A DNA stretch of 64,000 nt from Williamsia phyllosphaerae. Lineage in GTDB: Bacteria > Actinomycetota > Actinomycetes > Mycobacteriales > Mycobacteriaceae. The stretch covers positions 1,426,001-1,490,000 of the forward strand of contig NZ_BMCS01000001.1 in the NCBI RefSeq assembly GCF_014635305.1, given 5' to 3'. Below are positions 1 through 64,000 of this stretch, piece by piece. The notes under the pieces were generated by a model. That model was not told where the DNA came from. It ran no database searches and saw only the letters and a program-made list of their open reading frames with translations. Both the position numbers and the translations under genes were made by a program. Position 1 is the stretch's first letter. Each line of letters begins with the position of its first letter.

Positions 1-1
1 C

Positions 2-292
2 GGCGCGCCGTACTGGCTGGCCAAAACCGTCGGCTTCATCGCGGGCACCACGACGGCGTATCTCATCAACCGTCGGTGGACGTTCCGTGCCGAGCCGAGC
101 CGCGCCCGTTTCATCGCGGTCATCGCGCTGTACCTCGTGACCTTCGCCGTCCAGGTCGGTATCTACTCGGCGCTGTCACACGTCTGGCCGGAAGAGATCC
201 TGTACAGCCTGTTCGCCTACGTCATCGCCCAGGGCACCGCGACCGTCATCAACTTCGCCGTCCAACGGATCGTCATCTTCAAGATCCGCTGA
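2..292 (+). CDS. GtrA family membrane protein (3' part)
   Basis: The reading frame is open from the window edge to TGA, giving 97 C-terminal residues, so the N-terminus lies outside. It shows two hydrophobic stretches (around FIAVIALYLVTFAVQVGIY and LFAYVIAQGTATVINFAV) and the INRRWTF and NFAVQRIVIF blocks typical of GtrA-like proteins. These are small four-helix proteins thought to translocate or position polyprenyl-linked sugars. In mycobacteria a GtrA protein (Rv3789) acts near the arabinogalactan genes, which fits the galactan genes at 18.5-21.2 kb. The function is a family-level inference. Confidence 0.8.
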   Translation, partial: GAPYWLAKTVGFIAGTTTAYLINRRWTFRAEPSRARFIAVIALYLVTFAVQVGIYSALSHVWPEEILYSLFAYVIAQGTATVINFAVQRIVIFKIR

Positions 293-325
293 TGGTCGGA
301 CTCGGCTGATGGCTAGCATCGCCTG

Positions 326-1144
326 ATGGAGATTGCAGGCACGGTCGCAGTGGTCACCGGAGGTGGTGCCGGTATCGGCGCCGCGATCGCGAGAGCGATC
401 GTCGCCCACGGGGGGTCGGTGGTCGTCGCCGACCTCAACGCCGACCGCGTCGCAGCGGTGGCGGAGTCCATCAACGCCTCCGCGTCGAAGACGATTGCGG
501 CGTCGGCCGCGGGCGACGTGTCCGATCCCGCGGTCATCGACCGGATCATCGCGACGGCGGAGGAACAATTCGGACCGGTCGACCTGTACGTCGCCAATGC
601 GGGAACCACCGCGGGCATGGGGCTCGATTCCGATGACTCCGCCTGGCAGACCGCGCTCGACGTCAATGTGCTCGCGCACGTCCGCGCCGCCCGCGCGCTG
701 GTGCCCGGATGGGTCGAGCGCGGACGCGGATACTTTCTCTCCACCGCCTCGGCGGCGGGGCTGCTCACGCAGATCGGGTCGGTCACCTACTCGGTGAGCA
801 AGCACGCGGCCGTCGGGTTCGCCGAATGGCTGTCGGTCACCTACGGCGACAAGGGCATCGCGGTCAGTTGCCTCTGCCCGATGGGTGTCAACACCGAACT
901 GCTCAACGCCGGATTCGAGACCGACCGTGACGGGGCGTCCGTCGCCGCCAGCGCGGTGACGAGCGCCGGCAACGTGCTCGAACCGGACGATGTGGCCGAT
1001 GTCGTCATCGAGGCGCTGGGTGACGAACGGTTCCTGATCCTTCCGCACCCCGAGGTGCTGAAGATGTATCAGCACAAGGGATCCGACTACGGCCGCTGGA
1101 TCTCCGGGATGCAGCGCTACCAGAAGGCCCTGACCGAGTCCTGA
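326..1144 (+). CDS. SDR family NAD(P)-dependent oxidoreductase
   Basis: This is a 272-residue classical short-chain dehydrogenase/reductase. It has the cofactor motif TGGGAGIG near residues 11-18, a VANAG motif, and the catalytic YxxxK as Y155 and K159 in YSVSKHA. It probably oxidises or reduces an alcohol/ketone pair in the cytosol, with substrate unknown. The length is typical of the family. It starts 33 bases after the GtrA stop and ends in a hairpin shared with the convergent TetR gene. Confidence 0.85.
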   Translation: MEIAGTVAVVTGGGAGIGAAIARAIVAHGGSVVVADLNADRVAAVAESINASASKTIAASAAGDVSDPAVIDRIIATAEEQFGPVDLYVANAGTTAGMGLDSDDSAWQTALDVNVLAHVRAARALVPGWVERGRGYFLSTASAAGLLTQIGSVTYSVSKHAAVGFAEWLSVTYGDKGIAVSCLCPMGVNTELLNAGFETDRDGASVAASAVTSAGNVLEPDDVADVVIEALGDERFLILPHPEVLKMYQHKGSDYGRWISGMQRYQKALTES

Positions 1145-1157
1145 ACCTGTCGGTCTG

Positions 1158-1228
1158 CTGAGATCCTGCACTGAGCGTGCGGGCGTTGGCCATACATCGA
1201 TGCCGACCCGCTCAGAGCGGGATCTCAG
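1158..1228. terminator. Hairpin between convergent genes
   Basis: The 12-base arms 1158-1169 (CTGAGATCCTGC) and 1217-1228 (GCGGGATCTCAG) pair with one mismatch. Nested inside them, CTGAGCG and CGCTCAG also pair. The hairpin fills the gap between the SDR stop and the TetR stop, so it could terminate transcription from both sides. No T-tract is visible, which is common for actinobacterial terminators. Confidence 0.5.
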
Positions 1229-1867
1229 TCATCCGAGAGTCGGCTGGATCAGTGGACGTCGGGACACCTCGGTGGCCTCCTCCTTGCTCAGACCGAACAT
1301 GCGCAGCAGGCTCGCTGCGAGATGGTTTGCGACCGAGTCGGCGTCGAGGGACGGGTCGCGCGCCAGCATGTGCAGACAACCCAGCAACGACCCGGCGGTG
1401 TAGGACAGGGCGGCGGCGAGATCGTCGATGTCGAGTCGCCCCGATTCGGTGGCCTCCGCGAGATCGCGATAGGCCCGAGGGGCGAGACCGTCGGCGCTGT
1501 CGAGGTACTGGAAACCGACCTGGCTGATGGTCTGGGCCACCCTGGGGTGGGTTGCGCTCAGGCGCACCGACATCCGTACGCCGGCAGCGAACACCTCGGC
1601 CGGATCGGCCAGTCCGGCGGTGGTCTCGTCGAACAGCCGGCCGTGGAGTTCCAGCATCTCCGCGATCGCCGCGTCGAACAGCTCGGACTTGCTGGTGAAG
1701 TGGTTGTAGAAGGACCCCAGGCCGACGTCGGCGAGGTCGGTGATGTCGGAGATGGACGCCTCGGTGCCCTTCGGGGTCGCCAACAGCTGGCAGGCCGCGT
1801 CGATCAGCGCCGAGCGGGTACGGGCCTTGCGGCGGTCGAGCCGGTTACCGCCGGAGGTCTCGGACAC
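1229..1867 (-). CDS. TetR family transcriptional regulator
   Basis: This 212-residue protein starts at GTG. The N-terminal DNA-binding domain (about residues 12-60) carries the helix-turn-helix block ISDITDLADVGLGSFYNHF, and the rest is the helical ligand-binding domain. It is divergent from the extradiol dioxygenase operon that starts at 1974, the usual arrangement for a local repressor of a catabolic operon. A short palindrome at 1894-1904 in the shared promoter region is a candidate operator. The inducing ligand is unknown and may be an intermediate of the pathway. Confidence 0.85.
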   Translation of the reverse strand: MSETSGGNRLDRRKARTRSALIDAACQLLATPKGTEASISDITDLADVGLGSFYNHFTSKSELFDAAIAEMLELHGRLFDETTAGLADPAEVFAAGVRMSVRLSATHPRVAQTISQVGFQYLDSADGLAPRAYRDLAEATESGRLDIDDLAAALSYTAGSLLGCLHMLARDPSLDADSVANHLAASLLRMFGLSKEEATEVSRRPLIQPTLG

Positions 1868-1893
1868 CCGGTCATCGTAGTGCCTTCATGAGT

Positions 1894-1904
1894 GAATCCG
1901 ATTC
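1894..1904. promoter_or_regulatory. Candidate TetR operator
   Basis: GAATCCGATTC is a perfect inverted repeat (GAATC, one base, GATTC) in the 106-base divergent region between the TetR gene and the dioxygenase operon. It lies just upstream of a TTGACG (1920-1925) that could serve as a -35 box for the operon. It is short, so the assignment is tentative. Confidence 0.3.
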
Positions 1905-1973
1905 CAGAACTGAACCCTCTTGACGATGAATCAGTCAGAAGTGACGATTTGTTCAGAAGACAGGAGGTCACCG

Positions 1974-3098
1974 ATGACAACCCCAGCGGACACCGCGCAC
2001 GCCGATCTCCACAGCGAGTTCGGCGCCCACCCCGGCGATCCGGACGACCGCGCCGCGCAGCCGGTCATCAAGATCGTCGACATCGCGTGGTTGGAGTTCG
2101 AGAAGCAGAACATCGCGCAGGCCGAACGGTTCGCCCACGATTTCGGTTTCACCACCGTCTCGCGCACCGCCGACGAGCTGTCACTCCGTGGCACGTGGTC
2201 GGGTGCACCCTGCATCCTGATCCGCCGCTCGCACCGGTCGCGTTTCGTCGGTCCGGCGTTCCGTGCGGCGGGTCATGACGACCTCCTGCGGTTGTCGCGG
2301 GAGACCGGTCGACGCGTGTACCCGCTCGGCGACCTCGGCGGATCCGCCATCGACCTCACCGACCCGTCGGGGATGTCGGTGCGGGTCGTCGCCGGCCTCA
2401 CCGACCTACCGTCGCTGCCCGATCAGCACCCGCTGACGTACAACTTCGGCGGTAAGGTCGAGCGATTCAACGCGATCCAGCGGCCGCCGCGCGAGCCCGC
2501 CCGCGTTCAGCGTCTGGGTCACGTGGTGATCGAGACGCCGCGGTTTCGCGAGAACCTGGCCTGGTATCAGGAGATGCTCGGCATGATCGTCAGCGACTTC
2601 CTCTTCTTTCCCGGACAACGCAGCCGTGGTCCTGCCATGGCCTTCATCCGGTGCGATCGCGGCAGCGAGATGGCCGACCATCACACCCTGGCGATGACGC
2701 TGGGGCCGATGTCGCGGTACGTCCACAGCGCCTATCAGGTGGCCGACCTCGACGCAGTCGCCGCCGGGGGCGCCTACCTCGCCGACCGCGGGTACCACCA
2801 CGCCTGGGGGATCGGCCGCCACATCCAGGGCAGTCAGCTGTTCGACTACTGGCGCGACCTCGACAAGTTCATGGTCGAGCACTTCGCCGACGGCGACATG
2901 TTCGACAGCACGGTCGAGGCGGGATGGGCGCCGTTCACCGCCAGCGGTCTCGCCCAATGGGGGCCGCCGGTCACCCGGGACTTCCTCGGCGCCAACCCCG
3001 ATCCCGAGCTCCTCAAAGGCTTCCTATCGGGTCTGAAGAACGACAACGAGTTCGACGTCCACCGACTGCTCGGTCTACTGAAAGTTGCCCGCTCATGA
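1974..3098 (+). CDS. Type I extradiol ring-cleavage dioxygenase (VOC fold)
   Basis: The product is 374 residues long. The ATG at 1974 is chosen over an upstream in-frame TTG because AGGAGG at 1962-1967 is perfectly spaced. Residues about 35-140 form an N-terminal VOC module and residues about 178-310 the catalytic one. By alignment with BphC, the Fe(II) ligands are H183 (LGHVVIET), H251 (VHSAYQV) and E302 (MVEHF). The second-shell His pair HHTLAM (236-237) and the H283 of GIGRH are also present, so the active site looks complete. It should cleave a catechol next to a hydroxyl. A C-terminal tail of about 60 residues exceeds the usual family length. It is the first gene of the 1974-8437 operon. 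Confidence 0.85.
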   Translation: MTTPADTAHADLHSEFGAHPGDPDDRAAQPVIKIVDIAWLEFEKQNIAQAERFAHDFGFTTVSRTADELSLRGTWSGAPCILIRRSHRSRFVGPAFRAAGHDDLLRLSRETGRRVYPLGDLGGSAIDLTDPSGMSVRVVAGLTDLPSLPDQHPLTYNFGGKVERFNAIQRPPREPARVQRLGHVVIETPRFRENLAWYQEMLGMIVSDFLFFPGQRSRGPAMAFIRCDRGSEMADHHTLAMTLGPMSRYVHSAYQVADLDAVAAGGAYLADRGYHHAWGIGRHIQGSQLFDYWRDLDKFMVEHFADGDMFDSTVEAGWAPFTASGLAQWGPPVTRDFLGANPDPELLKGFLSGLKNDNEFDVHRLLGLLKVARS

Positions 3099-4039
3099 CC
3101 ACGACCGTCCTCCGTACCGCCACCGGCTGGTGGGTCCAGCGTTCGGAGACCGCCCACCCGATCCGCACCGACGCGACCACCACAGGTGAATTGCTCGCCG
3201 ACCGCGCCGCCATCGATGACGCGGCGACCGGTGGCGACGACGGTGCTACCCCGGTGGCCGACCTGGACCTGCTCTCGCCGGTCACCGCACCGTGCCGCGT
3301 CGTCGCGCAGATGGTCAACTACCGCAGCCACGCACAGGATTCGGGCATCGATCCCGACCGGGTGTCGGCGACCTTCTTCCGCAAGTCGTCGGGGTCGATC
3401 ACGGGTCCGTTCGACGAGATCGTGAAGCCGGCGCACGTGAAGCTCCTCGACTACGAGGTCGAGATCGGACTGGTCGCGGCGAGGTCGCTCGAGGTGGGGA
3501 CCACCGTCACCGCCGACACCCTCGGCGAGTTCTTCGCGGGCGTCGTCGTCACCAACGACGTCAGCGCCCGCGACATCCAACTGCCGAAAACCCAGTTCTA
3601 CGAGTCGAAGTCGTACCCGACCTTCACCCCGGTCGGTCCCGCGCTGGTCCTGCTCAGTCACGAGGAATGGCGTCGATTCGACCAGCTGCGACTGCAGCTG
3701 TGGGTCAACGGCGAGCGCCGTCAGAACGGCCGCGTCGGCGGCGACATGATCATCGACCCGGTCAGCGCGTTGAGCGTGCTGACGGGGTTCCAGCGACTCG
3801 ACGCCGGTGACCTGATGTTGACCGGCACACCCGGCGGCACCGCCCTGTCCGCGCCGCCGAAGCCGATCGAGATGATCGGGGCGCTCATCCCGCCGCATGT
3901 GAAGTGGAAGCAGTTCTTCAAACGCCAGGCGTCGAACCCGAAGTACCTCGCCGACGGCGATGTCGTCGAGGTGCGTATCGCGACCGACGACGGGGCCATC
4001 GAGCTGGGACGTCAACGCTGCCACGTGAGATACGCGTGA
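3095..4039 (+). CDS. Fumarylacetoacetate hydrolase family protein
   Basis: This 314-residue protein overlaps the dioxygenase stop by ATGA, so the two are translationally coupled. The FAH C-terminal-domain signature is clear: LLDYEVEIGLV with its acidic metal ligands, VVVTNDVSARDIQ, and a late LTGTPGGT glycine loop. Members hydrolyse, hydrate or decarboxylate 2-oxo/enol acids with Mg2+ or Mn2+. Directly after an extradiol dioxygenase, its likely substrate is a ring-cleavage product or downstream hydroxydienoate. The exact reaction (hydratase, decarboxylase or C-C hydrolase) cannot be read from sequence. Confidence 0.83.
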   Translation: MTTTVLRTATGWWVQRSETAHPIRTDATTTGELLADRAAIDDAATGGDDGATPVADLDLLSPVTAPCRVVAQMVNYRSHAQDSGIDPDRVSATFFRKSSGSITGPFDEIVKPAHVKLLDYEVEIGLVAARSLEVGTTVTADTLGEFFAGVVVTNDVSARDIQLPKTQFYESKSYPTFTPVGPALVLLSHEEWRRFDQLRLQLWVNGERRQNGRVGGDMIIDPVSALSVLTGFQRLDAGDLMLTGTPGGTALSAPPKPIEMIGALIPPHVKWKQFFKRQASNPKYLADGDVVEVRIATDDGAIELGRQRCHVRYA

Positions 4040-5601
4040 CCTCTCCGCGCGACCCCGTCGTGATCGTGGGCGCGGGGCCGGTCGGTGTCGCGTGCGCCCT
4101 GTTGCTGGCGAAGCGCGGGCTGCCCAGCGTGGTGCTCGAACGTCATCGCGAGGTCTACGCGTTGCCCCGTGCGGTGCATCTCGACGACGAGGTGTTCCGC
4201 ATCCTCCAGGCGGTCGGTGTCGCCGACGAGTTCGCGTCCGACACCCGCCCCATGCCCGGCATGCGGCTGATCAACGGCCGCCGACGCGTGATGACGGAGT
4301 TCGCACGCAACACCGCCGACGGACGCAACGGCTACCCGCCGGACAGCATGTTCGACCAGCCCGACCTCGAACGGATCCTGTTGGCCCACGCAGCGACGGA
4401 GGACTTGATCGATCTGCGACGCGGCTGCGAGGTCACCGAGATCGCCGCCGGGCGTCGGCCCACGGTCTGCTTCCGGAACGCCGACGAGCAGACCGAGACG
4501 ATAGACGCCGCTGCGGTGATCGGGTGCGACGGCGCGAACAGTTTCGTCCGCGAACAGCTCGGCATCACCATGCGCGACTTCGACTTCGACGAGCAATGGT
4601 TGGTCATCGACGTCCGCACCCCGACACCGCTCGACGTGTGGGACGGAGTCCACCAGATCTGCGATCCCGCCCGCGCCGCCACGTTCATGCCGGTGACCGG
4701 CAACCGGTACCGGTGGGAGTTCCGCGTCTTCGACGGGGAGGATCTGGAGTCGCTTCGCTCGCCCGAGAAGCTGCGAGAACTGTTGACGCCGTGGATGACA
4801 CCTGCCGAGCTCGAGGAATCCGAGGTGATGCGGCAGGCGTTCTACACCTTCCGCGCGCGGGTGGCCCGCACGTGGCGCGTGGACCGTGTCTTTCTCGCCG
4901 GCGATGCGGCGCACCAGACCCCTCCGTTCGTGGGACAGGGCCTCGGGTCCGGACTCCGCGATGCGATGAATCTCAGCTGGAAGCTCGCCGACGTCCTCGA
5001 CGGCGATGCGTCCGAGACGATCCTCGACACCTACGAATCCGAGCGCAGACCGAACGCCACCCGAATCGTCTTGATGGCCCTGGCCGTCGGATGGGCCCTG
5101 ACCGGTGGTCAGGACGCTCTCGCATCGGTACGACGGGCGGTGGTCGCGGCCGCGTGCCACATACCCGGGATCGGCAACGCGCTGCCCGAGGGCACCCCGC
5201 CCCTGGGGCGCGGCCCGCTCGTCGAACGCCGCGGTCTGCGCAACCGGTTGAACGGCAGCATCTTCCCGCAACCGTGGGTACGCACCGACGACGGTGCCCG
5301 CCGCCTCGACGACGTGACCGGCTCCGGCTACACCCTGGTGACCCGGGGCCCCCTCGATCCGTCCACGGCCGCTCGGGTCGTCGAGGCCGGTCTGCATCAC
5401 GTCGATGCCGATGCGTTGCGCTGTGTGCCGTCGGGGAACCCCACGCCGGCGGCCCTGATGCGCAGGCACCGGGCGCACGCCGTCCTCGTCCGTCCCGATC
5501 GCGTGGTGCGCGCGACCGCCCACACCGCCGCCGACGTCGCAGGCCTCGTCTCGATGCTGCACGCCCGAACCATGCCCGGAACACACCAGGTGGCCCGATG
5601 A
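4036..5601 (+). CDS. FAD-dependent aromatic monooxygenase (MhpA-like)
   Basis: The product is 521 residues, with a GTG start overlapping the previous stop as GTGA. Group A flavoprotein hydroxylase motifs appear in order: GAGPVG at residues 12-17, the DG motif in AAVIGCDGANS, and the GD motif in VFLAGDAAHQTPPFVGQGLGSGLRD near residue 289. The C-terminal thioredoxin-like extension typical of phenol and MhpA-type enzymes is present. It likely ortho-hydroxylates a phenolic substrate with NAD(P)H and O2 to make the catechol for the dioxygenase. Confidence 0.85.
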   Translation: MTSPRDPVVIVGAGPVGVACALLLAKRGLPSVVLERHREVYALPRAVHLDDEVFRILQAVGVADEFASDTRPMPGMRLINGRRRVMTEFARNTADGRNGYPPDSMFDQPDLERILLAHAATEDLIDLRRGCEVTEIAAGRRPTVCFRNADEQTETIDAAAVIGCDGANSFVREQLGITMRDFDFDEQWLVIDVRTPTPLDVWDGVHQICDPARAATFMPVTGNRYRWEFRVFDGEDLESLRSPEKLRELLTPWMTPAELEESEVMRQAFYTFRARVARTWRVDRVFLAGDAAHQTPPFVGQGLGSGLRDAMNLSWKLADVLDGDASETILDTYESERRPNATRIVLMALAVGWALTGGQDALASVRRAVVAAACHIPGIGNALPEGTPPLGRGPLVERRGLRNRLNGSIFPQPWVRTDDGARRLDDVTGSGYTLVTRGPLDPSTAARVVEAGLHHVDADALRCVPSGNPTPAALMRRHRAHAVLVRPDRVVRATAHTAADVAGLVSMLHARTMPGTHQVAR

Positions 5602-6794
5602 CCTCCCTGATCACACGCCCGCGTCGAGCGGCACGACGCAACGCACCCGTCGTCGACGTCGACCTGTACGGGCCGTCGGCGCTGATCGACCCGCAACCGG
5701 TGTACCGGCGGATACGTGACGCCGGGCCGGTGGTCTGGTTGCCCGAGCACAAGGTGTGGGCGATGGGGCGTTTCGACGACGTGCGCGCCGCGCTCCGTGA
5801 CGATGTGACCTTCCGCAGCGGCCGCGGGGTAGCCGCAAACCCCGTCGCCAACCTGCTCGGCCGCAAGACCGTGCTCAACAGCGACGACGAACGGCATTCG
5901 ACGCGACGCCGAATCCTCATGGAATCGCTGATGTCCCGGGCGATCCGCCCGTCGCTGCCCGTCCTGCGCGACGAGGCCGAGGCCACCGTCGATCGACTTC
6001 TGCAGCGCGAATCATTCGACGGCATCGCCGATTTCGCATCGCGTCTTCCCGTCGCCGCGGTGGCCGACCTCGTCGGGGTGCGTGTGGGTCCACAGCAATT
6101 GTTGACCTGGGGCGCCGGCACATTCGACATCCTCGGTCCGGTCAACCGCCGCACCCTGGACGCGACCCCGACCGCACTGGGGCTGTTCCTGTACACGACG
6201 CGGCTGCGCCGATCTCGCGTCACGCCGGACGGATGGGCCGCCAGCGTCTTCGACGCCGCCGACCGCGGCGAGCTCACCAAGTCCGAAGCACGCACGATGG
6301 TGATCGACTTCGTGGCCCCCAGCCTCGACACCACCATCCTCGCGACCGGGCAGCTGTTGTGGAGTCTGGGACAGAACCCGCAGCTCTACGCACAACTCCG
6401 GGCCGAGCCCGACCTCATCCCCACCGCGGTGGTCGAGGCGGTACGCCTGTCCTCGCCCATCCGCGGTTTCACCCGAACAGTCGCCCACGACACCGACATA
6501 GGCGACGTGCGCCTGCACGCCGGTGAGCGGGTCGTGATGCTCTACGCCGCAGCGAACATGGACGAACGGCATTTCGACGATCCGGAGTCGTTCTCGCTGC
6601 ACCGCCGTGGCAGCAACCTCGGATGGGGACACGGGATGCACACCTGCGTCGGGATGCAGTTGTCCAAACTGGAGATGCAGACACTGCTGCAGGTGCTGAT
6701 CACCCGGGTCTCGACCATCGAGGTCAGCGATCCGGTCCCACTGTCGAACAACTGCCTGCAGGGGTTCGACTCCTTCCGAGCGAGGTTCACATGA
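5598..6794 (+). CDS. Cytochrome P450
   Basis: This 398-residue protein starts at an ATG that overlaps the previous stop (ATGA). The I-helix reads APSLDTT with D244, T245 and T246. ExxR is E280/R283 (EAVRLSSPIRGF). The heme loop is WGHGMHTCVG with ligand C350, where Trp replaces the common first Phe. The length is normal for a soluble bacterial class I P450. No ferredoxin or reductase gene is adjacent, so electrons must come from elsewhere. Within the operon it probably adds a hydroxyl or removes an alkyl group before ring cleavage. Confidence 0.9.
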   Translation: MTSLITRPRRAARRNAPVVDVDLYGPSALIDPQPVYRRIRDAGPVVWLPEHKVWAMGRFDDVRAALRDDVTFRSGRGVAANPVANLLGRKTVLNSDDERHSTRRRILMESLMSRAIRPSLPVLRDEAEATVDRLLQRESFDGIADFASRLPVAAVADLVGVRVGPQQLLTWGAGTFDILGPVNRRTLDATPTALGLFLYTTRLRRSRVTPDGWAASVFDAADRGELTKSEARTMVIDFVAPSLDTTILATGQLLWSLGQNPQLYAQLRAEPDLIPTAVVEAVRLSSPIRGFTRTVAHDTDIGDVRLHAGERVVMLYAAANMDERHFDDPESFSLHRRGSNLGWGHGMHTCVGMQLSKLEMQTLLQVLITRVSTIEVSDPVPLSNNCLQGFDSFRARFT

Positions 6795-8437
6795 CCACCG
6801 GCCACACCGGCGCCGCCGCCGCCGCCCCCAACCGGGAGGTCGATGTGATCATCGTCGGACTCGGACCCACCGGCGCCACCGCGGCGAACCTGCTCGGCCA
6901 ACGCGGGATCTCCACCCTCGTCGTGGAACGCGACGACACCATCTACCCCCGGCAGCGGGCGATCGCCTCCGACGAGGACGCACACCGGGTCTGGCAGAAC
7001 CTCGGCTTGTTCGACGAGATGCTCGCGACCATGTCGTCCGACATCCGGGTGCACTTCAAACACGGCAACCGCACCTTCATGTCCATGCAGGGCAACGAGA
7101 GTCGCGGCCAGGGAGTGCCGGGTACCGCGTTCTACCACCAGCCCGAGCTCGAACGGGTGCTGCGCCAGGGCATCCGCCGCTTCCCGATGGTCGACACCGT
7201 CGTCGGGATGGAGGCAGTGGGCCTCACCCAGGACGAGGACTCGGTGACGGTGACCCTGCGTCCGATCAACGGCGAACCGGAGCAGACCGTGACCGGCCGT
7301 TACGTCATCGCCTGCGACGGCGGTTCCAGCTCGATTCGCAAACTGTCCGGAATCGGACTGCCGGGCAGGCACATCGAAGAGCAGTGGTTCGACATCCAGT
7401 TGCGTGCCTGGTACGACCTGCCCACCAACGCACCCCTCGACTTCACGTTCATCTCCGACCCGGCACGTCCGGGCGTCGATTGTCCGTGTCCCATGGGCTA
7501 CCACCGTGTCGAGTACCGGGTCAACAAGGGCGAGACCGTCGAGCAGCTGCAGACCGAGGCCGGACTGCGCGGCCTGCTCGCCGAACGCGGTATCGACTAC
7601 GACAATGTCGAGATCTTCCGCAGCTGGGGCTACACCTTCCACATCCGTCAGGCCGAACGGTGGCGCGACCGCCGGGTGTTCCTCGCCGGCGACGCCGCCC
7701 ACATCATGCCGCCGTTCGCCGGGCAGGGGGTCTCGTCCGGCGTCCGCGACGTCGCGAACCTCTGCTGGAAGATCGACGCCGTCCTCAACGCCCGGGCCGG
7801 CGAGGATCTGCTGGATTCCTACGAACCAGAACGACGCCCCAACGTCGAGCAGCTCACGAGGTTCAGCCTCACCATCGGCGGGGCGGTCATGTTGGGAAGC
7901 CGGGTTGCCTCGCATCTGCGTGACGCGGTCTTCATGGCGGCAACAAAGATCCCCCTGCTGGGCAACTGGCTGACCGGAATCGGGCCCAAGCCGCTCTACC
8001 GGCTGGGAACCGCCGGGGGGTTCTTCGCCGACACCCGGCGGGGTCGTCGCCGGAGCCTGCGGGGCGACTTCATCAAGCAGCCCTGGGTCTCGGGAGCGAA
8101 CCACACCCCGGTTCGTCTCGACACCGTGCTCGACAACCGCTGGGCGTGGGTCGGGTTCCCCGAGTCACCCATCCCGCAGGCGTTGGCCAACGCCGGGGTC
8201 GCGGAGATCAAACTCGATTACGCCTCCGCCATCGCCGACCACAACGTCGCCGCCGGACGCCACGTCGACACCGAGCGCATGCTCGAACGCCAACTACGCC
8301 ACGGCCGCGTCCACGCCGTATTGGTGCGCCCCGACCGGTTCATCTACGCCGGGGACCGAGAACTGAGCCGATCCGACATCGACCGGGTCGCCGCCGCCGT
8401 GGTCACCGACCTCCCCCTCACCGCGCAGGCCTCCTGA
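6791..8437 (+). CDS. Second FAD-dependent monooxygenase
   Basis: This 548-residue protein overlaps the P450 stop (ATGA). It has GLGPTG at residues 23-28, the DG motif in YVIACDGGSSSIRK, and GD at about residues 300-301 in VFLAGDAAHIMPPFAGQGVSSGVRD, plus a C-terminal thioredoxin-like domain. It belongs to the same MhpA-like group as the 4036-5601 product but is clearly diverged from it. The presence of two hydroxylases suggests successive ring hydroxylations or two entry substrates. It is the last gene of the coupled operon. Confidence 0.87.
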   Translation: MTTGHTGAAAAAPNREVDVIIVGLGPTGATAANLLGQRGISTLVVERDDTIYPRQRAIASDEDAHRVWQNLGLFDEMLATMSSDIRVHFKHGNRTFMSMQGNESRGQGVPGTAFYHQPELERVLRQGIRRFPMVDTVVGMEAVGLTQDEDSVTVTLRPINGEPEQTVTGRYVIACDGGSSSIRKLSGIGLPGRHIEEQWFDIQLRAWYDLPTNAPLDFTFISDPARPGVDCPCPMGYHRVEYRVNKGETVEQLQTEAGLRGLLAERGIDYDNVEIFRSWGYTFHIRQAERWRDRRVFLAGDAAHIMPPFAGQGVSSGVRDVANLCWKIDAVLNARAGEDLLDSYEPERRPNVEQLTRFSLTIGGAVMLGSRVASHLRDAVFMAATKIPLLGNWLTGIGPKPLYRLGTAGGFFADTRRGRRRSLRGDFIKQPWVSGANHTPVRLDTVLDNRWAWVGFPESPIPQALANAGVAEIKLDYASAIADHNVAAGRHVDTERMLERQLRHGRVHAVLVRPDRFIYAGDRELSRSDIDRVAAAVVTDLPLTAQAS

Positions 8438-8486
8438 CTCGCTCCGACCGTTGACGTAAGAACGGAACCGGTGTTCACTGCTTGAC

Positions 8487-9155
8487 ATGGCGTATCGCCG
8501 CACTCCAGCGGTTCAACAACGACTCGACGATCTCAGGTCGCGGCTCGTCGACGCCGCGATCGCCCAGGTGGCCGAGCACGGGTACGCGGGTTGCTCGATC
8601 AACGCGGTGGCCACGGCCGCCGGGGTGGGTACCGGCACCGTCTACCGACACTTCGCGAACAAGGGTGAGCTGTTCACCGAGGTGTTCCGCATCGTCTGCA
8701 CCCACGAGGTCGACGCCATGGCCGACGCGGGGGCGCGGGCCCGGGACCGAGACGGCCGCTGGGTCGAGGCGGTCACCGCGTCGGTGTGCACCTTCGCCGA
8801 GCGGGCTCTGCGCGCACCGACCCTCGCCTACGCCCTGCTCGCCGAACCGGTCGATCCCCAGGTCGACACCGAACGGCTCCGATTCCGGGAGGCCTTCCGC
8901 GACGCGATCGCCATCGCCATCGACGCCGCGGTCGATGCCGACGAGATCCCGCCGCAGGACAGCGCCTTCACCGCGGCCTGCATCGTCGGCGCCATCGGCG
9001 AGTCGTTGGTCCTGCCCCTGGCGCGCGGCGTCGCCGACCCGTCCGTCATCCCGTCCATCACCACCTTCACCCTCCGATCACTAGGGAGTTCCGATGCACA
9101 CCACCCACGAGGTCTTCAATCAGGTTCCGCCGCTGCAGGATTACGATGCGGCTGA
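8487..9155 (+). CDS. TetR family transcriptional regulator
   Basis: This 222-residue protein has the TetR DNA-binding block at about residues 18-65 (INAVATAAGVGTGTVYRHFANKGELF), followed by a helical ligand domain. It is co-directional with the AidB-like gene and overlaps that gene's start by 62 bases, so its last 20 or so residues are encoded twice. It may autoregulate itself and the downstream oxidoreductases. The last residues, about 203-222, are Ser/Gly/Pro-rich and may be dispensable. Confidence 0.8.
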   Translation: MAYRRTPAVQQRLDDLRSRLVDAAIAQVAEHGYAGCSINAVATAAGVGTGTVYRHFANKGELFTEVFRIVCTHEVDAMADAGARARDRDGRWVEAVTASVCTFAERALRAPTLAYALLAEPVDPQVDTERLRFREAFRDAIAIAIDAAVDADEIPPQDSAFTAACIVGAIGESLVLPLARGVADPSVIPSITTFTLRSLGSSDAHHPRGLQSGSAAAGLRCG

Positions 9156-10731
9156 GTACGCCCCGATCCTCGAGGCCCTGAGTCGCGAGGGTGCCGACGA
9201 CGCGCTGGAGACCATCCACGAGGTGGGCCGCGCGGCGGGAAGCGCCGACGCGCAGCGCCTCGGCGACCTCGCCGAGGAACACCCGCCCGTCCTGCACACC
9301 CACGACCGCTACGGCCACCGCGTCGACGAGGTCGTCTACGACCCCGCCTATCACCAGTTGATGACGAAGGCCGTCGATCTCGGTCTGCACGCCGCGCCCT
9401 GGGCCGACGACAACTCGCACGCCCACCTCATCCGAGCCGCCAAGCTGTCGGTGTGGGGGCAGGTCGACGCCGGGCATCAGTGCCCAATCTCGATGACCTA
9501 CGCCGTGGTCCCGGCGTTGCGCCACAACGCCGAACTGGCCGCGCAGTACGAACCGCTGCTGTCCAGCCGTGTCTACGACCCGACGCTCGCCGTGCCACTG
9601 ACCAAGCCGGGCCTCATCGCCGGGATGTCGATGACCGAGAAGCAGGGCGGATCCGATGTCCGCTCCGGCACCACGCGCGCGGTCCCGCAGGCCGACGGCA
9701 GCTATCTGATCACCGGGCACAAGTGGTTCACCTCGGCGCCGATGTCGGACGTGTTCCTGGTCCTGGCGCAGGCCCCCGGCGGCCTGTCGTGTTTCTTCCT
9801 CCCGCGTGTGCTGCCCGACGGCACCCGTAATCGGATGTTCCTGCAGCGCCTCAAGGACAAGCTCGGCAACCACTCCAACGCCAGCAGCGAGATCGAGTAC
9901 GACGACGCGACGGCGTGGCTGGTCGGCGAGGAGGGCCGCGGAGTCCCGACCATCGTCGAGATGGTCAACATGACCCGTCTCGACTGCATCATCGGATCGT
10001 CGACGGGCATGCGTGCAGGCGTCCACCAGGCCACCCACCACGCGGTGCACCGCAGCGCGTTCGGGGCGGCGCTCGTCGACCAACCGCTGATGCGCAACGT
10101 CCTCGCCGATCTCGCCGTCGAGGCCGAGGCGTCGAGCACCGTCGCGATGTGGCTGGCCGCGCTCACCGACCGGGCCACCGCGGGGGACGACCGCTCCATC
10201 GGACTGCGACGGATCTCGTTGGCCGTCAGCAAGTACTTCGTCTGCAAGCGCGGTCCGATCCACGCGGCCGAGGCCCTGGAGTGCCTGGGCGGCAACGGAT
10301 ACGTGGAGGAATCCCGGATGCCGCGGCTGTACCGCGAGGCGCCGCTGCTGTCGGTGTGGGAGGGCTCGGGCAACGTCGCGGCGCTCGACACCCTGCGCGC
10401 CATGGTCAAGCAGCCGGAGACCCTGCAGATCTTCTTCGACGAACTCGACAGCGCCGCTGACTCCGACCCCCGACTCGACGCGGCGGTGGCCGCGCTGAAG
10501 GACCAGTTCTCCGACTTCGACACGATGCAGCACCGCGCGCGTCGGGTGGTCGGCGACATGGCGCTCGCGCTGCAAGGATCGTTGCTCGTGCGTTACGGTC
10601 ACCCGTCGGTCGCCGACGCCTTCTGCGCGAGTCGCCTCGCGGGGGACTGGGGCAGCGTCTTCGGGACGTTGCCCACCGGCGTCGACACCGCCGCGATCAT
10701 CGACCGCGCGACCCCCAAGATGGGGTCGTAG
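9094..10731 (+). CDS. aidB: AidB-type acyl-CoA dehydrogenase
   Basis: The 545 residues match E. coli AidB in length and in many blocks, including the N-terminal HEVFNQVPPL, GMSMTEKQGGSDVRSGTTRA, GHKWFTSAPMSD, GGLSCFFLPR, RLKDKLGNHSNASSE and VWEGSGNVAALD. The glutamate of WEGSGN is the usual catalytic base position of the family. AGGGAG at 9083-9088 supports the ATG at 9094. AidB binds FAD and DNA in the adaptive response to alkylation, with weak dehydrogenase activity. Here the neighbours are oxidoreductases, so a metabolic acyl-CoA role is equally possible. Confidence 0.8.
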   Translation: MHTTHEVFNQVPPLQDYDAAEYAPILEALSREGADDALETIHEVGRAAGSADAQRLGDLAEEHPPVLHTHDRYGHRVDEVVYDPAYHQLMTKAVDLGLHAAPWADDNSHAHLIRAAKLSVWGQVDAGHQCPISMTYAVVPALRHNAELAAQYEPLLSSRVYDPTLAVPLTKPGLIAGMSMTEKQGGSDVRSGTTRAVPQADGSYLITGHKWFTSAPMSDVFLVLAQAPGGLSCFFLPRVLPDGTRNRMFLQRLKDKLGNHSNASSEIEYDDATAWLVGEEGRGVPTIVEMVNMTRLDCIIGSSTGMRAGVHQATHHAVHRSAFGAALVDQPLMRNVLADLAVEAEASSTVAMWLAALTDRATAGDDRSIGLRRISLAVSKYFVCKRGPIHAAEALECLGGNGYVEESRMPRLYREAPLLSVWEGSGNVAALDTLRAMVKQPETLQIFFDELDSAADSDPRLDAAVAALKDQFSDFDTMQHRARRVVGDMALALQGSLLVRYGHPSVADAFCASRLAGDWGSVFGTLPTGVDTAAIIDRATPKMGS

Positions 10732-10763
10732 CGACAAGGTCCGTTCGAAAGGGACTCACCAGC

Positions 10764-11795
10764 ATGCAGATCGGTATCGACAACTTCGTCTCGTACGTCG
10801 TCGAATACGACACCGGGCGGGAGATCGATGCCCCGACCCGCATCGCGGACCTGCTCGAGGAGGTCGAACTCGCGGACCGATCCGGCGTCGACATCTACGG
10901 GATCGGCGAGCACCACCGCGCCGACTTCTACGACTCGGCACCGACGGTGCTGCTGGCCGCAGCGGCGGCCCGCACCACCGACATCCGGCTCACCAGCGCG
11001 GTGTCGGTGCTCTCGGCCGAGGACCCGGTCCGGCTCTTCCAGCAGTTCGCGACCATCGACCTCATCTCCGGCGGGCGTGCGGAGATGGTCGTCGGCCGTG
11101 GTTCGTTCACCGAGGCGTTCCCGTTGTTCGGTCTCGACTTCGAGGACTACGACTCGCTGTACGCCAACAAGCTCGACCTGCTGCTGAAGATCCGCGAGGA
11201 CCCGTCGTCGGTGAGCTGGTCGGGGCGTCACCGCGCGCCTCTGACCGGTCAAGGTGTCTACCCCCTGCCGGTGCAGGACCGGATCCCGGTGTGGCTCGGC
11301 GCCGGTGGCAGCCCGGAGTCCTTCGTCCGCGCCGGCCGGCTGGGATTGCCGCTCATGGTCGCGATCATCGGTGGCGAACCGCGGCGATTCCTCCCCCTCG
11401 TCGAGCTCTACCGCGACGCGGGTCGCCGGTCCGGATTCGGTCCGGAGGAGCTCAAGGTCGGAATCCACGTTCCCGGTCTCGTCGCCGACACCGACTCCGC
11501 CGCTGCGGAGGCCGCCTACCCCGGCTGGCAGGACCTGTTCGGCAACGTTGCGCGGGAGCGCGGATTCCCCATGCCGGGTCGGGCAGAGTTCGACGCCATG
11601 ACGGGCCCGCACGGGTCGCTGTTCGTCGGCGATCCCGACACCGTCGCCGACAAGATCGGGCGGGTGTCCGACGACCTCGGCGGCCTCGACCGGCTGACCG
11701 TGCAGATGACCAACACCAAGCTGCCGCACCCGGCGATGCTCCGTGCGATCGAGCTTCTCGGGACGCAGGTGAAGCCGAAGGTCCTCAGCCGTTGA
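10764..11795 (+). CDS. LLM class flavin-dependent oxidoreductase
   Basis: The 343 residues form a bacterial-luciferase-like TIM barrel: an IGIGEHHR-type motif (DIYGIGEHHRADF) near residue 45, TSAVSVLSAEDPVRLFQQFATIDLISGGRAEMVVGRGSF, and a late WLGAGGSPES. These enzymes use reduced FMN or F420 for monooxygenation or hydride transfer. It follows aidB by 32 bases in the same direction, so the two are probably cotranscribed. It overlaps the convergent second LLM gene by 11 bases. The substrate is unknown. Confidence 0.8.
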   Translation: MQIGIDNFVSYVVEYDTGREIDAPTRIADLLEEVELADRSGVDIYGIGEHHRADFYDSAPTVLLAAAAARTTDIRLTSAVSVLSAEDPVRLFQQFATIDLISGGRAEMVVGRGSFTEAFPLFGLDFEDYDSLYANKLDLLLKIREDPSSVSWSGRHRAPLTGQGVYPLPVQDRIPVWLGAGGSPESFVRAGRLGLPLMVAIIGGEPRRFLPLVELYRDAGRRSGFGPEELKVGIHVPGLVADTDSAAAEAAYPGWQDLFGNVARERGFPMPGRAEFDAMTGPHGSLFVGDPDTVADKIGRVSDDLGGLDRLTVQMTNTKLPHPAMLRAIELLGTQVKPKVLSR

Positions 11796-12663
11796 CCTTG
11801 CTGATCACGTTGTCGGCGAACATCCGCAGGTTGTCGAGCTTGCGTTGCAGCGGCTCGGTGTCGGGGCCGTTGATGTAGGGGATCCGGAAGCCGACGATGA
11901 CGTCGGTGATCCCCTTGTCCTCCAGGCGCTTACAGCCGTCGGGGGTGTAGGCGTCGTAGGAGATGACGTGGATCTCGAAGGGGTCGTTGAGCTTTCCCTC
12001 GCCCTTGCGGATGTCGTGCAGCTTGGCCAGCAGCGCGTCGAGCTCCTCGGGTTGGCCACCACCGTGCATCCAGCCGTCACCGCGGACCACCGCGCGCTTG
12101 AGCGCGAGGTCGGCGTGCCCGCCCACCAGCAGGGGGATCGGCTCGGTCGGCGCGGGGCTCATCTTGATCCGTTGGAAGTCGTAGAACTCGCCGTGGAACT
12201 CGAAGTACTCACCGGTGGACAGCCCCCGGATGATGTCCATGCACTCGTTCATCCGCTTGCCGCGGCGCTTGAAGTCGACGCCCATGATGTCGTAGTCCTC
12301 CGGCCATGGGCTGGTGCCGACGCCGAGCGCGAGACGGTTGTTCGTCATGTAGGCGACCGACATCGCCTGCTTGGCGACGAGTACCGGCGGGCGAACCGGC
12401 AGCTTCAGCACGAACGGGTTGAAGCGGATCGTGCTCGTGACCGCGCCCATGGCCATGGCCTGGATGAAGGTCTCGATGAACGCCTTGCCGTCCAGGAACT
12501 CGCGGTTGCCGTCCTCGGTGTAGGGGTAGGTGGAGTCGGACTCCTCCGGGTAGGCCAGGGAGTCGGGGATGGTGAAGCCCTCGTAGCCCGCCTCCTCGGC
12601 CGCCACCGCGAGATCGGGGTAGAACCGTGGGTCGGTCATCGCCTCGGCAAACGTGAATCGCAT
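11785..12663 (-). CDS. LLM class oxidoreductase, probably F420-dependent
   Basis: The 292 residues belong to the luciferase-like superfamily. Visible blocks are TFAEAMTDPRFYPDLAVAAEEAGYEGFTIPDS, an MAMGAVTSTIRF barrel strand, RLALGVGTSPWPEDY and PIPLLVGGHADLALKRAV. The pattern resembles F420-dependent members such as those in mycobacterial steroid regulons. GAGGAG upstream supports the ATG. A perfect KstR-type operator lies 35 bases before the start (12698-12711), which suggests control by the cholesterol-catabolism repressor. The use of F420 is inferred, not shown. Confidence 0.78.
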   Translation of the reverse strand: MRFTFAEAMTDPRFYPDLAVAAEEAGYEGFTIPDSLAYPEESDSTYPYTEDGNREFLDGKAFIETFIQAMAMGAVTSTIRFNPFVLKLPVRPPVLVAKQAMSVAYMTNNRLALGVGTSPWPEDYDIMGVDFKRRGKRMNECMDIIRGLSTGEYFEFHGEFYDFQRIKMSPAPTEPIPLLVGGHADLALKRAVVRGDGWMHGGGQPEELDALLAKLHDIRKGEGKLNDPFEIHVISYDAYTPDGCKRLEDKGITDVIVGFRIPYINGPDTEPLQRKLDNLRMFADNVISKVNG

Positions 12664-12697
12664 CGGTGGTCTCCTCGCTCGGACTACGTCCCACGAT

Positions 12698-12711
12698 TAG
12701 AACACGTTCTA
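12698..12711. promoter_or_regulatory. KstR-type operator
   Basis: TAGAACACGTTCTA is a 6+2+6 perfect inverted repeat and fits the published KstR consensus TnnAACnnGTTnnA at every fixed position. KstR is the TetR repressor of upper cholesterol degradation in Mycobacterium and Rhodococcus. The site is 35 bases upstream of the LLM gene on the minus strand and 167 bases upstream of the repeat-peptide operon on the plus strand. Control of the LLM gene is the likelier role. Confidence 0.7.
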
Positions 12712-12877
12712 CCTTGTCCACTGTTCGAATCGACGGTCCCCGGAGGCGAATCGGGCGGCAATACCAGCCTTGCCGCCACCGAGATCGCTGTGCCCCCAAC
12801 GGCCGCGGCGACCCACCCGCCGGTGGTAGACAAGAGGGGTTGGATCTCTGCACAGACCACGCGACGAAAGGCACATC

Positions 12878-13201
12878 ATGGCTCTCGACGATGACGACAT
12901 CACCACCAGCAACGGCGGCGGCGAAGGTCCTGCCGACGGCGGTTCGAACCCCGGCGGACACGACGGCGGAGCGGACGGCTCGGCCGGCGCGGGTGAAGGT
13001 CCTGCCGACGGCGGCTCGAATCCCGATGGACATGACGGCGGCGCGGACGGCTCGGCCGGCGGCGAGGGCCCCGCGGACGGCGGCTCGAACCCCGATGGAC
13101 ACGACGGTGGCGCGGACGGCTCGGCCGGCGCGGGTGAAGGTCCTGCCGACGGCGGCTCGAACCCCGGCGGACACGACGGTGGCGCGGACGGCTCGGCCTG
13201 A
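12878..13201 (+). CDS. Four-repeat Gly/Asp-rich peptide, candidate modified-peptide precursor
   Basis: The 107-residue protein is made almost entirely of a short leader (residues 1-14, with a DDDD run) and four tandem units at residues 15-38, 39-61, 62-85 and 86-107. Each unit reads GEGPADGGSNP, then G or D, then GHDGGADGSA, with AG or AGA linkers. Every unit has exactly one Asn and one His (H28, H52, H75, H99). There are no Cys, aromatic residues, Lys or Arg. GAAAGG before the ATG is a good ribosome site. The gene is 12 bases upstream of a JmjC-type oxygenase gene. The composition and context suggest a substrate for iterative modification. No known function is recognised. Confidence 0.8.
   Translation: MALDDDDITTSNGGGEGPADGGSNPGGHDGGADGSAGAGEGPADGGSNPDGHDGGADGSAGGEGPADGGSNPDGHDGGADGSAGAGEGPADGGSNPGGHDGGADGSA
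12920..13198 (+). repeat. In-frame tandem repeat, 4 units of 66-72 bp
   Basis: The units lie at 12920-12991 (72), 12992-13060 (69), 13061-13132 (72) and 13133-13198 (66). All length differences are whole codons, from presence or absence of the Gly-Ala linker. Nucleotide identity between units is high even at third positions in units 1, 2 and 4, while unit 3 begins with different synonymous codons. This suggests recent duplication with purifying selection on the peptide. Confidence 0.95.
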
Positions 13202-13213
13202 GAAGTTGATTCG

Positions 13214-14425
13214 ATGCTGAGCCGCTGCATCTCGGTCGACCCCGGGACCTTCGAGCGCGAACACTGGGGTCGGTCGCCGCTGCTCAGCAGAGCGACGTCG
13301 CTGCCCCGCGATTTCGGCGATCTGCTCTCGACGCATGCCGTCGACGAGTTGCTCGCCGAACGCGGGGTACGCGCGCCGTTCATCCGATTGGCCAAGAACG
13401 GGTCCCTTATCGATCGCAGCCGGTTCCTCGGTCCGGCCGGGGTGGGCGCCGAGATCGGTGATCAGGTCGACTCGGCGAAGGCGTTGGCGCAGTTCGCCGA
13501 CGGCGCCTCTATCGTGCTACAGGGACTCCATCGGCTGTGGCCGCCCGTCATCGACTTCGTCCGTGATCTCGTCGACGACCTCGGACACCCCGTGCAGGCG
13601 AACGCCTACATCACCCCGCCGGGCAGCCGGGGATTCGATTCGCACCACGACGTGCACGATGTGTTCGTGCTGCAGATCGCGGGACGCAAACACTGGACCG
13701 TGCACCGACCGGTCTTCACCAACCCGCTCGAGACGCACCCGTGGACCGACTTCCGGGCGTCGATCACCGATCGCGTCACCGAGGAACCCACGATCGACAC
13801 CGACCTGTACCCGGGGGACGCGCTCTACCTGCCGCGCGGATGGCTGCACTCCGCACGTACCGCCGACGAGACGGCGATCCACCTGACCATCGGGGTGCCC
13901 GCGTTGACCCGGGTCGACGTGGCCCGCGCCGCGATCGACCGCGTGGCCTCCGCGGTCGCCGACCTGCGCGCGTCACTCCCGATCGGCATCGACCCCGGCG
14001 ATCACGACGCCCTGGAGGCGGAGTCGACCAAGGTCCTGCTCGCCTTCGCCGACCAAATCCGTGACCGCGCACAGGAATGGGGCTCGGCGGTCGCCGACGA
14101 CCTCACCCGCACCTTCGCGAGCCGCACCCGACCCGCCGCGGTGCGCCCGCTGGCGACCCTGGAGGCGATGGCCGCCGCGGACACCACACCCGTCCGGTGG
14201 CGACACGGACTGATCACCTCGGTGTCCGAGGACGACGGCCGCGTGCGCCTGCGTCTGACGGATCGCGTCGTCGAGTTCCCGGCGATCTGTGCGCCCGCCG
14301 TCCGTCACCTGCGCGACGGGCACGCTGCGACCGCCGACACTCTTCCCGGACTCGACGCAGCGGACGGGGCGGTGGTGATCCGACGGCTCCTCCGCGAGGC
14401 CATCGTGGTCCCGACCACTTCATGA
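13214..14425 (+). CDS. JmjC/cupin-type Fe(II) oxygenase (NO66/RoxA-like)
   Basis: This is a 403-residue cupin-like dioxygenase. The metal site is HxD at H144/D146 (SHHDVHDVFVLQIAGRKHW) plus H212 in LYLPRGWLHSA, all intact. This pattern is characteristic of the ribosomal-oxygenase branch of JmjC proteins (NO66, MINA, YcfD), which hydroxylate His or Arg in ribosomal proteins using 2-oxoglutarate. The region beyond about residue 290 fits the helical/winged C-terminal part of that branch. It lies 12 bases after the repeat-peptide gene and overlaps the next gene by ATGA. The single His per repeat makes that peptide its most obvious substrate, by inference. Confidence 0.85.
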   Translation: MLSRCISVDPGTFEREHWGRSPLLSRATSLPRDFGDLLSTHAVDELLAERGVRAPFIRLAKNGSLIDRSRFLGPAGVGAEIGDQVDSAKALAQFADGASIVLQGLHRLWPPVIDFVRDLVDDLGHPVQANAYITPPGSRGFDSHHDVHDVFVLQIAGRKHWTVHRPVFTNPLETHPWTDFRASITDRVTEEPTIDTDLYPGDALYLPRGWLHSARTADETAIHLTIGVPALTRVDVARAAIDRVASAVADLRASLPIGIDPGDHDALEAESTKVLLAFADQIRDRAQEWGSAVADDLTRTFASRTRPAAVRPLATLEAMAAADTTPVRWRHGLITSVSEDDGRVRLRLTDRVVEFPAICAPAVRHLRDGHAATADTLPGLDAADGAVVIRRLLREAIVVPTTS

Positions 14426-15357
14426 CCCTGCCCTCCGATGGTGCACCGCCACAGCGGCCCACCGTTCTGCCGATCCCGCCGTGTAGCGATCAGTCCCTCG
14501 CCCGCGACGAACCCCTGTTCGCGACGGCATCCCTCGGATTCGCCTGGCTGCTGCTGGAAATGGAAGGGCCGTGGGGGCATTCGGCCTTCATGCAGTCGCC
14601 GCGAATCCTCGATCGCGACCTCGGGCGGGCCATCGTCCGACGTGCCGAAGCCGCGTCGATGCGGATCGTCGCGATCCGCCGGCCCGGTCGTCGCTCGGCG
14701 ACGCCACGGTGGCGGTGGTTCATCGCCCAGACCCGGCCACAGGGGTCGGTGCTCTATCAGGGCGAGGTGGCCGGACCGCAGGACTACCTCGACATCCCCC
14801 TCGACGGATCGGCGGGCGTACGGGTCGACGGGCCGCTCACGGCGGTCTGTGCGCACGGCAAACACGACCGGTGCTGTGCGGTGCGCGGTCGGGGTGCAGC
14901 CGCCGCCCTCGTCGCCCACGATCCGGAGAACACCTGGGAGTGTTCACATCTCGGCGGCGACCGGTTCGCCGCGACGATGGTGGTGCTGCCCGAGGGGCTG
15001 AGCTACGGACGGATCGACACCGCCGACCCCGTCGATCTGCTGACCCGGTACGCCGACGGCCGGGTCCACGAGCGGTTCCTGCGCGGACGGACGTGCGTCT
15101 CGCACGCCGTGCAGGCCGCCGAGCACTACCTCCGGGACGCCACCGGCGACGACCGCATCGAGGCGTTCACCACGCTCGACGTCGAGGAGGCGGGTGACCG
15201 CGTGCGGGTGAGTCTGGCCGTCGCGCAGGGGTCGCGGTGCACGGTCTCGCTCCGCGTGGTCATGTCCGAACCCCTGCTCTCGACATGCGACGCGCGCATC
15301 CCCGGCAGCGTGCGCCGGTTCGAACTGGAATCCCTGGACTTCGACGACCCGGCCTGA
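14422..15357 (+). CDS. Sucrase/ferredoxin-like (Suc_Fer, Apd1-type) protein
   Basis: The 311 residues match the Suc_Fer-like family, a thioredoxin-fold iron-sulfur protein related to yeast Apd1. The cluster-binding regions CAHGKHDRCCAVRG and WECSHLGGDRFAATMVVLPEG are present, giving two Cys clusters and a nearby His. The start overlaps the oxygenase stop (ATGA), so it is coupled to it. It may supply electrons to keep the oxygenase iron reduced, or act as a separate redox step. That role is inference from context. Confidence 0.8.
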   Translation: MTLPSDGAPPQRPTVLPIPPCSDQSLARDEPLFATASLGFAWLLLEMEGPWGHSAFMQSPRILDRDLGRAIVRRAEAASMRIVAIRRPGRRSATPRWRWFIAQTRPQGSVLYQGEVAGPQDYLDIPLDGSAGVRVDGPLTAVCAHGKHDRCCAVRGRGAAAALVAHDPENTWECSHLGGDRFAATMVVLPEGLSYGRIDTADPVDLLTRYADGRVHERFLRGRTCVSHAVQAAEHYLRDATGDDRIEAFTTLDVEEAGDRVRVSLAVAQGSRCTVSLRVVMSEPLLSTCDARIPGSVRRFELESLDFDDPA

Positions 15358-15500
15358 CCCCGCCGTCGTACCCGCGCGCCGGTGGGTGGACGACCATCTC
15401 CACCCGGACTCCACCCGTGGGACCACGACATCTCGGCGCGCGATTCCTACCGTTGAACCATCGGTCGTCGCAGGACGTCCCCGTCGAGAAGGGAATCGAG

Positions 15501-16085
15501 ATGTCGTACCTACGAGGGTTTCTCCCGTTCATCGGATTCATCACCCTGTCCCACTTCGGGTGGCAGTGGGGTGCGGCAGGAGCCGCGGTGCTGGCCGTCG
15601 CGATGCTCGTTGCCGACCGTCGTGCGGGGGCGTCCTGGGACACCCAGATCCTGGCGATCGGGTCGATCGCCTTCTTCGCGGTGCTCACCCCGATCGCGTT
15701 CGCGGAGCCGCACGCCGCCGTAGCCGCGTACTGCGGCACGATGTCGGTCGGCTGGCTGGCACTGGTGGCCTGGGCGAGCATCGCGATCGGCACGCCCTTC
15801 ACCATGGGGATCGCGCGCAGGCAGGTTTCGTCCGACGTGGCGGCTTCCCCGGCGTTCCGGCGTCTCAACGTGGTGATCACCGCCGCCTGGGCCGGCGCGT
15901 TCACCGTCTCAGCGGTACTGACCGTCGTCCTGATGAACCAGGCGGGGTGGATGACGGTCGCCGCGTCGGTGGTCTGCTTCGCGGCCCCGATCCTGTTCAC
16001 CCGGATCTACGTGGCCCGGGTGCGGGCGGCTCACGTGGCGCTGTCGGACCGCTTGGCCGTCGAGGAATTCGCCGAGGCTGTCTAG
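15501..16085 (+). CDS. Multi-pass membrane protein of unknown function
   Basis: The 194 residues start at the ATG behind AAGGGA (15489-15494). There are about six hydrophobic segments, including FLPFIGFITLSHFGW, ILAIGSIAFFAVLTPIAF, GWLALVAWASIAIG and VVITAAWAGAFTVSAVLTVVL. No catalytic motif is evident. The hydrophobic pattern and the TPFTMGIAR block resemble small intracellular-septation-type membrane proteins, but the similarity is weak. It stands alone between the sucrase/ferredoxin-like gene and a convergent protease gene. Confidence 0.75.
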   Translation: MSYLRGFLPFIGFITLSHFGWQWGAAGAAVLAVAMLVADRRAGASWDTQILAIGSIAFFAVLTPIAFAEPHAAVAAYCGTMSVGWLALVAWASIAIGTPFTMGIARRQVSSDVAASPAFRRLNVVITAAWAGAFTVSAVLTVVLMNQAGWMTVAASVVCFAAPILFTRIYVARVRAAHVALSDRLAVEEFAEAV

Positions 16086-16090
16086 GTCGC

Positions 16091-16156
16091 TCCCGCGACT
16101 CAGATCGACTCCCGCGACGGAGATCCCTGTCGCGAGAGTCGATTCATGTCGCGGGA
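16091..16156. terminator. Nested palindromes between convergent genes
   Basis: Arms 16104-16118 (ATCGACTCCCGCGAC) and 16129-16143 (GTCGCGAGAGTCGAT) pair over 15 bases with one mismatch around a 10-base loop. An outer pair, TCCCGCGAC at 16091-16099 and GTCGCGGGA at 16148-16156, pairs perfectly. The element sits exactly between two convergent stops and could terminate both transcripts. Its modular repetition also resembles a dispersed palindromic repeat. Confidence 0.5.
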
Positions 16157-16941
16157 GGAGAGGGCGTCGGCTGGGCCGGCACCTCGATGTGTCGACGGGC
16201 GAAGAACAGCGCGAGGCCGAGGACGGGATAGAGCAGGATCGGTGCCAGCGAACCCGGGTAGGTGTCCTGGTCGACGAGGATGGACGTCCCGGACAGGATA
16301 GAGAAGTCGAAGAGTCCGTGGATGATCGAGTTCAGAGCATTACCCCGCGACACCCGTCGGATGAGGTAGAAGAAGTAGCCGGCCAGACTCACCGCGATGG
16401 CCTGGGGAATCGCGCTCGCGCCGTGACCGATCGCGTTCGACAGATGCACCGCACCGAAGATGACGCTCGACCACAGCGCGACCTTCCCCTCGGTCAGCCC
16501 GCGGTCCCGGAGGACGGTCACGCCGACACCACGGAACATGCCCTCCTCGCCCCACCCGACGAACTGGGTGACGAGCAGGAGCAGCAGGACGAAGCCGAGG
16601 TCCTTCTCCGCCAGCGCGGAGTAATCGATGCCGACGACGATGGCCACCACGAAGGCCGCCGGCACCACCCACACCCATCGACTCGTCGGGCGGTCGTCGC
16701 GCAGGACCGGTCGCCACCAGCGCAGTGCGGCGATGACGGCGCCGGTGAACACCAGTGCCGCGCCCAGCGGAACGGCCATCGTGAACACCACCCCGCGTGT
16801 GGTGGTTGTCGAGTCCTCGCCGCTCGCATGCTGTATCAGCAGGCCGCCCACCTGGATGATCGCCAGGTACACCGCCACGATCGCGACGAATCCGAGTAAC
16901 CCGAGTCGTCTGCGTGGGTGGGACGCCGCAACGTCTGTCAT
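16144..16941 (-). CDS. CPBP family intramembrane metalloprotease
   Basis: The 265 residues include about seven hydrophobic segments. The family motifs are present: EEGMFRG (motif 1, EExxxR) followed by FGAVHLSNAIG (motif 2, FxxxH) and a late INSIIHG-like block (LNSIIHGLFDF, motif 3). Members are Abi/CAAX-type membrane proteases. In bacteria they can serve in bacteriocin immunity or protein maturation, but most are uncharacterised. No bacteriocin gene is adjacent. It is convergent with the previous gene. Confidence 0.85.
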   Translation of the reverse strand: MTDVAASHPRRRLGLLGFVAIVAVYLAIIQVGGLLIQHASGEDSTTTTRGVVFTMAVPLGAALVFTGAVIAALRWWRPVLRDDRPTSRWVWVVPAAFVVAIVVGIDYSALAEKDLGFVLLLLLVTQFVGWGEEGMFRGVGVTVLRDRGLTEGKVALWSSVIFGAVHLSNAIGHGASAIPQAIAVSLAGYFFYLIRRVSRGNALNSIIHGLFDFSILSGTSILVDQDTYPGSLAPILLYPVLGLALFFARRHIEVPAQPTPSPPAT

Positions 16942-16975
16942 GACAGCGAACGTACGGTTCGCCGGGTGCCCTCCG

Positions 16976-17638
16976 CTAGTTGCGCGCGGGTGCGGAGGCG
17001 ACTGTCACCAGTCCGGCCTGTTGCAGGAACGTCAGGTTGTCCTCGAGGTGCCAGTCCTCGACGATCTTTCCCGCGGTCCCGACGTGCTGGATGTCTATGG
17101 CGCCGAACCGGATCGGTTGTCCGGCACCCCGCACACCGTTGTAGGTCCCGGTGAAGGTTCCGGCGAACACCAGGCGCGCGGTGAACGTGTCGCCGGTGAC
17201 GTACAGGTCGGCCAGTTCGCACGTCAGGTCCGGGATCGCAGCGCGGAACGTCGAGGACGCGGCGACCGGCCCCGTGGGTCCCTGTGGCCGTCCGCTGGGC
17301 AGCGTGTTGTCGCGGAACTCCGGACCCACCGCCGCGTCGAGACGCGCGGTGTCGCCGGTGTTCCAGAACGTGTAGAGCTGCTGTGCGACATGGACGACGG
17401 CTCGATCGCGGTCGGTGTCGGTCGAGGCGACGTGAACCGACGCCGGTCGGACGAGTCCGGGCGTACGGTCGATCAGCGAATGCGGGTCCGGCGGGGCGGC
17501 GGGGTGCGAGCTGCAAGCCGACGCCACGACGGCGATGAGCGCGATCAGCACAATCATCTGGTGATCGAGAAGGTGTCGCAGGGTGCGTGGCGGCTGGGGG
17601 CGGTAGTTCGCCGTCGGTGTGGTGTCAGAGGTTGTCAT
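16976..17638 (-). CDS. Secreted SnoaL/NTF2-like lipoprotein
   Basis: The 220 residues are counted from ATG 17638; an in-frame GTG nine bases upstream is possible. The N-terminus has a hydrophobic segment (MIVLIALIAVV) ending in a lipobox ASAC, which suggests export and lipid attachment. The remainder (about 75-215) fits a SnoaL-like cone fold with the FWNTGDTARLDAAV motif seen in ester-cyclase-like proteins. Such domains bind small hydrophobic ligands, and the lipobox version is presumably envelope-located. It is divergent from the GAF-ANTAR gene. Confidence 0.72.
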   Translation of the reverse strand: MTTSDTTPTANYRPQPPRTLRHLLDHQMIVLIALIAVVASACSSHPAAPPDPHSLIDRTPGLVRPASVHVASTDTDRDRAVVHVAQQLYTFWNTGDTARLDAAVGPEFRDNTLPSGRPQGPTGPVAASSTFRAAIPDLTCELADLYVTGDTFTARLVFAGTFTGTYNGVRGAGQPIRFGAIDIQHVGTAGKIVEDWHLEDNLTFLQQAGLVTVASAPARN

Positions 17639-17783
17639 GAGCTGCACGGTATGGAAAACATATCGGTATCTTCAACGAAACTGTCTGTCACCAGCGGAGT
17701 CGGACATGGCCCAAGGGCCCGGCCCGGCCTCCCCGATCGCTATAGAATTGCGACGGTAACCGGACATGTAGGAGTGTGGGACC

Positions 17784-18518
17784 GTGGTCGAACGCGGCAA
17801 CGAATTGTTCAGAGCTGTTGCGGCACAAGTGGCGAAACTGCAAGACGCCGAAGTCTCGGACGACGACGTGGAGAAGCTGCTGTTGTCGCTCACCGGGGGC
17901 GCGGTGGCGGCGATACCGGACGCGCGTCATGCGAGCATCACCGTGGTCGAGCGCGGTGAGGTCGTGACGATCGCTTCCACCGACCCGGTGGCCGAGCGAG
18001 TCGACGAGCTGCAGACCAAACACGACATCGGTCCGTGTCTCGACGCAGCCTGGGAACAGCATCCTGTTCTGATCGAGGACTACACGACCGACGAGCGCTG
18101 GCCGCGGTTCATCGAGGACGTCGTCGCCCAGACAGCGGTGCGGTCGAGCCTGTCTTTCCAGCTGCACCGCGACGAGACCAGCATGAGCGCGTTCAACATT
18201 CATGCCGACAGCGTTCATGCTTTCGACGCCGAGGCGCAGAGGGTGGGCAGCGTATTCGCGGCGAACACCGCTCTCGCGCTGCACAGCCAGACCTGGTCGC
18301 ACCAGTTCGACGAGGCCCTGGCGTCGCGGGACGACATCGGGCAGGCCAAAGGGATCCTGATGGAGCGCTACACGGTCGACGCCGACCAGGCGTTCGCCAT
18401 GCTCAAGCAGATCTCGCAGACCAGTAACACGAAACTGGTCGAACTGGCCCGACGCCTCATCGACATCGACCACCCGTCGCACGACCAGCGCGGCGACGGC
18501 ACCGACAGCGCCCGCTGA
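17784..18518 (+). CDS. GAF and ANTAR domain transcription antiterminator
   Basis: The 244 residues start at GTG with AGGAG at 17770-17774. Residues about 20-165 form a GAF sensor domain. The C-terminal part, about 175-235, is an ANTAR RNA-binding domain with the helices FDEALASRDDIGQAKGILMERY and ADQAFAMLKQISQ. ANTAR proteins bind paired hexanucleotide hairpins in leader RNAs to suppress termination. The ligand of this GAF domain is unknown and no target hairpin is obvious next to it. It is a common architecture in actinobacteria. Confidence 0.88.
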   Translation: MVERGNELFRAVAAQVAKLQDAEVSDDDVEKLLLSLTGGAVAAIPDARHASITVVERGEVVTIASTDPVAERVDELQTKHDIGPCLDAAWEQHPVLIEDYTTDERWPRFIEDVVAQTAVRSSLSFQLHRDETSMSAFNIHADSVHAFDAEAQRVGSVFAANTALALHSQTWSHQFDEALASRDDIGQAKGILMERYTVDADQAFAMLKQISQTSNTKLVELARRLIDIDHPSHDQRGDGTDSAR

Positions 18519-18521
18519 TCC

Positions 18522-19424
18522 CTACGGACGCTTGAAGTGCTCGCGTCGACCCTCGCCGCGCAGGCGGACCCACTCGCGGAAGCCGGCGACGTCGCGGCGG
18601 TGGATCAGGAAATACCACCCGAACCGCGCCCACTCCTGCGGGATCAGTTTGCGCAGACCGGGCTGGTGCAGCAGGTAGCCGCGGTTGCGATAGGTGAAGT
18701 AGCGCTTGGTCGTGTCGTCGGGGTACTGCGTGTGCATGCGTCCACCGAGGATGGGATGGAACTCTGCGGTCCCGTCCGGATGCAGGTACGCGGTGATCAG
18801 GCAGGTGCCGAAGCGCATCCCCGAACGGGCCAGCCGCCGGTGCATCTCGACCTCGTCGCCGCGCACGAACAGCCGCAGGTCGGGGACACCGACCGCGTCG
18901 ATCGCACGCGAGGAGAACAGCGCGCCGTTCATCAGCGAGGCGATCCCGTCCAGGACCTCCTCGGTCTCGCTGCTGTCGACGAACAGCTCGGATCGCTTGC
19001 GCCGCCAGACGACTCCGCGTCGCAATGGGAACGCAAGGGTGTCGGGGTCGTCGATGTTGCAGACCACCGGCGACAGCTCGTCGTAGGCGCCCTCGGTCGC
19101 ACACCGCAGCAGCGTCGCCAGCACCTCCGGGCCCTCCGGACGTCCGTCGTCGTCGGCGCACCAGACCCAGTCGGCGCCGAGGGCAAGGGCGTGTAGCATC
19201 CCGAGGGCGAATCCGCCTGCGCCGCCCAGGTTGTGGGCCGAGGGGATGTAGGTGCTCGGGACCGGCTGCTGTGCAACCAGATCGGCGACCTCGGTCTGGC
19301 TACCGTTGTCGATGACCACGAGGTGGTCGATCGGTCGGCTCTGGGCGGTCAGCACGGCCAACGACTGGGCGAGGAGTGCCGCGCGACGGTAGGTGACCAC
19401 CACCGCGATGACCCGTTCGGTCAC
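18522..19424 (-). CDS. glfT1: Galactofuranosyltransferase GlfT1
   Basis: This 300-residue GT2-family enzyme starts at GTG. It has the N-terminal nucleotide-sugar fold (VIAVVVTYRRAALL), VIDNGSQTEV, HNLGGAGGF and the metal-binding DDD at residues 91-93 (WCADDDGRPEG). The length and order of motifs fit mycobacterial GlfT1 (Rv3782), which adds the first Galf residues to the rhamnosyl-GlcNAc linker on decaprenyl phosphate at the inner membrane face. It follows the Wzt gene by 6 bases, so linker priming and export genes form one operon. Confidence 0.88.
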   Translation of the reverse strand: MTERVIAVVVTYRRAALLAQSLAVLTAQSRPIDHLVVIDNGSQTEVADLVAQQPVPSTYIPSAHNLGGAGGFALGMLHALALGADWVWCADDDGRPEGPEVLATLLRCATEGAYDELSPVVCNIDDPDTLAFPLRRGVVWRRKRSELFVDSSETEEVLDGIASLMNGALFSSRAIDAVGVPDLRLFVRGDEVEMHRRLARSGMRFGTCLITAYLHPDGTAEFHPILGGRMHTQYPDDTTKRYFTYRNRGYLLHQPGLRKLIPQEWARFGWYFLIHRRDVAGFREWVRLRGEGRREHFKRP

Positions 19425-19430
19425 GCCGCC

Positions 19431-20297
19431 TCAGCCGTTCTGCGCGGCGTTGTCGGGATCGGGTGTCGCTGCTGTGTCGGAGGCGGCGGTGGCGCGCGCC
19501 TTGTCATCTCGATCGACCTCGGCGAGAACCTCGCGGACGTGGCGGGCGGCGTCCGGGCCCTCGTAGGCGCCGACCACCTCCTCGATACCGCCGTCCATCC
19601 GGATCTGGCCGTGGTCGACCCACAGCGCGCGGTCACACAGCTGGGCGAGGAACTCGTTGGAATGGCTGGCGAACACCAGGATTCCCGAGCGCTTGACCAG
19701 GTCCTGCAGTCGGATACGCGCCTTGCGCATGAAGTCGGCGTCGACCGCGCCGATGCCCTCGTCGAGGATGAGGATCTCGGGGTCGATGCTGGTGACCACG
19801 CCCAGCGAGACGCGCACGCGCATGCCGGTGGAGTAGGTGCGCAGCGGCATCTTGAGATAGTCGCCGAGTTCGGTGAACTCCGCGATCTCGTCGGTCTTCT
19901 TGAGCATCTCGCGCCGACTCATGCCGAGAAACATGCCGCGGATGATGATGTTCTCGTAACCGGAGATCTCCGGGTCCATGCCGACGCCGAGGTCGAACAC
20001 CGGCGCGACGCGACCCTGGATCTTGCAGGCGCCGCGGGTCGGTTCGTAGATGCCCGACAGCAACCGCAGCAGCGTCGACTTGCCGGCGCCGTTGTGGCCG
20101 ACGAGTCCGATCCGGTCGCCGTGCGACAGATGCAGGTTGATGTTCTTGAGTGCTTCGACGACCACGACATTCGACTCGTTGGAGCCGATCACGCCGCCGG
20201 CGCGACCGAGCACCGACTTCTTGAACGAGCGGGTCTTGGCGTCGAAGATGGGGAAGTCGACCCCGGCGTCCCAGGTGTCCAACCGAACTGTGCTCAT
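19431..20297 (-). CDS. wzt: Galactan exporter ATP-binding subunit Wzt
   Basis: The 288 residues form an ABC ATPase with Walker A GHNGAGKST, signature YSTGMRVRVSLG, and Walker B ILILDEGIGAVD. The N-terminal VLGRAGGVIGSNES block before the ATPase core is typical of O-antigen-type exporters. No C-terminal carbohydrate-binding domain is present, which suggests that export does not depend on a cap. It pairs with Wzm, encoded 13 bases upstream, to flip lipid-linked galactan across the membrane, as for mycobacterial Rv3781/Rv3783. Confidence 0.88.
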   Translation of the reverse strand: MSTVRLDTWDAGVDFPIFDAKTRSFKKSVLGRAGGVIGSNESNVVVVEALKNINLHLSHGDRIGLVGHNGAGKSTLLRLLSGIYEPTRGACKIQGRVAPVFDLGVGMDPEISGYENIIIRGMFLGMSRREMLKKTDEIAEFTELGDYLKMPLRTYSTGMRVRVSLGVVTSIDPEILILDEGIGAVDADFMRKARIRLQDLVKRSGILVFASHSNEFLAQLCDRALWVDHGQIRMDGGIEEVVGAYEGPDAARHVREVLAEVDRDDKARATAASDTAATPDPDNAAQNG

Positions 20298-20310
20298 TGC
20301 GGGAGACCTC

Positions 20311-21174
20311 TCAGACCCAGTAGGCCACGCGGGCCCGGAAGTTGCGCAGGACGGCCAGCGCCGCGAGCCAGCCGAGCGCGGTGCAGCCGATCACGATGTA
20401 CCAGTGATACGCCTCGACGTGCTCGCCGACGAGTGGGCCGCGGGAGATCTCGAGGTAGTGGAACATCGGATTCAGCTCGACGAGCTTGAGGCGGCTCGAG
20501 TTCTGGGCGTTCTGGCCGAGGTTGTCGGTCGTCCAGATGATCGGCGTCATGAAGAACACCAGCTGGACCACGGTCGCCAGCAGCTGACCGATGTCGCGGA
20601 AGCGCGTCGAGAGTATGCCGAAGACGATGGTCACCCAGATCGCGTTGAGCGCGAACAGGAACAGCGCCGGGATGATCAGCAGGATCGTCCAGTTGACCGG
20701 CTGCGGGAACACCGCCATGACCACGGCGTAGATGACGATGTTGTGGGCGAAGATGATCGACTGTCGCCACACGAGCCGGTAGACGTGCACGCTCAGCGGC
20801 GACGGGATCTGCTTGAGCAGGCCCTCGTTGCTGGAGAACACCACCGATCCCTCGAGGATCGACTGGGAGATGAAGTTCCAGAAGATCAGTCCGAGGGTGA
20901 CGTGCGGCAGGAATGTCTTGATGTCGATGCCGAACAACTCGCCGTAGAGAAGGCCCATGGCGACGGCGGTGACACCGGTTGCGACCGTGATCCACAGCGG
21001 ACCGAGCAGCGAGCGACGGTAGCGCTGCTTGATGTCCTGCCAGCCGAGCAGCGCCCACAGCTCACGCTGGGCGAAGCCGACACGCAGATCGGTCAGGGCT
21101 CGTCGCAGCGTCCGCGAGTCCGAGGCTTGCGGTCGCAGCGGTGCGACGTCGTCGTCATGCAGAACGGTGGACAC
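20311..21174 (-). CDS. wzm: Galactan exporter permease Wzm
   Basis: The 287-residue ABC-2-type permease starts at GTG. It has six hydrophobic segments, with the amphipathic WALLGWQDIKQRYRRSLLGPLW block before the first and GNDIGQL-like loops (FRDIGQLLATVVQLVFFMTPIIW) in the middle. This is the standard O-antigen/galactan exporter fold. It lies 49 bases after bpa on the same strand and is followed by wzt and glfT1, so the four genes may share a transcript. Confidence 0.88.
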   Translation of the reverse strand: MSTVLHDDDVAPLRPQASDSRTLRRALTDLRVGFAQRELWALLGWQDIKQRYRRSLLGPLWITVATGVTAVAMGLLYGELFGIDIKTFLPHVTLGLIFWNFISQSILEGSVVFSSNEGLLKQIPSPLSVHVYRLVWRQSIIFAHNIVIYAVVMAVFPQPVNWTILLIIPALFLFALNAIWVTIVFGILSTRFRDIGQLLATVVQLVFFMTPIIWTTDNLGQNAQNSSRLKLVELNPMFHYLEISRGPLVGEHVEAYHWYIVIGCTALGWLAALAVLRNFRARVAYWV

Positions 21175-21223
21175 GGTGGTTGAGCCTACCGGCCGCGCCC
21201 ATCCGACCGGGTCATGCGGCAGG

Positions 21224-21793
21224 TCAGAGGTACTGACCGGTGCCGGGGACCCCGTGCCCGGAGCCCGCCGCGCCGCCGGCCGACGGCGGCAACGCGCCCT
21301 GGCGCATTTGCTCGAGCTGCGACCGCGCCGCCATCTGCTGGGCGAACAGTGCCGTCTGGATGCCGTGGAAGAGGCCCTCCAGCCATCCGACGAGCTGGGC
21401 CTGCGCGATGCGCAGTTCCGCGTCGGACGGGGTGGAGTCGTCGGTGAAGGGCAGCGCCAGCCGCTCGAGCTCCTCGCGCAGCTCCGGTGCGAGACCGCCC
21501 TCGAGCTCGCGGATGGACGACTGGTGGATCTCCTTGAGCCGATTGCGGCTGGCGTCGTCGAGAGGAGCGGCTCGCACCTCCTCCAACAGCTGCTTGATCA
21601 TGGTGCCGATGCGCATGACCTTGGCCGGCTGCTCCACCATGTCGCTGAGACCGCCCGACTTGTCGCCCTCGGCGTCCGACGATCCGGTGGGCCCCATGAC
21701 GACGATGCCGTCGTCACCGGAGCCGCTTCCGGCCAGGCCGGAACCTCCGGTCTGGTCGCGCTCGGCTGCGGATCCAAATGCTCCCGATGTCAT
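21224..21793 (-). CDS. bpa: Bacterial proteasome activator Bpa
   Basis: The 189 residues (from ATG 21793, alternative ATG 21802) contain the highly conserved core EQPAKVMRIGTMIKQLLEEV through GWLEGLFHGIQTALFAQQMAARSQLEQMRQGALP. They end in GQYL, the C-terminal motif that docks into the 20S proteasome alpha ring. In M. tuberculosis Bpa (Rv3780) is an ATP-independent ring activator that feeds unfolded proteins such as HspR to the proteasome. The N-terminal 40 or so residues are acidic/Gly-rich and probably disordered. Its presence implies that the organism has a 20S proteasome. Confidence 0.93.
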   Translation of the reverse strand: MTSGAFGSAAERDQTGGSGLAGSGSGDDGIVVMGPTGSSDAEGDKSGGLSDMVEQPAKVMRIGTMIKQLLEEVRAAPLDDASRNRLKEIHQSSIRELEGGLAPELREELERLALPFTDDSTPSDAELRIAQAQLVGWLEGLFHGIQTALFAQQMAARSQLEQMRQGALPPSAGGAAGSGHGVPGTGQYL

Positions 21794-21934
21794 GGCTTCC
21801 ATTGTGCGACATCCGTCCGACTCGGTCGGCCCCCACACCCGGTGACCTGGGACAGATGTGTTCAGTACCCATGTCGTGAGCCATCCTGACGAGGGGGTAT
21901 GGCTCACCTCACCCGACCGTCTATCGTGTCTGCC

Positions 21935-23131
21935 ATGACCTACGACGTCGCCCGGGTGCGCGGATTGTTTCCGTCACTCGGCGACGGCTGGATTCACCTC
22001 GATCCGCAGGTCGGGATGCAGATCCCCGACTCCGTCGCCTCCACGGTGTCCAAGGCGTTCCGGGCGCTCGTCTCGGGCCCCGGAGGCGTCTATCCCGCGG
22101 CGCGTCAGTCGCGCGCGATCGTCGACGCCGCCCGGCTCGCGGTCGCCGATCTGGTGGGGGGCGATCCCCGCGGGGTCGTCCTCGGACCGAGTCGCGGGCT
22201 GCTGCTCAACATCCTCGCCGAGGCTCTGAACACCCGGGTCTGGCTGGGGTCGCAGGTGGTGGTCAGTCGTCTCGACGACGAGGCCAACCTGGTGCCGTGG
22301 TTACGGGCCGCCGACCGCTACGGCGGCAAGGTCGTCTGGGCCGAGGTGGACATCGAGAACGGCGCGCTGCCGCCGTGGCAGTACGGCGATCTGATCGTCG
22401 ACGCGACCAGCGTCGTGGCGATGACCCTCGCCTCGTCGACCCTCGGGACCGTCACCGACGTACGCGCGGTCGCCGAGGTGATCCACGCGGTCGACGGGTT
22501 GCTGGTGGTCGACGCGACCAACGCGGCGCCGTACATGTCCCTCGACATCGACGAACTGCAGGCCGACGTCATGGTGGTCTCCGCCGAACGCTGGGGCGGA
22601 CCGCAGACGGCCGCACTGGTGTTCCGCGATCCCGACTATCTCTCGCGGGTACGTCCGGTGAGCCTGTCCCCGAACGCCGAGGGGCCGGAACGACTCGAGG
22701 TCGAGGGACATCAGTACGCCATGCTCGCGGGCCTGGTGGCGTCGGTCGAACACCTCGCGTCCCTCGACGAGGCCGCCGAGGGCACCCGTCGCGAGCGCCT
22801 GGTGACGTCGATGACGAGCCTGTCGCACTACCTGCAGAGGTTGCTGTCCTACCTGATCAACTCGCTCGACCAGCTCAACACGGTCCGTGTCCTGGGTACC
22901 GCCGACGCCCGCGTGCCGACGGTCAGCTTCACCGTCGCCGGGGTCACCGCCGACAAGGTGGTGCGACGTCTCGCCGACAACGGCATCTGCGCGTTGGCGG
23001 ACGTGTCCAATCGTGCGTTGAGCGGGATCGGGGTCGACGACGTCGGCGGAGCGGTCACCATCGGCCTCGGTCAGTACTCCACGCCGTACGAGGTCGACCA
23101 GCTCGTGCGGTGCCTCGGTTCCCTCGGCTGA
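21935..23131 (+). CDS. Class V aminotransferase-like PLP enzyme
   Basis: The 398 residues start at ATG 21935 within an upstream-open frame; the internal start is chosen because it gives the length of M. tuberculosis Rv3778c. The fold is that of the cysteine-desulfurase/aminotransferase class V family: N-terminal WIHLDPQVGMQIP, LVVDATNAAPYMSLDI, and the segment VVSAERWGGPQTAALVF. At the usual PLP-lysine position (S-x-H-K in desulfurases) the sequence reads SAERWGGP with no lysine. It may therefore be catalytically atypical. It is divergent from bpa, the same neighbourhood as in mycobacteria. Confidence 0.78.
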   Translation: MTYDVARVRGLFPSLGDGWIHLDPQVGMQIPDSVASTVSKAFRALVSGPGGVYPAARQSRAIVDAARLAVADLVGGDPRGVVLGPSRGLLLNILAEALNTRVWLGSQVVVSRLDDEANLVPWLRAADRYGGKVVWAEVDIENGALPPWQYGDLIVDATSVVAMTLASSTLGTVTDVRAVAEVIHAVDGLLVVDATNAAPYMSLDIDELQADVMVVSAERWGGPQTAALVFRDPDYLSRVRPVSLSPNAEGPERLEVEGHQYAMLAGLVASVEHLASLDEAAEGTRRERLVTSMTSLSHYLQRLLSYLINSLDQLNTVRVLGTADARVPTVSFTVAGVTADKVVRRLADNGICALADVSNRALSGIGVDDVGGAVTIGLGQYSTPYEVDQLVRCLGSLG

Positions 23132-23139
23132 CCGCCTAC

Positions 23140-23205
23140 CGTGCCGTAACGACCCGCCGAACGTGCCGTAACCACGCACCGACCGTGCCGTAACCACGCA
23201 CCGAA
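23140..23205 (+). repeat. Three 22-bp tandem repeats
   Basis: The units lie at 23140-23161, 23162-23183 and 23184-23205. They share CGTGCCGTAAC, with the second and third nearly identical (CGTGCCGTAACCACGCACCG). A degenerate fourth unit may follow. The array occupies the gap between two convergent genes. Confidence 0.9.
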
Positions 23206-23225
23206 CGGGCCGAGACGGCGCCGGA

Positions 23226-24203
23226 TCAGAGCGTGAGCAGGACCTTGCCGATCGCCGCGCTATCCTCGAGGTGCTGGTGCGCCTGGCGGGCCTGCTCGAG
23301 CGGGTAGGTGCGGTCGATGATCGGCCGGACGCGGCCGGCCTCGACCAAGGGCCAGGTGTGGTCCCGGACCCCGGCGATGACCGCCGACTTCCCGATGGGG
23401 CCGTCGACCGGCCGTCCCCGCAGGTTGGTGGCCATCACCGAGCCGCGCTTCTTGAGCAACGCGCCGATGTTCAGCTCCGCGCTGGCACCGCCCTGCATCC
23501 CGATGATGACCAGACGTCCACTGTCGGCGAGCGCGGAGACGTTGCGCTCCAGATATTTCGCTCCCATGATGTCGAGGATCACGTCGGCCCCGCCCAGGTC
23601 ACCGACCACGTCGACGAAGTCCTGGTCGTTGTAATCGATGGTCGTGGTGGCCCCGAGGTCGGCGCAGAAGTCGAGCTTGCGCTTCGAGCCCGCGGTCACC
23701 GCGATTCGTGCTCCGAGCGCGTGTGTGAGCTGGATGGCGTGGGTGCCGATGCCGCTGGCGCCGCCGTGCAGCAGCACCAGTTCGTCGGGCTGGAGACCGG
23801 CGGCCATGAACAGGTTCGAGTAGACCGTCGCCGCGACCTCGGGCAGTCCCGCGGCCTCGACGAGGTCGACCCCCTTCGGCTTGGGCAGGACCTGGCCTGC
23901 GGGAGTGGCGACGTACTCCGCGTATCCGCCGCCTGCCAGCAGCGCACAGACCTCGTCACCGACGGTGAAGCCCTCGACGCCATCGCCCAGTTCGGCGATG
24001 GTCCCCGACACCTCCATCCCCAGGATCTCGCTCGCACCGGGCGGCGGTGGGTAGAGGCCCTGGCGTTGCATCAGGTCGGCGCGGTTCACGCCGGCCGCGG
24101 CCACCGCGATGAGTACCTCGCCGGCTGCCGGCCTCGGCCGCTCGGCGTGATCGGTCTCGAGCGTGGCCGACGAACCCGACCCCTGGATGTTGATGATGCG
24201 CAT
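23226..24203 (-). CDS. NAD(P)H quinone oxidoreductase, zeta-crystallin type
   Basis: This 325-residue medium-chain dehydrogenase lacks zinc ligands. It has the N-terminal block GVNRADLMQRQGLYPPPPGASEILGMEVSG (residues about 40-68), which is characteristic of PIG3/QOR-like proteins, and the Rossmann loop LLHGGASGIGTHAIQL. It should reduce quinones or enones with NADPH in the cytosol. It corresponds in context and type to M. tuberculosis Rv3777. It is divergent from the MarR gene that follows. Confidence 0.87.
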   Translation of the reverse strand: MRIINIQGSGSSATLETDHAERPRPAAGEVLIAVAAAGVNRADLMQRQGLYPPPPGASEILGMEVSGTIAELGDGVEGFTVGDEVCALLAGGGYAEYVATPAGQVLPKPKGVDLVEAAGLPEVAATVYSNLFMAAGLQPDELVLLHGGASGIGTHAIQLTHALGARIAVTAGSKRKLDFCADLGATTTIDYNDQDFVDVVGDLGGADVILDIMGAKYLERNVSALADSGRLVIIGMQGGASAELNIGALLKKRGSVMATNLRGRPVDGPIGKSAVIAGVRDHTWPLVEAGRVRPIIDRTYPLEQARQAHQHLEDSAAIGKVLLTL

Positions 24204-24385
24204 GGAAGTCACCCGTCCATCTCTACCCGCGTAGTCGCACCGAAGAAACGCACGGGCGGAATCGTGCGATGTGACGTGCACAACGTGTGCATTCGGTCGT
24301 TCGCACGACTGCCGAATGGACGCTTGTCCACGTAGGGTTTGTGAACACCGGTTCGGGCCGGTCGGGGAGTGCAGGGAGTTCTGTG

Positions 24386-24901
24386 GTGAGTGTGAACGGT
24401 CAGCCTGTCGGCTCCGTCGAGGGTTCCTCGGAGTCGGACACGTCGGTCGCGGACTGGCTCTCCGCGACCGAGCAGGCGGCATGGCGGTCGTTCGTCGACG
24501 GCTCCCACGAACTCATCGGAGCCCTCGACCGCGCTCTCAACGCTGACGCCGGCCTCAGCTTCGAGGAGTACCGGATCCTGGTGATTCTGTCGGAGAACGA
24601 CACCCTGCGGATGTCGGACCTCTCACGCGGCGGGCTGGCCTCGCGTAGCACGGTGTCGAGACAGGTGTCGCGGCTCGTCGAGCGTGGCGACGTCGAGCGT
24701 CTCCCGGATGTCAACGACGCCCGCAACCGCCTGGTCCGTATCAGCGAGCTCGGCCGCGAGCGCCTGCACGAGGCCGCGAAAGACCATGTGCGCCTTGTCC
24801 GTCGGTACATGTTCGATCATCTGGCGCCGGAGCAGGTGGTCGAGATGACCCGCATCCTCACCACGGTCCGAAACACCATCGACGAGCCTGACGTACGCTG
24901 A
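24386..24901 (+). CDS. MarR family transcriptional regulator
   Basis: The 171 residues are counted from GTG 24386, chosen because AGGGAG at 24373-24378 is well spaced; adjacent GTG codons at 24383 and 24392 are alternatives. The winged helix spans about residues 60-120 (LSFEEYRILVILSEN, RMSDLSRGGLASRSTVSRQVSRLVERGDVERL). The N-terminal 30 residues are Ser-rich. It is divergent from the quinone oxidoreductase gene and may control it through the 182-base intergenic region. MarR repressors often sense phenolics or oxidants. Confidence 0.82.
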   Translation: MSVNGQPVGSVEGSSESDTSVADWLSATEQAAWRSFVDGSHELIGALDRALNADAGLSFEEYRILVILSENDTLRMSDLSRGGLASRSTVSRQVSRLVERGDVERLPDVNDARNRLVRISELGRERLHEAAKDHVRLVRRYMFDHLAPEQVVEMTRILTTVRNTIDEPDVR

Positions 24902-24909
24902 TCCCGCTG

Positions 24910-24997
24910 GGAAGTGTGGCAGAGCGGCCGAATGCACTCGCCTTGAAAGCGAGCGTGGGTGAAACCACCGGGGGTTCAAATCCCTCCACTTCCGCCA
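24910..24997 (+). tRNA. tRNA-Ser (UGA anticodon)
   Basis: The acceptor arms GGAAGTG and CACTTCC pair. The anticodon loop CTTGAAA places TGA at the anticodon. A long variable arm and the T-loop GGTTCAAATCC are present, and CCA is encoded at 24995-24997. It reads UCA codons. The 3' end is directly followed by AT-richer sequence of atypical character, and tRNA-Ser 3' ends are frequent integration targets. Confidence 0.95.
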
Positions 24998-25429
24998 TGA
25001 CCGCCTTACTTGAACCCGAGGGGCTCTGACCCCAAGGGAGTGCGAGTAGCCAGTCAAAGTGGTACAACGCCCTGTGTCTGCGTAGCGGTTTCATTACGTC
25101 GGCGTGGGCTGCTGTTTCCGTCTACGAAAGACGACTGCGTGCCCGCGGATGCTGATACTGCCTCAAGTATTCCTCGGACCGGTTTGGGGCGATGCCGTCC
25201 TGGCACGAGTCAAGCCGCGTACGGTGCCGGCGCTGTGAAGTTGTGAGAAGAAACTGCGTGACCTGGGGTCGAGTGCTTCGATATCGCGGGCCAGTGTCGT
25301 AGCCTGGAGCAAGATTCAGCTCAACTGATTCGGCGTCTTAAGGCATGGGTCAAAACTTGCAGAGTGCTGCCGACGGGCTAAGCAGTCACGTTCCATGCGC
25401 GAATCGACTCAGGCTGTTGGTAATAGCTA
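24998..25429. other. Gene-free stretch after tRNA-Ser
   Basis: There is no convincing coding frame with a ribosome site in this 430-base stretch. A GAGGGGCTCTGACCCC segment shortly after the tRNA could form a weak hairpin. Codon-like structure is absent and base composition begins to shift towards the AT-richer insert. No duplication of the tRNA 3' end was found at the far side of the insert. Confidence 0.6.
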
Positions 25430-26356
25430 TCACGCGGTGAAACCGAAACCGGGGAACCCCCCGCTACCCGTCTCCAGGTAGTACATAATCTGATTCTTTC
25501 TATCGTGGATGGGTGTAGCGAGATATCTCTCACTGATCCGGATAGCCATCTGATTTTGAACAGCACTGAAACCGGGAACTGCTTCCACTAAGCTGGCCAC
25601 GGTGTTACCTACGATGTATGCCGGAAGCAGAACGCTGCCAACTGATTTTGTTTCGACCTCCTCGCGGAGATCTGATGTATGCGCGAGTCTCAGCGTGAAG
25701 CCTTCGATCATTGAACTCATTATTGCTGGTATCAGCCGATAATTTCCCTCGTACTCTTTGCGGAGTCTAATGCCAAACGTCTGAAAGACAAACGAGACAA
25801 AAACAGATATCCGACCTAGTACAACAGACTCATTGTCTTCGAGTTCATCTAAAGCCTCCCGGGAAACCTGCTCGTCGGACGAATATAACAGTGATGTAAA
25901 ACTCACATAGCTTCGCCATTCGACACTGTCGCTTATGCGGCGGATATCTCGATCAACGCCCACCATGACGCTGTCGCGAAGAAGGTCCAGCCTCCCCTCT
26001 TCCGACTCAAGCTCGTTCTTGCGAGTAGCTACAAGATTGAAAGCCGCATCGACCGACTCATCCGAGAGGACCGCGGATCTGATCCAACTAGTCCGCGCCA
26101 GTTCTAAAATTAAATCACGAGTAAACTCTTTCTTGCTGTCCCATCGGCGATAGGCGGTGCTGCGGGAAACCCGTGCCGCTCGGATCGTGTCTTCGAAACC
26201 CTGTTGGGTTAGTCCTACTTCCAGTCCAGCGTCGTGGACTGCGTCGACCGCGGCTTTGATGATGACGTCGGAAGGTTTGTCCGGTTGCGCCCGTCCTGCG
26301 TGTCGATCGCCACCCCTTCCAGTGTTGTGCTGTCCGGGTTTTTCACTCTTCGCCAT
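25430..26356 (-). CDS. TetR-like regulator in an AT-richer insert
   Basis: The 308 residues start at ATG 26356 with AGGAG upstream. The N-terminal 30 residues are basic. The helix-turn-helix is TQQGFEDTIRAARVSRSTAYRRWDSKKEF at about residues 47-75, clearly TetR-type. The C-terminal domain is longer than usual and ends in an aromatic/Gly tail (YYLETGSGGFPGFGFTA). Base and codon use is visibly AT-richer than in flanking genes (runs such as TTCTAAAATTAAATCACG), which suggests transfer. It is divergent from the dehydrogenase-like gene and is its most likely regulator. Confidence 0.75.
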   Translation of the reverse strand: MAKSEKPGQHNTGRGGDRHAGRAQPDKPSDVIIKAAVDAVHDAGLEVGLTQQGFEDTIRAARVSRSTAYRRWDSKKEFTRDLILELARTSWIRSAVLSDESVDAAFNLVATRKNELESEEGRLDLLRDSVMVGVDRDIRRISDSVEWRSYVSFTSLLYSSDEQVSREALDELEDNESVVLGRISVFVSFVFQTFGIRLRKEYEGNYRLIPAIMSSMIEGFTLRLAHTSDLREEVETKSVGSVLLPAYIVGNTVASLVEAVPGFSAVQNQMAIRISERYLATPIHDRKNQIMYYLETGSGGFPGFGFTA

Positions 26357-26526
26357 GTTCTGACAACTCCTGTCCTGACACATCTGATCTCAAGTGATCG
26401 GACCGAACGCTTGACCGACGCATCTCACTGGATCAGACTAGGGCAGACAAGGCATGCGCAACAGTGGCTGTCCGTCGGACGGAAGCTGTGGTCCGCAGGC
26501 CGCCAGCAGAGACAGGGGGCGGGGTC

Positions 26527-27615
26527 ATGACCGACCGTCAATGCACGATCGTGGTTCACGGCACCGGAGGCCTGCCTTTAGGTCTACTTTGTCGCCAACT
26601 CGGAGAGGCCAGCCACCCATACACCCTCGTTGGTCGGCTGAACCCAGATGATGAGAGACGCCGTGCCGTAGTAAAGGCGCTTCGAGGATGCGGCGGATTC
26701 CTCTCAGGGGAGCATGTTGAGTCGGCACAGTACGTGAGCGTCCCGCGGATGATCGTCACAGGCGACGGGGACGGCGAACAGCAACTCGCAGCACTGTTGC
26801 GCCAGCCTGGCGATGTCCTGTACTTGCACTCAGTTCGCCAGGGTCAAGCAGGGATTGTTGAAGGTGTCGTGGCCGCCATTGCTGATCGACGCAGGATGTT
26901 GGTTCCGGGAGTCCTGTACTTGATGCCGTGTGAAAACACAGTTGCGTATGAAATTTCCAGGCTGGAATCTCGACTGCGTGGTCCAGGGTTCACGTATATG
27001 CCTGCGATGGTTGACCGGATTTGTTCTAACGTCGGCATCACGCGGGCCGGAACGCCGTTCGTAACCGCAGAGGAAGAGTACGAGTGGGCGGCCCAGATCG
27101 ACGAGACCGGTGGCGACGCGCACGACGCCATCAGGCACTTGGCTTCCACGATCGGCCTCAAGGTCGTGCCTGATATCAGGCCCATCAAATTTAGAAAACT
27201 ACTTCTCATGAACGGTTCGCAGCTGGGCTATAGCGTACTCGCTCACAAGAGGGGGCATGATTACCTCTCCGAATATCACAGCGCCAGGCCGCGCGCGTTG
27301 AAGGTCCTTATGCAGGATTTGTTGTCTGCGGTTGAGAACTCGCAATTCGAATATGACGACGAACTCAAGCAAAAGTTTGACTGGTATTACGATCGAATCC
27401 TGGCGAGTATGTCGACCGGCGCAGACGGCAAGGGTGACACAACTGCTCGGATGATGAGCAAGGCGTCGACGGAGTCGGCAGGCGACTATCTGCGGGATGT
27501 GGCCGACAAGCTCGGTGACGCGGTCACGATCCTCCGCACGCGGTACTCGGCCGACGTGGTGGATAAGAAGCTTATTAAGCGGTCCTACGACGCGGCGCGG
27601 TCAATCGAATTCTGA
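26527..27615 (+). CDS. Mannitol-1-phosphate dehydrogenase-like protein with altered active site
   Basis: The 362 residues from ATG 26527 resemble the polyol-specific long-chain dehydrogenases. There is an N-terminal Rossmann-like VVHGTGGLPLG, then PCENTVAYEI (compare ACENMVRGT in MtlD), a MVDRICSN block (compare AVDRIVPP), EEYEWAAQID (compare ETFSEWIVDK) and KLLLMNGSQL (compare KLFTLNTGHA). The catalytic K and N align to K224 and N229, but the family's third residue, His, is Q232. The third glycine of the nucleotide motif is also Pro17. It may therefore act on a different substrate or have lost polyol oxidation. It is divergent from the TetR gene in the same insert. Confidence 0.65.
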   Translation: MTDRQCTIVVHGTGGLPLGLLCRQLGEASHPYTLVGRLNPDDERRRAVVKALRGCGGFLSGEHVESAQYVSVPRMIVTGDGDGEQQLAALLRQPGDVLYLHSVRQGQAGIVEGVVAAIADRRRMLVPGVLYLMPCENTVAYEISRLESRLRGPGFTYMPAMVDRICSNVGITRAGTPFVTAEEEYEWAAQIDETGGDAHDAIRHLASTIGLKVVPDIRPIKFRKLLLMNGSQLGYSVLAHKRGHDYLSEYHSARPRALKVLMQDLLSAVENSQFEYDDELKQKFDWYYDRILASMSTGADGKGDTTARMMSKASTESAGDYLRDVADKLGDAVTILRTRYSADVVDKKLIKRSYDAARSIEF

Positions 27616-27813
27616 CGCTGCCTTCGAGTGAAGGTCCTCGACCTGTCGCCCAAGATCCTTCATTCGAGCATCAACTGCCGCCCGCCCAAGCCGAGCAACT
27701 CGGCGGTCGAAGTCTTCAGCTTCGGCCATAGACTCTTCATGTTGCACGACCTCCTGCTCTGAAAGGTCTGCGCTGAGGGTGTCCACATTCCGTTCATACG
27801 TGCGGTGCACCAT
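27601..27813 (-). CDS. Small charged protein of unknown function
   Basis: The 70 residues start at ATG 27813, preceded by GTGGAGG at good spacing, which argues that it is a real gene. It is rich in Glu, Asp, Arg and Ala, without Cys or hydrophobic segments. The heptad-like run EEVVQHEESMAEAEDFDRRVARLGRAAVDARMKDLGRQVEDL-type pattern (residues about 20-63) predicts one or two helices or a coiled coil. It converges on the dehydrogenase-like gene and overlaps it by 15 bases. It could be a small partner or antitoxin-like protein, but nothing specific is recognised. Confidence 0.5.
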   Translation of the reverse strand: MVHRTYERNVDTLSADLSEQEVVQHEESMAEAEDFDRRVARLGRAAVDARMKDLGRQVEDLHSKAASEFD

Positions 27814-28312
27814 ATTAGTTGCCTCCACTTACCTTTTGGTGCCAGTCAACCTTGAGACACCAGATGATGGGGTCGAGGTGGACGACCGGCCACGCATCTT
27901 CCGATACGACGATCAGTACACCGTACATCGGGCTTCATTACACGACTGTGAGGAGATCTGGCCTAGGCGCCACGCACACGGACACGGCGTGTGACCCATG
28001 TGGTGTTTGTGGCTCTTGTTACAGAAGCTACTATGCCCGCGAAGGACGAACGCGTCAATCGCTAAACGCGGCTTCAGTCGTCGTCCAAAAAGTCCAGATA
28101 AACCGCCCCCAGGCTGCGGATCAGTTAAAACAACCCACACGAACGCGACTCTGCCTGTGCGACACCGGGAGGTCACCACGACCACCGACGACGTCACGTC
28201 TTCACCCACGACCGTGGCGTCGGCATCTCAGCCGCGCGTACTCCTATGCGTTGCGGTCGCACGCGCTCCGAGCCGGATCGGCTGTCACTCCTCTCACAGG
28301 AAGCGGTGCGCG
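27814..28312. other. Gene-free stretch at the far end of the insert
   Basis: About 500 bases lack a supportable gene. A small stem-loop is visible at 27975-27993 (CACACG, 7 bases, CGTGTG) followed by a T/G-rich run. Composition returns to the high-GC host pattern near 28250. No integrase, transposase remnant or tRNA-Ser-derived repeat was seen. Confidence 0.6.
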
Positions 28313-29035
28313 TCAGACGCCGAACAGCGGCGGCAGCGCCAGCAGGATGATCGCGGTCCAGGCGACGTGGGTCAGCATGGGCGCGAGGACACCGCCGGTC
28401 GCACGTCGTTCCAGAGCGCACACGAGTCCGAGCAGGATCGCTGCGAAGCCGAGCATCGGGTTGCCGCTGGCCAGCGTCACGACGATGTAGATGATCGTCG
28501 AGTAGACCACCGGGTAGTACTTGCCCAGCGCCGAGTAGAGGGCGCCGCGGAAGAACAGTTCCTCGGCGATGCCGTTGACCAGTGCGATCGCGACGACGAG
28601 GGCGAGGTTGCCCGCGGTCGCGTACTCGAAGACGCCGGCGATCAGGTCGCGGATCGGGGGGATCTCGCGGACCACGAGCCCGCCGACGACGAAGAACAGG
28701 CCGAGCCCGATCCCCACACCGAGCCCGGTGAGCACCGGTCGGCGTTTGTGTCCGCGCCACGTGACCCGCCCCAGGTGTAGCGGTCGCGACAACGCCGCCC
28801 CCACGACCCAGACCGCGGCGAGCGCGAGTGTGTAGACGTAGAAGATCGGGTCGCCCGGCTTCGCCGACAGCGACAGTGCGAGGAACACCGCACCGAACAC
28901 GAGGAAGACGATCACCACGATCCGGCGGCGTCGCACCACCGACCGCGCCTCGTCGGGATTCGTGGGTCGACGGTCGAGCAGCGCGGTACGCAACTGGTCC
29001 CAACCCTCGGTGGCCCTGGTTGTCATCGTGGTCAT
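28313..29035 (-). CDS. CPBP family intramembrane metalloprotease
   Basis: The 240 residues start at ATG 29035. About six hydrophobic segments carry the family motifs: AEELFFRG (EExxxR) and later LTHVAWT as the third, His-containing motif. The intermediate FxxxH motif is degenerate (STIIYIVVTLAS), so activity is uncertain. It starts 4 bases after the stop of the NmrA-like gene, so they share a transcript. The N-terminal 30 residues are cytoplasmic and Arg-rich. Confidence 0.82.
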   Translation of the reverse strand: MTTMTTRATEGWDQLRTALLDRRPTNPDEARSVVRRRRIVVIVFLVFGAVFLALSLSAKPGDPIFYVYTLALAAVWVVGAALSRPLHLGRVTWRGHKRRPVLTGLGVGIGLGLFFVVGGLVVREIPPIRDLIAGVFEYATAGNLALVVAIALVNGIAEELFFRGALYSALGKYYPVVYSTIIYIVVTLASGNPMLGFAAILLGLVCALERRATGGVLAPMLTHVAWTAIILLALPPLFGV

Positions 29036-29039
29036 GGTC

Positions 29040-30200
29040 TCACCGCCCGACGTGTGACGCGATCTTGTTGGCACGGGACACCGCGAAGTCGACGCCGGTG
29101 CGGACGGCCCCCGCGGCGGGACCGACCGACAGCACGAGGCCGGCGCCGAGGCGCTCGAACTCGTTCCATCCACGTGCGGTGATGACGCTGGACCCGACGC
29201 GTCGGATCCGCAACCAGTCGCCGCCGGCCCACTCGGGGTCGGAGTCGGCGAGGTGGTGGATGTCGGCGAGCTTGTTCACCGGCAGTGCCGGTCCGGCGTG
29301 CAGCGAGGCCTCGACGGCCTGGCGCACGGTGAGCAGACCGCCGGGCGGGTCGGGGACGATCGATCGGATGCGGTCCTCCGACGCGAACATCGGGTAGTCC
29401 AGGGACGCGACCAGGTCCCCGGTGAGGTCGGTCGGCACGGGCACCAACCGCCCGCTGACCAGCGACGCCAGCCCGGTGCCCAGGCCGCGCAGCGGCAAGG
29501 GGAGCCGGCGACGTCGCGCTGCGGAGAGGTAGGTGAAGAGCAGCTCGCGGTAGCTGGCCTTGTTCGCACCGGCCACGTCGTAGGCGCCCGCCGGGAGCCT
29601 GTCGGCATCGGCTGCGGCGACGAGGTAGTACACGACGTCGCGCACGGAGATCGGGTCCATCTTGTTGTCGGCCCAGTGCGGGAGCGGGATGACGGGGAGT
29701 CGGTCGGACAGATACCGCACCAGCTCGAACGAGGTCGACCCGGCGCCGACGACGACCGCCGCGCGCAGCCACACGAGCTCGGGTCCGTCCTCGACCTTCA
29801 GGTACTCGGCGACCTCCGCGCGGCTCGCGAGGTGCTCGGAGAGCTTCTCGCCCTCGGGGACGAACCCGCCGAGGTAGACGATGCGCGAGACACCGGCGTC
29901 CTTGGCCGCCTCGGCGACGTTGCGCGCGGCCGCGTTGTCCTTGTGGCGGAAGTCGGTCTCACCGATGCCGTGCACCAGGTAGTAGACGACGTCGACGTGA
30001 CCGACGGCGCCGAAGGCGGTGGCCGCGGCGGTGCGGTCGGATGCGTCGAGGGCGACGGGCACCACGTCGTCGTACCACCCGAATGCGGCCAGCCCGTCGG
30101 GCTTGCGCGACGCGGCGATGACCTCGTGGCCTTCGGACAGAAGTTCGGTGACCAGACGTGACCCCACGTAGCCGGTGGCACCTGTGACCAGAATTCGCAT
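29040..30200 (-). CDS. NmrA/extended-SDR-type NAD(P)-binding protein
   Basis: The 386 residues begin with the cofactor motif TGATGYVGS (residues 6-14). The N-terminal 250 residues fit an atypical extended SDR (VYYLVHGIGETDFRHKDNAAARNVAEAA, MDPISVRDVVYYLV). The C-terminal 130 residues, including an HHLADSDPEWAGGDWLRIRR block, look like a membrane-proximal or ligand-binding extension known from mycobacterial homologues. The active-site YxxxK is not obvious, so a regulatory or binding role is possible. It is the first gene of a pair with the CPBP protease. Confidence 0.75.
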   Translation of the reverse strand: MRILVTGATGYVGSRLVTELLSEGHEVIAASRKPDGLAAFGWYDDVVPVALDASDRTAAATAFGAVGHVDVVYYLVHGIGETDFRHKDNAAARNVAEAAKDAGVSRIVYLGGFVPEGEKLSEHLASRAEVAEYLKVEDGPELVWLRAAVVVGAGSTSFELVRYLSDRLPVIPLPHWADNKMDPISVRDVVYYLVAAADADRLPAGAYDVAGANKASYRELLFTYLSAARRRRLPLPLRGLGTGLASLVSGRLVPVPTDLTGDLVASLDYPMFASEDRIRSIVPDPPGGLLTVRQAVEASLHAGPALPVNKLADIHHLADSDPEWAGGDWLRIRRVGSSVITARGWNEFERLGAGLVLSVGPAAGAVRTGVDFAVSRANKIASHVGR

Positions 30201-30285
30201 AACCCCCACCGTACGGAGGGTGACGTGCGGATTCAGTGTGAGATGTGGCTCGTGCGGCCCTGGGAACAACCGCGCCGACGGGCGA

Positions 30286-31338
30286 CTACAGCCAATCCCG
30301 CCGCTTGAACAGCAGGTAGAGCACCGTCATCGACACCACCAGCAACGACACGCTGGTGATGAACCCGCCGGTGTGCTCGAAACCGGGGAACGGGACGTTC
30401 TGGCCGTAGAAACCGGTGATCGCGGTCGGGACGGCGATGATCGCGGCCCATGCCGTGAGCTGTTTCATCACCGTGTTGAGGCGGGCGTCCTGCAACGAGA
30501 GGTTGGTCTCGAACACGGTGGTCACCATGTCGCGCAGCGACTCGGTCCACTCGGTGACCCGCAGGACGTGGTCGTAGAGGTCGGTGAACTCGGGCTCGAG
30601 GGTGTCGCCGTGGCCGAGCTCGTGTCGCTTGCGCTGGATCAGCGACACCACCTCGCGCATCGGCAGCACCACGCGGCGCAGCGCGACGAGGTTCTTGCGC
30701 AGCGAATAGGTGCGCCGCTGCAGGGCCCGGGAGGCGACCTTCTCGTCGAACAGCAGCTCCTCGAGATCCTCGATGGCGTCGTCGAGCTGCTGGACGGTGT
30801 CGAAGTGCCCGTCGACCACCACGTCGAGCAGTCCGTGCAGGAGTGCGCCCACGCCGTAGTCCTGCCCACCGATCTCATCCCACCGGCGCAGCACCTCGTC
30901 CATGTCGAAGACGTCGCTGTACTCGCTGTCACCCCGGTCGCCGCCGCCCTCGGTGAGCCGCACGGTGATCAGCGCGTTGTGCACGATGAACAGGGAAATC
31001 CGCTCGAACCGGATCCGGGCCGCGGCGGCGTCGACGGCCTCGTCCCCGGTCGTCGCCGTGGGTGCATCGAACGCGACGGCGTAGACCGTGACGAAGGTGT
31101 GCTTGGCGTAGGCGGTGGCCTTGACCCGCTCGGAGGCCGCCAACGCGTCCTCGACCGCCCACTTGTTGAGGCTGAGTTCTTCGGCGAGCCGGGTCATCGT
31201 GTCGTGCGTCGGGTTGATCAGATCGGCCCAGACGAGGCGGTCCGGGTCGTCGATGCAGTCCGACACCTTCTCGAGCTCGAAGCCGTCGACCGGTTCGCCC
31301 TTGTGCCAGATCTGGCCGCGCACGGCCTGGTTGCTCAC
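30286..31338 (-). CDS. corA: CorA family metal ion transporter
   Basis: The 350 residues start at GTG. A large N-terminal cytoplasmic domain is followed by two C-terminal membrane segments (AWAAIIAVPTAITGFYGQNVPFPG and FITSVSLLVVSMTVLYLLF) and a short basic tail, the CorA layout. The selectivity signature after the first helix reads YGQN instead of the canonical YGMN. It presumably carries Mg2+ or related divalent ions as a pentamer, but the substitution in the filter leaves the ion open. Confidence 0.85.
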   Translation of the reverse strand: MSNQAVRGQIWHKGEPVDGFELEKVSDCIDDPDRLVWADLINPTHDTMTRLAEELSLNKWAVEDALAASERVKATAYAKHTFVTVYAVAFDAPTATTGDEAVDAAAARIRFERISLFIVHNALITVRLTEGGGDRGDSEYSDVFDMDEVLRRWDEIGGQDYGVGALLHGLLDVVVDGHFDTVQQLDDAIEDLEELLFDEKVASRALQRRTYSLRKNLVALRRVVLPMREVVSLIQRKRHELGHGDTLEPEFTDLYDHVLRVTEWTESLRDMVTTVFETNLSLQDARLNTVMKQLTAWAAIIAVPTAITGFYGQNVPFPGFEHTGGFITSVSLLVVSMTVLYLLFKRRDWL

Positions 31339-31368
31339 GACCTCATCGTGCCACCGCCGAGCCGTCGG

Positions 31369-32484
31369 TCAGCGGTGAGTGGAGAACCCCGAGCGTCGAC
31401 GGTGTCGCTCGACGGCCAGCCCGACGAGACGATCGATCAGGTCGGTGTACTCGAGGCCGGTCGCCTCCCACATCTTCGGATACATCGACGACGGGGTGAA
31501 GCCGGGAATGGTGTTCACCTCGTTGAGCAGCCAGCCGCGGCCGTCCTCCTCGTAGAAGAAGTCGACCCGGGCCATGCCCGAGCACCGCAGCGCGGTGAAC
31601 GCGCGGCCTGCGAGTTCGCGTACCTCGGCGATGGCGTCGTCGGTGAGTTTCGCCGGGATCGACAGTGCCGCGGTGCCGTTGAGGTACTTGTCCTCGTAGT
31701 CGTAGAACTCCGCGCCGGGCAGGATCTCGCCGGGAAGGGAGGTCTCCGGAATCGCGTTGCCGAGCACCGCGACCTCGATCTCGCGACCGACGACGCCCTC
31801 CTCGATGACGATCACCTCGTCGTAGGTCAGGGCCAGGTCGATGGCGGCGACGAGTTCGTCGGCGTCGTGGGCCTTGGAGATGCCGACCGACGATCCGAGG
31901 TTGGCGGGCTTGACGAACACCGGCAGGCCCAGTTCGGCCAGTACCCGGTCGACGATGTCGGAGCGGGTGCCGATGCCGTCGCGGTACTCCAACCAGCGGC
32001 ATTGCGGGATCCCGGCCTGGGCCGTGGCGACCTTGGCCATCGCCTTGTCCATGCACAGCGCGGACCCGAGCACTCCGCTGCCGACGTAGGGGATGCCCGC
32101 GAGCTCCAACATGCCCTGCACGGTGCCGTCCTCGCCGTGCGGTCCGTGCAGCAGCGGCAGAACCACGATCGGGGCGTCGGAATCGGCGTCCCGGAGCAGC
32201 TTCAGTGCCTCGACCTCGGTGCCAGTCGTGCTCAGCGAGGAGGGAAGGGCGTGCGACCCGGTGAGCGCGGCGATGGCGTCGTCGTTGCGGACCCACTGCC
32301 CCTCGTGGGTGATGCCGATGGGGACGAGGTCGTACCGGCTGCGGTCGGCCGCGGCCAACACGTGTGCGGCGGAGACGCAGGAGACGTCGTGCTCGGCGGA
32401 GACGCCGCCGAACAGGACCACGAGGCGGTGCCGGCCCGGGGTCTCGCCGGGAGAGGAACCGCTCTCGGGGGCGGGAATCAGCAT
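31369..32484 (-). CDS. ddl: D-alanine--D-alanine ligase
   Basis: This 371-residue ATP-grasp ligase starts at ATG 32484. It has VLFGGVSAEHDVSCVSA at the N-terminus, LLHGPHGEDGTVQGML, the omega-loop-type FYDYEDKYL, and LLNEVNTIPGFTPSSMYPKMW near the end. The YDYEDKY element matches D-Ala-D-Ala enzymes rather than D-Ala-D-Lac ones. It makes the dipeptide for peptidoglycan. It is divergent from a murF-like gene across a 76-base region with a 10-base dyad. The arrangement is unlike the usual ddl location in Mycobacteriales, so this may be a second copy. Confidence 0.9.
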   Translation of the reverse strand: MLIPAPESGSSPGETPGRHRLVVLFGGVSAEHDVSCVSAAHVLAAADRSRYDLVPIGITHEGQWVRNDDAIAALTGSHALPSSLSTTGTEVEALKLLRDADSDAPIVVLPLLHGPHGEDGTVQGMLELAGIPYVGSGVLGSALCMDKAMAKVATAQAGIPQCRWLEYRDGIGTRSDIVDRVLAELGLPVFVKPANLGSSVGISKAHDADELVAAIDLALTYDEVIVIEEGVVGREIEVAVLGNAIPETSLPGEILPGAEFYDYEDKYLNGTAALSIPAKLTDDAIAEVRELAGRAFTALRCSGMARVDFFYEEDGRGWLLNEVNTIPGFTPSSMYPKMWEATGLEYTDLIDRLVGLAVERHRRRSGFSTHR

Positions 32485-32486
32485 GG

Positions 32487-32530
32487 ACCACACCCTACGG
32501 ACCCCATCGGTTGCCTGGCGAGGGTGTGGT
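32487..32530. promoter_or_regulatory. 10-base dyad in the ddl/murF divergent promoter
   Basis: ACCACACCCT at 32487-32496 and AGGGTGTGGT at 32521-32530 are perfect inverted repeats separated by 24 bases. They occupy most of the gap between the divergent starts at 32484 and 32561. They could be a shared operator or the flanks of a regulator footprint. No protein is assigned. Confidence 0.4.
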
Positions 32531-32560
32531 TTCCCGGCGGCGGCAGAGTACTTTCGGTGG

Positions 32561-33889
32561 GTGCATTTCTCAGCGAACGAGGTGGCAGAAGCGACCGGCG
32601 GCCGTCTCACCGGCCCCGATGTCACCGTCGACGGCGCCAGCATCGACTCGCGGACCGTGGCGGCGGGACAACTGTTCGTCCCGATCGTCGCCGAGCGTGA
32701 CGGCCACGACTTCATCGCCACAGCCGTCGACGCCGGTGCATCGGCGTTCCTCACCGACCGCGCGGTGGATTCTGACGCGACGTCGATCCAGGTGGCCGAC
32801 ACCTCCCTCGCCCTCGCCGATCTCGGACGGGCGGCCCGCGCGCGGCTGACCGGACCGGTCATCGGGGTCACCGGCTCGGTGGGCAAGACCTCGACCAAAG
32901 ATCTCCTCGCGCAGGTGCTCTCGACGCAGATGCGCACCGCGGCCAACGAGCGGTCGTTCAACAACGAGCTGGGTCTGCCGTTGACGCTGTTCGGCGCGCC
33001 CGACGGCACCGAGGCGGTGGTGGTCGAGATGGGCGCCCGCGGAGTCGGACACATCGCGACGCTCTGCGACATCGCGCACCCCACCATCGGCGTCGTCACG
33101 CGGGTCGACGGGGTTCACCTGGAGTTGTTCGGCAGCATCGCCGCGGTCGCGCAGGCGAAGGGGGAACTCGTCGAGTCGTTGCCCGCCGACGGACTGGCCG
33201 TGCTGAACATCGACCAGGAGGCGGTCGCGGCGATGGCGTCACGGACGTCTGCGCGTGTCATCGGCTACGGCCTCGCCACACCCGCCGACGTCCACGCCGC
33301 CGACATCCGACTCGACTCCGAGCTCCGCCCGACCTTCACCCTGCACACCCCGTGGGGGTCGGTCGAGGTGTCGATGGCCGCGCGCGGTCGTCATCAGGTG
33401 TCGAACGCGCTGGCCGCGACCGCGGTGGCCGGTGGCGTCGGCATCGACCTCGACAAGATCGCCGAGGGGCTGTCCGGTGCGGCCATCTCCGGCCTGCGGA
33501 TGGAGCTGTCGCGCACCGACTCCGGGGTCGCGGTGCTCAACGACTCCTACAACGCCAACCCGACCTCGATGAACGCGGCGCTCGACGCGCTCGTCGGGTT
33601 GTCCGACCGGCGCCGGGTCGCGGTTCTCGGGGTGATGGCCGAACTCGGTGACACCGCGCGCGCCGAGCACCTCGCCATCAGCGAACGCGCCGCCACCATC
33701 GGCGTGGACGTGATCGCCGTCGACGCAGCCGATTACGGCCCGTCGGTCACCCATGTTCCCGACATCAACGCCGCGGTCGCCGCGCTGAGCGACCTGCGGT
33801 CCGGGGATGCCGTTCTCGTCAAGGGCAGTCGGGTCGCGGCACTCGAACGGGTCGCGGCTGCATTGCTCGCCGCACCGGGCGCCTCCTGA
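32561..33889 (+). CDS. murF: MurF-type UDP-MurNAc-tripeptide--D-Ala-D-Ala ligase
   Basis: The 442 residues start at GTG. MurF features appear in order: DSRTVAAGQLFVPIVAERDGHDFI, ATP loop GVTGSVGKTSTKDLL, RSFNNELGLPLTLF, VVEMGARGVGHI, and DSYNANPTSMNAAL. It attaches D-Ala-D-Ala to the muramyl tripeptide in the cytosol. At 442 residues it is about 70 shorter than M. tuberculosis MurF, and it lies outside any division/cell-wall cluster here, next to ddl. A second, dedicated copy is therefore likely. Confidence 0.87.
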   Translation: MHFSANEVAEATGGRLTGPDVTVDGASIDSRTVAAGQLFVPIVAERDGHDFIATAVDAGASAFLTDRAVDSDATSIQVADTSLALADLGRAARARLTGPVIGVTGSVGKTSTKDLLAQVLSTQMRTAANERSFNNELGLPLTLFGAPDGTEAVVVEMGARGVGHIATLCDIAHPTIGVVTRVDGVHLELFGSIAAVAQAKGELVESLPADGLAVLNIDQEAVAAMASRTSARVIGYGLATPADVHAADIRLDSELRPTFTLHTPWGSVEVSMAARGRHQVSNALAATAVAGGVGIDLDKIAEGLSGAAISGLRMELSRTDSGVAVLNDSYNANPTSMNAALDALVGLSDRRRVAVLGVMAELGDTARAEHLAISERAATIGVDVIAVDAADYGPSVTHVPDINAAVAALSDLRSGDAVLVKGSRVAALERVAAALLAAPGAS

Positions 33890-35055
33890 ACGTCGACGAC
33901 CGTCGGCCGGCGCCCACCCCGGGTCGGGCGACCAGGCGCGTCGACTCTCTGACCGGGATCCGTACGCTCGCGGCATTTCTCGTGTGCGCGACACACGCCG
34001 CTTTCTGGACGGGCAACTACACCGACGACCTCGCGGGCCGGTTCTTCGCCCGCCTGGAGATCGGTGTCGCGATCTTCTTCGTGCTGTCGGGCTACCTGCT
34101 GTTCAAGCCGTGGATGGCGTCGCTGGCCACCGGCGGCCGTCGCCCCTCGGTGCGGCGTTACGCCGAACACCGGGCGCGACGGATCCTGCCCGCCTACTGG
34201 GTCACGGTGCTGGCGGTCTACGCGATCTTCGCGTGGTGGCGCACCGACACCTCCGACCTCGGCCAGGGGTGGTCGGGGTTGCTGCGCAACCTGACGCTGA
34301 CGCAGATCTACGGCTACGGCCACCTGCACTCTGGGCTCACCCAGATGTGGAGTCTGGCCGCCGAGGTCGGCTTCTACCTCGTCCTGCCGATCGCCGGATG
34401 GCTGATCGTCAGCGCCGTGTGTCGCCGACGGTGGCGTCTGGACCTGGTTGTCATCTCGCTGGTGGTCCTCGGGTCGGTGTCGCCGCTCTGGGCGATCGTC
34501 ACCCACACCGGGGACGGGCTCGACCCGACCGCGCGGTTGTGGCCCCCGGCGTTCCTCACCTGGTTCGTCGGCGGCATGCTGCTGGCCGCGCTCGCCCAGA
34601 CGCGGCTGCGGATCAACCCGTTGCTGTCGGTGCTGATCGCGGTGCTGGCGTTCCAGGTCAGTTGCACCTCGATCGCAGGCGAGCCGACGATCACGCCGCT
34701 GTCCGGATCGGCCACCGTCATCAAGCTGCTGCTCTACCTCGTCGTGGCGCTCGGCCTGATCGCGCCGCTGGTGCTCGGACCGGCCGGCTCGTGGTGGGAC
34801 CGTCTGATGGGATCGGGCCCGATGGTGTGGCTCGGCGAGATCTCCTACGAGTTCTTCCTCGTCCATCTGATGGTCGTCGAACTGGTCATGGACCTGCTCG
34901 GGTACACGATCTTCACGGGGTCGATGGTCGGCGTGCTCATCGTCACCAGCGTGCTGAGCATCCCGGTGGCGTGGCTGCTGCACCGCCTGACCGTGGTGTT
35001 CTGGCGTCCGCGGGCCACCGCTCCGAAACGCGAATCCGTACCATCGGTCCCATGA
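33886..35055 (+). CDS. Acyltransferase 3 family membrane protein, probable CTG start
   Basis: This is a membrane O-acyltransferase of 389 residues if it starts at CTG 33886, which overlaps the murF stop as CTGA. The family's N-terminal signature RRVDSLTGIRTLAAFLVCATHAAFW is in frame upstream of the first conventional start (GTG 33982). No ATG, GTG or TTG occurs between the murF stop and that signature. About ten membrane segments follow, including EIGVAIFFVLSGYLLF and WLGEISYEFFLVHLMVVELV. It likely acylates an envelope glycan or lipid. Confidence 0.75.
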   Translation: MNVDDRRPAPTPGRATRRVDSLTGIRTLAAFLVCATHAAFWTGNYTDDLAGRFFARLEIGVAIFFVLSGYLLFKPWMASLATGGRRPSVRRYAEHRARRILPAYWVTVLAVYAIFAWWRTDTSDLGQGWSGLLRNLTLTQIYGYGHLHSGLTQMWSLAAEVGFYLVLPIAGWLIVSAVCRRRWRLDLVVISLVVLGSVSPLWAIVTHTGDGLDPTARLWPPAFLTWFVGGMLLAALAQTRLRINPLLSVLIAVLAFQVSCTSIAGEPTITPLSGSATVIKLLLYLVVALGLIAPLVLGPAGSWWDRLMGSGPMVWLGEISYEFFLVHLMVVELVMDLLGYTIFTGSMVGVLIVTSVLSIPVAWLLHRLTVVFWRPRATAPKRESVPSVP

Positions 35056-36296
35056 CCGAGCCCGGTTTCCCCCACCCCGGACCCCGACTGCCCGACCCCC
35101 TGACGCCGTCCGACATCGGTCGGTGGTGTGAGAAGTCGGTGATCCCGGGTGTGCAACCGGAGCTGTCCGACGACGCCGCGGTTGTCATCGCGTCCGGGCA
35201 CCTGTCGGATGCGGCGCGCGGGATCGTGATCCGCAGGATGTCGGCGGGGCTGCCCGTCCCGACCTCGTCGTCGATCAACGGTGCCGGCGGATTCGGTGGA
35301 CTCCGACGGCTGCAGCGCAGCATCGGTGCGATCGAGGCGCAGCTCGCCAACCCGATGTTGCCGTCCATGGTGGCGCCGGTCATCCGGAGTCGCCGCAACA
35401 CCATGACCCGTCGGCTCGACGACGCCCGGAAGAACGTCATCACCGGCAAGGGCATCTTCGCCACCAGCATCCGCGGTATCCGACGGGAGCGCCGTGAGGG
35501 CGTGCACCTCGAACTGGTCGACCGCGAGCGGCTGTTCGTCGGCCTGACGTACACGCCGACGCCCAACGTGAACTCCGGCGGATACGTCCGCCGGGCGGGC
35601 AGCGCCGCCATCGACCGCGTCGCCGGTGCGGTGGGTGCCGCGGCCACCAGGGCCGGCCTCGACAAGGGGAATCGCTGGGTGAACGAGATCCTCGGTGATC
35701 TCGAGACGCCCTCGCCGAACGGCGATGCGAAGTTCGTCGACGGGTACGAGACCATCCTGTTCGCTGCGGGATCCTTCTACGACCGGATCATCCGCTGTCC
35801 GGCATGGCATTCCGATCACTTCGACATGCAGCGCACCGCCGTCGACCTCAACGCCGAGCTCGCCGACATCGCCGCCGACGTGATCGCGCTGCGGACCATC
35901 CGTGTCGATCTCGACAACAGCCGTCGCGCAGCCGGTTTCGACGCCGACCTGAGCGATCACATCTCGAGCCGGGAGGGTTCACTCCGCCCGGTGTGGACCG
36001 AGCTCATCGACCGCGTCGCGGCGTTGGCGTCGGTGGCCGAGGTGGTCGAGTCGGCTGCTGTCGAGCTCCGGGTCATCGCCGAGTTCGCCCACACCGCGAC
36101 GATCGACGACCGCATCGATCGGTTGGTCGCGCGGTCGGGTGAGCGGGAGATCTCCGCCGACAACACCAAGCGGCTCACCGAGCAGGTCCGCGCCGGCGAG
36201 GACCAGTTGCGGATCTACCGGGATGTATTGCAGGGCAACATCGCCCGCCTGTCCACCGGCGATGCGACCATGCGCAGCCGCCGCCTCCCCGAATAG
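35052..36296 (+). CDS. Conserved protein of unknown function
   Basis: The 414 residues overlap the acyltransferase stop by ATGA. The N-terminal 30 residues are Pro-rich. The rest is soluble and largely helical, with a basic central part (RSRRNTMTRRLDDARKNVITGKG) and acidic C-terminal helices (residues about 270-405) that look like a coiled-coil bundle. There are no membrane segments or recognised catalytic motifs. The operon with murF and an acyltransferase suggests an envelope-related or cell-division role, by context only. Confidence 0.7.
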   Translation: MTEPGFPHPGPRLPDPLTPSDIGRWCEKSVIPGVQPELSDDAAVVIASGHLSDAARGIVIRRMSAGLPVPTSSSINGAGGFGGLRRLQRSIGAIEAQLANPMLPSMVAPVIRSRRNTMTRRLDDARKNVITGKGIFATSIRGIRRERREGVHLELVDRERLFVGLTYTPTPNVNSGGYVRRAGSAAIDRVAGAVGAAATRAGLDKGNRWVNEILGDLETPSPNGDAKFVDGYETILFAAGSFYDRIIRCPAWHSDHFDMQRTAVDLNAELADIAADVIALRTIRVDLDNSRRAAGFDADLSDHISSREGSLRPVWTELIDRVAALASVAEVVESAAVELRVIAEFAHTATIDDRIDRLVARSGEREISADNTKRLTEQVRAGEDQLRIYRDVLQGNIARLSTGDATMRSRRLPE

Positions 36297-36302
36297 CGGC
36301 GG

Positions 36303-37700
36303 TCAGGCACCGGGGACCCCGATGGTCGAGGCCAGCCACGGCAGCGACACCGACAGCGCCGTCGACGCGAATTGCCAGGAGTGCTTGCCCGGTTGGGTGT
36401 GGATCTGGCACGCGATGTCGACGGTGCGGTTCTCCGCGCACAACGTCTGTGCCGCCTGCCCCTGATCATTCGTGTCGGGTCCCTCGCCGCGCCCGCCGAG
36501 TCCGGTGCCGCCGCTCGGTGCCGAACGCGTCCAGTGGTGGCCGCCTCCACCCGCCCCTCCGGGGTGGTGGCCCCTCGTCGGACTGCCTCCGGTGTCGTCG
36601 TACCAGGCCGAGATCCCCTGGTACGGACCGTGCTTGCGCATGACGGTGACCGGATCGAACGACGCTGCGGTGGCTGCGTTCCCGCCGTACAGACGCGACA
36701 GGGTCTGGTCGGTGGTACCGGCTGTGGGGGCCGCGTCGCCGGCGATGTCGACGTAGCTCGAGAACAGATCGGGGTGCATCACGGTGAGGTCGACCGAGCA
36801 GGTGCCGCCCATCGACCACCCGACGATGCCCCAGCTCGCTGCAGACGACGAGGTGTGGAAGTGGGAGATCACGTACGGACGGACCTCGTCGGTGAGATGG
36901 TCGGCGACGTTGCCGCGCGATCCGTTCACGCACTCGGTGTCGTTGTTGAACGATCCACCCGCATCGACGAAGACCATCACCGGTGCTGAACCGTGGTGGG
37001 CCGCTGCGTAGGCGTCGACGGTGTGCATGGCGTCGCCGGTACGGATCCAGTCGGTCGGGGTGTTGAACTCGCCGGCGATCATCATGACGACCGGCAGGGT
37101 CGGTGGGGTGGCGCCCGCGAACCACGTCGGCGGCAGATAGACGTATTCGGTGCGGTGGGCGAAGTGACTCGAGCTGTCCGGGGTCGTCACCGGGACCAGG
37201 GCGCCGGTCGTGCGGGTGGTGTTGCGCATCGACGCGAGGTCGTCGGCCGACACCTGGTCGGGCAGCGGCCCGGACGTGATCTCACCCCAGGCGGCCGACA
37301 CGGTCGGGAAGTACCCGACCCACTGGTTGAGCACGATCCCGGTGGCCAACAGGGCAATCGGCACGACGGCGATGGCGACCCCGCGCCGCCACCACCGCGC
37401 ACTGCGCCAGCCGAACACCGCCACCCCCAGTGCGCCGACGGTGACGCCGACCCAGATCCACAGGCTGCGCGGCGCGGGGTCGGTGGCCAGGCCCTGGGAG
37501 TCGAAGTAGAGGTGTACGAGGAACGCGCCGAGGACGGCGACCGCCACCGACGCAGGCAACCAGATCAGGCGCCAGCGCCGTGTCCGCCACCCGATCGCGA
37601 CCACGAGCAGCACCGCGGCGGCGATCTGGACCGTGAGCGGGAACCACCCGTCGAGCAACGACACACCCTGGTGGTGAGACCAGCCCGCGGGCACTGACAT
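36303..37700 (-). CDS. Membrane-anchored antigen-85-like esterase
   Basis: The 465 residues are counted from ATG 37700; GTG 37715 is an alternative. About four N-terminal membrane helices (residues 15-125) precede an alpha/beta-hydrolase domain with the nucleophile motif GWSMGG. VFVDAGGSFNNDTECVNG and a terminal PGKHSWQFAS supply the likely catalytic acid and His. The fold and motif set match the mycolyltransferase/esterase D superfamily. A Gly/His-rich loop (SPTRGHHPGGAGGGGHHW) is unusual. Its role may be trehalose or arabinogalactan ester transfer, or simple ester hydrolysis. Confidence 0.78.
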   Translation of the reverse strand: MSVPAGWSHHQGVSLLDGWFPLTVQIAAAVLLVVAIGWRTRRWRLIWLPASVAVAVLGAFLVHLYFDSQGLATDPAPRSLWIWVGVTVGALGVAVFGWRSARWWRRGVAIAVVPIALLATGIVLNQWVGYFPTVSAAWGEITSGPLPDQVSADDLASMRNTTRTTGALVPVTTPDSSSHFAHRTEYVYLPPTWFAGATPPTLPVVMMIAGEFNTPTDWIRTGDAMHTVDAYAAAHHGSAPVMVFVDAGGSFNNDTECVNGSRGNVADHLTDEVRPYVISHFHTSSSAASWGIVGWSMGGTCSVDLTVMHPDLFSSYVDIAGDAAPTAGTTDQTLSRLYGGNAATAASFDPVTVMRKHGPYQGISAWYDDTGGSPTRGHHPGGAGGGGHHWTRSAPSGGTGLGGRGEGPDTNDQGQAAQTLCAENRTVDIACQIHTQPGKHSWQFASTALSVSLPWLASTIGVPGA

Positions 37701-37835
37701 CGGAGGCACGAGCACCAGTGTGCATCGTCAAAACCGCTGCGCAGCTGAGAGTTTGCTGACAGTGACGCGTATCGGTCAATACCGACGGTCGTTTGACGGG
37801 TTCGTCCGAGATGGCCCGACGGGCCCGCTGCGGGG

Positions 37836-38669
37836 TCAGACCGAGATGGTCGAATCCGGGTCCCAGCTCGCGAGGATCGGCAGGACCCGGGCCGTCGTCG
37901 ATCCGGGCTCCACGGTGTAGACGATGAGACTCTGGTCGGGATTGCCCGGGGTGCACAGGAACTCGATGCCGAACTGCATCGTGCCCGCCGACGGGTGCTG
38001 GATGACCTTGATCGTGCGCTCGAACTCCAGGACCTCGTGGTCGTCCCACCACTGTGCGAACTGCGGCTCGGACACACGGAGTTCCTCAATCAGTGCGGCC
38101 AGCACGGGATCACTTGGGCGGCGGGCGGCGTCGCGACGCAGCCCGGCCACCGCGGCCGACGCGAACTGTGACCAGTTCACGATCCGCTCCCGCGCGATCG
38201 GATCGCGGAACAGGTAGTGGTGCAACGACGCCCCGGTCTCCATGGGAAGGCTGAGCGCCGCACGGATCAGGGCATTGCTGGCGAGGATCTCGCCCGCGCG
38301 ACCGAGCAGGATGACGGGGACGTGGTCGAGCGCCTGCATCACCTGTAGCAGACCCGCATCGGCCACCTGCACAACCGGATCGGGTGCTGACGCCGGCGCG
38401 GCGAGATCATGTAGATACGCGGATTCGACCGCGTCGAGCCGCAGCGCCCGGGCGATCGCCCGCAACACCTCCGGCGAGACGTTCGCCTGCCGTCCCTGTT
38501 CGAGCTTGCTGTAGTAGTCCGGACTTACGCCGGCGAGCTGGGCCAACTCCTCGCGCCGCAGACCCGGCACGCGGCGCCGCCCGTAGTCCGTCAACCCGAC
38601 CGACGTGGGCGTGAGGCGATCGCGACGATCACGCAGGAAAGCGCTCAACGCGGTGCGGTCCTGGGGCAT
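37836..38669 (-). CDS. XRE family regulator with MmyB-like ligand domain
   Basis: The 277 residues start at ATG. The helix-turn-helix is VPGLRREELAQLAGVSPDYYSKLEQGR at about residues 34-60, and the C-terminal 190 residues form the MmyB-like PAS-related domain common in actinobacteria (PVILLGRAGEILASNAL, RDPIARERIVNWSQFA). It is divergent from an SDR gene, which is the usual partner and target for this regulator type. The ligand is often a fatty or small hydrophobic acid. Confidence 0.85.
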   Translation of the reverse strand: MPQDRTALSAFLRDRRDRLTPTSVGLTDYGRRRVPGLRREELAQLAGVSPDYYSKLEQGRQANVSPEVLRAIARALRLDAVESAYLHDLAAPASAPDPVVQVADAGLLQVMQALDHVPVILLGRAGEILASNALIRAALSLPMETGASLHHYLFRDPIARERIVNWSQFASAAVAGLRRDAARRPSDPVLAALIEELRVSEPQFAQWWDDHEVLEFERTIKVIQHPSAGTMQFGIEFLCTPGNPDQSLIVYTVEPGSTTARVLPILASWDPDSTISV

Positions 38670-38769
38670 CACGCCAGGTTAGCCGCGTCGCCGACCACGA
38701 GCCTGGTCATGACAGACCTAGGTTGATCCTCGCCTGGTTGCCGACCGACGAGCGGCTTAGACAGAGGTC

Positions 38770-39540
38770 ATGACAACTTCCGACACGCACAGACTCTCCG
38801 GCCGCACGGCGCTCGTCACCGGATCCACCAGCGGGATCGGCGAGGCCATCGCCGTCACCCTCGCCGCTCACGGCGCGAGCGTCGTCGTCAGCGGCCGCGA
38901 CGCCGACCGCGGCACCGCCGTCGTAACCCGTATCCGGGATGCGGGCGGCACCGCGTCGTTCGTGCCGGTGGACCTCGCGGGGAGCTACGCCGACCTGCGG
39001 TCGTTCGCCGCCGCCGTCGCATCCGAGCTCGGCGGGTCGGTCGACATCCTCGTCAACAGCGCGGGCATCTACCCGGCGACGGCAACGGTGGATCTCGCCG
39101 ATTCCGATCTCGACGCGATGCTGGCGGTGAACGTCCGCGCACCCCACGTGCTCGTCGGTGAACTCGCCCCGCCCATGGCGCAGCGCGGTGCGGGGGCGAT
39201 CGTCACGATCGGATCGTGGATGGCCGCGGTGGGTAGCCCGTTCGCAGCCATGTACACCGCGACCAAGGCGGCCGACGAACAGCTGACCCGGAGTTGGGCC
39301 GCCGAGTTCGGGCCGAGTGGGGTCCGGGTGAACTCGGTCGCGCCCGGCGTCACGTTGACCCCCGGCAACGAGGATTCCCGCCCGATCCTCGACGCCATGA
39401 CCGCGTCCACGCCCGCGGGCACCGTCGTCGATCCGCAGGACATCGCCGACGGCGTGCTGTTCCTGGTCTCCGACGAGGCATCGAAGATCCACGGGATCAC
39501 CCTGTACGTCGACGGCGGGATCAACGCGACGCGGATGTGA
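38770..39540 (+). CDS. SDR family oxidoreductase
   Basis: This 256-residue classical SDR has TGSTSGIG at residues 17-24, VNSAGIY, the catalytic Ser in IGSWMA, YxxxK in MYTATKAAD, and the C-terminal GITLYVDGGINATRM. Family length is standard. It is divergent from the XRE regulator across 100 bases, and regulation by that protein is likely. The substrate is unknown. Confidence 0.86.
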   Translation: MTTSDTHRLSGRTALVTGSTSGIGEAIAVTLAAHGASVVVSGRDADRGTAVVTRIRDAGGTASFVPVDLAGSYADLRSFAAAVASELGGSVDILVNSAGIYPATATVDLADSDLDAMLAVNVRAPHVLVGELAPPMAQRGAGAIVTIGSWMAAVGSPFAAMYTATKAADEQLTRSWAAEFGPSGVRVNSVAPGVTLTPGNEDSRPILDAMTASTPAGTVVDPQDIADGVLFLVSDEASKIHGITLYVDGGINATRM

Positions 39541-39552
39541 CGAACCGGCCGC

Positions 39553-39984
39553 TCAGCTGCGTGACCACGCGGCGAGGTGGGCCTTCTCGTCGGGGGAGAG
39601 GCGGCGGAGGGTGTGCTTCTCGATGTCGACGACGGCCATCTGCGTGGTCGCGACGCAGGCCGGTTTCGAGTCGGCCGGCGCCTGCGCGCCGCGGATCTCG
39701 TAGGAGATGGTGAAGTCGACCGACCGGAACGTGCTGATCCACATCCCGACGTGCAGCGGGGTGTCGGAGTGGCGGAGCTGTGCCTGGTAGCGGATGGCGA
39801 CGTTGACGATCATCGCGCTGGTGATCAGCGGCTGGTACTCCTCGCCCGCACTCAGCAGCCATTGGATCCGCGCCTCCTCCATCAGAGTGACCATCCGGGC
39901 GTGGTTGATGTGCCCGAAGGCGTCCATGTCCGACCATCGGACGGGGACGTGGGCACTGAACGCAAAGCCGTCATCGGTGGTCAC
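39553..39984 (-). CDS. Acyl-CoA thioesterase, hot-dog fold (4HBT)
   Basis: The 143 residues are counted from GTG 39984, supported by GGAG upstream; a TTG 33 bases earlier is less likely. The signature VRWSDMDAFGHINHARMVTLMEEAR contains the catalytic Asp of 4-hydroxybenzoyl-CoA-type thioesterases. It likely hydrolyses acyl-CoA in the cytosol. It is convergent with the SDR gene and divergent from the exported esterase. Confidence 0.85.
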   Translation of the reverse strand: MTTDDGFAFSAHVPVRWSDMDAFGHINHARMVTLMEEARIQWLLSAGEEYQPLITSAMIVNVAIRYQAQLRHSDTPLHVGMWISTFRSVDFTISYEIRGAQAPADSKPACVATTQMAVVDIEKHTLRRLSPDEKAHLAAWSRS

Positions 39985-40083
39985 GCGGGGGTTCTCCGTT
40001 GCTCGTCGGTGGCTCAATCGTTACGCAGCCGAGGCTCACGTTGCCTGATTCGGTCGGGGGTGCAGGCGTCGCGTCTCGGTACT

Positions 40084-40098
40084 GTGGACACAGTCCAC
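40084..40098. promoter_or_regulatory. Inverted repeat upstream of the exported esterase
   Basis: GTGGAC, ACA, GTCCAC is a perfect inverted repeat 32 bases before the ATG at 40130. It lies where a promoter or operator would be expected. No cognate regulator is identified. Confidence 0.3.
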
Positions 40099-40129
40099 GA
40101 TCTTTGCTGAATGCTGGGGGTATTTAGAC

Positions 40130-41176
40130 ATGCTGAACTCTCGTGTGAGAGCTCGCCCCGGCTCCGTCGCCCGGTCTCGTCCACGATCCACCCGCCGACG
40201 GGTGCTCCCGACGCTGCTCGCCCTCGGAATCGTCGCCTCCGTCGTGACCGTCGCGCCTCACGCCGCCGCCGCACCCGCTCCCGCGCCGGTGGCGAAGCTC
40301 GACAAGGTCGTGAAGGTCAACAGCAGGCACCTCGACGTCACTGTCGATTCGCCCGCCATGCGCGGCAAGGTCACCGTGTCGGTGCTGCTGCCCCGCGACA
40401 CCAACGTCAGTCGGTCGACGGTCTACATGCTCGACGGAGCGGGCGCGACCGGTCAGGTCAGCGACTGGCTCACCAAGGGCAACGCCGCGAAATTCTTCGC
40501 CGACAAGAACGTCAACGTCGTGCTCCCCTCGGGCGGGGCCGGCTCGTTCTACACCAACTGGCAGAAGAACGATCCCAAGCTCGGCATGCCGCAGTGGGAA
40601 ACGTTCCTCACCGAGGAGTTGCCGCCGCTGATCGACGGCAACTACAACGGCAACGGCCGCAACGCGATCGTCGGGTTGTCGATGGGCGGCCAGGCCGCGT
40701 TGGCCCTGACGTTCCGCCACCCGAACCTCTACACCGGCGCGGCATCGCTCAGCGGCTGCCCGCCGGTCAGTGGTCTGCTCAACGAGGCCTACGTGCGGGC
40801 GACCGTGGCGAAGGACGGCGGCGACGCGGACAACATGTGGGGACGGGTCGGGGGCCCGGACTGGGCTGCGCACGACCCGAGCCTGCATCTCGACCAACTC
40901 CGCGGCAAGAACCTCTACATCTCCGCAGGCTCCGGCGCCATCGGGCCGTTGGACTTCACGACGCCGCTCGACCCGGGGATGTCGCGTCCGGCCACGCTGC
41001 TGGCCGCGTCCGGACTGGAATCGGGTGCGTACCGGTGCTCGCTGGAGTTCGCGCTCACGCTGCGCGCCAACGGTGTCGCCGCGGACGTCAGCTTCCCGCT
41101 CATCGGCACGCACAGCTGGGCCTACTGGTCGCGGGACCTGCCGCTGCTGTGGCCGACGATCTCCCGGGGCCTGTAG
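40130..41176 (+). CDS. Exported antigen-85-like esterase/mycolyltransferase
   Basis: The 348 residues have a long twin-arginine-rich N-terminus (RSTRRRVLPTLLALGIVASVVTVAPHAAAA) that reads as a signal peptide with cleavage after an AxA. The mature part has the antigen 85 layout: VYMLDGAG, GSFYTNWQ, nucleophile in GLSMGGQAAL, and the terminal His in GTHSWAYW. In mycolate-producing bacteria such enzymes transfer mycolates between trehalose and arabinogalactan in the envelope. It may instead be a generic esterase of the same fold. Confidence 0.85.
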   Translation: MLNSRVRARPGSVARSRPRSTRRRVLPTLLALGIVASVVTVAPHAAAAPAPAPVAKLDKVVKVNSRHLDVTVDSPAMRGKVTVSVLLPRDTNVSRSTVYMLDGAGATGQVSDWLTKGNAAKFFADKNVNVVLPSGGAGSFYTNWQKNDPKLGMPQWETFLTEELPPLIDGNYNGNGRNAIVGLSMGGQAALALTFRHPNLYTGAASLSGCPPVSGLLNEAYVRATVAKDGGDADNMWGRVGGPDWAAHDPSLHLDQLRGKNLYISAGSGAIGPLDFTTPLDPGMSRPATLLAASGLESGAYRCSLEFALTLRANGVAADVSFPLIGTHSWAYWSRDLPLLWPTISRGL

Positions 41177-41186
41177 GCCGCCGTCC

Positions 41187-41675
41187 TCATCGCCGTCGGG
41201 CAGACCTCGGTGGCGCCGAGCGCATGTGGTCACGGACCGGGGACAACAGGCCGGCCAGTGTCCCGGCGTCATCGCGGGACAGTGTCGCGAACAGCTGTTG
41301 TCTGACCACATCGGTGTGACCGGGTAGCACTGTGGCGACCACCGCGCGCCCGGCGTCGGTGATCGAGACCGTGACGCCGCGTTCGTCCTCTGCGGACGGC
41401 GCGCGAGTGATGAGTCCCGCCTTCTCGAGCAGACCGGCCTGATAGGTCAGCCCGCTGCGGCTGTAGACGACGCCGTCGGCGAGATCGGTCATGCGTTCGC
41501 TTCCGGTCGGTGAGTCAAGGCCGAGTCGCGCCAGGAGTTGGAACTGCACGTAGCTCAGGTCGCCGGCCTCGCGCAGTTGCTGCTCGACCGCGTGCCGGAG
41601 CAGTCCGGCGACATCCATGAGGGCGAAGTAGGCGTTCAGCTGCGTCGCGTCGAGGGGCTGGGGCGCTTCGGTCAT
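41187..41675 (-). CDS. MarR family transcriptional regulator
   Basis: The 162 residues start at ATG 41675. The winged helix-turn-helix is ERMTDLADGVVYSRSGLTYQAGLLEKAGLITRAPSAEDERG at about residues 59-99. The gene is divergent from an NADP-dependent oxidoreductase. The 117-base gap holds two strong palindromes (41696-41727 and 41748-41765), which almost certainly are its operators. Autoregulation and repression of the oxidoreductase are expected. Confidence 0.88.
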   Translation of the reverse strand: MTEAPQPLDATQLNAYFALMDVAGLLRHAVEQQLREAGDLSYVQFQLLARLGLDSPTGSERMTDLADGVVYSRSGLTYQAGLLEKAGLITRAPSAEDERGVTVSITDAGRAVVATVLPGHTDVVRQQLFATLSRDDAGTLAGLLSPVRDHMRSAPPRSARRR

Positions 41676-41695
41676 GCCGTCACTCTAACCAGTAG

Positions 41696-41727
41696 TTCAC
41701 ATTCGAAGTACTTGCTTCGAATGTGAA
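41696..41727. promoter_or_regulatory. MarR operator 1
   Basis: TTCACATTCGAAG at 41696-41708 and CTTCGAATGTGAA at 41715-41727 form a perfect 13-base inverted repeat with a 6-base spacer. It starts 20 bases upstream of the MarR gene, so binding would block its own promoter. Confidence 0.7.
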
Positions 41728-41747
41728 GTACTGCTACGTTCCGAATA

Positions 41748-41765
41748 TGCTTCGAACTCGAAGCA
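41748..41765. promoter_or_regulatory. MarR operator 2
   Basis: TGCTTCGA, AC, TCGAAGCA is a perfect 8-base inverted repeat that shares the CTTCGA core with operator 1. It lies 27 bases before the oxidoreductase ATG, so binding would repress that gene. Confidence 0.65.
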
Positions 41766-41792
41766 CATTCGGATCTGACGAGAGGTGCGGTC

Positions 41793-42740
41793 ATGAGAGC
41801 AGTGCGATTCCACGAGTACGGCGACCCCCAGGTGCTTCGCGTGGAGGACGTCGATCGGCCGGAACCGGGTACCGGGCAGGTCCGGATCCGCGTCGCCGGG
41901 ACGACCTTCAACGGCGTCGACGGCAACATCCGCGCCGGGTTGATGCAGGACCCGATGCCGCTGTCGCTTCCCCACGTCCCTGGTGTGGACGTCGCGGGGA
42001 CGGTCGACGCCCTCGGCGACGGGGTGGACGACATCGCAGTCGGTGATCGCGTCGTGGGCTTCCTGCCGTTCGTCGACGACGGTGCGGCCGCGGAGTTCGT
42101 CCTGGCGCCGGCGCAGATCCTCTCCCCGGCCCCGACGACGATCCCGCTCGCCGATGCGGCCGCGTTACCGGTCGTCGGTCTCACCGCGCTGCAGGCGCTG
42201 GTCGACCACGCCGGCCTGCGGGCCGGACAACGGATCCTGATCAACGGTGCCGGCGGCGCGGTGGGCAACTATGCGGTGCAGTTGGCCGCATCGGTGGGCG
42301 CCCACGTCATCGCCACGGCCGGCCCGAACAGTCGGAGCCGCGTCGAGGCGGCCGGCGCCGACGAGATCATCGACCACACCACGACCGACGTGATCGACGC
42401 GGTGACGCAGCCGGTGGATGTCCTGCTGAACCTCGCGTCGATCGACCCCGACCGTTTCGCCGCCCTCGCGACGCTCGTCGCCGACGGTGGGGTCGTGGTC
42501 AACACGACGGTGTGGATGCCGGTACCGACCGACGCGGATCGCGGCGTGCGGGGCGTGGACATGTACGTGCGCAGCGATGCCGCCCAGTTGGCCGAACTGG
42601 TCGCCCGTGTCGACCGGGGTGAGCTGATCGTCGATGTCGCCGAACGGGTCTCGCTCACCGGGCTGGTCGACGTCCACACCCGGGCGGCCCAGGGAAAGGT
42701 GTCGGGCAAGATCGTGGTCGTCGTCGACCCCTCGGTGTGA
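41793..42740 (+). CDS. NADP-dependent quinone-type oxidoreductase
   Basis: This 315-residue medium-chain dehydrogenase has FNGVDGNIRAGLM near residues 35-50, VPGVDVAGTVDALGDGVDD, and the Rossmann loop INGAGGAVGNYAVQLA at about 150-165. No zinc ligands are seen, consistent with the quinone-oxidoreductase branch. Its divergent MarR neighbour and two operators imply induction, probably by quinones, phenolics or electrophiles. Confidence 0.86.
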   Translation: MRAVRFHEYGDPQVLRVEDVDRPEPGTGQVRIRVAGTTFNGVDGNIRAGLMQDPMPLSLPHVPGVDVAGTVDALGDGVDDIAVGDRVVGFLPFVDDGAAAEFVLAPAQILSPAPTTIPLADAAALPVVGLTALQALVDHAGLRAGQRILINGAGGAVGNYAVQLAASVGAHVIATAGPNSRSRVEAAGADEIIDHTTTDVIDAVTQPVDVLLNLASIDPDRFAALATLVADGGVVVNTTVWMPVPTDADRGVRGVDMYVRSDAAQLAELVARVDRGELIVDVAERVSLTGLVDVHTRAAQGKVSGKIVVVVDPSV

Positions 42741-42744
42741 GGGC

Positions 42745-42963
42745 TCAGGTTCGACGTCGTGAGCGCCGTGTGGCCACGAGGTAGGCGATGACCCCAACCA
42801 CCGGCAACAGCCAGATGACCGCGACGGCGCGCCATCGGGTGCCGGTGGGCGCCGTCGAGCGCGTCATGAGATCAATCGTCACGTAGGTGGCCATAGCGAC
42901 CCAGGCGAGTACGACCGCGGCCAGGGCGAGCCACCCCGCGACCTCCATGTAGTGCGGGAACAT
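42745..42963 (-). CDS. Small two-helix membrane protein (PLDc_N type)
   Basis: The 72 residues are counted from ATG 42963, supported by GGGGA upstream; a 13-residue longer form is possible. Two hydrophobic helices (EVAGWLALAAVVLAWVAMATYV and RAVAVIWLLPVVGVIAYLVA) are joined by a short polar loop, and the tail is Arg-rich. The PVVGVIAYL pattern matches the PLDc_N domain seen alone in many actinobacterial small proteins. Function is unknown. It follows pat by 43 bases. Confidence 0.7.
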   Translation of the reverse strand: MFPHYMEVAGWLALAAVVLAWVAMATYVTIDLMTRSTAPTGTRWRAVAVIWLLPVVGVIAYLVATRRSRRRT

Positions 42964-43006
42964 GTTGCATCCCCGGGTACGGGCGCACTTGCTGAAACCC
43001 ATCGCC

Positions 43007-44083
43007 TCAGCGAGGCCTGCCCGCCTCGGAGACCCAGCGCTGCGCGAAGTCGAGGAACACGTCGTTCTCGTGGGGCTCGGTGACCGTCACCCGCACGCCT
43101 TCGCCGGCGAAGGGGCGGATGACCACCTTGTGTTCCAGTCCCGCGGCGGCGAAGTCGAGGGCATCGGCGCCGAGGTCGATCCACACGAAGTTGGCCTGCG
43201 ACTCCGGCACCCGGTAGCCCAGCTCGATCAGGCGGGCGGACACCCGGGCACGTTCGGCCACGATGGCCTCGGTCCGCGCGAGCAACTCCGCGTCGGCGGC
43301 TAGGCAGGCGACCGCGGCCGCCTGGGCGAGGCTGTTGACGCTGAACGGGATGTGGACCTTGCGCAGCGCCTCGATGACTGTCGGGTCGGCGATCGCGTAC
43401 CCGACCCGCAGCCCGGCCAGTCCGTAGGCCTTGGAGAACGTCCGCAGCACGACGAGGTTGCGGTAGCGGCGGTGCAGTTCGATCGCGTCGTAGCGTTGCT
43501 CGGCCGAGGGGCGCAGGTACTCGATGTAGGCCTCGTCGAGCGCGACGACAACCTCGGGCGGCACCCGGTCGAGGAACGCGGTGAGGTCGTCGGCGTCGAC
43601 GACGGTGCCGGTGGGGTTGTTCGGGTTGCAGACGAAGATCAGGCGGGTCCGCTCGGTGATCGCCTCGGCCATCGCGGACAGGTCGTAGGTGTGGTCACCG
43701 GTCAGCGGGATCTGCACCGGCGTCGCCCCCACCACGCGGGTCGCCAGCGGGTAGGTCTCGAACGACCGCCACCCGAACAGGACCTCGTCGCCGGGCGCGC
43801 TGGTGATCGCGATCAGGTTCTGACACAGACTCACCGACCCACAGCCGGTCTGGATGTTGTCCGGGGTGACGCCGAGTCGCTTGGCCAGCGCCTCGGTGAG
43901 CTCCACCATCGCGTTGTCCGGATAGCGGTTGAGGCCGACCGCCGCGTCGGCGATCGCGGTGGCGACGCTGGGCAGAGGGCCGAAGGTGACCTCGTTGCTC
44001 GCCAGCTTCACCGCACCCGGGAACGTCTTGCCGGGAACGTAGGCGGGCAGGGTGGCCAGATCGGGTCGGATGCGCGGTGTCAC
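43007..44083 (-). CDS. pat: Histidinol-phosphate/aromatic aminotransferase (Pat/HisC2 type)
   Basis: This 358-residue fold-type I PLP enzyme starts at GTG. Motifs include KLASNEVTFGPLPSV, the GCGSVSLCQNL cofactor phosphate site, FVCNPNNPTGT, DEAYIEYL and the Schiff-base lysine in TFSKAYGLAGLRVGY. Type and neighbourhood match M. tuberculosis Rv3772, an aromatic amino-acid aminotransferase, rather than the HisC of the his operon. It likely interconverts phenylpyruvate/Phe and similar pairs. Confidence 0.85.
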   Translation of the reverse strand: MTPRIRPDLATLPAYVPGKTFPGAVKLASNEVTFGPLPSVATAIADAAVGLNRYPDNAMVELTEALAKRLGVTPDNIQTGCGSVSLCQNLIAITSAPGDEVLFGWRSFETYPLATRVVGATPVQIPLTGDHTYDLSAMAEAITERTRLIFVCNPNNPTGTVVDADDLTAFLDRVPPEVVVALDEAYIEYLRPSAEQRYDAIELHRRYRNLVVLRTFSKAYGLAGLRVGYAIADPTVIEALRKVHIPFSVNSLAQAAAVACLAADAELLARTEAIVAERARVSARLIELGYRVPESQANFVWIDLGADALDFAAAGLEHKVVIRPFAGEGVRVTVTEPHENDVFLDFAQRWVSEAGRPR

Positions 44084-44184
44084 ACCTCGAATCTAGGCGG
44101 GTGTCCTGCGGGTTACCAACCGGTTTGCTCCGCGCGACGCACGCTGTGTAACCTTTGCTCTCGGCAGTTCGTAAGGACTCCGCT

Positions 44185-44276
44185 GGAGGCGTGCCAGAGC
44201 GGCCGAATGGGATTCACTGCTAATGAATTGTCCCGCTAAAACGGGACCGGAGGTTCAAATCCTCTCGCCTCCGCCA
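44185..44276 (+). tRNA. tRNA-Ser (GCU anticodon)
   Basis: The acceptor arms GGAGGCG and CGCCTCC pair. Anticodon stem ATTCA/TGAAT closes the loop CTGCTAA, with anticodon GCT. A long variable arm (TCCCGCTAAAACGGGA) is typical of class II tRNAs, the T loop is GGTTCAAATCC, and CCA is encoded at 44274-44276. It reads AGC and AGU. Confidence 0.95.
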
Positions 44277-44314
44277 CGGCACCAGCGGCCGTACAACTGA
44301 ACACGCACGACCAC

Positions 44315-44387
44315 GCGCCCGTAGCTCAACGGATAGAGCACCTGACTACGGATCAGGAGGTTAGGGGTTCGAATCCCTTCGGGCGCA
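44315..44387 (+). tRNA. tRNA-Arg (ACG anticodon)
   Basis: The acceptor arms GCGCCCG and CGGGCGC pair. The anticodon loop CTACGGA carries ACG, expected to be deaminated to ICG. The T arm is AGGGGTTCGAATCCCTT. CCA is not encoded; the gene is followed by CAACG. It lies 38 bases after tRNA-Ser and is probably cotranscribed with it. Confidence 0.95.
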
Positions 44388-44394
44388 CAACGAG

Positions 44395-44428
44395 GTCCCG
44401 CCGCATCTGCGGCGGGACTTCTCTGTTG
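44395..44428 (+). terminator. Intrinsic terminator of the tRNA operon
   Basis: GTCCCGCCGCA, TC, TGCGGCGGGAC forms a perfect 11-base stem at 44395-44418, followed by TTCTCTGTTG. It sits 8 bases after tRNA-Arg and has a partial T-tract, a good Rho-independent signal. Confidence 0.85.
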
Positions 44429-44514
44429 TACGGCGGTGAACGCGCGCGAAGCGTTCGCCCGCGCGCCCAGTTTGGCGCGCGTGTGAACGGTGGGCGCGCG
44501 TTCGTCCACGATCC

Positions 44515-45702
44515 CTACCGCGCGGCGGCCAACGCCCGTTCCGCGACGCTCTCTGCGTCATGGGTGTTGATGTCGATGCCGGCGACGATCGCCCCGATCC
44601 GCTCGGCCTGCTCGAGGCCGGAGAGTTCGGTGGACCGGTAGGTCCGACCCGCCGCACGGGCGCTGTCGCGGACCAGTCGGGTGCGCTCGCGTCGGAGGTC
44701 CTCGTAGACCCGCAGCCGCGCCGGGACGTCGGTCGCGGCGCAACCGCGCAGGACGACGGCGAGCGTCGCGGCATCCTCGATGGCCTGATTCGCGCCCTGT
44801 CCGAGGTGCGGGGTCACCGCGTGCGCGGAGTCGCCCAACAGTGCGATGCGGTCGGTCGCCCACCGGTCGAGGGGTTCACGGTCGTAGATGCCCCAGCGGA
44901 AGGTGGTGTCCATCGCGGCGATCACGTCGAGGACCCGTTGATCCCACCCGGCGTAGGACGCCGCGAGCTCGTCGACGTCGCCGGGAGCCGTCCAGGACTC
45001 GACGACGTCGAGGTTGCTCGGCGCGAACGCCACCACGTTCAGCAGCGACCCCGCGGAGACGGGGTAGGCCAGGAAGCTGCGCTCCGGGCCGAGCCACATC
45101 GCGCACAGGCTCATGTCGACGATGTTCTCGACACGCTCGGTGGGGATGAGCGCGCGATAGGCCATGATGCCCTCGCTCACCGGCTGCGCGGGCGTGCCCA
45201 CCAGCCCCTGGAGACGCGAGTGGATGCCGTCCGCACCGATCACGAGATCGGCCTCGACGATGCTGCCGTCGGCGAACTCCATCTCGACGCCGTCGTCGTG
45301 TTCGGTGACCGCGACGACCCTGTGGCCCAGCCGGAGAGCATCGGTCGGGAGTGCGTCGGACAGCACTTGTTGAAACTCGCCGCGGTGCAGGAACAGGGTG
45401 TGCGCGGGATCGCCGAAGGACAACTCGGACGGCTCACCGGCGATCGGATCGCCCTGCCAGGTGCGGAACGCATAGTGCGAGAACCTGCCTGCGACCGCGC
45501 GGAGCTGCTCGCCGAGGCCGAGTCGGGTCAGGATCCGGGAACCGTTGGTGGCGATGGACACCCCGGCGCCCAGCGCTTTGAGCTCCGACGCCTGCTCGTA
45601 GACGACGGCGTCGACCCCCTCGGCGCGCAGCGCGATGGCGGCGCTCAATCCACCGATACCGGCTCCCACGACCGCGACGCGAAGTGTTCGATCTCGACTC
45701 AC
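44515..45702 (-). CDS. FAD-dependent monooxygenase (salicylate/3-hydroxybenzoate hydroxylase type)
   Basis: The 395 residues are counted from GTG 45702, chosen for the very strong AGGAGGAGGT just upstream; a longer frame exists. Motifs are GAGIGGLSAAIAL at the N-terminus, the DG motif LVIGADGIHSRLQ, and the GD motif ALLGDSAHAVTPHLGQGANQAIEDA. It probably hydroxylates an aromatic acid with NAD(P)H. It is divergent from a TetR gene, and two near-perfect operator palindromes lie between them, so it is likely inducible. Confidence 0.87.
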   Translation of the reverse strand: MSRDRTLRVAVVGAGIGGLSAAIALRAEGVDAVVYEQASELKALGAGVSIATNGSRILTRLGLGEQLRAVAGRFSHYAFRTWQGDPIAGEPSELSFGDPAHTLFLHRGEFQQVLSDALPTDALRLGHRVVAVTEHDDGVEMEFADGSIVEADLVIGADGIHSRLQGLVGTPAQPVSEGIMAYRALIPTERVENIVDMSLCAMWLGPERSFLAYPVSAGSLLNVVAFAPSNLDVVESWTAPGDVDELAASYAGWDQRVLDVIAAMDTTFRWGIYDREPLDRWATDRIALLGDSAHAVTPHLGQGANQAIEDAATLAVVLRGCAATDVPARLRVYEDLRRERTRLVRDSARAAGRTYRSTELSGLEQAERIGAIVAGIDINTHDAESVAERALAAAR

Positions 45703-45729
45703 GATCCGACCTCCTCCTGGATGCGTATC

Positions 45730-45745
45730 TGTACCGATCGGCACA
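45730..45745. promoter_or_regulatory. TetR operator copy 1
   Basis: TGTACCGATCGGCACA is a 16-base palindrome with one mismatched pair. It lies between the monooxygenase start (45702) and the TetR start (45784). Confidence 0.6.
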
Positions 45746-45760
45746 TCATTGACCGTAGGC

Positions 45761-45774
45761 GTACCGATCGATAC
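45761..45774. promoter_or_regulatory. TetR operator copy 2
   Basis: GTACCGATCGATAC is a second palindrome sharing the GTACCGATCG core with copy 1. It starts 31 bases downstream of copy 1 (about three helical turns), and ends 9 bases before the TetR ATG. Two aligned sites suggest cooperative binding. Confidence 0.6.
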
Positions 45775-45783
45775 ATTCAAGCA

Positions 45784-46353
45784 ATGCCCCGAATGCCCGA
45801 TCTCGACAAACGCGCCGAATTACTCCGCGCGGTCGTGGGGTATCTCGAGGACAACGGCGTCAGCGACCTGTCGTTGGCCCCGATGGCGGAAGCGTTGGGG
45901 ACGAGCAAGCGGATGCTGCTCTACTACTTCGGCGATCGGGGTGCGCTGCTGTCCCAGGCGCTGGAGGCAGCCCGTCCCGACGCGGGTCAGATCTTCGACG
46001 GCGTCACCACCGACGAGCAATTCGTCGAGGCTGCGCGCACCCTGTGGTTCGCCGTCTCCAGGGGAGATCAACGCCGCAGCGCGACCATGATGCTCCAGGT
46101 GTTGAGTCTGGCCACGACCGATCCCGACACCTACGGTCGGTATGCGCGCACGACGGTCGCGGTGCTTCTGAAGCCGATCACCGAAGCGCTTGTCGCAGTC
46201 GGCTATCCGCGCGCCGACGCCGCAGCTCGGGCGACCCTGGTGGTCTCCGGGTTGCGCGGACTGTGTCAGGACAGACTGGTGACCTCGCAGCGTGCACGGG
46301 TCGATGCGGCGGCCGAACTCGTCATCGCCGCGGCGGTCGCCCCGGGACGGTGA
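45784..46353 (+). CDS. TetR family transcriptional regulator
   Basis: The 189 residues have the helix-turn-helix LSLAPMAEALGTSKRMLLYYFGDRGALL at about residues 28-55 and a helical ligand domain. It is divergent from the aromatic monooxygenase with two shared operators in between, so it most likely represses both. The YYFGDR variant in place of YHFxxK is common in this subgroup. Confidence 0.86.
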   Translation: MPRMPDLDKRAELLRAVVGYLEDNGVSDLSLAPMAEALGTSKRMLLYYFGDRGALLSQALEAARPDAGQIFDGVTTDEQFVEAARTLWFAVSRGDQRRSATMMLQVLSLATTDPDTYGRYARTTVAVLLKPITEALVAVGYPRADAAARATLVVSGLRGLCQDRLVTSQRARVDAAAELVIAAAVAPGR

Positions 46354-46359
46354 GCCGAC

Positions 46360-47289
46360 TCAGGGGAGTGTGTGCCCGGCGGCGCGGAAGATCCGATACC
46401 ACTGCGCGCGGGTGAGATCGACGTCCGATCCGGCGGCCGCCTCGGACACCCGGCTCGGCGTCGTGGTCCCGAGCACGACCTGAATGTTGGCCGGGTGTCG
46501 GGTGATCCATGCGGTCGCGATCCCGGTTGGCGTGACGCCGTACTCGGTCGCCAATTCGTCGAGCACGTCGTTGAGTTCCGCGTAGTTCTCGCGGTCGCCG
46601 AGGAAGACGCCGTCGGAGGTGCCCTTCTGGAACGGCGACCACGCCTGCAGCGTCATCCCGTGGACCCGCGAGTAGTCCAGGAGCCCGTTGTCGCGACTCA
46701 CCGACTGGTCGAGACCGGCGATGTTCGCGGCGACTCCGGCCGCGATGAGAGGTGCGTGGGTGACACTCAGCTGCACCTGGTTGGCCACCAGCGGCTGCGT
46801 CACCGCAGTCTTGAGCAGTTCGATCTGTCCCGGGGTGTGATTGGAGACGCCGAACGCGCGTACCTTGCCCGCCGACTGCAACGTGTCGAAGGCGGCGGCG
46901 ACCTCGGCCGGCTCCATCAGCGTGTCCGGGCGGTGCAGCAGCAACAGATCCAGGTGATCTGTCCGCAGCGCGTCCAACGACTCGTCGACGGTGTCGAGGA
47001 TGTGTCGGGAGGAGAAGTCGTAGAACCCGTCGCGGATACCGACCTTGCTCTGCAGCATCACCTGCTCACGCTGTGACGCCGTGAACGACACCGCCCCACC
47101 GAATCTCCGCTCGCACGCATGCCGCTCGGTGCCGTAGATGTCGGCGTGGTCGAAGACCGTGACACCGGCGTCCATGGCTGTCCCGACGAGCGTACGGATC
47201 TGCTGGTCGTCCAGCGGCTCGATCCGCATCAGGCCGAGGATCACGGACGAGGCGGGTGCGGTGACGGAGTCCAACTCGACAAACTTCAT
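46360..47289 (-). CDS. Aldo/keto reductase
   Basis: The 309 residues form a TIM-barrel reductase of the YdhF-like group. The catalytic tetrad is visible as Asp in FDHADIYG, the Tyr of that block, Lys in LQSKVGI, and His in LLLLHRPD. The C-terminal GTTTPSRVSEA segment binds the NADPH phosphate. It reduces a carbonyl substrate that cannot be inferred. It converges on the TetR gene with a 6-base gap. Confidence 0.86.
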   Translation of the reverse strand: MKFVELDSVTAPASSVILGLMRIEPLDDQQIRTLVGTAMDAGVTVFDHADIYGTERHACERRFGGAVSFTASQREQVMLQSKVGIRDGFYDFSSRHILDTVDESLDALRTDHLDLLLLHRPDTLMEPAEVAAAFDTLQSAGKVRAFGVSNHTPGQIELLKTAVTQPLVANQVQLSVTHAPLIAAGVAANIAGLDQSVSRDNGLLDYSRVHGMTLQAWSPFQKGTSDGVFLGDRENYAELNDVLDELATEYGVTPTGIATAWITRHPANIQVVLGTTTPSRVSEAAAGSDVDLTRAQWYRIFRAAGHTLP

Positions 47290-47318
47290 GTCACCAGCAT
47301 GCCTGCCCCGCCGTCACT

Positions 47319-47423
47319 GCCCAACTGGTGGCGGTACGTGCCCAACTGGCGGGCTTTCGTGCCCAACTGGCGGGCTTTTGTGCCCAACTGGTGGCGGTAC
47401 GTGCCCACCTGGCGGGGCGGGAT
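47319..47423 (+). repeat. Five 21-bp tandem repeats
   Basis: The units start at 47319, 47340, 47361, 47382 and 47403. The consensus is GCCCAACTGG, then TGGCGGTACGT or CGGGCTTTCGT. Units 1 and 4 are identical and units 2 and 3 differ at one base. The fifth is degenerate. The array fills the gap between the aldo/keto reductase start and the end of the next gene. Being a multiple of three it is open in several frames, but nothing shows that it is translated. Confidence 0.95.
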
Positions 47424-49510
47424 CAGGGGTTCGAGTCCCCTGAGCCCTCGGCGGTCACGGTGTCCGCGGGCATCCGGTCGGCGCCCCAACTGCGTTCGAT
47501 GAATCCGATGATGCGGTCGATGTCCTCGGCGGGCACGTTCTCGGGCTCCCCGTTCTCCAACGGGTCGGCGTGGAAGATGTAGAGCCGTGACGCGAACTGG
47601 TCGAACGGCAGCGATCCCTCGCCGGCCCGTTCGCCGTTGCCCGCGGTGCCGACGACGACCCCGTCGCCCCAGTCCTGGCCACTGTCGTTGTTGGGGTTGA
47701 AGAAGTACACACGCATCACGCCGTCGGGGTCGGCGGCGACGCGCAGGATCGTGATCGCGTGCCAGCCGACGTATCGCGCTGCGCTGTCGGTGACCGCGAC
47801 CCCGGCCGGCTGGGGGTGGATCAGCGGCTGATCCCCGTTGTAGGCCGGGTGATACGACGCGTGGAACTGCCGCAGGAAGTCGTCGAGGTCGATCAATTTG
47901 CCGGTCTCGACGTCGACGTTGATGTGGAATTCCCTTGCTGCCCACCAGCCGTGGAACTCAGGGTTGACCCAGCGGTGCGGATCGCCCGGCCGCCCGGCGC
48001 AGCGACGGACCATCTCGGCGTAGATCCGGTCGAGGTGCGGGACCAGCAGCAGCGACACCGGATCGAGGTCGATGGGGTCGCTGGTCGCAACGCCACCGAC
48101 GCTGTCGGTGGACGACAACGGCTGACCCTCGAAGTGCATGACGATCTCGCCGTCGCGCGCCGCCCAGACCACCATCTGCAGCAGGTAGTCCGGATCGTTG
48201 TAGGCCCACATCGACAACGCCCGCGCCGACTGGCAGGTCGGGTTGTCGCCCTGTCCGACGCCGAGCGGTTGGCCGAGCATCGAGAGCAGTCCGCCGAGCA
48301 GTCGGGACGCGGGATCGGGGGACGGCCCGAACGCCAACGTCATCCGCTCACGGACGGCGGGGGAGAGTTTCAGCGCGATCTGACGCCACAGCGACGGCAC
48401 GATCGGCGGTTGGTGAAGGATGCCGCGGTCGAGCATCAGCGCGAGCCCGTAGAGGCACTGCGCAGTCTCGGGGTGCACGGCCTCGAGAACGAGACGATGG
48501 ACCAGTTCGGGGTAGCGCTGCAACGAGATCCGACCGGTCTCGGAGAGTCCGAGCGCCTCGGGCAACCCGTAGGAGTTGTTCTCCACGAGGAAACGCACCA
48601 GCGTCGCGTGGTACGGCGAGACGAGTCCGGTGTCGTGCATCGCGCGCGCGAAACCCCCTGCCTCGAACTGCAGGGCGCCGGCGTCCATGTTCTCCAGGCG
48701 TGACCGGTAGACGTCGACGCCGGGATCCTCACGACAGGAGTCGGTGGTCCCGAACAGCGCGGTGATCAGACGGTCCAGGCCCTGACCGGAGTTCCCGAGA
48801 TCGACACTCGGGTCGTCGCGGTAGATCGCGATGCGGGTGACCATCGAGGTGACCTGCTCGACCTGGATCGGACGCTGGCGCAGGATCCGCCAGATCTCCT
48901 CGACCAGTTCGTCGAGGACGCTGTCGTACCCGATCTGTTCGGCCACATAGGCGAACAGATCGCGGATCAGATACGCGGTGCGGCCCAGACGAACCCGCTC
49001 GGATTCCGACGGAGGCGTGAACAACACCTCGAGGTTCATGGCGAGGACCTGCGACAGGAACCGCCGCGCGTCGTCCGCGGAGATCGCCGGATGGGTGAAC
49101 TCGCCGGCGGCGATGGCCACCAACCGCAGTTCACTGGTCGCCTCGAGCACGACGGTGTCGTTCTGACCGCTGCGCAGGCTGGGACCGACGAAACCCGGGA
49201 CGAGGATGTCGGGTTGCGACCAGTCGGTGCCCTCGAACAACCCGGCGCCGTCGAGTTCGGCGGCGCGTTCACGGATCGCCGCGCAGCCGCCCTTCTGTGC
49301 CAGCACACGATGCAGGGAGTCGAGAACACGCCGCACCTTGGAGTTCTTGGTGAAGCTCGGCGCGTCACGCAGTGCGGCGGTCGCGTGATCGAGCTGCGCG
49401 AGCCGCGACGTCAGAGCCGGATCCTGCGCAGGCGAGGAATCCCCCTCTGTCGAGGAGGCATCCATCGTCTGCGTCGGTCCGGTCGAGTCGTTCCCGAGTT
49501 CCTGCTTCAC
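47423..49510 (-). CDS. Large protein with papain-like C/H/N residues, partner of an ATP-grasp enzyme
   Basis: The 695 residues start at GTG 49510, overlapping the ATP-grasp stop as GTGA. Residues 1-410 are mainly helical and unrecognised. Beyond them, Q420 and C426 (GVGQGDNPTCQSARALSMWA) are spaced six apart exactly as the oxyanion Gln and nucleophile of papain. YVGWHAITILRV gives H584 and VYFFNPNND gives N605, completing a papain-like Q/C/H/N set. A cysteine peptidase or transamidase acting on a peptide bond is the natural reading. There is no signal peptide or membrane segment, so it is cytosolic. Confidence 0.72.
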   Translation of the reverse strand: MKQELGNDSTGPTQTMDASSTEGDSSPAQDPALTSRLAQLDHATAALRDAPSFTKNSKVRRVLDSLHRVLAQKGGCAAIRERAAELDGAGLFEGTDWSQPDILVPGFVGPSLRSGQNDTVVLEATSELRLVAIAAGEFTHPAISADDARRFLSQVLAMNLEVLFTPPSESERVRLGRTAYLIRDLFAYVAEQIGYDSVLDELVEEIWRILRQRPIQVEQVTSMVTRIAIYRDDPSVDLGNSGQGLDRLITALFGTTDSCREDPGVDVYRSRLENMDAGALQFEAGGFARAMHDTGLVSPYHATLVRFLVENNSYGLPEALGLSETGRISLQRYPELVHRLVLEAVHPETAQCLYGLALMLDRGILHQPPIVPSLWRQIALKLSPAVRERMTLAFGPSPDPASRLLGGLLSMLGQPLGVGQGDNPTCQSARALSMWAYNDPDYLLQMVVWAARDGEIVMHFEGQPLSSTDSVGGVATSDPIDLDPVSLLLVPHLDRIYAEMVRRCAGRPGDPHRWVNPEFHGWWAAREFHINVDVETGKLIDLDDFLRQFHASYHPAYNGDQPLIHPQPAGVAVTDSAARYVGWHAITILRVAADPDGVMRVYFFNPNNDSGQDWGDGVVVGTAGNGERAGEGSLPFDQFASRLYIFHADPLENGEPENVPAEDIDRIIGFIERSWGADRMPADTVTAEGSGDSNP

Positions 49511-50748
49511 ACGTAGAAGTCCAGTTCTTCCTGTTGCTTGAGCAGATCCCGCATCCGATACGGGTCCTCGCCGAAGAAGTACAGCAGACCCCAGTGCGTG
49601 CCGAAGGCGGTCCGCTTGGTCACGGTCTCCTCCAGCGGCGGGGCGAGGTCGTTGGTCTCGTAGTAGTCGTCGTCGAGGGTGACCTCGGGGATCTCGAGAT
49701 TGCTCACCACGCGGCGACGCGGGTAGACCCCGAAACATCCTGCGACACCCGCGGCGTCGACGACCTCGCGCGGGAAGAACGCGTCGATCTCCTCTTCGGT
49801 GGTCTTCGGGTCGAAGGCCAGCGCGAGTCCCTGGTAGGCGTTGAAACCGTAGGCGCGCTCGAGGAGCTCGAACACCTTGAAGCCCGGCGGCCGGTACGCG
49901 ACCTCACCGAAGTACATCTCGCCGTCGCTGGTCACGAAGTACTCGGGGTGCACGAAGCCGAACTCGATGTCGAAGGTCTTGATGAGCTTCTCGATCTGCT
50001 CGGTGATCGCCGGACGGTACTTCTCCAGCTCCGGCGTTGCAGGCACGAACACCGAGTACCCGAGCGTCACGTACTCGGAGATGTTGAGGAACTTGATCTT
50101 TCCGTTGTGGATCCACGCCTCGACGGCGAACTCCCAGCCGTCGAGATGGGACTCCATGAGCACCGGGAACTCTTCTTCCGGGATGGAGTCGACCTCGTCG
50201 GGGGTGCGGATGACGCGGTGCCCGAGGCAGCCGGCCTTGTCGAACGCCTTGAGGTGGATCGGGTCGTTCGGGTCGCCGTCGAGCTTGAGCAGGGTCTGGT
50301 TGACGCGTCGCAAGAACCGGATGACGTCCTCGCGGTCGTGCGCCTCTTCGAAGATGCCGACGCGGATACCGCCCAGCTGGGCGCGTCGCTTCATCAATGC
50401 CTTGTCGCGCAACAACATCGCCTGACCGAACAACCGCGGGTTGTCCAGCAGGACCGAGTTGATGGCGCCCGCCCATTCGACGGTCTCCTCGTACAGTGGG
50501 ATCGCGACATCGACGCCCCTGTCGCGCAACGTCTCCGCGATCTCCAACGATCGATCGTTGAGCCGCTCGAAGTCCCACGGGAGGAACGGGATGTCGTTGG
50601 TGGTGCAGTACTCCTCGGCCCATGCGGGGGCGACGACGATGTACCGACGATCGAAGCTCTCGAGGGCTTCCACCGCGGCGAGACTCCAGCCCAGCAGGGC
50701 GACGTAGCCCTTGTCCGGGTTCTTCGGCAGCTTTGTGGGCTGCGACAT
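49507..50748 (-). CDS. ATP-grasp ligase-like protein
   Basis: The 413 residues start at ATG 50748 with GAAGGA upstream. The ATP-grasp core is visible: N-terminal pre-ATP-grasp fold (KGYVALLGWSLAAVEALESF), DKALMKRRAQLGGI as the first nucleotide-binding block, PVLMESHLDGWEFAVEAWIHNGKI, and the metal-binding HPEYFVTSDGEMYFGEVAYRPPGF. It is related to carboxylate-amine ligases of the carbamoyl-phosphate-synthetase/biotin-carboxylase superfamily. Its GTGA coupling to the papain-like protein suggests that the pair acts on one substrate, possibly a peptide or amino acid. Confidence 0.8.
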   Translation of the reverse strand: MSQPTKLPKNPDKGYVALLGWSLAAVEALESFDRRYIVVAPAWAEEYCTTNDIPFLPWDFERLNDRSLEIAETLRDRGVDVAIPLYEETVEWAGAINSVLLDNPRLFGQAMLLRDKALMKRRAQLGGIRVGIFEEAHDREDVIRFLRRVNQTLLKLDGDPNDPIHLKAFDKAGCLGHRVIRTPDEVDSIPEEEFPVLMESHLDGWEFAVEAWIHNGKIKFLNISEYVTLGYSVFVPATPELEKYRPAITEQIEKLIKTFDIEFGFVHPEYFVTSDGEMYFGEVAYRPPGFKVFELLERAYGFNAYQGLALAFDPKTTEEEIDAFFPREVVDAAGVAGCFGVYPRRRVVSNLEIPEVTLDDDYYETNDLAPPLEETVTKRTAFGTHWGLLYFFGEDPYRMRDLLKQQEELDFYV

Positions 50749-50840
50749 AAAGATCCTTCCTTCGCGTCGAACGGTCGGAGATGATCGTTTTCAACGGTAC
50801 ATAAGGCGTCTTGTCGGCCCGGTCCCCACCCAAGCGCAGG

Positions 50841-50846
50841 TATAAC
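50841..50846 (+). promoter_or_regulatory. -10 box for a probably leaderless gene
   Basis: TATAAC lies 8 bases before the ATG at 50855 and there is no ribosome site in between. Transcription would start at or next to the ATG, giving a leaderless mRNA, which is common in mycobacteria and relatives. No clear -35 is present. Confidence 0.45.
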
Positions 50847-50854
50847 TGACGTTC

Positions 50855-51523
50855 ATGCATCCCTTCGAGCGGCTCGCGCAGGACGCCATCGCGATCGTCG
50901 GGACGGGGCGGCGTGCGATCCTCGGCATCGCAGGCGCGCCGGGTTCGGGTAAGACGACCCTGGCCCGGTCACTCGTCGCCCGTGTCGGCGAACTACAGGG
51001 GCCGGAATGGGCCGCGCACGTCCCGATGGACGGTTTTCATCTGGGCGACGCTCAGCTCCGGCGACTGGGCACACTCGACCGCAAGGGTGCGCCGGAGACG
51101 TTCGATGCCGCCGGTTACGCCGCGATGCTGACCCGGATTCGCGTCGAGACGGAGACCCCGCTCTATGCACCGGGATTCGAACGCGAGCTGGAACAGCCGC
51201 TGGCCGCGGCGCTCGTGGTGCCCCCGACCGCCCGCCTCGTGATCACCGAGGGCAACTACCTACTCCTCGACGAGCCGATCTGGCGAGCAGCCCGCTCTGA
51301 GATGAATGCCGTGTGGTTCGTGACGACGGACGAGCGGACGCGGAGCGCGAGGCTCGTCATGCGGCACGTCGAGTTCGGAAAGGAACCCGACCGCGCCCGC
51401 GCGTGGGTCGCCGAGGTCGATCAGCGCAATGCTGATCTGGTCTCGGCGACGTCCACGCGCGCCGACCGCGTGATCGTCAGCACCGGTAGCGGGTGGGACG
51501 ACCTCGGGTGGTCAGCGCAGTGA
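50855..51523 (+). CDS. P-loop nucleoside/sugar kinase-like protein
   Basis: The 222 residues have Walker A GAPGSGKTT (residues 28-36), VPMDGFHLGDAQLRRLGTLDRKGAPETFDA, and ITEGNYLLLDEPIW. This motif set is the phosphoribulokinase/uridine kinase/pantothenate kinase superfamily, in the YfbR/FrcK-like 'nucleoside/nucleotide kinase family' branch. It phosphorylates a small hydroxyl-bearing substrate, possibly a sugar. It is divergent from the ATP-grasp gene. Confidence 0.83.
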   Translation: MHPFERLAQDAIAIVGTGRRAILGIAGAPGSGKTTLARSLVARVGELQGPEWAAHVPMDGFHLGDAQLRRLGTLDRKGAPETFDAAGYAAMLTRIRVETETPLYAPGFERELEQPLAAALVVPPTARLVITEGNYLLLDEPIWRAARSEMNAVWFVTTDERTRSARLVMRHVEFGKEPDRARAWVAEVDQRNADLVSATSTRADRVIVSTGSGWDDLGWSAQ

Positions 51524-51530
51524 GCGCAGG

Positions 51531-52196
51531 TCAGGACTTCGCGCGCCACTCGTCGGTGCGCTCGTTGCTCGCCTCGGCGAGGGCCGCACGCGCCTTCTCG
51601 GCGTCGTAGCCCTTGCCGTAGACGGGCGTACCCGGCTGCTGACGCCACGAATCGGCGATCGACCCGGCGTCGACGGGATCGAAACCGATCTGGTCGACGA
51701 GGTCGGACACGATCTTCTTGTGATCCACGTCGTCGCCGGCGATGGGCAGCGCGATACGTCCGTCGGTGCCGGCGTCGACACCCTTCTCCAGCAGGTGCTT
51801 CCAGTAGATCCCGTTGAAGACCTTGATCACTGGTGCGCCGATGTGCTCGGAGACCCATGCGCTCTCGGGCTGACCGTCCTCGATGGCGGCGATGAGGCCG
51901 TCGCGCTGCTGCGGGTAGTAGTTGTTCGTCTCGATGATCGGGGCGCCCGGTTTGCGCGCCGCGAACAGGTCGTCGGCCAGGTCGGGGACGTTCTTCTGGG
52001 GGATCGAGAGGATGACGAGGTCGGCGTCGGCCGCCGCGTCCTTCGCCCAGACCGCCCGGGCGCCGGTCTCCGACGCCAGGTCGGCCAGCGTCTCGGGGTC
52101 ACGCGAATTGGCGACCGCGACCTCGTGGCCGACGGCCGTGAGCCGCCGCGTCAGCGTCCCGCCGATGAATCCTGCTCCGATGATTCCGATCTTCAT
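51531..52196 (-). CDS. NADPH:F420 oxidoreductase-like NAD(P)-binding protein
   Basis: The 221 residues start with the Rossmann motif GIIGAGFIGGTLTRRL and the NADP-binding ANSRDPE block, followed by ILSIPQKNVPDLADDL and VIKVFNGI. This is the F420-reductase/NADP-binding family (pyrroline-carboxylate-reductase-like). It could transfer hydride between F420 and NADP, consistent with the F420-type LLM enzymes elsewhere in the window. Many family members do not use F420. Confidence 0.8.
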   Translation of the reverse strand: MKIGIIGAGFIGGTLTRRLTAVGHEVAVANSRDPETLADLASETGARAVWAKDAAADADLVILSIPQKNVPDLADDLFAARKPGAPIIETNNYYPQQRDGLIAAIEDGQPESAWVSEHIGAPVIKVFNGIYWKHLLEKGVDAGTDGRIALPIAGDDVDHKKIVSDLVDQIGFDPVDAGSIADSWRQQPGTPVYGKGYDAEKARAALAEASNERTDEWRAKS

Positions 52197-52294
52197 GTGC
52201 CCTGCTCCTGAGGTTCGACGACATCATCTGGTGTCGCTTCTCCACAGCATCGTGAGCAAGTCGAATATTCCTGTACCCGAGGTGCGCGTCACGC

Positions 52295-52360
52295 ATCCGC
52301 TCCGCTTGCGTCCATCCGCTCCGGTTGCAACAGGAGCGGATGGACGAAAGCGGAGCGGAT
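52295..52360. terminator. 28-bp hairpin downstream of the lipoprotein gene
   Basis: Arms 52295-52322 and 52333-52360 pair over 28 bases with one mismatch, around the loop GGTTGCAACA. Each arm contains two copies of ATCCGCTCC-like sequence. It begins 9 bases after the lipoprotein stop. A very strong hairpin without a T-tract fits an actinobacterial terminator; a mobile palindromic element is the alternative. Confidence 0.65.
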
Positions 52361-52368
52361 TCGATCGC

Positions 52369-53388
52369 TCAGTCGCCGGTGCGGGTGAGTTCGGCGCGGA
52401 ACCGCACCGTCCCGGCGCACGCACCCGACCACGCCAGGGCCGACTCGTTGTCCAAGGTCTGGATCGGATTCGAGGCGTCGCCCCCGACGGTGGTCTGCGA
52501 GGTCAGGGTCGGGCGGTACCTGTCGCCCCGGCCCGGGCACTGCCGCTCGGGGAGCGTCTCGGTCTGACGGAACACGCCGTCGGAGTACCCGACGATCGTC
52601 TGGCCCGGTCGGGACGGTCTGTCGAGCATGACCACCACGCAGCGGCTGCCGTCGCGAGTGCAGGTCGGTGTCGCCGTGAATTCTGTGGTCTGGGTCGTGG
52701 GGCGAGAGATCAGCGACGGTGGATCCCACGACACGACCGTGGTGCGTTGTCGGTAGGAACCGCGGAACCCGTTTCCCGCAGTGGTCGCGGCCTCGGGGAC
52801 CGAGACCTTCTCGAGGGCCGCAGTCCCCGCGGGCACATCGCCCTTGCGGGTGAACGTGACGGTCCCCTCGCTGACCCGGGGACACGAGCCCCCCTGGACC
52901 GAGCTCGTCGTGCCGGACAGGGTGGCGGGTGCGGCGCCGGCCGTCGACGCGGATCGAGGCATCACCGTCGTGCTGTCCATCGCCACCCAGGGCTCGTCGA
53001 CCGGTGCGGTCGTGCCGGTCGGGACACAGGAGCGTTTCGGCGGCACGTCAACCCGCGACCACGAGCCGTTGCCGAAGACGAACTCCATGCGGTCGACGTC
53101 GCCGCCCGACGAGGTGTCCGGACGCGCCACCGCGACGCACGTCCCGTCGTCACAGCGCGACTGCACCACCCAGGTCGACGTGACCGGGTCGGCGTCCGCA
53201 CCGCTCGGGGGCTCACGATTCACCGAGGCGGTGGTCCGGAACATCGAGTACGTGCCCTCGAACACCGCGCCGGCCGAACCGGTCGGGGTGGTCGCACCGT
53301 CGCCTGGGTCGGAGCTGCCGCACGAACCGAGTATTCCGGTGACGACGACGGCGGCCAGACAAGAGGTGACAACCTGGCGAAGGCGCAT
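52369..53388 (-). CDS. Putative lipoprotein with two related modules
   Basis: The 339 residues start at ATG 53388. The signal sequence VVTSCLAAVVVTGILGSCGSS ends in lipobox LGSC, so it is exported and lipid-anchored. The mature protein has two similar halves, each beginning FEGTYS or FRGSYR, continuing through a Cys-containing TWVVQSRCDDGTCVAVA or FTATPTCTRDGSRCVVVML hairpin, and ending in a Cys-Thr-Val strand. This suggests an internal duplication of a beta-rich domain with conserved disulfides, known from mycobacterial envelope proteins of unknown function. Confidence 0.75.
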   Translation of the reverse strand: MRLRQVVTSCLAAVVVTGILGSCGSSDPGDGATTPTGSAGAVFEGTYSMFRTTASVNREPPSGADADPVTSTWVVQSRCDDGTCVAVARPDTSSGGDVDRMEFVFGNGSWSRVDVPPKRSCVPTGTTAPVDEPWVAMDSTTVMPRSASTAGAAPATLSGTTSSVQGGSCPRVSEGTVTFTRKGDVPAGTAALEKVSVPEAATTAGNGFRGSYRQRTTVVSWDPPSLISRPTTQTTEFTATPTCTRDGSRCVVVMLDRPSRPGQTIVGYSDGVFRQTETLPERQCPGRGDRYRPTLTSQTTVGGDASNPIQTLDNESALAWSGACAGTVRFRAELTRTGD

Positions 53389-53500
53389 GCTTCGCAAACT
53401 AGGCGAACCGGCCGTCGGCTGCAGCGGTAAGCGCAGAAGTGCCCGCCTAGGGTGGATCCGCCGGCATACCTCCCGGCGTCGTCGATCTCAGGAGAACGCG

Positions 53501-54295
53501 ATGCACATCGATCTGTCCGGGCGCACCGCCCTGGTCACCGGTTCCACGCAGGGCATCGGAGCGGCCATCGCCGCCGGTCTCGCCCGTGCCGGCGCCCGGG
53601 TGGCGATCAACGGTCGCAGCGCCGACTCGGTCAACTCGGCCATCGCCACGCTAGGGGGCGATCTTCCCGACGCCGATCTGATCCCGGCGCCCGCCGATCT
53701 CGGTGACGCCGACGCGGCCGACGCGCTGTTCGAGCAGCTGCCAGGCGTCGACATCCTGGTGAACAACCTCGGGATCTTCGGGGCGACACCGGCGTTGGAG
53801 ATCACCGACGACGAGTGGCGGCGTTACTTCGAGATCAACGTCCTCTCCGCGGCCCGGCTGATCCGTCTATACCTCCCCGGGATGATGGAGCGGCACGACG
53901 GTCGGATCGCCAACATCGCCAGTGACTCGGCCCTGGTCATCCCCAAGGAAATGATCCACTACGGGATGTCGAAGACCGCGCTGCTCGCGGTGTCGCGCGG
54001 CTACGCGAAAGAAGCGGCGGGCACCGGCGTCACCGTCAACTCGGTGATCGCAGGCCCGACGCACACCGGTGGTGTCGAGGACTTCGTCTACCAACTGGTC
54101 GACAAGGATCTGCCGTGGGACGAGGCGCAGCGGGAGTTCATGCGCAAGCACCGACCGCAGTCGTTGCTGCAGAGGCTGATCGAGCCGGAGGAGATCGCCA
54201 ACCTCGTCGTCTACCTGAGCTCACCGTTCGCCTCGGCCACCACCGGTGCCGCGGTACGGGTGGACGGCGGATACGTCGACTCCATCGTCCCCTGA
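53501..54295 (+). CDS. SDR family oxidoreductase
   Basis: The 264 residues start at the ATG with AGGAG at 53490-53494. It has TGSTQGIG near residues 14-21, VNNLGIF, the catalytic Ser in IASDSAL, YxxxK in HYGMSKTAL, and AAVRVDGGYVDSIVP at the C-terminus. The VEDFVYQLVDKDLPW lid loop is characteristic of the oxoacyl-reductase-like subgroup. The substrate is unknown. Confidence 0.86.
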   Translation: MHIDLSGRTALVTGSTQGIGAAIAAGLARAGARVAINGRSADSVNSAIATLGGDLPDADLIPAPADLGDADAADALFEQLPGVDILVNNLGIFGATPALEITDDEWRRYFEINVLSAARLIRLYLPGMMERHDGRIANIASDSALVIPKEMIHYGMSKTALLAVSRGYAKEAAGTGVTVNSVIAGPTHTGGVEDFVYQLVDKDLPWDEAQREFMRKHRPQSLLQRLIEPEEIANLVVYLSSPFASATTGAAVRVDGGYVDSIVP

Positions 54296-54317
54296 CCAGT
54301 TGCCACCCGGTTCGACG

Positions 54318-55442
54318 TCAGGCTGCTGCGGGGAGCGCGCCACTGCGGATGGCCGCCACGGTACGGGCCGCGACGACCGCCCATGCGCAGAACAGTAGAA
54401 CGTAGAGCACGATCGCGACGTCGTGGATCGCGCCGATACCGGTCGCGGTTCCCAGCGCGGTGGCACCGGTGACACAGGTGCCGACTGGGAAGGTGAAGCT
54501 CCACCACGTGAGCGAGAACGGTAGTCCGGTGTACGCGGCGCGTGCCGTGATGGTCACCGACAGGGTGAACGCGACGACGCCGATGATGCCGACGACGATT
54601 CCGTAGTACATCCCGGCGGTGTGCAGGCCGGTGGCGACGTATGCGTGCGTTCCGGTGAACTCACCTCTGCTCGCGGTACCGAGAGTTATTGCCGCGGTGA
54701 TCGACTGGCCGATCATCCCGAGCGGGATCCACACGGTGGGAACCGCGGCGCGAGCGGGCAGGCCCACGCGGATCATTCGTCGGTAGACGAAGAACGTTGT
54801 GGCGGTGCCGAACACGAAGCTCAGCAGGAACATCGCGTAGCAGAGCACGAGGAAGACCGTCCGCATGTCGGCGTCGGCGATGTGGGGCACCAGCAGGGCG
54901 CCGGTCGACGCCGAGACCATCGGCGCGACCACCGACATCATCCGTGCGGGAAGGGCCTCACCGCCCCTGTCGGCGCGTGTCAGCAGGCGAACGGCGACGA
55001 ATCCGACGGCCACGACGCCGATGGCGGTTCCGATCGTCCACAGAACCGCATCGATCCAGACGGCGGCATCCACACCGATCAAGTCCTTGCCGAAGAGAAG
55101 GGTGCCTGCGCCGACTGTGAGGGCGGCCATCGCCGGCGCGCCGTAGAAGTGCGAGACCATGGCGTGGTTCAGGTAGCCGCGAGCGTTCTCCCGATGCATT
55201 AGCCAGTGGGCCGCGAACGCGCTGCTCACCAGGAGCAGAGCGACCGATGCGAGGATCCAGACGACCGTCGCGACGGTGTGCAGCCCCGTCACGTGCGCCG
55301 GCCGGGTTGCTGCGGCGGTGGCGACTATGCCGGTGCCCATCACGGTGGTGAACCAGTTGGGCGTGATGTGCGCCAGACGGTCCCGCGGGACGACGTCGAC
55401 GGACTCGTCGGACATCGAGTTGAGCAGCGCTGTCGTGGTCAT
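54318..55442 (-). CDS. SLAC1/TehA family anion transporter
   Basis: The 374 residues start at ATG 55442. About ten membrane helices are present. The first is led by the family's TPNWFTTVMGTGIVA, and TGLPFSLTWWSFTFPVGTCVTGA marks the penultimate helix. TDT/SLAC1 proteins carry C4-dicarboxylates, sulfite or other small anions, or mediate tellurite resistance. The divergent LysR gene and the palindrome between them suggest inducible expression. Confidence 0.85.
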   Translation of the reverse strand: MTTTALLNSMSDESVDVVPRDRLAHITPNWFTTVMGTGIVATAAATRPAHVTGLHTVATVVWILASVALLLVSSAFAAHWLMHRENARGYLNHAMVSHFYGAPAMAALTVGAGTLLFGKDLIGVDAAVWIDAVLWTIGTAIGVVAVGFVAVRLLTRADRGGEALPARMMSVVAPMVSASTGALLVPHIADADMRTVFLVLCYAMFLLSFVFGTATTFFVYRRMIRVGLPARAAVPTVWIPLGMIGQSITAAITLGTASRGEFTGTHAYVATGLHTAGMYYGIVVGIIGVVAFTLSVTITARAAYTGLPFSLTWWSFTFPVGTCVTGATALGTATGIGAIHDVAIVLYVLLFCAWAVVAARTVAAIRSGALPAAA

Positions 55443-55488
55443 GTCCTCACTGTCGTCGGATCGGGATTCCGCTGGTAGACGCCTCGAT

Positions 55489-55504
55489 CTTGTGGAGCCA
55501 CAAG
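55489..55504. promoter_or_regulatory. LysR-type operator candidate
   Basis: CTTGTGG, AG, CCACAAG is a perfect 16-base palindrome midway between the divergent transporter (55442) and LysR (55548) starts. Confidence 0.5.
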
Positions 55505-55547
55505 CAGTGGTTGTACCCACTCGGTATCGGCTGTAACGTCGCCGGTG

Positions 55548-56468
55548 ATGGCCGTCCCCGCGCACGTCCCCGAGCTCGCCACCCTCGACGTCCTCGTCGC
55601 GGTCGCCGTGGCCGGCAGCATGAGCGCCGCCGGACGCGCGTTGAACATGAGCCAGCAGGCGGTCAGCGCCCGGGTCCACAGCGCCGAACGGGAGATCGGG
55701 ATCGCCGTGTTCCGCCGCTCCCCGGCCGGTGTCGAGCCGACCGCCGAGGGCGTGCTCATCCTCGAATGGGCGGGCGCGGTCATCGAACGGGCCGAACGGC
55801 TCTCGGCCGGAGTCGACTCGCTGCTCGGACATCGCAACGCGGAACTGACCGTGGCCGCGTCGATGACCATCGCCGAGTACCTCGTCCCGGAATGGGTGGT
55901 GGCGCTGCGCCGAGCGAGTCCCGACGTGAAGATCCGGGTCCGCCCGATGAACAGCACCGACGTGGCGGCCCGGGTCGTCGACGGATCCTGCGACGTGGGT
56001 TTCGTAGAGGGATCCGGCGCCATGGCCTCGCTGCAGGAGCGCACGGTCGCCACCGACGAACTCATCCTGGTTGTGCCGCAGTCACATCCGTGGGCGCAGC
56101 GAGCGAGCGTGACCGCGGCCGAACTCGCCAGGACAGCACTGGTGCAGCGCGAGCCCGGGTCGGGCACACGGGTCGTCTTCACCGAGTCGCTCGCAGCCGC
56201 GGGCTACGAGCCGGCCGAACCGATGCTCGAACTCACGTCGGTGTCGGCGGTGCGGGCGGCCATGCTCAGCTCCGACAGCCCGGCTGTCCTGTCGTCGATG
56301 TCGGTGGCCGACGACCTGCGTCGCGGCACGTTGGTCGCGGTGGCGATCGACGGCATCACGATGCCGCGTCGACTACGGGCGGTGTGGGATCGCGACCGCG
56401 GACTGCGCGGGCCGGCTCGCGACCTCGTCGACATCGCCATCCGGCACGCCGCACCCGGAAGTGTGTAG
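55548..56468 (+). CDS. LysR family transcriptional regulator
   Basis: The 306 residues are counted from ATG 55548; the preceding GTG is an alternative. The N-terminal helix-turn-helix is GSMSAAGRALNMSQQAVSARVHSAEREIG at about residues 22-50, followed by FRRSPAGVEPTAEG and a periplasmic-binding-like effector domain. It is divergent from the anion transporter and is likely its activator. The co-inducer is probably a transported anion. Confidence 0.86.
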   Translation: MAVPAHVPELATLDVLVAVAVAGSMSAAGRALNMSQQAVSARVHSAEREIGIAVFRRSPAGVEPTAEGVLILEWAGAVIERAERLSAGVDSLLGHRNAELTVAASMTIAEYLVPEWVVALRRASPDVKIRVRPMNSTDVAARVVDGSCDVGFVEGSGAMASLQERTVATDELILVVPQSHPWAQRASVTAAELARTALVQREPGSGTRVVFTESLAAAGYEPAEPMLELTSVSAVRAAMLSSDSPAVLSSMSVADDLRRGTLVAVAIDGITMPRRLRAVWDRDRGLRGPARDLVDIAIRHAAPGSV

Positions 56469-56512
56469 TTCCGGCGGCGCCGACCTGGCCTTTTGATCAC
56501 CGAAACCACACA

Positions 56513-57286
56513 TCATCGGACCAGGGACGGCCGACCGAAGCGGGTGCGGACGCCCGGTGAGAACAGGGCGCGCAGACGTTCGCCCGCCGGTTCGACCCCG
56601 CTCGCCTCGAGCAGTTCGTCGTGCAACTCGACCACCTCGGCGGCGTGCAGGGGCCACGGATCGTGCTCGTTGGGCACCCACCACGTCCGACCGACCTTGC
56701 GGGTGTGCGCACCCCAGCGTGCCGTCAGCCAGACCTCCAACGGGGTCGGGTCGACCCGCTCACCGACGCGCACCGTCACCCGGCTGCGCAGACCGCGGTC
56801 GGGCCAGCGCCGGACGCTGTCGTAGGTGATGAGGTCGTCGTCGCGCGTCAGTCGCATCTTGGCCCAGGTGTAGGGGATGCCCAGTCCGATCCGCGTCATC
56901 GGGACGACGGCCAGTCGTTCGGTCTCCAACGACCGGAACAGCACGCCGTGCCTACCCGCATCGTCGACCGAGTACAGGCGGATGTTCGTCTCCAGGAACG
57001 TCCCGAGATACGGGACCGGACGCGACGGGCCCAGCCCGATGCCGCTCATGGCGAACGGCACCAACGCGACGTAGGTCATGCCGTCGGCGAAGACATCGGG
57101 TCGGGTGCCCGCGGGGAACAGGTGGGCCACCGACTTCGGGTCCACCGGCCAGTGGACGAACGTCAGGTCGCCCCAGGTCTGGTCGAAGACGACCGGACGC
57201 GGCAGCGGCTCCGGGGTCACGGGATAACCGGCCAGGGCGTCGGGAACGGCGTCCGGCCGGGCTGCTGGGTCGGGCGCGGTGGTCAT
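56513..57286 (-). CDS. DUF2071 (YqjF-like) family protein
   Basis: The 257 residues are counted from ATG 57286; a longer frame extends upstream. The pattern VVFDQTWGDLTFVHWPVDPKSVAHLFPAGTRPDVFADGMTYVALVPFAM followed by FLETNIRLYSVD and GVLFRSLETERL is diagnostic of YqjF/DUF2071. This is an acetoacetate-decarboxylase-like beta-barrel fold of unknown function. There are no catalytic residues I can name. It is divergent from the signalling operon. Confidence 0.82.
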   Translation of the reverse strand: MTTAPDPAARPDAVPDALAGYPVTPEPLPRPVVFDQTWGDLTFVHWPVDPKSVAHLFPAGTRPDVFADGMTYVALVPFAMSGIGLGPSRPVPYLGTFLETNIRLYSVDDAGRHGVLFRSLETERLAVVPMTRIGLGIPYTWAKMRLTRDDDLITYDSVRRWPDRGLRSRVTVRVGERVDPTPLEVWLTARWGAHTRKVGRTWWVPNEHDPWPLHAAEVVELHDELLEASGVEPAGERLRALFSPGVRTRFGRPSLVR

Positions 57287-57442
57287 CAGTCCATCGTGGC
57301 ACGGGTCCGGGGCGTCCGACGTGTGCGTCCGGACACTGTTCGCCCTGCGAGAAGTCCCAGGTGACGGGCCGGAATCGGCGCGCGCGCGTGTCGCGGCGAG
57401 TCCATACTGGACCAGGTTCACCTGCGCGATGAGAGGTTCTTC

Positions 57443-59116
57443 GTGTCCCAACCCGTTCCCGGCAAGCCCGCACTGTTGACCGTCGACGACGACCCGTCGG
57501 TGTCACGGGCGGTGGCTCGTGATCTGCGGCGTCGCTACGGCGAGCGCTATCGCATCATCCGCGCAGAGTCCGGCGACGCGGCCCTCGAGGCGCTGCGCGA
57601 ACTGAAACTACGCGGTGGTGCGGTGGCGTTGATCCTCGCCGACTACCGAATGCCCGGCATGAGCGGCATCGAGTTCCTCGAACAGGCGATGGACCTCTAT
57701 CCCATGGCGCGTCGCGTGCTGCTGACCGCCTACGCCGACACCGGTGCCGCCATCGACGCCATCAATCTCGTCGATCTCGACCACTATCTGCTCAAGCCGT
57801 GGGATCCCCCGGAGGAGAAGCTGTATCCGGTGGTGGACTCGCTGCTCGAGGCATGGGCCGCATCCGATCGCCGCCCCGTCGACGAGACACGGGTCATCGG
57901 ACATCGATGGTCGCCGCGGTCGTCGGCGGTCCGAGAGTTCCTGGCGCGCAACCAGTTGTCGTACACGTGGTACATGTCCGACGAGTCGGAGGGGCGTCGC
58001 CTGCTCGCCGCGGCCGACATCGACGATCGTTCGCTTCCGGTGGTGATCTGCGCCGACGGGACCGTGTTGGTCGATCCGACCGACACCGAACTCGCCCAGC
58101 ACCTCGGGTTGCGCACCGACCCGTCGGGCGACTTCTACGACCTCGTGGTCGTCGGCGGCGGGCCGGCCGGTCTCGGCGCTGCGCTCTACGGTGCGTCTGA
58201 AGGACTTCGAACCGTGCTCGTCGAACGCACCGCCGCGGGCGGCCAGGCCGGACAGAGTTCGCGGATCGAGAACTACCTCGGATTCCCCGACGGCGTGAGC
58301 GGATCGCAGCTCGCCGACCGCGCCCGCCGTCAGGCCACACGATTCGGTGCCGAGTTGATCACGACCCGCGATGTCGTTGCTCTGGAGTGCAACGGATCTG
58401 CACGCAGTGTGCGCTTCGCCGACGACACCCGGATCCACGCGCACACGGTGATCCTGGCGACCGGCGTCGCCTACCGCAGTCTCAACGCCGAGGGCCTCGA
58501 CGAATTGACCGGTCGCGGCGTGTATTACGGCTCGGCGGTGACCGAGGCGGCCCGATGCGCCGATCAGGACGTCTACATCGTCGGCGGTGCGAACTCGGCC
58601 GGCCAGGCCGCGCTGTACCTGGCCCGAGGCGCGAAGTCGGTGACGATCGTGGTGCGCGCGCCGTCGCTCACGGCGTCGATGTCGCACTACCTGATCGCGC
58701 AGATCGAACAGACCCCCGGCGTGCACGTCAGGACCTGCAGCGAGGTCGTCGGGGTCGCCGGCTCCGGCCATCTCGAGTCGATCCGGCTGCGCAACAACGC
58801 CACCGGCGAGGTCGAGACGGTCGACGCGGGCTTCTTGTTCCTGTTCATCGGTGCCGCACCCCGCACCGACTGGCTCGACGGCCTCGTCGCCCGGGACGAC
58901 CACGGGTTCATCCTCTCCGGCCCCGACCTCGTCGAGGACGAGAATGCGCACGCGACCTGGCCACTGGACCGCGCGCCGCACCACCTCGAGACCAGCGTGC
59001 CGGGGGTGTACGCCGCGGGCGACGTCCGGTCGCAGTCGGCCAAGCGCGTGGCGTCCGCGGTGGGCGAGGGAGCGATGGCCGTGATGCTCGTGCACCGGTA
59101 CCTGGGCCAACTATGA
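57443..59116 (+). CDS. Receiver-glutaredoxin-like-flavoprotein fusion
   Basis: The 557 residues start at GTG with GAGAGG at 57431-57436. Residues 1-130 are a receiver domain with D15-D17, phosphoacceptor D67 (LILADYRMPG), and a late LLKPW lysine. Residues about 148-225 resemble a glutaredoxin fold, but the CxxC position reads SPRS. Residues about 230-557 are a thioredoxin-reductase-like FAD/NAD(P) protein (VVGGGPAGLGAAL, GGQAGQSSRIENYLGFP, IVGGANSAGQAALYL) whose redox CxxC is replaced by GSAV. Phosphorylation may gate a flavin oxidoreductase, with the next gene's kinase as its partner. Confidence 0.85.
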   Translation: MSQPVPGKPALLTVDDDPSVSRAVARDLRRRYGERYRIIRAESGDAALEALRELKLRGGAVALILADYRMPGMSGIEFLEQAMDLYPMARRVLLTAYADTGAAIDAINLVDLDHYLLKPWDPPEEKLYPVVDSLLEAWAASDRRPVDETRVIGHRWSPRSSAVREFLARNQLSYTWYMSDESEGRRLLAAADIDDRSLPVVICADGTVLVDPTDTELAQHLGLRTDPSGDFYDLVVVGGGPAGLGAALYGASEGLRTVLVERTAAGGQAGQSSRIENYLGFPDGVSGSQLADRARRQATRFGAELITTRDVVALECNGSARSVRFADDTRIHAHTVILATGVAYRSLNAEGLDELTGRGVYYGSAVTEAARCADQDVYIVGGANSAGQAALYLARGAKSVTIVVRAPSLTASMSHYLIAQIEQTPGVHVRTCSEVVGVAGSGHLESIRLRNNATGEVETVDAGFLFLFIGAAPRTDWLDGLVARDDHGFILSGPDLVEDENAHATWPLDRAPHHLETSVPGVYAAGDVRSQSAKRVASAVGEGAMAVMLVHRYLGQL

Positions 59117-59153
59117 GCGGCACCACAACTGCGACAACAGAAATCAGACGATC

Positions 59154-60617
59154 ATGACACGAACGACGTGTAGCCCGGAGGAACTCAAGACGCTGTTCCT
59201 GTTCGAGAAGCTCGGCGACGACCAGCTGCAGACGCTCTGCGAGAACGGCCACGTCGAATGGATCGAACCGGGGCCGGTGTACGCCGAGGGGGATCCGGCC
59301 ACCTGCTTCTACGTCCTCATCGAGGGCGAGATGGTCATGAGCAAACTGTCCGGCGGCGAGGACATCGAGATCAGCCGAACGTCGCAGAGCGGCGTGTACT
59401 CCGGTGCGTGGCAAGCCTATCTGGGTGATCGCGCCTCGCAGACATACCCCGCGTCCGCGCGGGTGCTGGTCCCGTCGCGGTTCTTCGTCCTCGACGCCGA
59501 CGTGTTCGGAACGCTCGTCCGCGACTGGTTCCCGATGGCTGTACACCTGCTCGAGGGGTTGTTCTTCGGCAACCAGAACTCGCGGCAGATCGTCGATCAG
59601 CGCGAGCGCCTGCTCGCGCTCGGGTCGCTGTCGGCGGGACTCACCCACGAGCTCAACAACCCGGCCGCCGCCGCGGTCCGTGCGACCTCTTCGCTGCGAG
59701 ATCGGGTGTCGCACATGCGACGCAAGCTGGGGGTGATCGCGTCGGGTGTCTACGACCACGACACCATCGCCACGCTGATCCGTCTGCAAGAGGAGGCGGC
59801 CGAGCTGGTCGCCAAGGCGCCCACCCTCACCCCGATGGAGGCGGCCGACCGCGAGGACGAGCTCGGTGAATGGTTCGACGAGCGACAGATCAGCGGCGGA
59901 TGGGACCTCGCGCCGTCGTTCGTCCAGGCAGGTATCGACGTCGGATGGTTGAACAAGGTGAGCGCGGGCGTCGACAACGACGAGATCCTCGAGAGCGCGA
60001 TCCGGTGGTTGAACTACACCATCGAGACCGAGCTGCTGATGAACGAGATCGCCGACTCGACCACTCGGGTGTCCACCCTGGTCGACGCGGCCAAGCAGTA
60101 CTCGCAGATGGATCGCGCGCCCTACCAGCGGGCCGATCTCCGCGAGCTGCTGGACAGCACGCTGGTCATGCTGGGCCGCAAGATCGGTGGATCCGTCACG
60201 ATCGTCAAGGAATACGACCCGTCGCTGCCCGCGATACCGATGTACGCGGCCGAGCTGAACCAGGTGTGGACCAACCTCATCGACAACGCGGTCGCCTCGA
60301 TGGAGGGCGTCGGGACTCTGACGATCCGCACCCGCCGCGACGGGGAGCAGGCGCTCATCGAGGTGGGCGACACCGGCCCGGGCATCCCCGAGGACATCCG
60401 CACGCGCATCTTCGAACCGTTCTTCACCACCAAGCCGGTCGGTCAGGGGACCGGTCTCGGTCTCGACATCTCGTGGCGGATCGTCGTGAAGAAGCATCGC
60501 GGGAGCCTGCGGGTGGAATCGCAACCGGGTCAGACGGTCTTCCAGGTACGCATCCCCATCGAGCCTCGCGTGGAGGAGGCGCCGGTCGCCGAGACGACCG
60601 ATACCATCGCCGAGTGA
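59154..60617 (+). CDS. Cyclic-nucleotide-binding-domain histidine kinase
   Basis: The 487 residues start with a cNMP/Crp-like domain (residues 10-130; FLFEKLGDDQLQTLCENGHVEWIEPG, FYVLIEGEMVMS). The dimerisation/phosphoacceptor helix is SLSAGLTHELNNPAAAA with H165. The ATPase domain has NLIDNAVASM, DTGPGIPED and GQGTGLGLDIS. There is no membrane segment, so it is a cytosolic sensor. The gene follows the receiver-flavoprotein by 37 bases and overlaps the methyltransferase by GTGA, so all three form one operon. Confidence 0.88.
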   Translation: MTRTTCSPEELKTLFLFEKLGDDQLQTLCENGHVEWIEPGPVYAEGDPATCFYVLIEGEMVMSKLSGGEDIEISRTSQSGVYSGAWQAYLGDRASQTYPASARVLVPSRFFVLDADVFGTLVRDWFPMAVHLLEGLFFGNQNSRQIVDQRERLLALGSLSAGLTHELNNPAAAAVRATSSLRDRVSHMRRKLGVIASGVYDHDTIATLIRLQEEAAELVAKAPTLTPMEAADREDELGEWFDERQISGGWDLAPSFVQAGIDVGWLNKVSAGVDNDEILESAIRWLNYTIETELLMNEIADSTTRVSTLVDAAKQYSQMDRAPYQRADLRELLDSTLVMLGRKIGGSVTIVKEYDPSLPAIPMYAAELNQVWTNLIDNAVASMEGVGTLTIRTRRDGEQALIEVGDTGPGIPEDIRTRIFEPFFTTKPVGQGTGLGLDISWRIVVKKHRGSLRVESQPGQTVFQVRIPIEPRVEEAPVAETTDTIAE

Positions 60618-61288
60618 GCAGACCCCACGACGCCGACGCGAGCCGTCTCGCCGCCCAGTCCCTCGCCCGCGGTGACGTGACCGGGTGGTTCGAGGACCTC
60701 TACCGCGAGGCCGCCGGCGGCGATGCCGTGGTGCCTTGGGATGCGCCGCAGGCCAACCCGTTGATCGTCGACGCACTCGCCGACGCGGGAGACGCGGTCG
60801 GGCGATCGGCGCTGGTGGTCGGGAGCGGCCTCGGCCGAGATGCCGAACACATTGCCTCGCTGGGTTATCGGACCACGGCGTTCGACGTGTCGCCCACCGG
60901 CATCGACAGCGCCCGCGCGCGGTTCCCGGAATCGGCGGTCGACTACGTGGTCGCCGATCTGCTGGATCTGCCGAAGCGGTGGCACAACGCCTTCGACCTC
61001 GTCGTCGAATCCATCACCGTGCAGTCGATGCCACTGTCGGTCCGCGACGACGCGATCGCAGCGGTGGCCTCCACCGTTGCGCCGGGCGGACGGCTGCTCG
61101 TGATCTCTGGCGTGCGGGCCGACGGTGTCGAGGTCGACGGTCCACCGTGGCCCCTGACCCGTGCGGAGATCGAGTCGTTCGCGACCGGAGGACTCACGAC
61201 GACATCGATCGAACAGATCGAGCGCGCCGACATCCCCGGTGCCCGCCGCTGGCAGGCCTGGTTCGACCGCACCCCCAGCCGTCCCTGA
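60614..61288 (+). CDS. Class I SAM-dependent methyltransferase
   Basis: The 224 residues start at GTG overlapping the kinase stop. SAM-binding motif I is ALVVGSGLGRDAEHIASLGY, followed by TAFDVSPTGIDSARARF and DLVVESITVQSM (post-motif). This resembles thiopurine/thiol-type methyltransferases (TPMT-like). Cotranscription with the two-component pair suggests a stress-linked methylation, perhaps of a toxic chalcogen or thiol compound, by inference only. Confidence 0.85.
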   Translation: MSRPHDADASRLAAQSLARGDVTGWFEDLYREAAGGDAVVPWDAPQANPLIVDALADAGDAVGRSALVVGSGLGRDAEHIASLGYRTTAFDVSPTGIDSARARFPESAVDYVVADLLDLPKRWHNAFDLVVESITVQSMPLSVRDDAIAAVASTVAPGGRLLVISGVRADGVEVDGPPWPLTRAEIESFATGGLTTTSIEQIERADIPGARRWQAWFDRTPSRP

Positions 61289-61289
61289 G

Positions 61290-62741
61290 CTATCTGTGCG
61301 CCTGGTTGTTCCAGTAGTCGGCGATGTCCGACGTCTGCTTGATCACCTGGTCCGGCTCGATGACGCTCGGCCAGATGGTGATCAGGTAAGAATCGATGAA
61401 CTCGCCGACGTCAGCGTCGCGAGCGGCATCCATGTTCTTGGCGCAGTACCTGATTCGATAGGTTCCCGGTGAGATCGGCAACACTGTGCCGGGTGCATCG
61501 TCGGTGAAGCCCATCAACCATGGACGCGACTCAACCGTCCAGGACGCCTCGACGATCTCATCCCAGGCGTCCACCTCGGGTTCGGGGCGCTCGGCCCGGA
61601 TCTCGAGGGTGACGGTGATGGTGCCGGTGTGTAGACCGCAGACGAGGACGACGTTCGCAGGTTCGCGTGTCCCGACCAATCCGTTCCGCTGGCCCGCGAA
61701 GGCACGGCGCATGTCGCCGCTCCATTCGCCGTCACCAGAGGGCATGTAGTACTGGCTGTACTCCACCGCAACCGGTCCGGAGAAGATGGCACCCTCCGCC
61801 TCGACGGACCCGGGCATCGGTCCCGACAAGGGCGGCATCAGGAAGACGGACTCCAGTGTCCGTGCGGCATCTTCGTCGGTCAGCGTCCCGGGTTGCCAAC
61901 GGAGTTCATGAGTCCAGACGGCGTCACTGATCTGCGCGTGTTGAGTGTGCGACGCGACCTCCGGACTCGCGCGAGGTGGGTTCGAACCCGTCGGCCAGCG
62001 TCGGAGCATCACACTCGGCCCGTACGCGTACACCGATGCGTCCACTGCTCCGGTTCGCGGGTCGCCGTCCGCGGTATGTGTGGAGACGGCGGTCGGCACC
62101 CATCCTGGGACGGAGCGCGGGAGCTCCATCAACCGCTCCTGCTTTGCCTCGTTATTCCGTCGCCACCGAACGTTTTCGTTCTCGTACTCGATGGTCTGCC
62201 CCGTCCATCGGAACAGCTCGTCGGAGAACACCTCATCCATTTCGTGCCAGAGCATCTCGACGACGTCGTTCTCGGTCTGCCAGGCAATCGCAAGTCCGGT
62301 CTCGGCATCGATGACGAAGGTTTGCTCAGAACTCCTGATCGGGGATGTGGCAAAGACGACCTGCCATCCTCGCCTGCCGTGCACAGTTCGTTCTTCGATG
62401 CTGGTGGGTTCGCCGACCGAGGGTGGATCGTACTGACCGGGTACCGGCCAGTTCAGGTGTGCGGCGACGAGAGCCCTACCGTCGCCTCCTGGACCGACGA
62501 CATCGCCGCCACCGTCCTGGGTCATGTCGGTGTGCACCATCGCATCCGACGTCCGGCTGTACCGGTCGGAGGGGGTGACGATCAGAGTCGTCTGTCCCGC
62601 CACGGCGGTCTGCCACCGTCCGGGGGGATCGAACCAGATCTCCTCGGGTTCCTCGAGCCCAAGGCGGCGAACAGCACCGTGGACCGTCCGCCCGATCGTG
62701 CCGTAGTTCAGCGCACGGATCTGCCGCCATGTGGGGATCAC
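61290..62741 (-). CDS. Conserved protein of unknown function
   Basis: The 483 residues are counted from GTG 62741; ATG 62807 would add 22 residues and is the main alternative. It is soluble and Trp-rich, with beta-strand-like alternation. A central QVVFATSPIRSSEQTFVIDAETGLAIAWQ strand set resembles MucB/lipoprotein-carrier folds without a signal peptide, and the C-terminal LMGFTDDAPGTVLPISPGTYRIRYCAKNMD resembles an immunity/beta-barrel module common in actinobacterial hypotheticals. No motif is assigned. It is convergent with the methyltransferase with a one-base gap. Confidence 0.65.
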   Translation of the reverse strand: MIPTWRQIRALNYGTIGRTVHGAVRRLGLEEPEEIWFDPPGRWQTAVAGQTTLIVTPSDRYSRTSDAMVHTDMTQDGGGDVVGPGGDGRALVAAHLNWPVPGQYDPPSVGEPTSIEERTVHGRRGWQVVFATSPIRSSEQTFVIDAETGLAIAWQTENDVVEMLWHEMDEVFSDELFRWTGQTIEYENENVRWRRNNEAKQERLMELPRSVPGWVPTAVSTHTADGDPRTGAVDASVYAYGPSVMLRRWPTGSNPPRASPEVASHTQHAQISDAVWTHELRWQPGTLTDEDAARTLESVFLMPPLSGPMPGSVEAEGAIFSGPVAVEYSQYYMPSGDGEWSGDMRRAFAGQRNGLVGTREPANVVLVCGLHTGTITVTLEIRAERPEPEVDAWDEIVEASWTVESRPWLMGFTDDAPGTVLPISPGTYRIRYCAKNMDAARDADVGEFIDSYLITIWPSVIEPDQVIKQTSDIADYWNNQAHR

Positions 62742-62840
62742 ACCCGAGAGGCTAGCCAACGATTGTCGGCGGGCGCCCGTGTTCGCACGACAGCTGAGCA
62801 ACGCCATGGGCGGTGTTCTCGTACGCGCTAGTGTGACGTC

Positions 62841-63623
62841 ATGTCGTCTCCGATGGAGTGGTCGCGTGGTCGGTACGAGGCGGTTGCGGAACGTATCGCC
62901 GCGATCGCAGACGAGGTGGTGTCCCGCCTCGACGACGTGAGTCCGCTCGACGGTGCCGACGTCGTCGACCTCGCGTGCGGCACCGGGAGTGCGGCGCTCG
63001 CCGCGCACGAACGCGGCGCGCACGTGACCGGCGTCGACCTGACCGGCGACCTCGTCGCCATCGCCGAGGACAAGGCGCGTGCCGCCGGTGCCGACATCGC
63101 GTGGATCACCGCGGACGCCTCCGACACCGGCCTGGACGCCGACTCGTTCGACGGCGCCGTGTCGAACATGGGGATCATCTTCGTCGACCCCGACCGGCAG
63201 CTCGCCGAACTGGCCCGGCTGCTGCGACCTGGCGGCGTCCTCGGCTTCTCGGCGTGGGTGCGCGCCACGCACAACCCGTTCTACGACCCGATCGTGTCGG
63301 TCCTCGGTCGTCCCGCGCAGACCGGGCCGTCACCGGACCAGTGGGGCGAGCACGACACGATCCACGCCCGGCTCGCCGATGACTTCCAGGACGTCGATGT
63401 CGTGACCCGCACCCACACATGGGAATTCGAGTCGTTGGAGTCCGCCCTGACGTTCATCTCCGACGAGTCCCCCATGCACGTCAACGTGCTGCACCGGATC
63501 AGCGAGATGCAGCACGATCGGTTGATGTCGGCGTTCGAGGTCGCGTTGACGCGGCACGTCGCCGCCGACGGTCGGGTTGCGTTCGATTCGCCCTACGTGA
63601 TCGTGACCGCCCGACGTCAATGA
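62841..63623 (+). CDS. Class I SAM-dependent methyltransferase
   Basis: The 260 residues show motif I in DVVDLACGTGSAALAAHERG (residues about 41-60), VTGVDLTGDLVAIAEDKARAAG, and the post-motif DGAVSNMGIIFVDP with LLRPGGVLGFSAWV. This is the UbiE/arsenite-methyltransferase-like group, acting on small molecules. It lacks the Cys set of arsenite enzymes. It is divergent from the previous gene. Confidence 0.85.
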   Translation: MSSPMEWSRGRYEAVAERIAAIADEVVSRLDDVSPLDGADVVDLACGTGSAALAAHERGAHVTGVDLTGDLVAIAEDKARAAGADIAWITADASDTGLDADSFDGAVSNMGIIFVDPDRQLAELARLLRPGGVLGFSAWVRATHNPFYDPIVSVLGRPAQTGPSPDQWGEHDTIHARLADDFQDVDVVTRTHTWEFESLESALTFISDESPMHVNVLHRISEMQHDRLMSAFEVALTRHVAADGRVAFDSPYVIVTARRQ

Positions 63624-63661
63624 CGCCTGATCCCGCGCGCGGGCTGGTGCAGTCGTGTTTC

Positions 63662-64000
63662 ATGGGTGGGGTGGGGATCTCTGTGAACCGACCGCATCCA
63701 CGCCACGCGGTCATGGTGGTGGTGCTGGTTCTCGTCGCGGCCATGGCCACCGCCTGCTTCGATCCGCTCAACCGCCCCGGGTCCCGCGATTCCGATCCGA
63801 ACCACATCAGTGTGGGCTCCGGTGGGGTGCTCGAGGCCCAGATCATCGGCCAGATCTACATCGATGCACTCGAGGCCAACGGCTTCGTGGTGACCGATCA
63901 GCTCAACTCCGGGACACGCGAGCGCTACATCCCGGCGCTGCGGGCCGGCGACATCGACCTCGTCCCCGACTTCGCGGGCAACCTGCTGCAGTACCTGGCC
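63662..64000 (+). CDS. Glycine-betaine-type ABC transporter substrate-binding lipoprotein (5' part)
   Basis: The frame is open to the window edge (113 codons). GTG at 63671 and 63683 are alternative starts. The signal sequence AVMVVVLVLVAAMATACFD ends in a lipobox, so it is a secreted lipoprotein. The mature start ISVGSGGVLEAQIIGQIYIDALEANGFVVTDQLNSGTRERYIPALRAGDIDLVPDFAGNLLQYL matches ProX/OpuAC-type binding proteins. It presumably binds a quaternary ammonium osmoprotectant. The transporter genes should follow outside the window. Confidence 0.85.
   Translation, partial: MGGVGISVNRPHPRHAVMVVVLVLVAAMATACFDPLNRPGSRDSDPNHISVGSGGVLEAQIIGQIYIDALEANGFVVTDQLNSGTRERYIPALRAGDIDLVPDFAGNLLQYLA

Follow-up and report, generated by a model that had tools for sequence, protein, structure and literature searches.

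An ATP-grasp ligase and a 695-residue partner protein with a predicted papain-like domain are encoded as what looks to be an obligate pair in the 64,000-nucleotide stretch of Williamsia phyllosphaerae DNA analysed here (the window). Both genes run in the same direction on the minus strand, with the ligase upstream of the partner (Table 1). We consider it an even chance that they form a portable, sometimes stress-controlled unit, in which the ligase and a thiol amidase or acyltransferase act on one amide metabolite. What computation supports is the two sequences and their strict pairing, together with the conserved residues, the predicted papain-like domain and the promoter enrichment. A make/break or ligate/crosslink pair had been proposed in the first-pass annotation; that proposal is partly borne out by the predicted domain, the conserved residues, the amide-ligase type of the upstream enzyme and the strict coupling.

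Table 1. Features of the ligase-partner locus (positions in the window)
Feature	Position	Strand	Basis
ATP-grasp ligase, L-amino-acid-ligase-like	49507..50748	(-)	413 aa; ORF and translation
Two-domain partner protein	47423..49510	(-)	695 aa; GTG start overlaps ligase stop
Partner residues 31-384, all-helical N-terminal region	48359..49420	(-)	AlphaFold2 secondary structure
Partner residues 385-650, predicted papain-like catalytic domain	47561..48358	(-)	AlphaFold2, structural rows, invariance
C426 codon, predicted nucleophile	48233..48235	(-)	starts helix 426-438; sole invariant Cys
H584 codon, predicted general base	47759..47761	(-)	within strand 580-593; invariant
N605 codon, predicted third triad residue	47696..47698	(-)	directly after strand 599-604; invariant

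In the co-occurrence analysis the ligase and the partner appear strictly coupled. Counting strong matches, the two genes have the same carriers: 15 of 101 relatives and, in a sample of the phylum taken at the same sampling settings, 3 of 296 actinomycete genomes. Among the matches listed, the ligase lies directly upstream of the partner in all 80 named loci, at two of them (L086, and L066 at the edge of a contig) with an incomplete ligase match. Over 96 loci, whose sequences are related, the pairwise distance matrices of ligase and partner correlate with r = 0.92. Since the commonest other neighbour cluster, as delimited by a simple ORF caller, occurs at only 12 of the 80 named loci, no third linked gene seems to be needed. 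A RiPP or larger biosynthetic cluster was considered and rejected, as there is no conserved neighbour beyond the pair. The four-base GTGA overlap of the two genes noted earlier is present in the window (...TTC TAC GTG TGA / GTG AAG CAG...), and is a local trait rather than a general one of the pair: among the matches listed, the gap is zero in 13 of the 80 named loci (Williamsia, Rhodococcus, Rhodococcoides) and 10-196 bases in 66, and at locus L074 the tblastn ends of ligase and partner overlap by 28. The only RNA elements at positions 44000-54000 of the window are two tRNAs.

The distribution spans two phyla, as two gammaproteobacteria also have the pair. The one-genome-per-species contigs contain 592 matching stretches, a figure from two patterns in which one gene may count twice, and the plasmid search yielded one Halomonas record. 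No more distant relatives were found in the phage search, nor in viral contigs at E <= 1e-3.

Sequence searches do not place the partner in a known family. It matches no Pfam family and has only an insignificant NCBIfam match; a Pfam scan of 47 members at E up to 10 gave nine families with a best E of 0.012, and no papain-like family is among the nine. None of the papain Pfam families (C1, C2, C39, C39_2, BtrH_N and others) matches the partner over its curated cut-off, CHAP matches neither the partner nor its 47 scanned members, and phmmer and hmmsearch against the PDB gave no significant link to papain families. A search of the window's own genome with PF00112 gave no match. Local hhalign comparisons with the C1, C2, C39_2 and BtrH_N alignments reached a best probability of 4.7%, which is not significant. 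The best C1 alignment falls on H584 (P-value 0.0085) and matches the papain Asn to N608, not N605, while in the C2 alignment the calpain-like Q and C coincide with Q420 and C426 (P-value 0.54); given these P-values over six comparisons, neither is taken as proof. Weak matches to the profile of the C-terminal domain in 10 of the 296 actinomycete genomes (E 0.03-0.7) were rejected as further members, the 9 inspected by eye being unrelated or out-of-frame; three of the nine are presumably ends of UvrD-like helicases. A role in antiphage defence was likewise rejected, since searches of PADLOC and PHROGs gave nothing at E <= 0.1.

The structure prediction points to a papain-like C-terminal domain, and neither result that the first-pass annotation named as refuting its proposal was obtained. 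In the AlphaFold2 model of the partner (mean pLDDT 82.5), C426 opens helix 426-438, H584 lies inside strand 580-593 and N605 just past strand 599-604, so that Gln, Cys, His and Asn follow in the order expected for clan CA, with the Cys at a helix start and the His in a strand. The 17 best rows of the VIA structural alignment are all calpain protease cores, which cover residues 379-655 with 197-216 residues aligned, rmsd 4.2-4.8 and moderate Z values of 6.8-8.2, near the Z 7 to 8 that VIA-align rates as a common level; belonging to one closely related family, these rows are not independent. Foldseek found no PDB match to the model at E <= 0.001 and none papain-like among its best 50 rows, and in the BFVD search papain-family viral proteins stand at ranks 2 and 4, not significantly. 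The calpain protease core is MEROPS family C2, with its own Q-x5-C, H and N residues. The predicted fold of residues 379-655 resembles that of calpain cores and clan CA peptidases, as does the Q-x5-C followed by H and N; unlike calpains, however, the partner is bacterial, is paired with a ligase and has no Pfam-level sequence similarity to them. The N-terminal helical region has weak structural matches to helical proteins, among them nuclear-pore, SKI and CAND1 proteins.

The residues named in the first-pass annotation stand where it put them, i.e. Q420, C426, H584 (in GWHAI) and N605 (in YFFNPNN), and they proved conserved in homologues. All four are invariant in 15/15, 11/11 and 47/47 aligned homologues, these sets being overlapping and each including the window sequence. 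The 80 named loci were retrieved by peptide patterns containing Q420/C426 or N605, and the conservation of these three residues is therefore partly built in for those loci; H584 is in neither pattern, and all 19 rows from pattern-free searches (window included) also keep the four residues. Of the five cysteines only C426 is invariant, the next being C504 at 98%. N607 and N608 are invariant as well. Invariant columns amount to 94 of 266 in residues 385-650 versus 48 of 354 in residues 31-384, and at such a density a few invariant residues are expected for any conserved domain.

The complete ATP-grasp core attributed to the ligase holds in substance, although its PF13535 match (E 1.2e-5, 25.5 bits) falls under the 27-bit cut-off. 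The Pfam and NCBIfam scores of the window ligase are below cut-offs, and the Pfam scan shows no LAL_C2 domain; of three loci of distant relatives two were scanned, and the ligases of both match LAL_C2 together with an ATP-grasp model. Profile matches were obtained to 3vot, 4wd3 and 4dim. By VIA-align, the structure nearest to the predicted ligase model, which is of low confidence (pLDDT 64.3), is the L-amino-acid ligase RizA (4wd3; Z 15.8, rmsd 5.1, 317 residues aligned), and a second such ligase, BL00235 (3vot), gives Z 14.9. K167 and H267-x-E269 ... E282-x3-R286, which we take to be the ATP, metal (two Glu) and substrate residues, are invariant in 32 of 32 aligned ligases. The modelled fold, the ATP lysine, the two presumed metal-binding Glu and the Arg agree with an L-amino-acid-ligase-type ATP-grasp enzyme. 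The window ligase shares its modelled fold and the H-x-E ... E-x3-R signature with RizA, BL00235 and ATP-grasp_4 / PRK07206, but is only 14-15% identical to RizA and BL00235 in structural alignment and differs from them in having no LAL_C2. In profile and structure comparisons, its closest relatives are small-molecule ligases (RizA, BL00235, PurK-like), and three distant relatives adjoin PLP-enzyme, MFS or NRPS genes.

As we infer its activity, shared substrate, direction, location and physiology, the pair would work as follows. Like L-amino-acid ligases, the ligase would use ATP to activate a carboxylate, which it would then couple to an amine. The partner would be a thiol enzyme, presumably cytosolic, whose papain-like domain behind the helical region would use C426 as nucleophile, H584 as base, N605, and Q420 as oxyanion hole. 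It might hydrolyse the amide made by the ligase, giving make/break control comparable to that of glutathionylspermidine synthetase/amidase, or it might hand the acyl part of the amide to a final acceptor. More ambitiously, the pair could be mobile and stress-controlled, making and recycling an undiscovered low-molecular-weight amide and playing in actinobacteria a part like that of the glutathionylspermidine cycle, with a new papain-like family, a divergent L-amino-acid ligase and self-sufficiency after transfer between actinobacteria and gammaproteobacteria; this fuller picture is possible but doubtful.

The ligase activity of glutathionylspermidine and trypanothione synthetases is ATP-dependent. 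The earlier statement that no known pathway contains such a pair was too strong, because the synthetase-amidases of these two compounds join a ligase to a papain-like (CHAP) amidase, both of other families (excerpts of PMC10318531 and PMC6272389); in E. coli GspSA, the amidase cysteine is redox-regulated (excerpt of PMC6272389). Our pair likewise couples an amide ligase to a predicted papain-like cysteine enzyme, the activities of the known enzymes being opposed make/break ones. GspSA, however, is one bifunctional chain with a CHAP amidase, whereas the present pair comprises two genes with no CHAP match, a calpain-like predicted domain behind a helical region and a ligase of the L-amino-acid-ligase type. 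In the butirosin pathway, BtrJ is an ATP-grasp loading enzyme, and the step uses an acyl carrier protein within a larger cluster. BtrH is the papain-like acyltransferase of that pathway (PMC10318531, in part). BtrJ/BtrH thus resemble the pair in placing an ATP-grasp enzyme and a papain-like transferase within one pathway, but here no conserved third gene stands beside the two, and comparison with the BtrH_N profile gave no significant match. The 'New_papain' family, papain-like and new when described, adjoins ATP-grasp ligases in some predicted peptide-synthesis clusters, which resembles our arrangement; those clusters are large (synthetase paralogues, carrier proteins, oxygenases), unlike our two genes (PMC2922099, in part). 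The two papain-like families may be the same. A non-exhaustive literature search found no paper on the ligase-partner pair, which may yet be in print.

Two rival readings concern the domain itself. Inactive papain-like proteins are known (PMC10318531, in part), and the domain might be catalytically dead, serving as a scaffold or binding partner for the ligase; with Q420, C426, H584 and N605 invariant in both the 19 pattern-free and the 47 aligned rows, and C426 the only invariant Cys, this would be very surprising. Least probable is an unrelated fold with a coincidental Cys/His/Asn order. The lack of a sequence-level relative among papain families and the insignificant Foldseek result would suit it, but among the structures that VIA listed the 17 best-scoring all come from one papain-clan family, papain-family viral proteins rank high in BFVD, albeit not significantly, and the helix and strand placement of C426, H584 and N605 fits a papain-like domain.

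The other readings concern what the pair does. Tubulin tyrosine ligase and vasohibin are a eukaryotic add/remove pair acting on a protein, and by analogy our ligase might modify a protein with an amino acid or peptide, which the helical-plus-papain partner would remove. The large helical region with its weak nuclear-pore, SKI and CAND1 matches and the calpain-type domain are consistent with such protein modification; we regard it as unlikely, since the ligase is closest to small-molecule ligases, its distant relatives adjoin small-molecule biosynthesis genes and the 80 loci, among the matches listed, contain no linked gene for a target protein. Alternatively, the partner might be a regulated cytosolic calpain-like protease and the ligase the source of its small-molecule effector or inhibitor, the two sharing a regulon but not a substrate. 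Calpain cores are indeed the closest folds, the helical region could be regulatory and some loci have a stress promoter, but an enzyme pair accounts better for such strict one-to-one pairing, in which no target is linked, and this reading seems rather improbable. The conserved LDFYV end of the ligase might itself be a substrate of the partner; as the fold matches extend to residues 411-413, a structural reason for its conservation is simpler.

The pair is widespread, yet its partner protein is named by no Pfam or NCBIfam family; the partner would add one family to the papain-like superfamily. As the pairing is strict, seemingly needs no other linked gene and occurs in two phyla, the substrates of the preferred ligase-amidase/acyltransferase pair should be common cell metabolites, and a comparison of metabolomes between cells that have the two genes and cells that lack them could reveal its product.

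A promoter of SigB/SigF type was sought upstream of the cassettes with the pattern GTTT-N15/16-GGG[TA]A, following the consensus in parts of PMC8346170 and PMC7693655. This strict pattern is absent in 67 of the 88 loci; neither the window nor any of the Williamsia, Rhodococcus and Gordonia loci scanned has it. It is present in 21 of the 88 cassette upstream regions versus 3 of 898 control ORF upstreams; the opposite strand of the cassette regions gives 3 of 88, and 100 randomised sets give a mean of 0.69 matches and a maximum of 4. Spacers of 12-14, 17 or 18 gave no match upstream of the cassettes. The promoter-bearing loci belong to four genera (some Streptomyces, Amycolatopsis, Antrihabitans and Nocardia), which suggests, at the level of sequence, that the cassette may be used under stress in these, and points to the conditions under which to look for the product and the use of the pair.

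The partner protein (P0001) belongs to a strictly coupled enzyme pair and is itself without a named family. No family was matched in Pfam at E up to 1, NCBIfam, PADLOC and PHROGs gave no significant match, and 47 of its relatives searched against Pfam at E up to 10 gave scattered weak matches, none of them papain-like. The first-pass annotation had described two genes with a GTGA overlap and a papain-type Q420, C426, H584 and N605; the open reading frames bear this out, the GTG start of the partner gene overlapping the TGA stop of the ATP-grasp ligase gene, and the four residues stand at these positions of the translation. Upstream, the pair (the cassette) is flanked by a divergent gene whose product carries a P-loop-type GAPGSGKT sequence and has no Pfam match, and downstream by an aldo/keto reductase gene. 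The contig that holds the window measures 2.99 Mb, the whole genome 4.81 Mb, and the closest named relatives of the window are Williamsia.

Coordinates of the cassette, its repeat and compared loci (L numbers denote single loci)
Feature	Location	Strand	Remarks
ATP-grasp ligase gene	50748-49507	minus	413 aa
Partner gene	49510-47423	minus	695 aa; GTG start
Tandem 21-base unit including GTGCCCAACTGGYGG	47310-47415		directly downstream of partner gene
Oceanimonas locus	L085:10076-13008		cassette, then convergent genes; genes taken to resemble putrescine aminotransferase and succinate-semialdehyde dehydrogenase; a polyamine link is a mere possibility
Halomonas partner copy	L103:8001-10079		similarity lost near the C-terminus, as with a reading-frame change
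Loci with promoter pattern			L032, L037, L060, L064, L046, L050, L053, L055, L068 and 12 Nocardia loci

The 15-mer within the tandem unit has 42 genome copies, 20 on the forward and 22 on the reverse strand, against 0 for the reversed control; many lie within small arrays and some form facing pairs. Among 175 loci compared, it occurs only in the window's own locus, represented three times, and in one close relative.

The pairing proposed in the first-pass annotation also holds across genomes. Partner homologues are carried by 15 of 101 close relatives, by 4 of the 396 genomes in a phylum sample and, within a distant actinomycete order, by 3 of 148, each figure including a starting genome. The same 15 relatives carry a strong ligase match (>730 bits), and seven others of the 101 give ligase matches of 38 bits or less. 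Both genes are found in the same 3 of 296 genomes (phylum samples, same settings), 10 further genomes giving weak, chance-like partner matches. At least 592 confirmed stretches on one-genome-per-species contigs encode partner relatives; in all 80 named loci retained from these the ligase is directly upstream, its match being partial in two (L066, at a contig edge, and L086). The gap is zero in 13 of the 80, 10-196 bases between tblastn ends in 66, and an overlap of 28 in L074. The next commonest neighbour cluster reaches 12/80. Ligase and partner distances correlate (r = 0.92, 96 loci), although with related sequences this is no test. In L027 and L029 (Rhodococcus/Rhodococcoides), two related proteins (cluster 86), with an N-terminus of secreted type by eye, flank the cassette on both sides.

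Q420, C426, H584 and N605 are all invariant in sets of 15, 11 and 47 aligned homologues. Since the peptide patterns that fetched the 80 loci include Q420/C426 or N605 (H584 is in none), Q420, C426 and N605 are fairly judged on searches made with no such pattern; these gave 19 rows, counting the window, and every row retains the residues. The expected conservation of C426, H584 and N605 is upheld. C426 is the sole invariant cysteine of five (C504, 98%), and invariant columns are denser in the C-terminal region (94/266, residues 385-650) than in the N-terminal region (48/354, residues 31-384).

The AlphaFold2 model of the partner (46 sequences; mean pLDDT 82.5, pTM 0.72) is helical over residues 31-413; further on, helix 426-438 begins with C426, H584 lies inside strand 580-593 and N605 follows strand 599-604. 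The papain-like fold anticipated from residue spacing is favored by structural re-alignment of Foldseek's top 1000 chains, in which the first 17 rows are calpain protease-core entries (Z 6.8-8.2, rmsd 4.2-4.8, 197-216 residues) covering model residues 379-655, although a best Z of 7-8 is common by the tool's own warning and the 17 rows are one family. A helical match follows at Z 6.0, then others. Foldseek itself, however, gave no PDB match at E <= 0.001. A BFVD search placed papain-family proteins at ranks 2 and 4 without significance, and the local alignments with C1 and C2 peptidase profiles, likewise not significant, fall on H584 and on Q420/C426. Judging these results together, we consider a papain-like domain likely. 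The third active-site residue is less certain, since invariance extends to N607 and N608 and the C1 alignment, not significant, favors N608. Residues 612-648 (WGDGVVV...GER...LPF) weakly resemble, by profile (E 0.03-0.46), stretches in L164, L168 and L172, three genomes of one family, which we take to be the C-terminal end of UvrD-like helicases; this is probably chance.

The ligase matches profiles of the L-amino-acid ligases 3vot and 4wd3, and of 4dim (E 0.0009-0.006), and its model, with a pLDDT of only 64.3, matches RizA (Z 15.8), 4dim (15.4) and BL00235 (14.9). When aligned with these proteins, K167, H267, E269, E282 and R286 occupy positions with known ATP, metal and substrate roles, and they are invariant in 32/32. 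Distant ATP-grasp relatives at three loci (27-30% identity) have PLP-enzyme, FMN-reductase, transporter or NRPS genes as neighbors; the ligases scanned, from two of these three loci, match LAL_C2 together with an ATP-grasp model. This points to small-molecule chemistry.

Within the 250 bases before the ligase, the pattern GTTT-N13..18-GGG[TA]A is present in 21 of 88 loci (Streptomyces 4/12, Amycolatopsis 4/9, Antrihabitans 1/1, Nocardia 12/19), which span four genera but are related and so not 21 independent events. The spacer is 15 or 16 in all 21. Controls gave 3/88 on the opposite strand and 3/898 upstream of control ORFs, and 100 randomised sets averaged 0.69 occurrences (maximum 4). As a putative promoter, the site matches published SigB/SigF-type promoters, GTTTAA-N12-14-GGGA/TAA/T and GGWWT-N16-17-GGGTAY in PMC8346170 and PMC7693655, respectively. 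The strict site is absent from 67 of the 88 loci; these include the window and the loci scanned from Williamsia, Rhodococcus, Gordonia, Saccharopolyspora, Pseudonocardia and Mycolicibacter.

The pair is also present in Oceanimonas and in Halomonas. Because these copies fall between actinobacterial branches in a quick tree with no settled root, transfer of the cassette between phyla, in either direction, is suggested. The Oceanimonas cassette adjoins genes that we take to resemble lysine-tRNA ligase and release factor 2.

Most likely, the ligase would join common metabolites into an amide, which the cysteine enzyme would hydrolyse or transfer. Such a self-contained cycle fits because the pairing is fixed, no further gene is conserved, two phyla carry it and a stress-type promoter precedes some copies. 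It is possible that the pair instead modifies a protein, that the partner is a protease with a separate effector, or that the predicted papain-like domain is dead. The paired ligase and papain-like action inferred in the first-pass annotation is strengthened, still as a proposal. The best known working model for an amide made and then cleaved in this way is glutathionylspermidine synthetase/amidase, in which, according to PMC6272389, oxidation switches the amidase cysteine off and the product accumulates. By family the present pair differs, since it is encoded by two genes, has no CHAP match and uses a different ligase branch. It is a variant of the ligase-plus-papain-like-amidase kind, with a partner outside named families.
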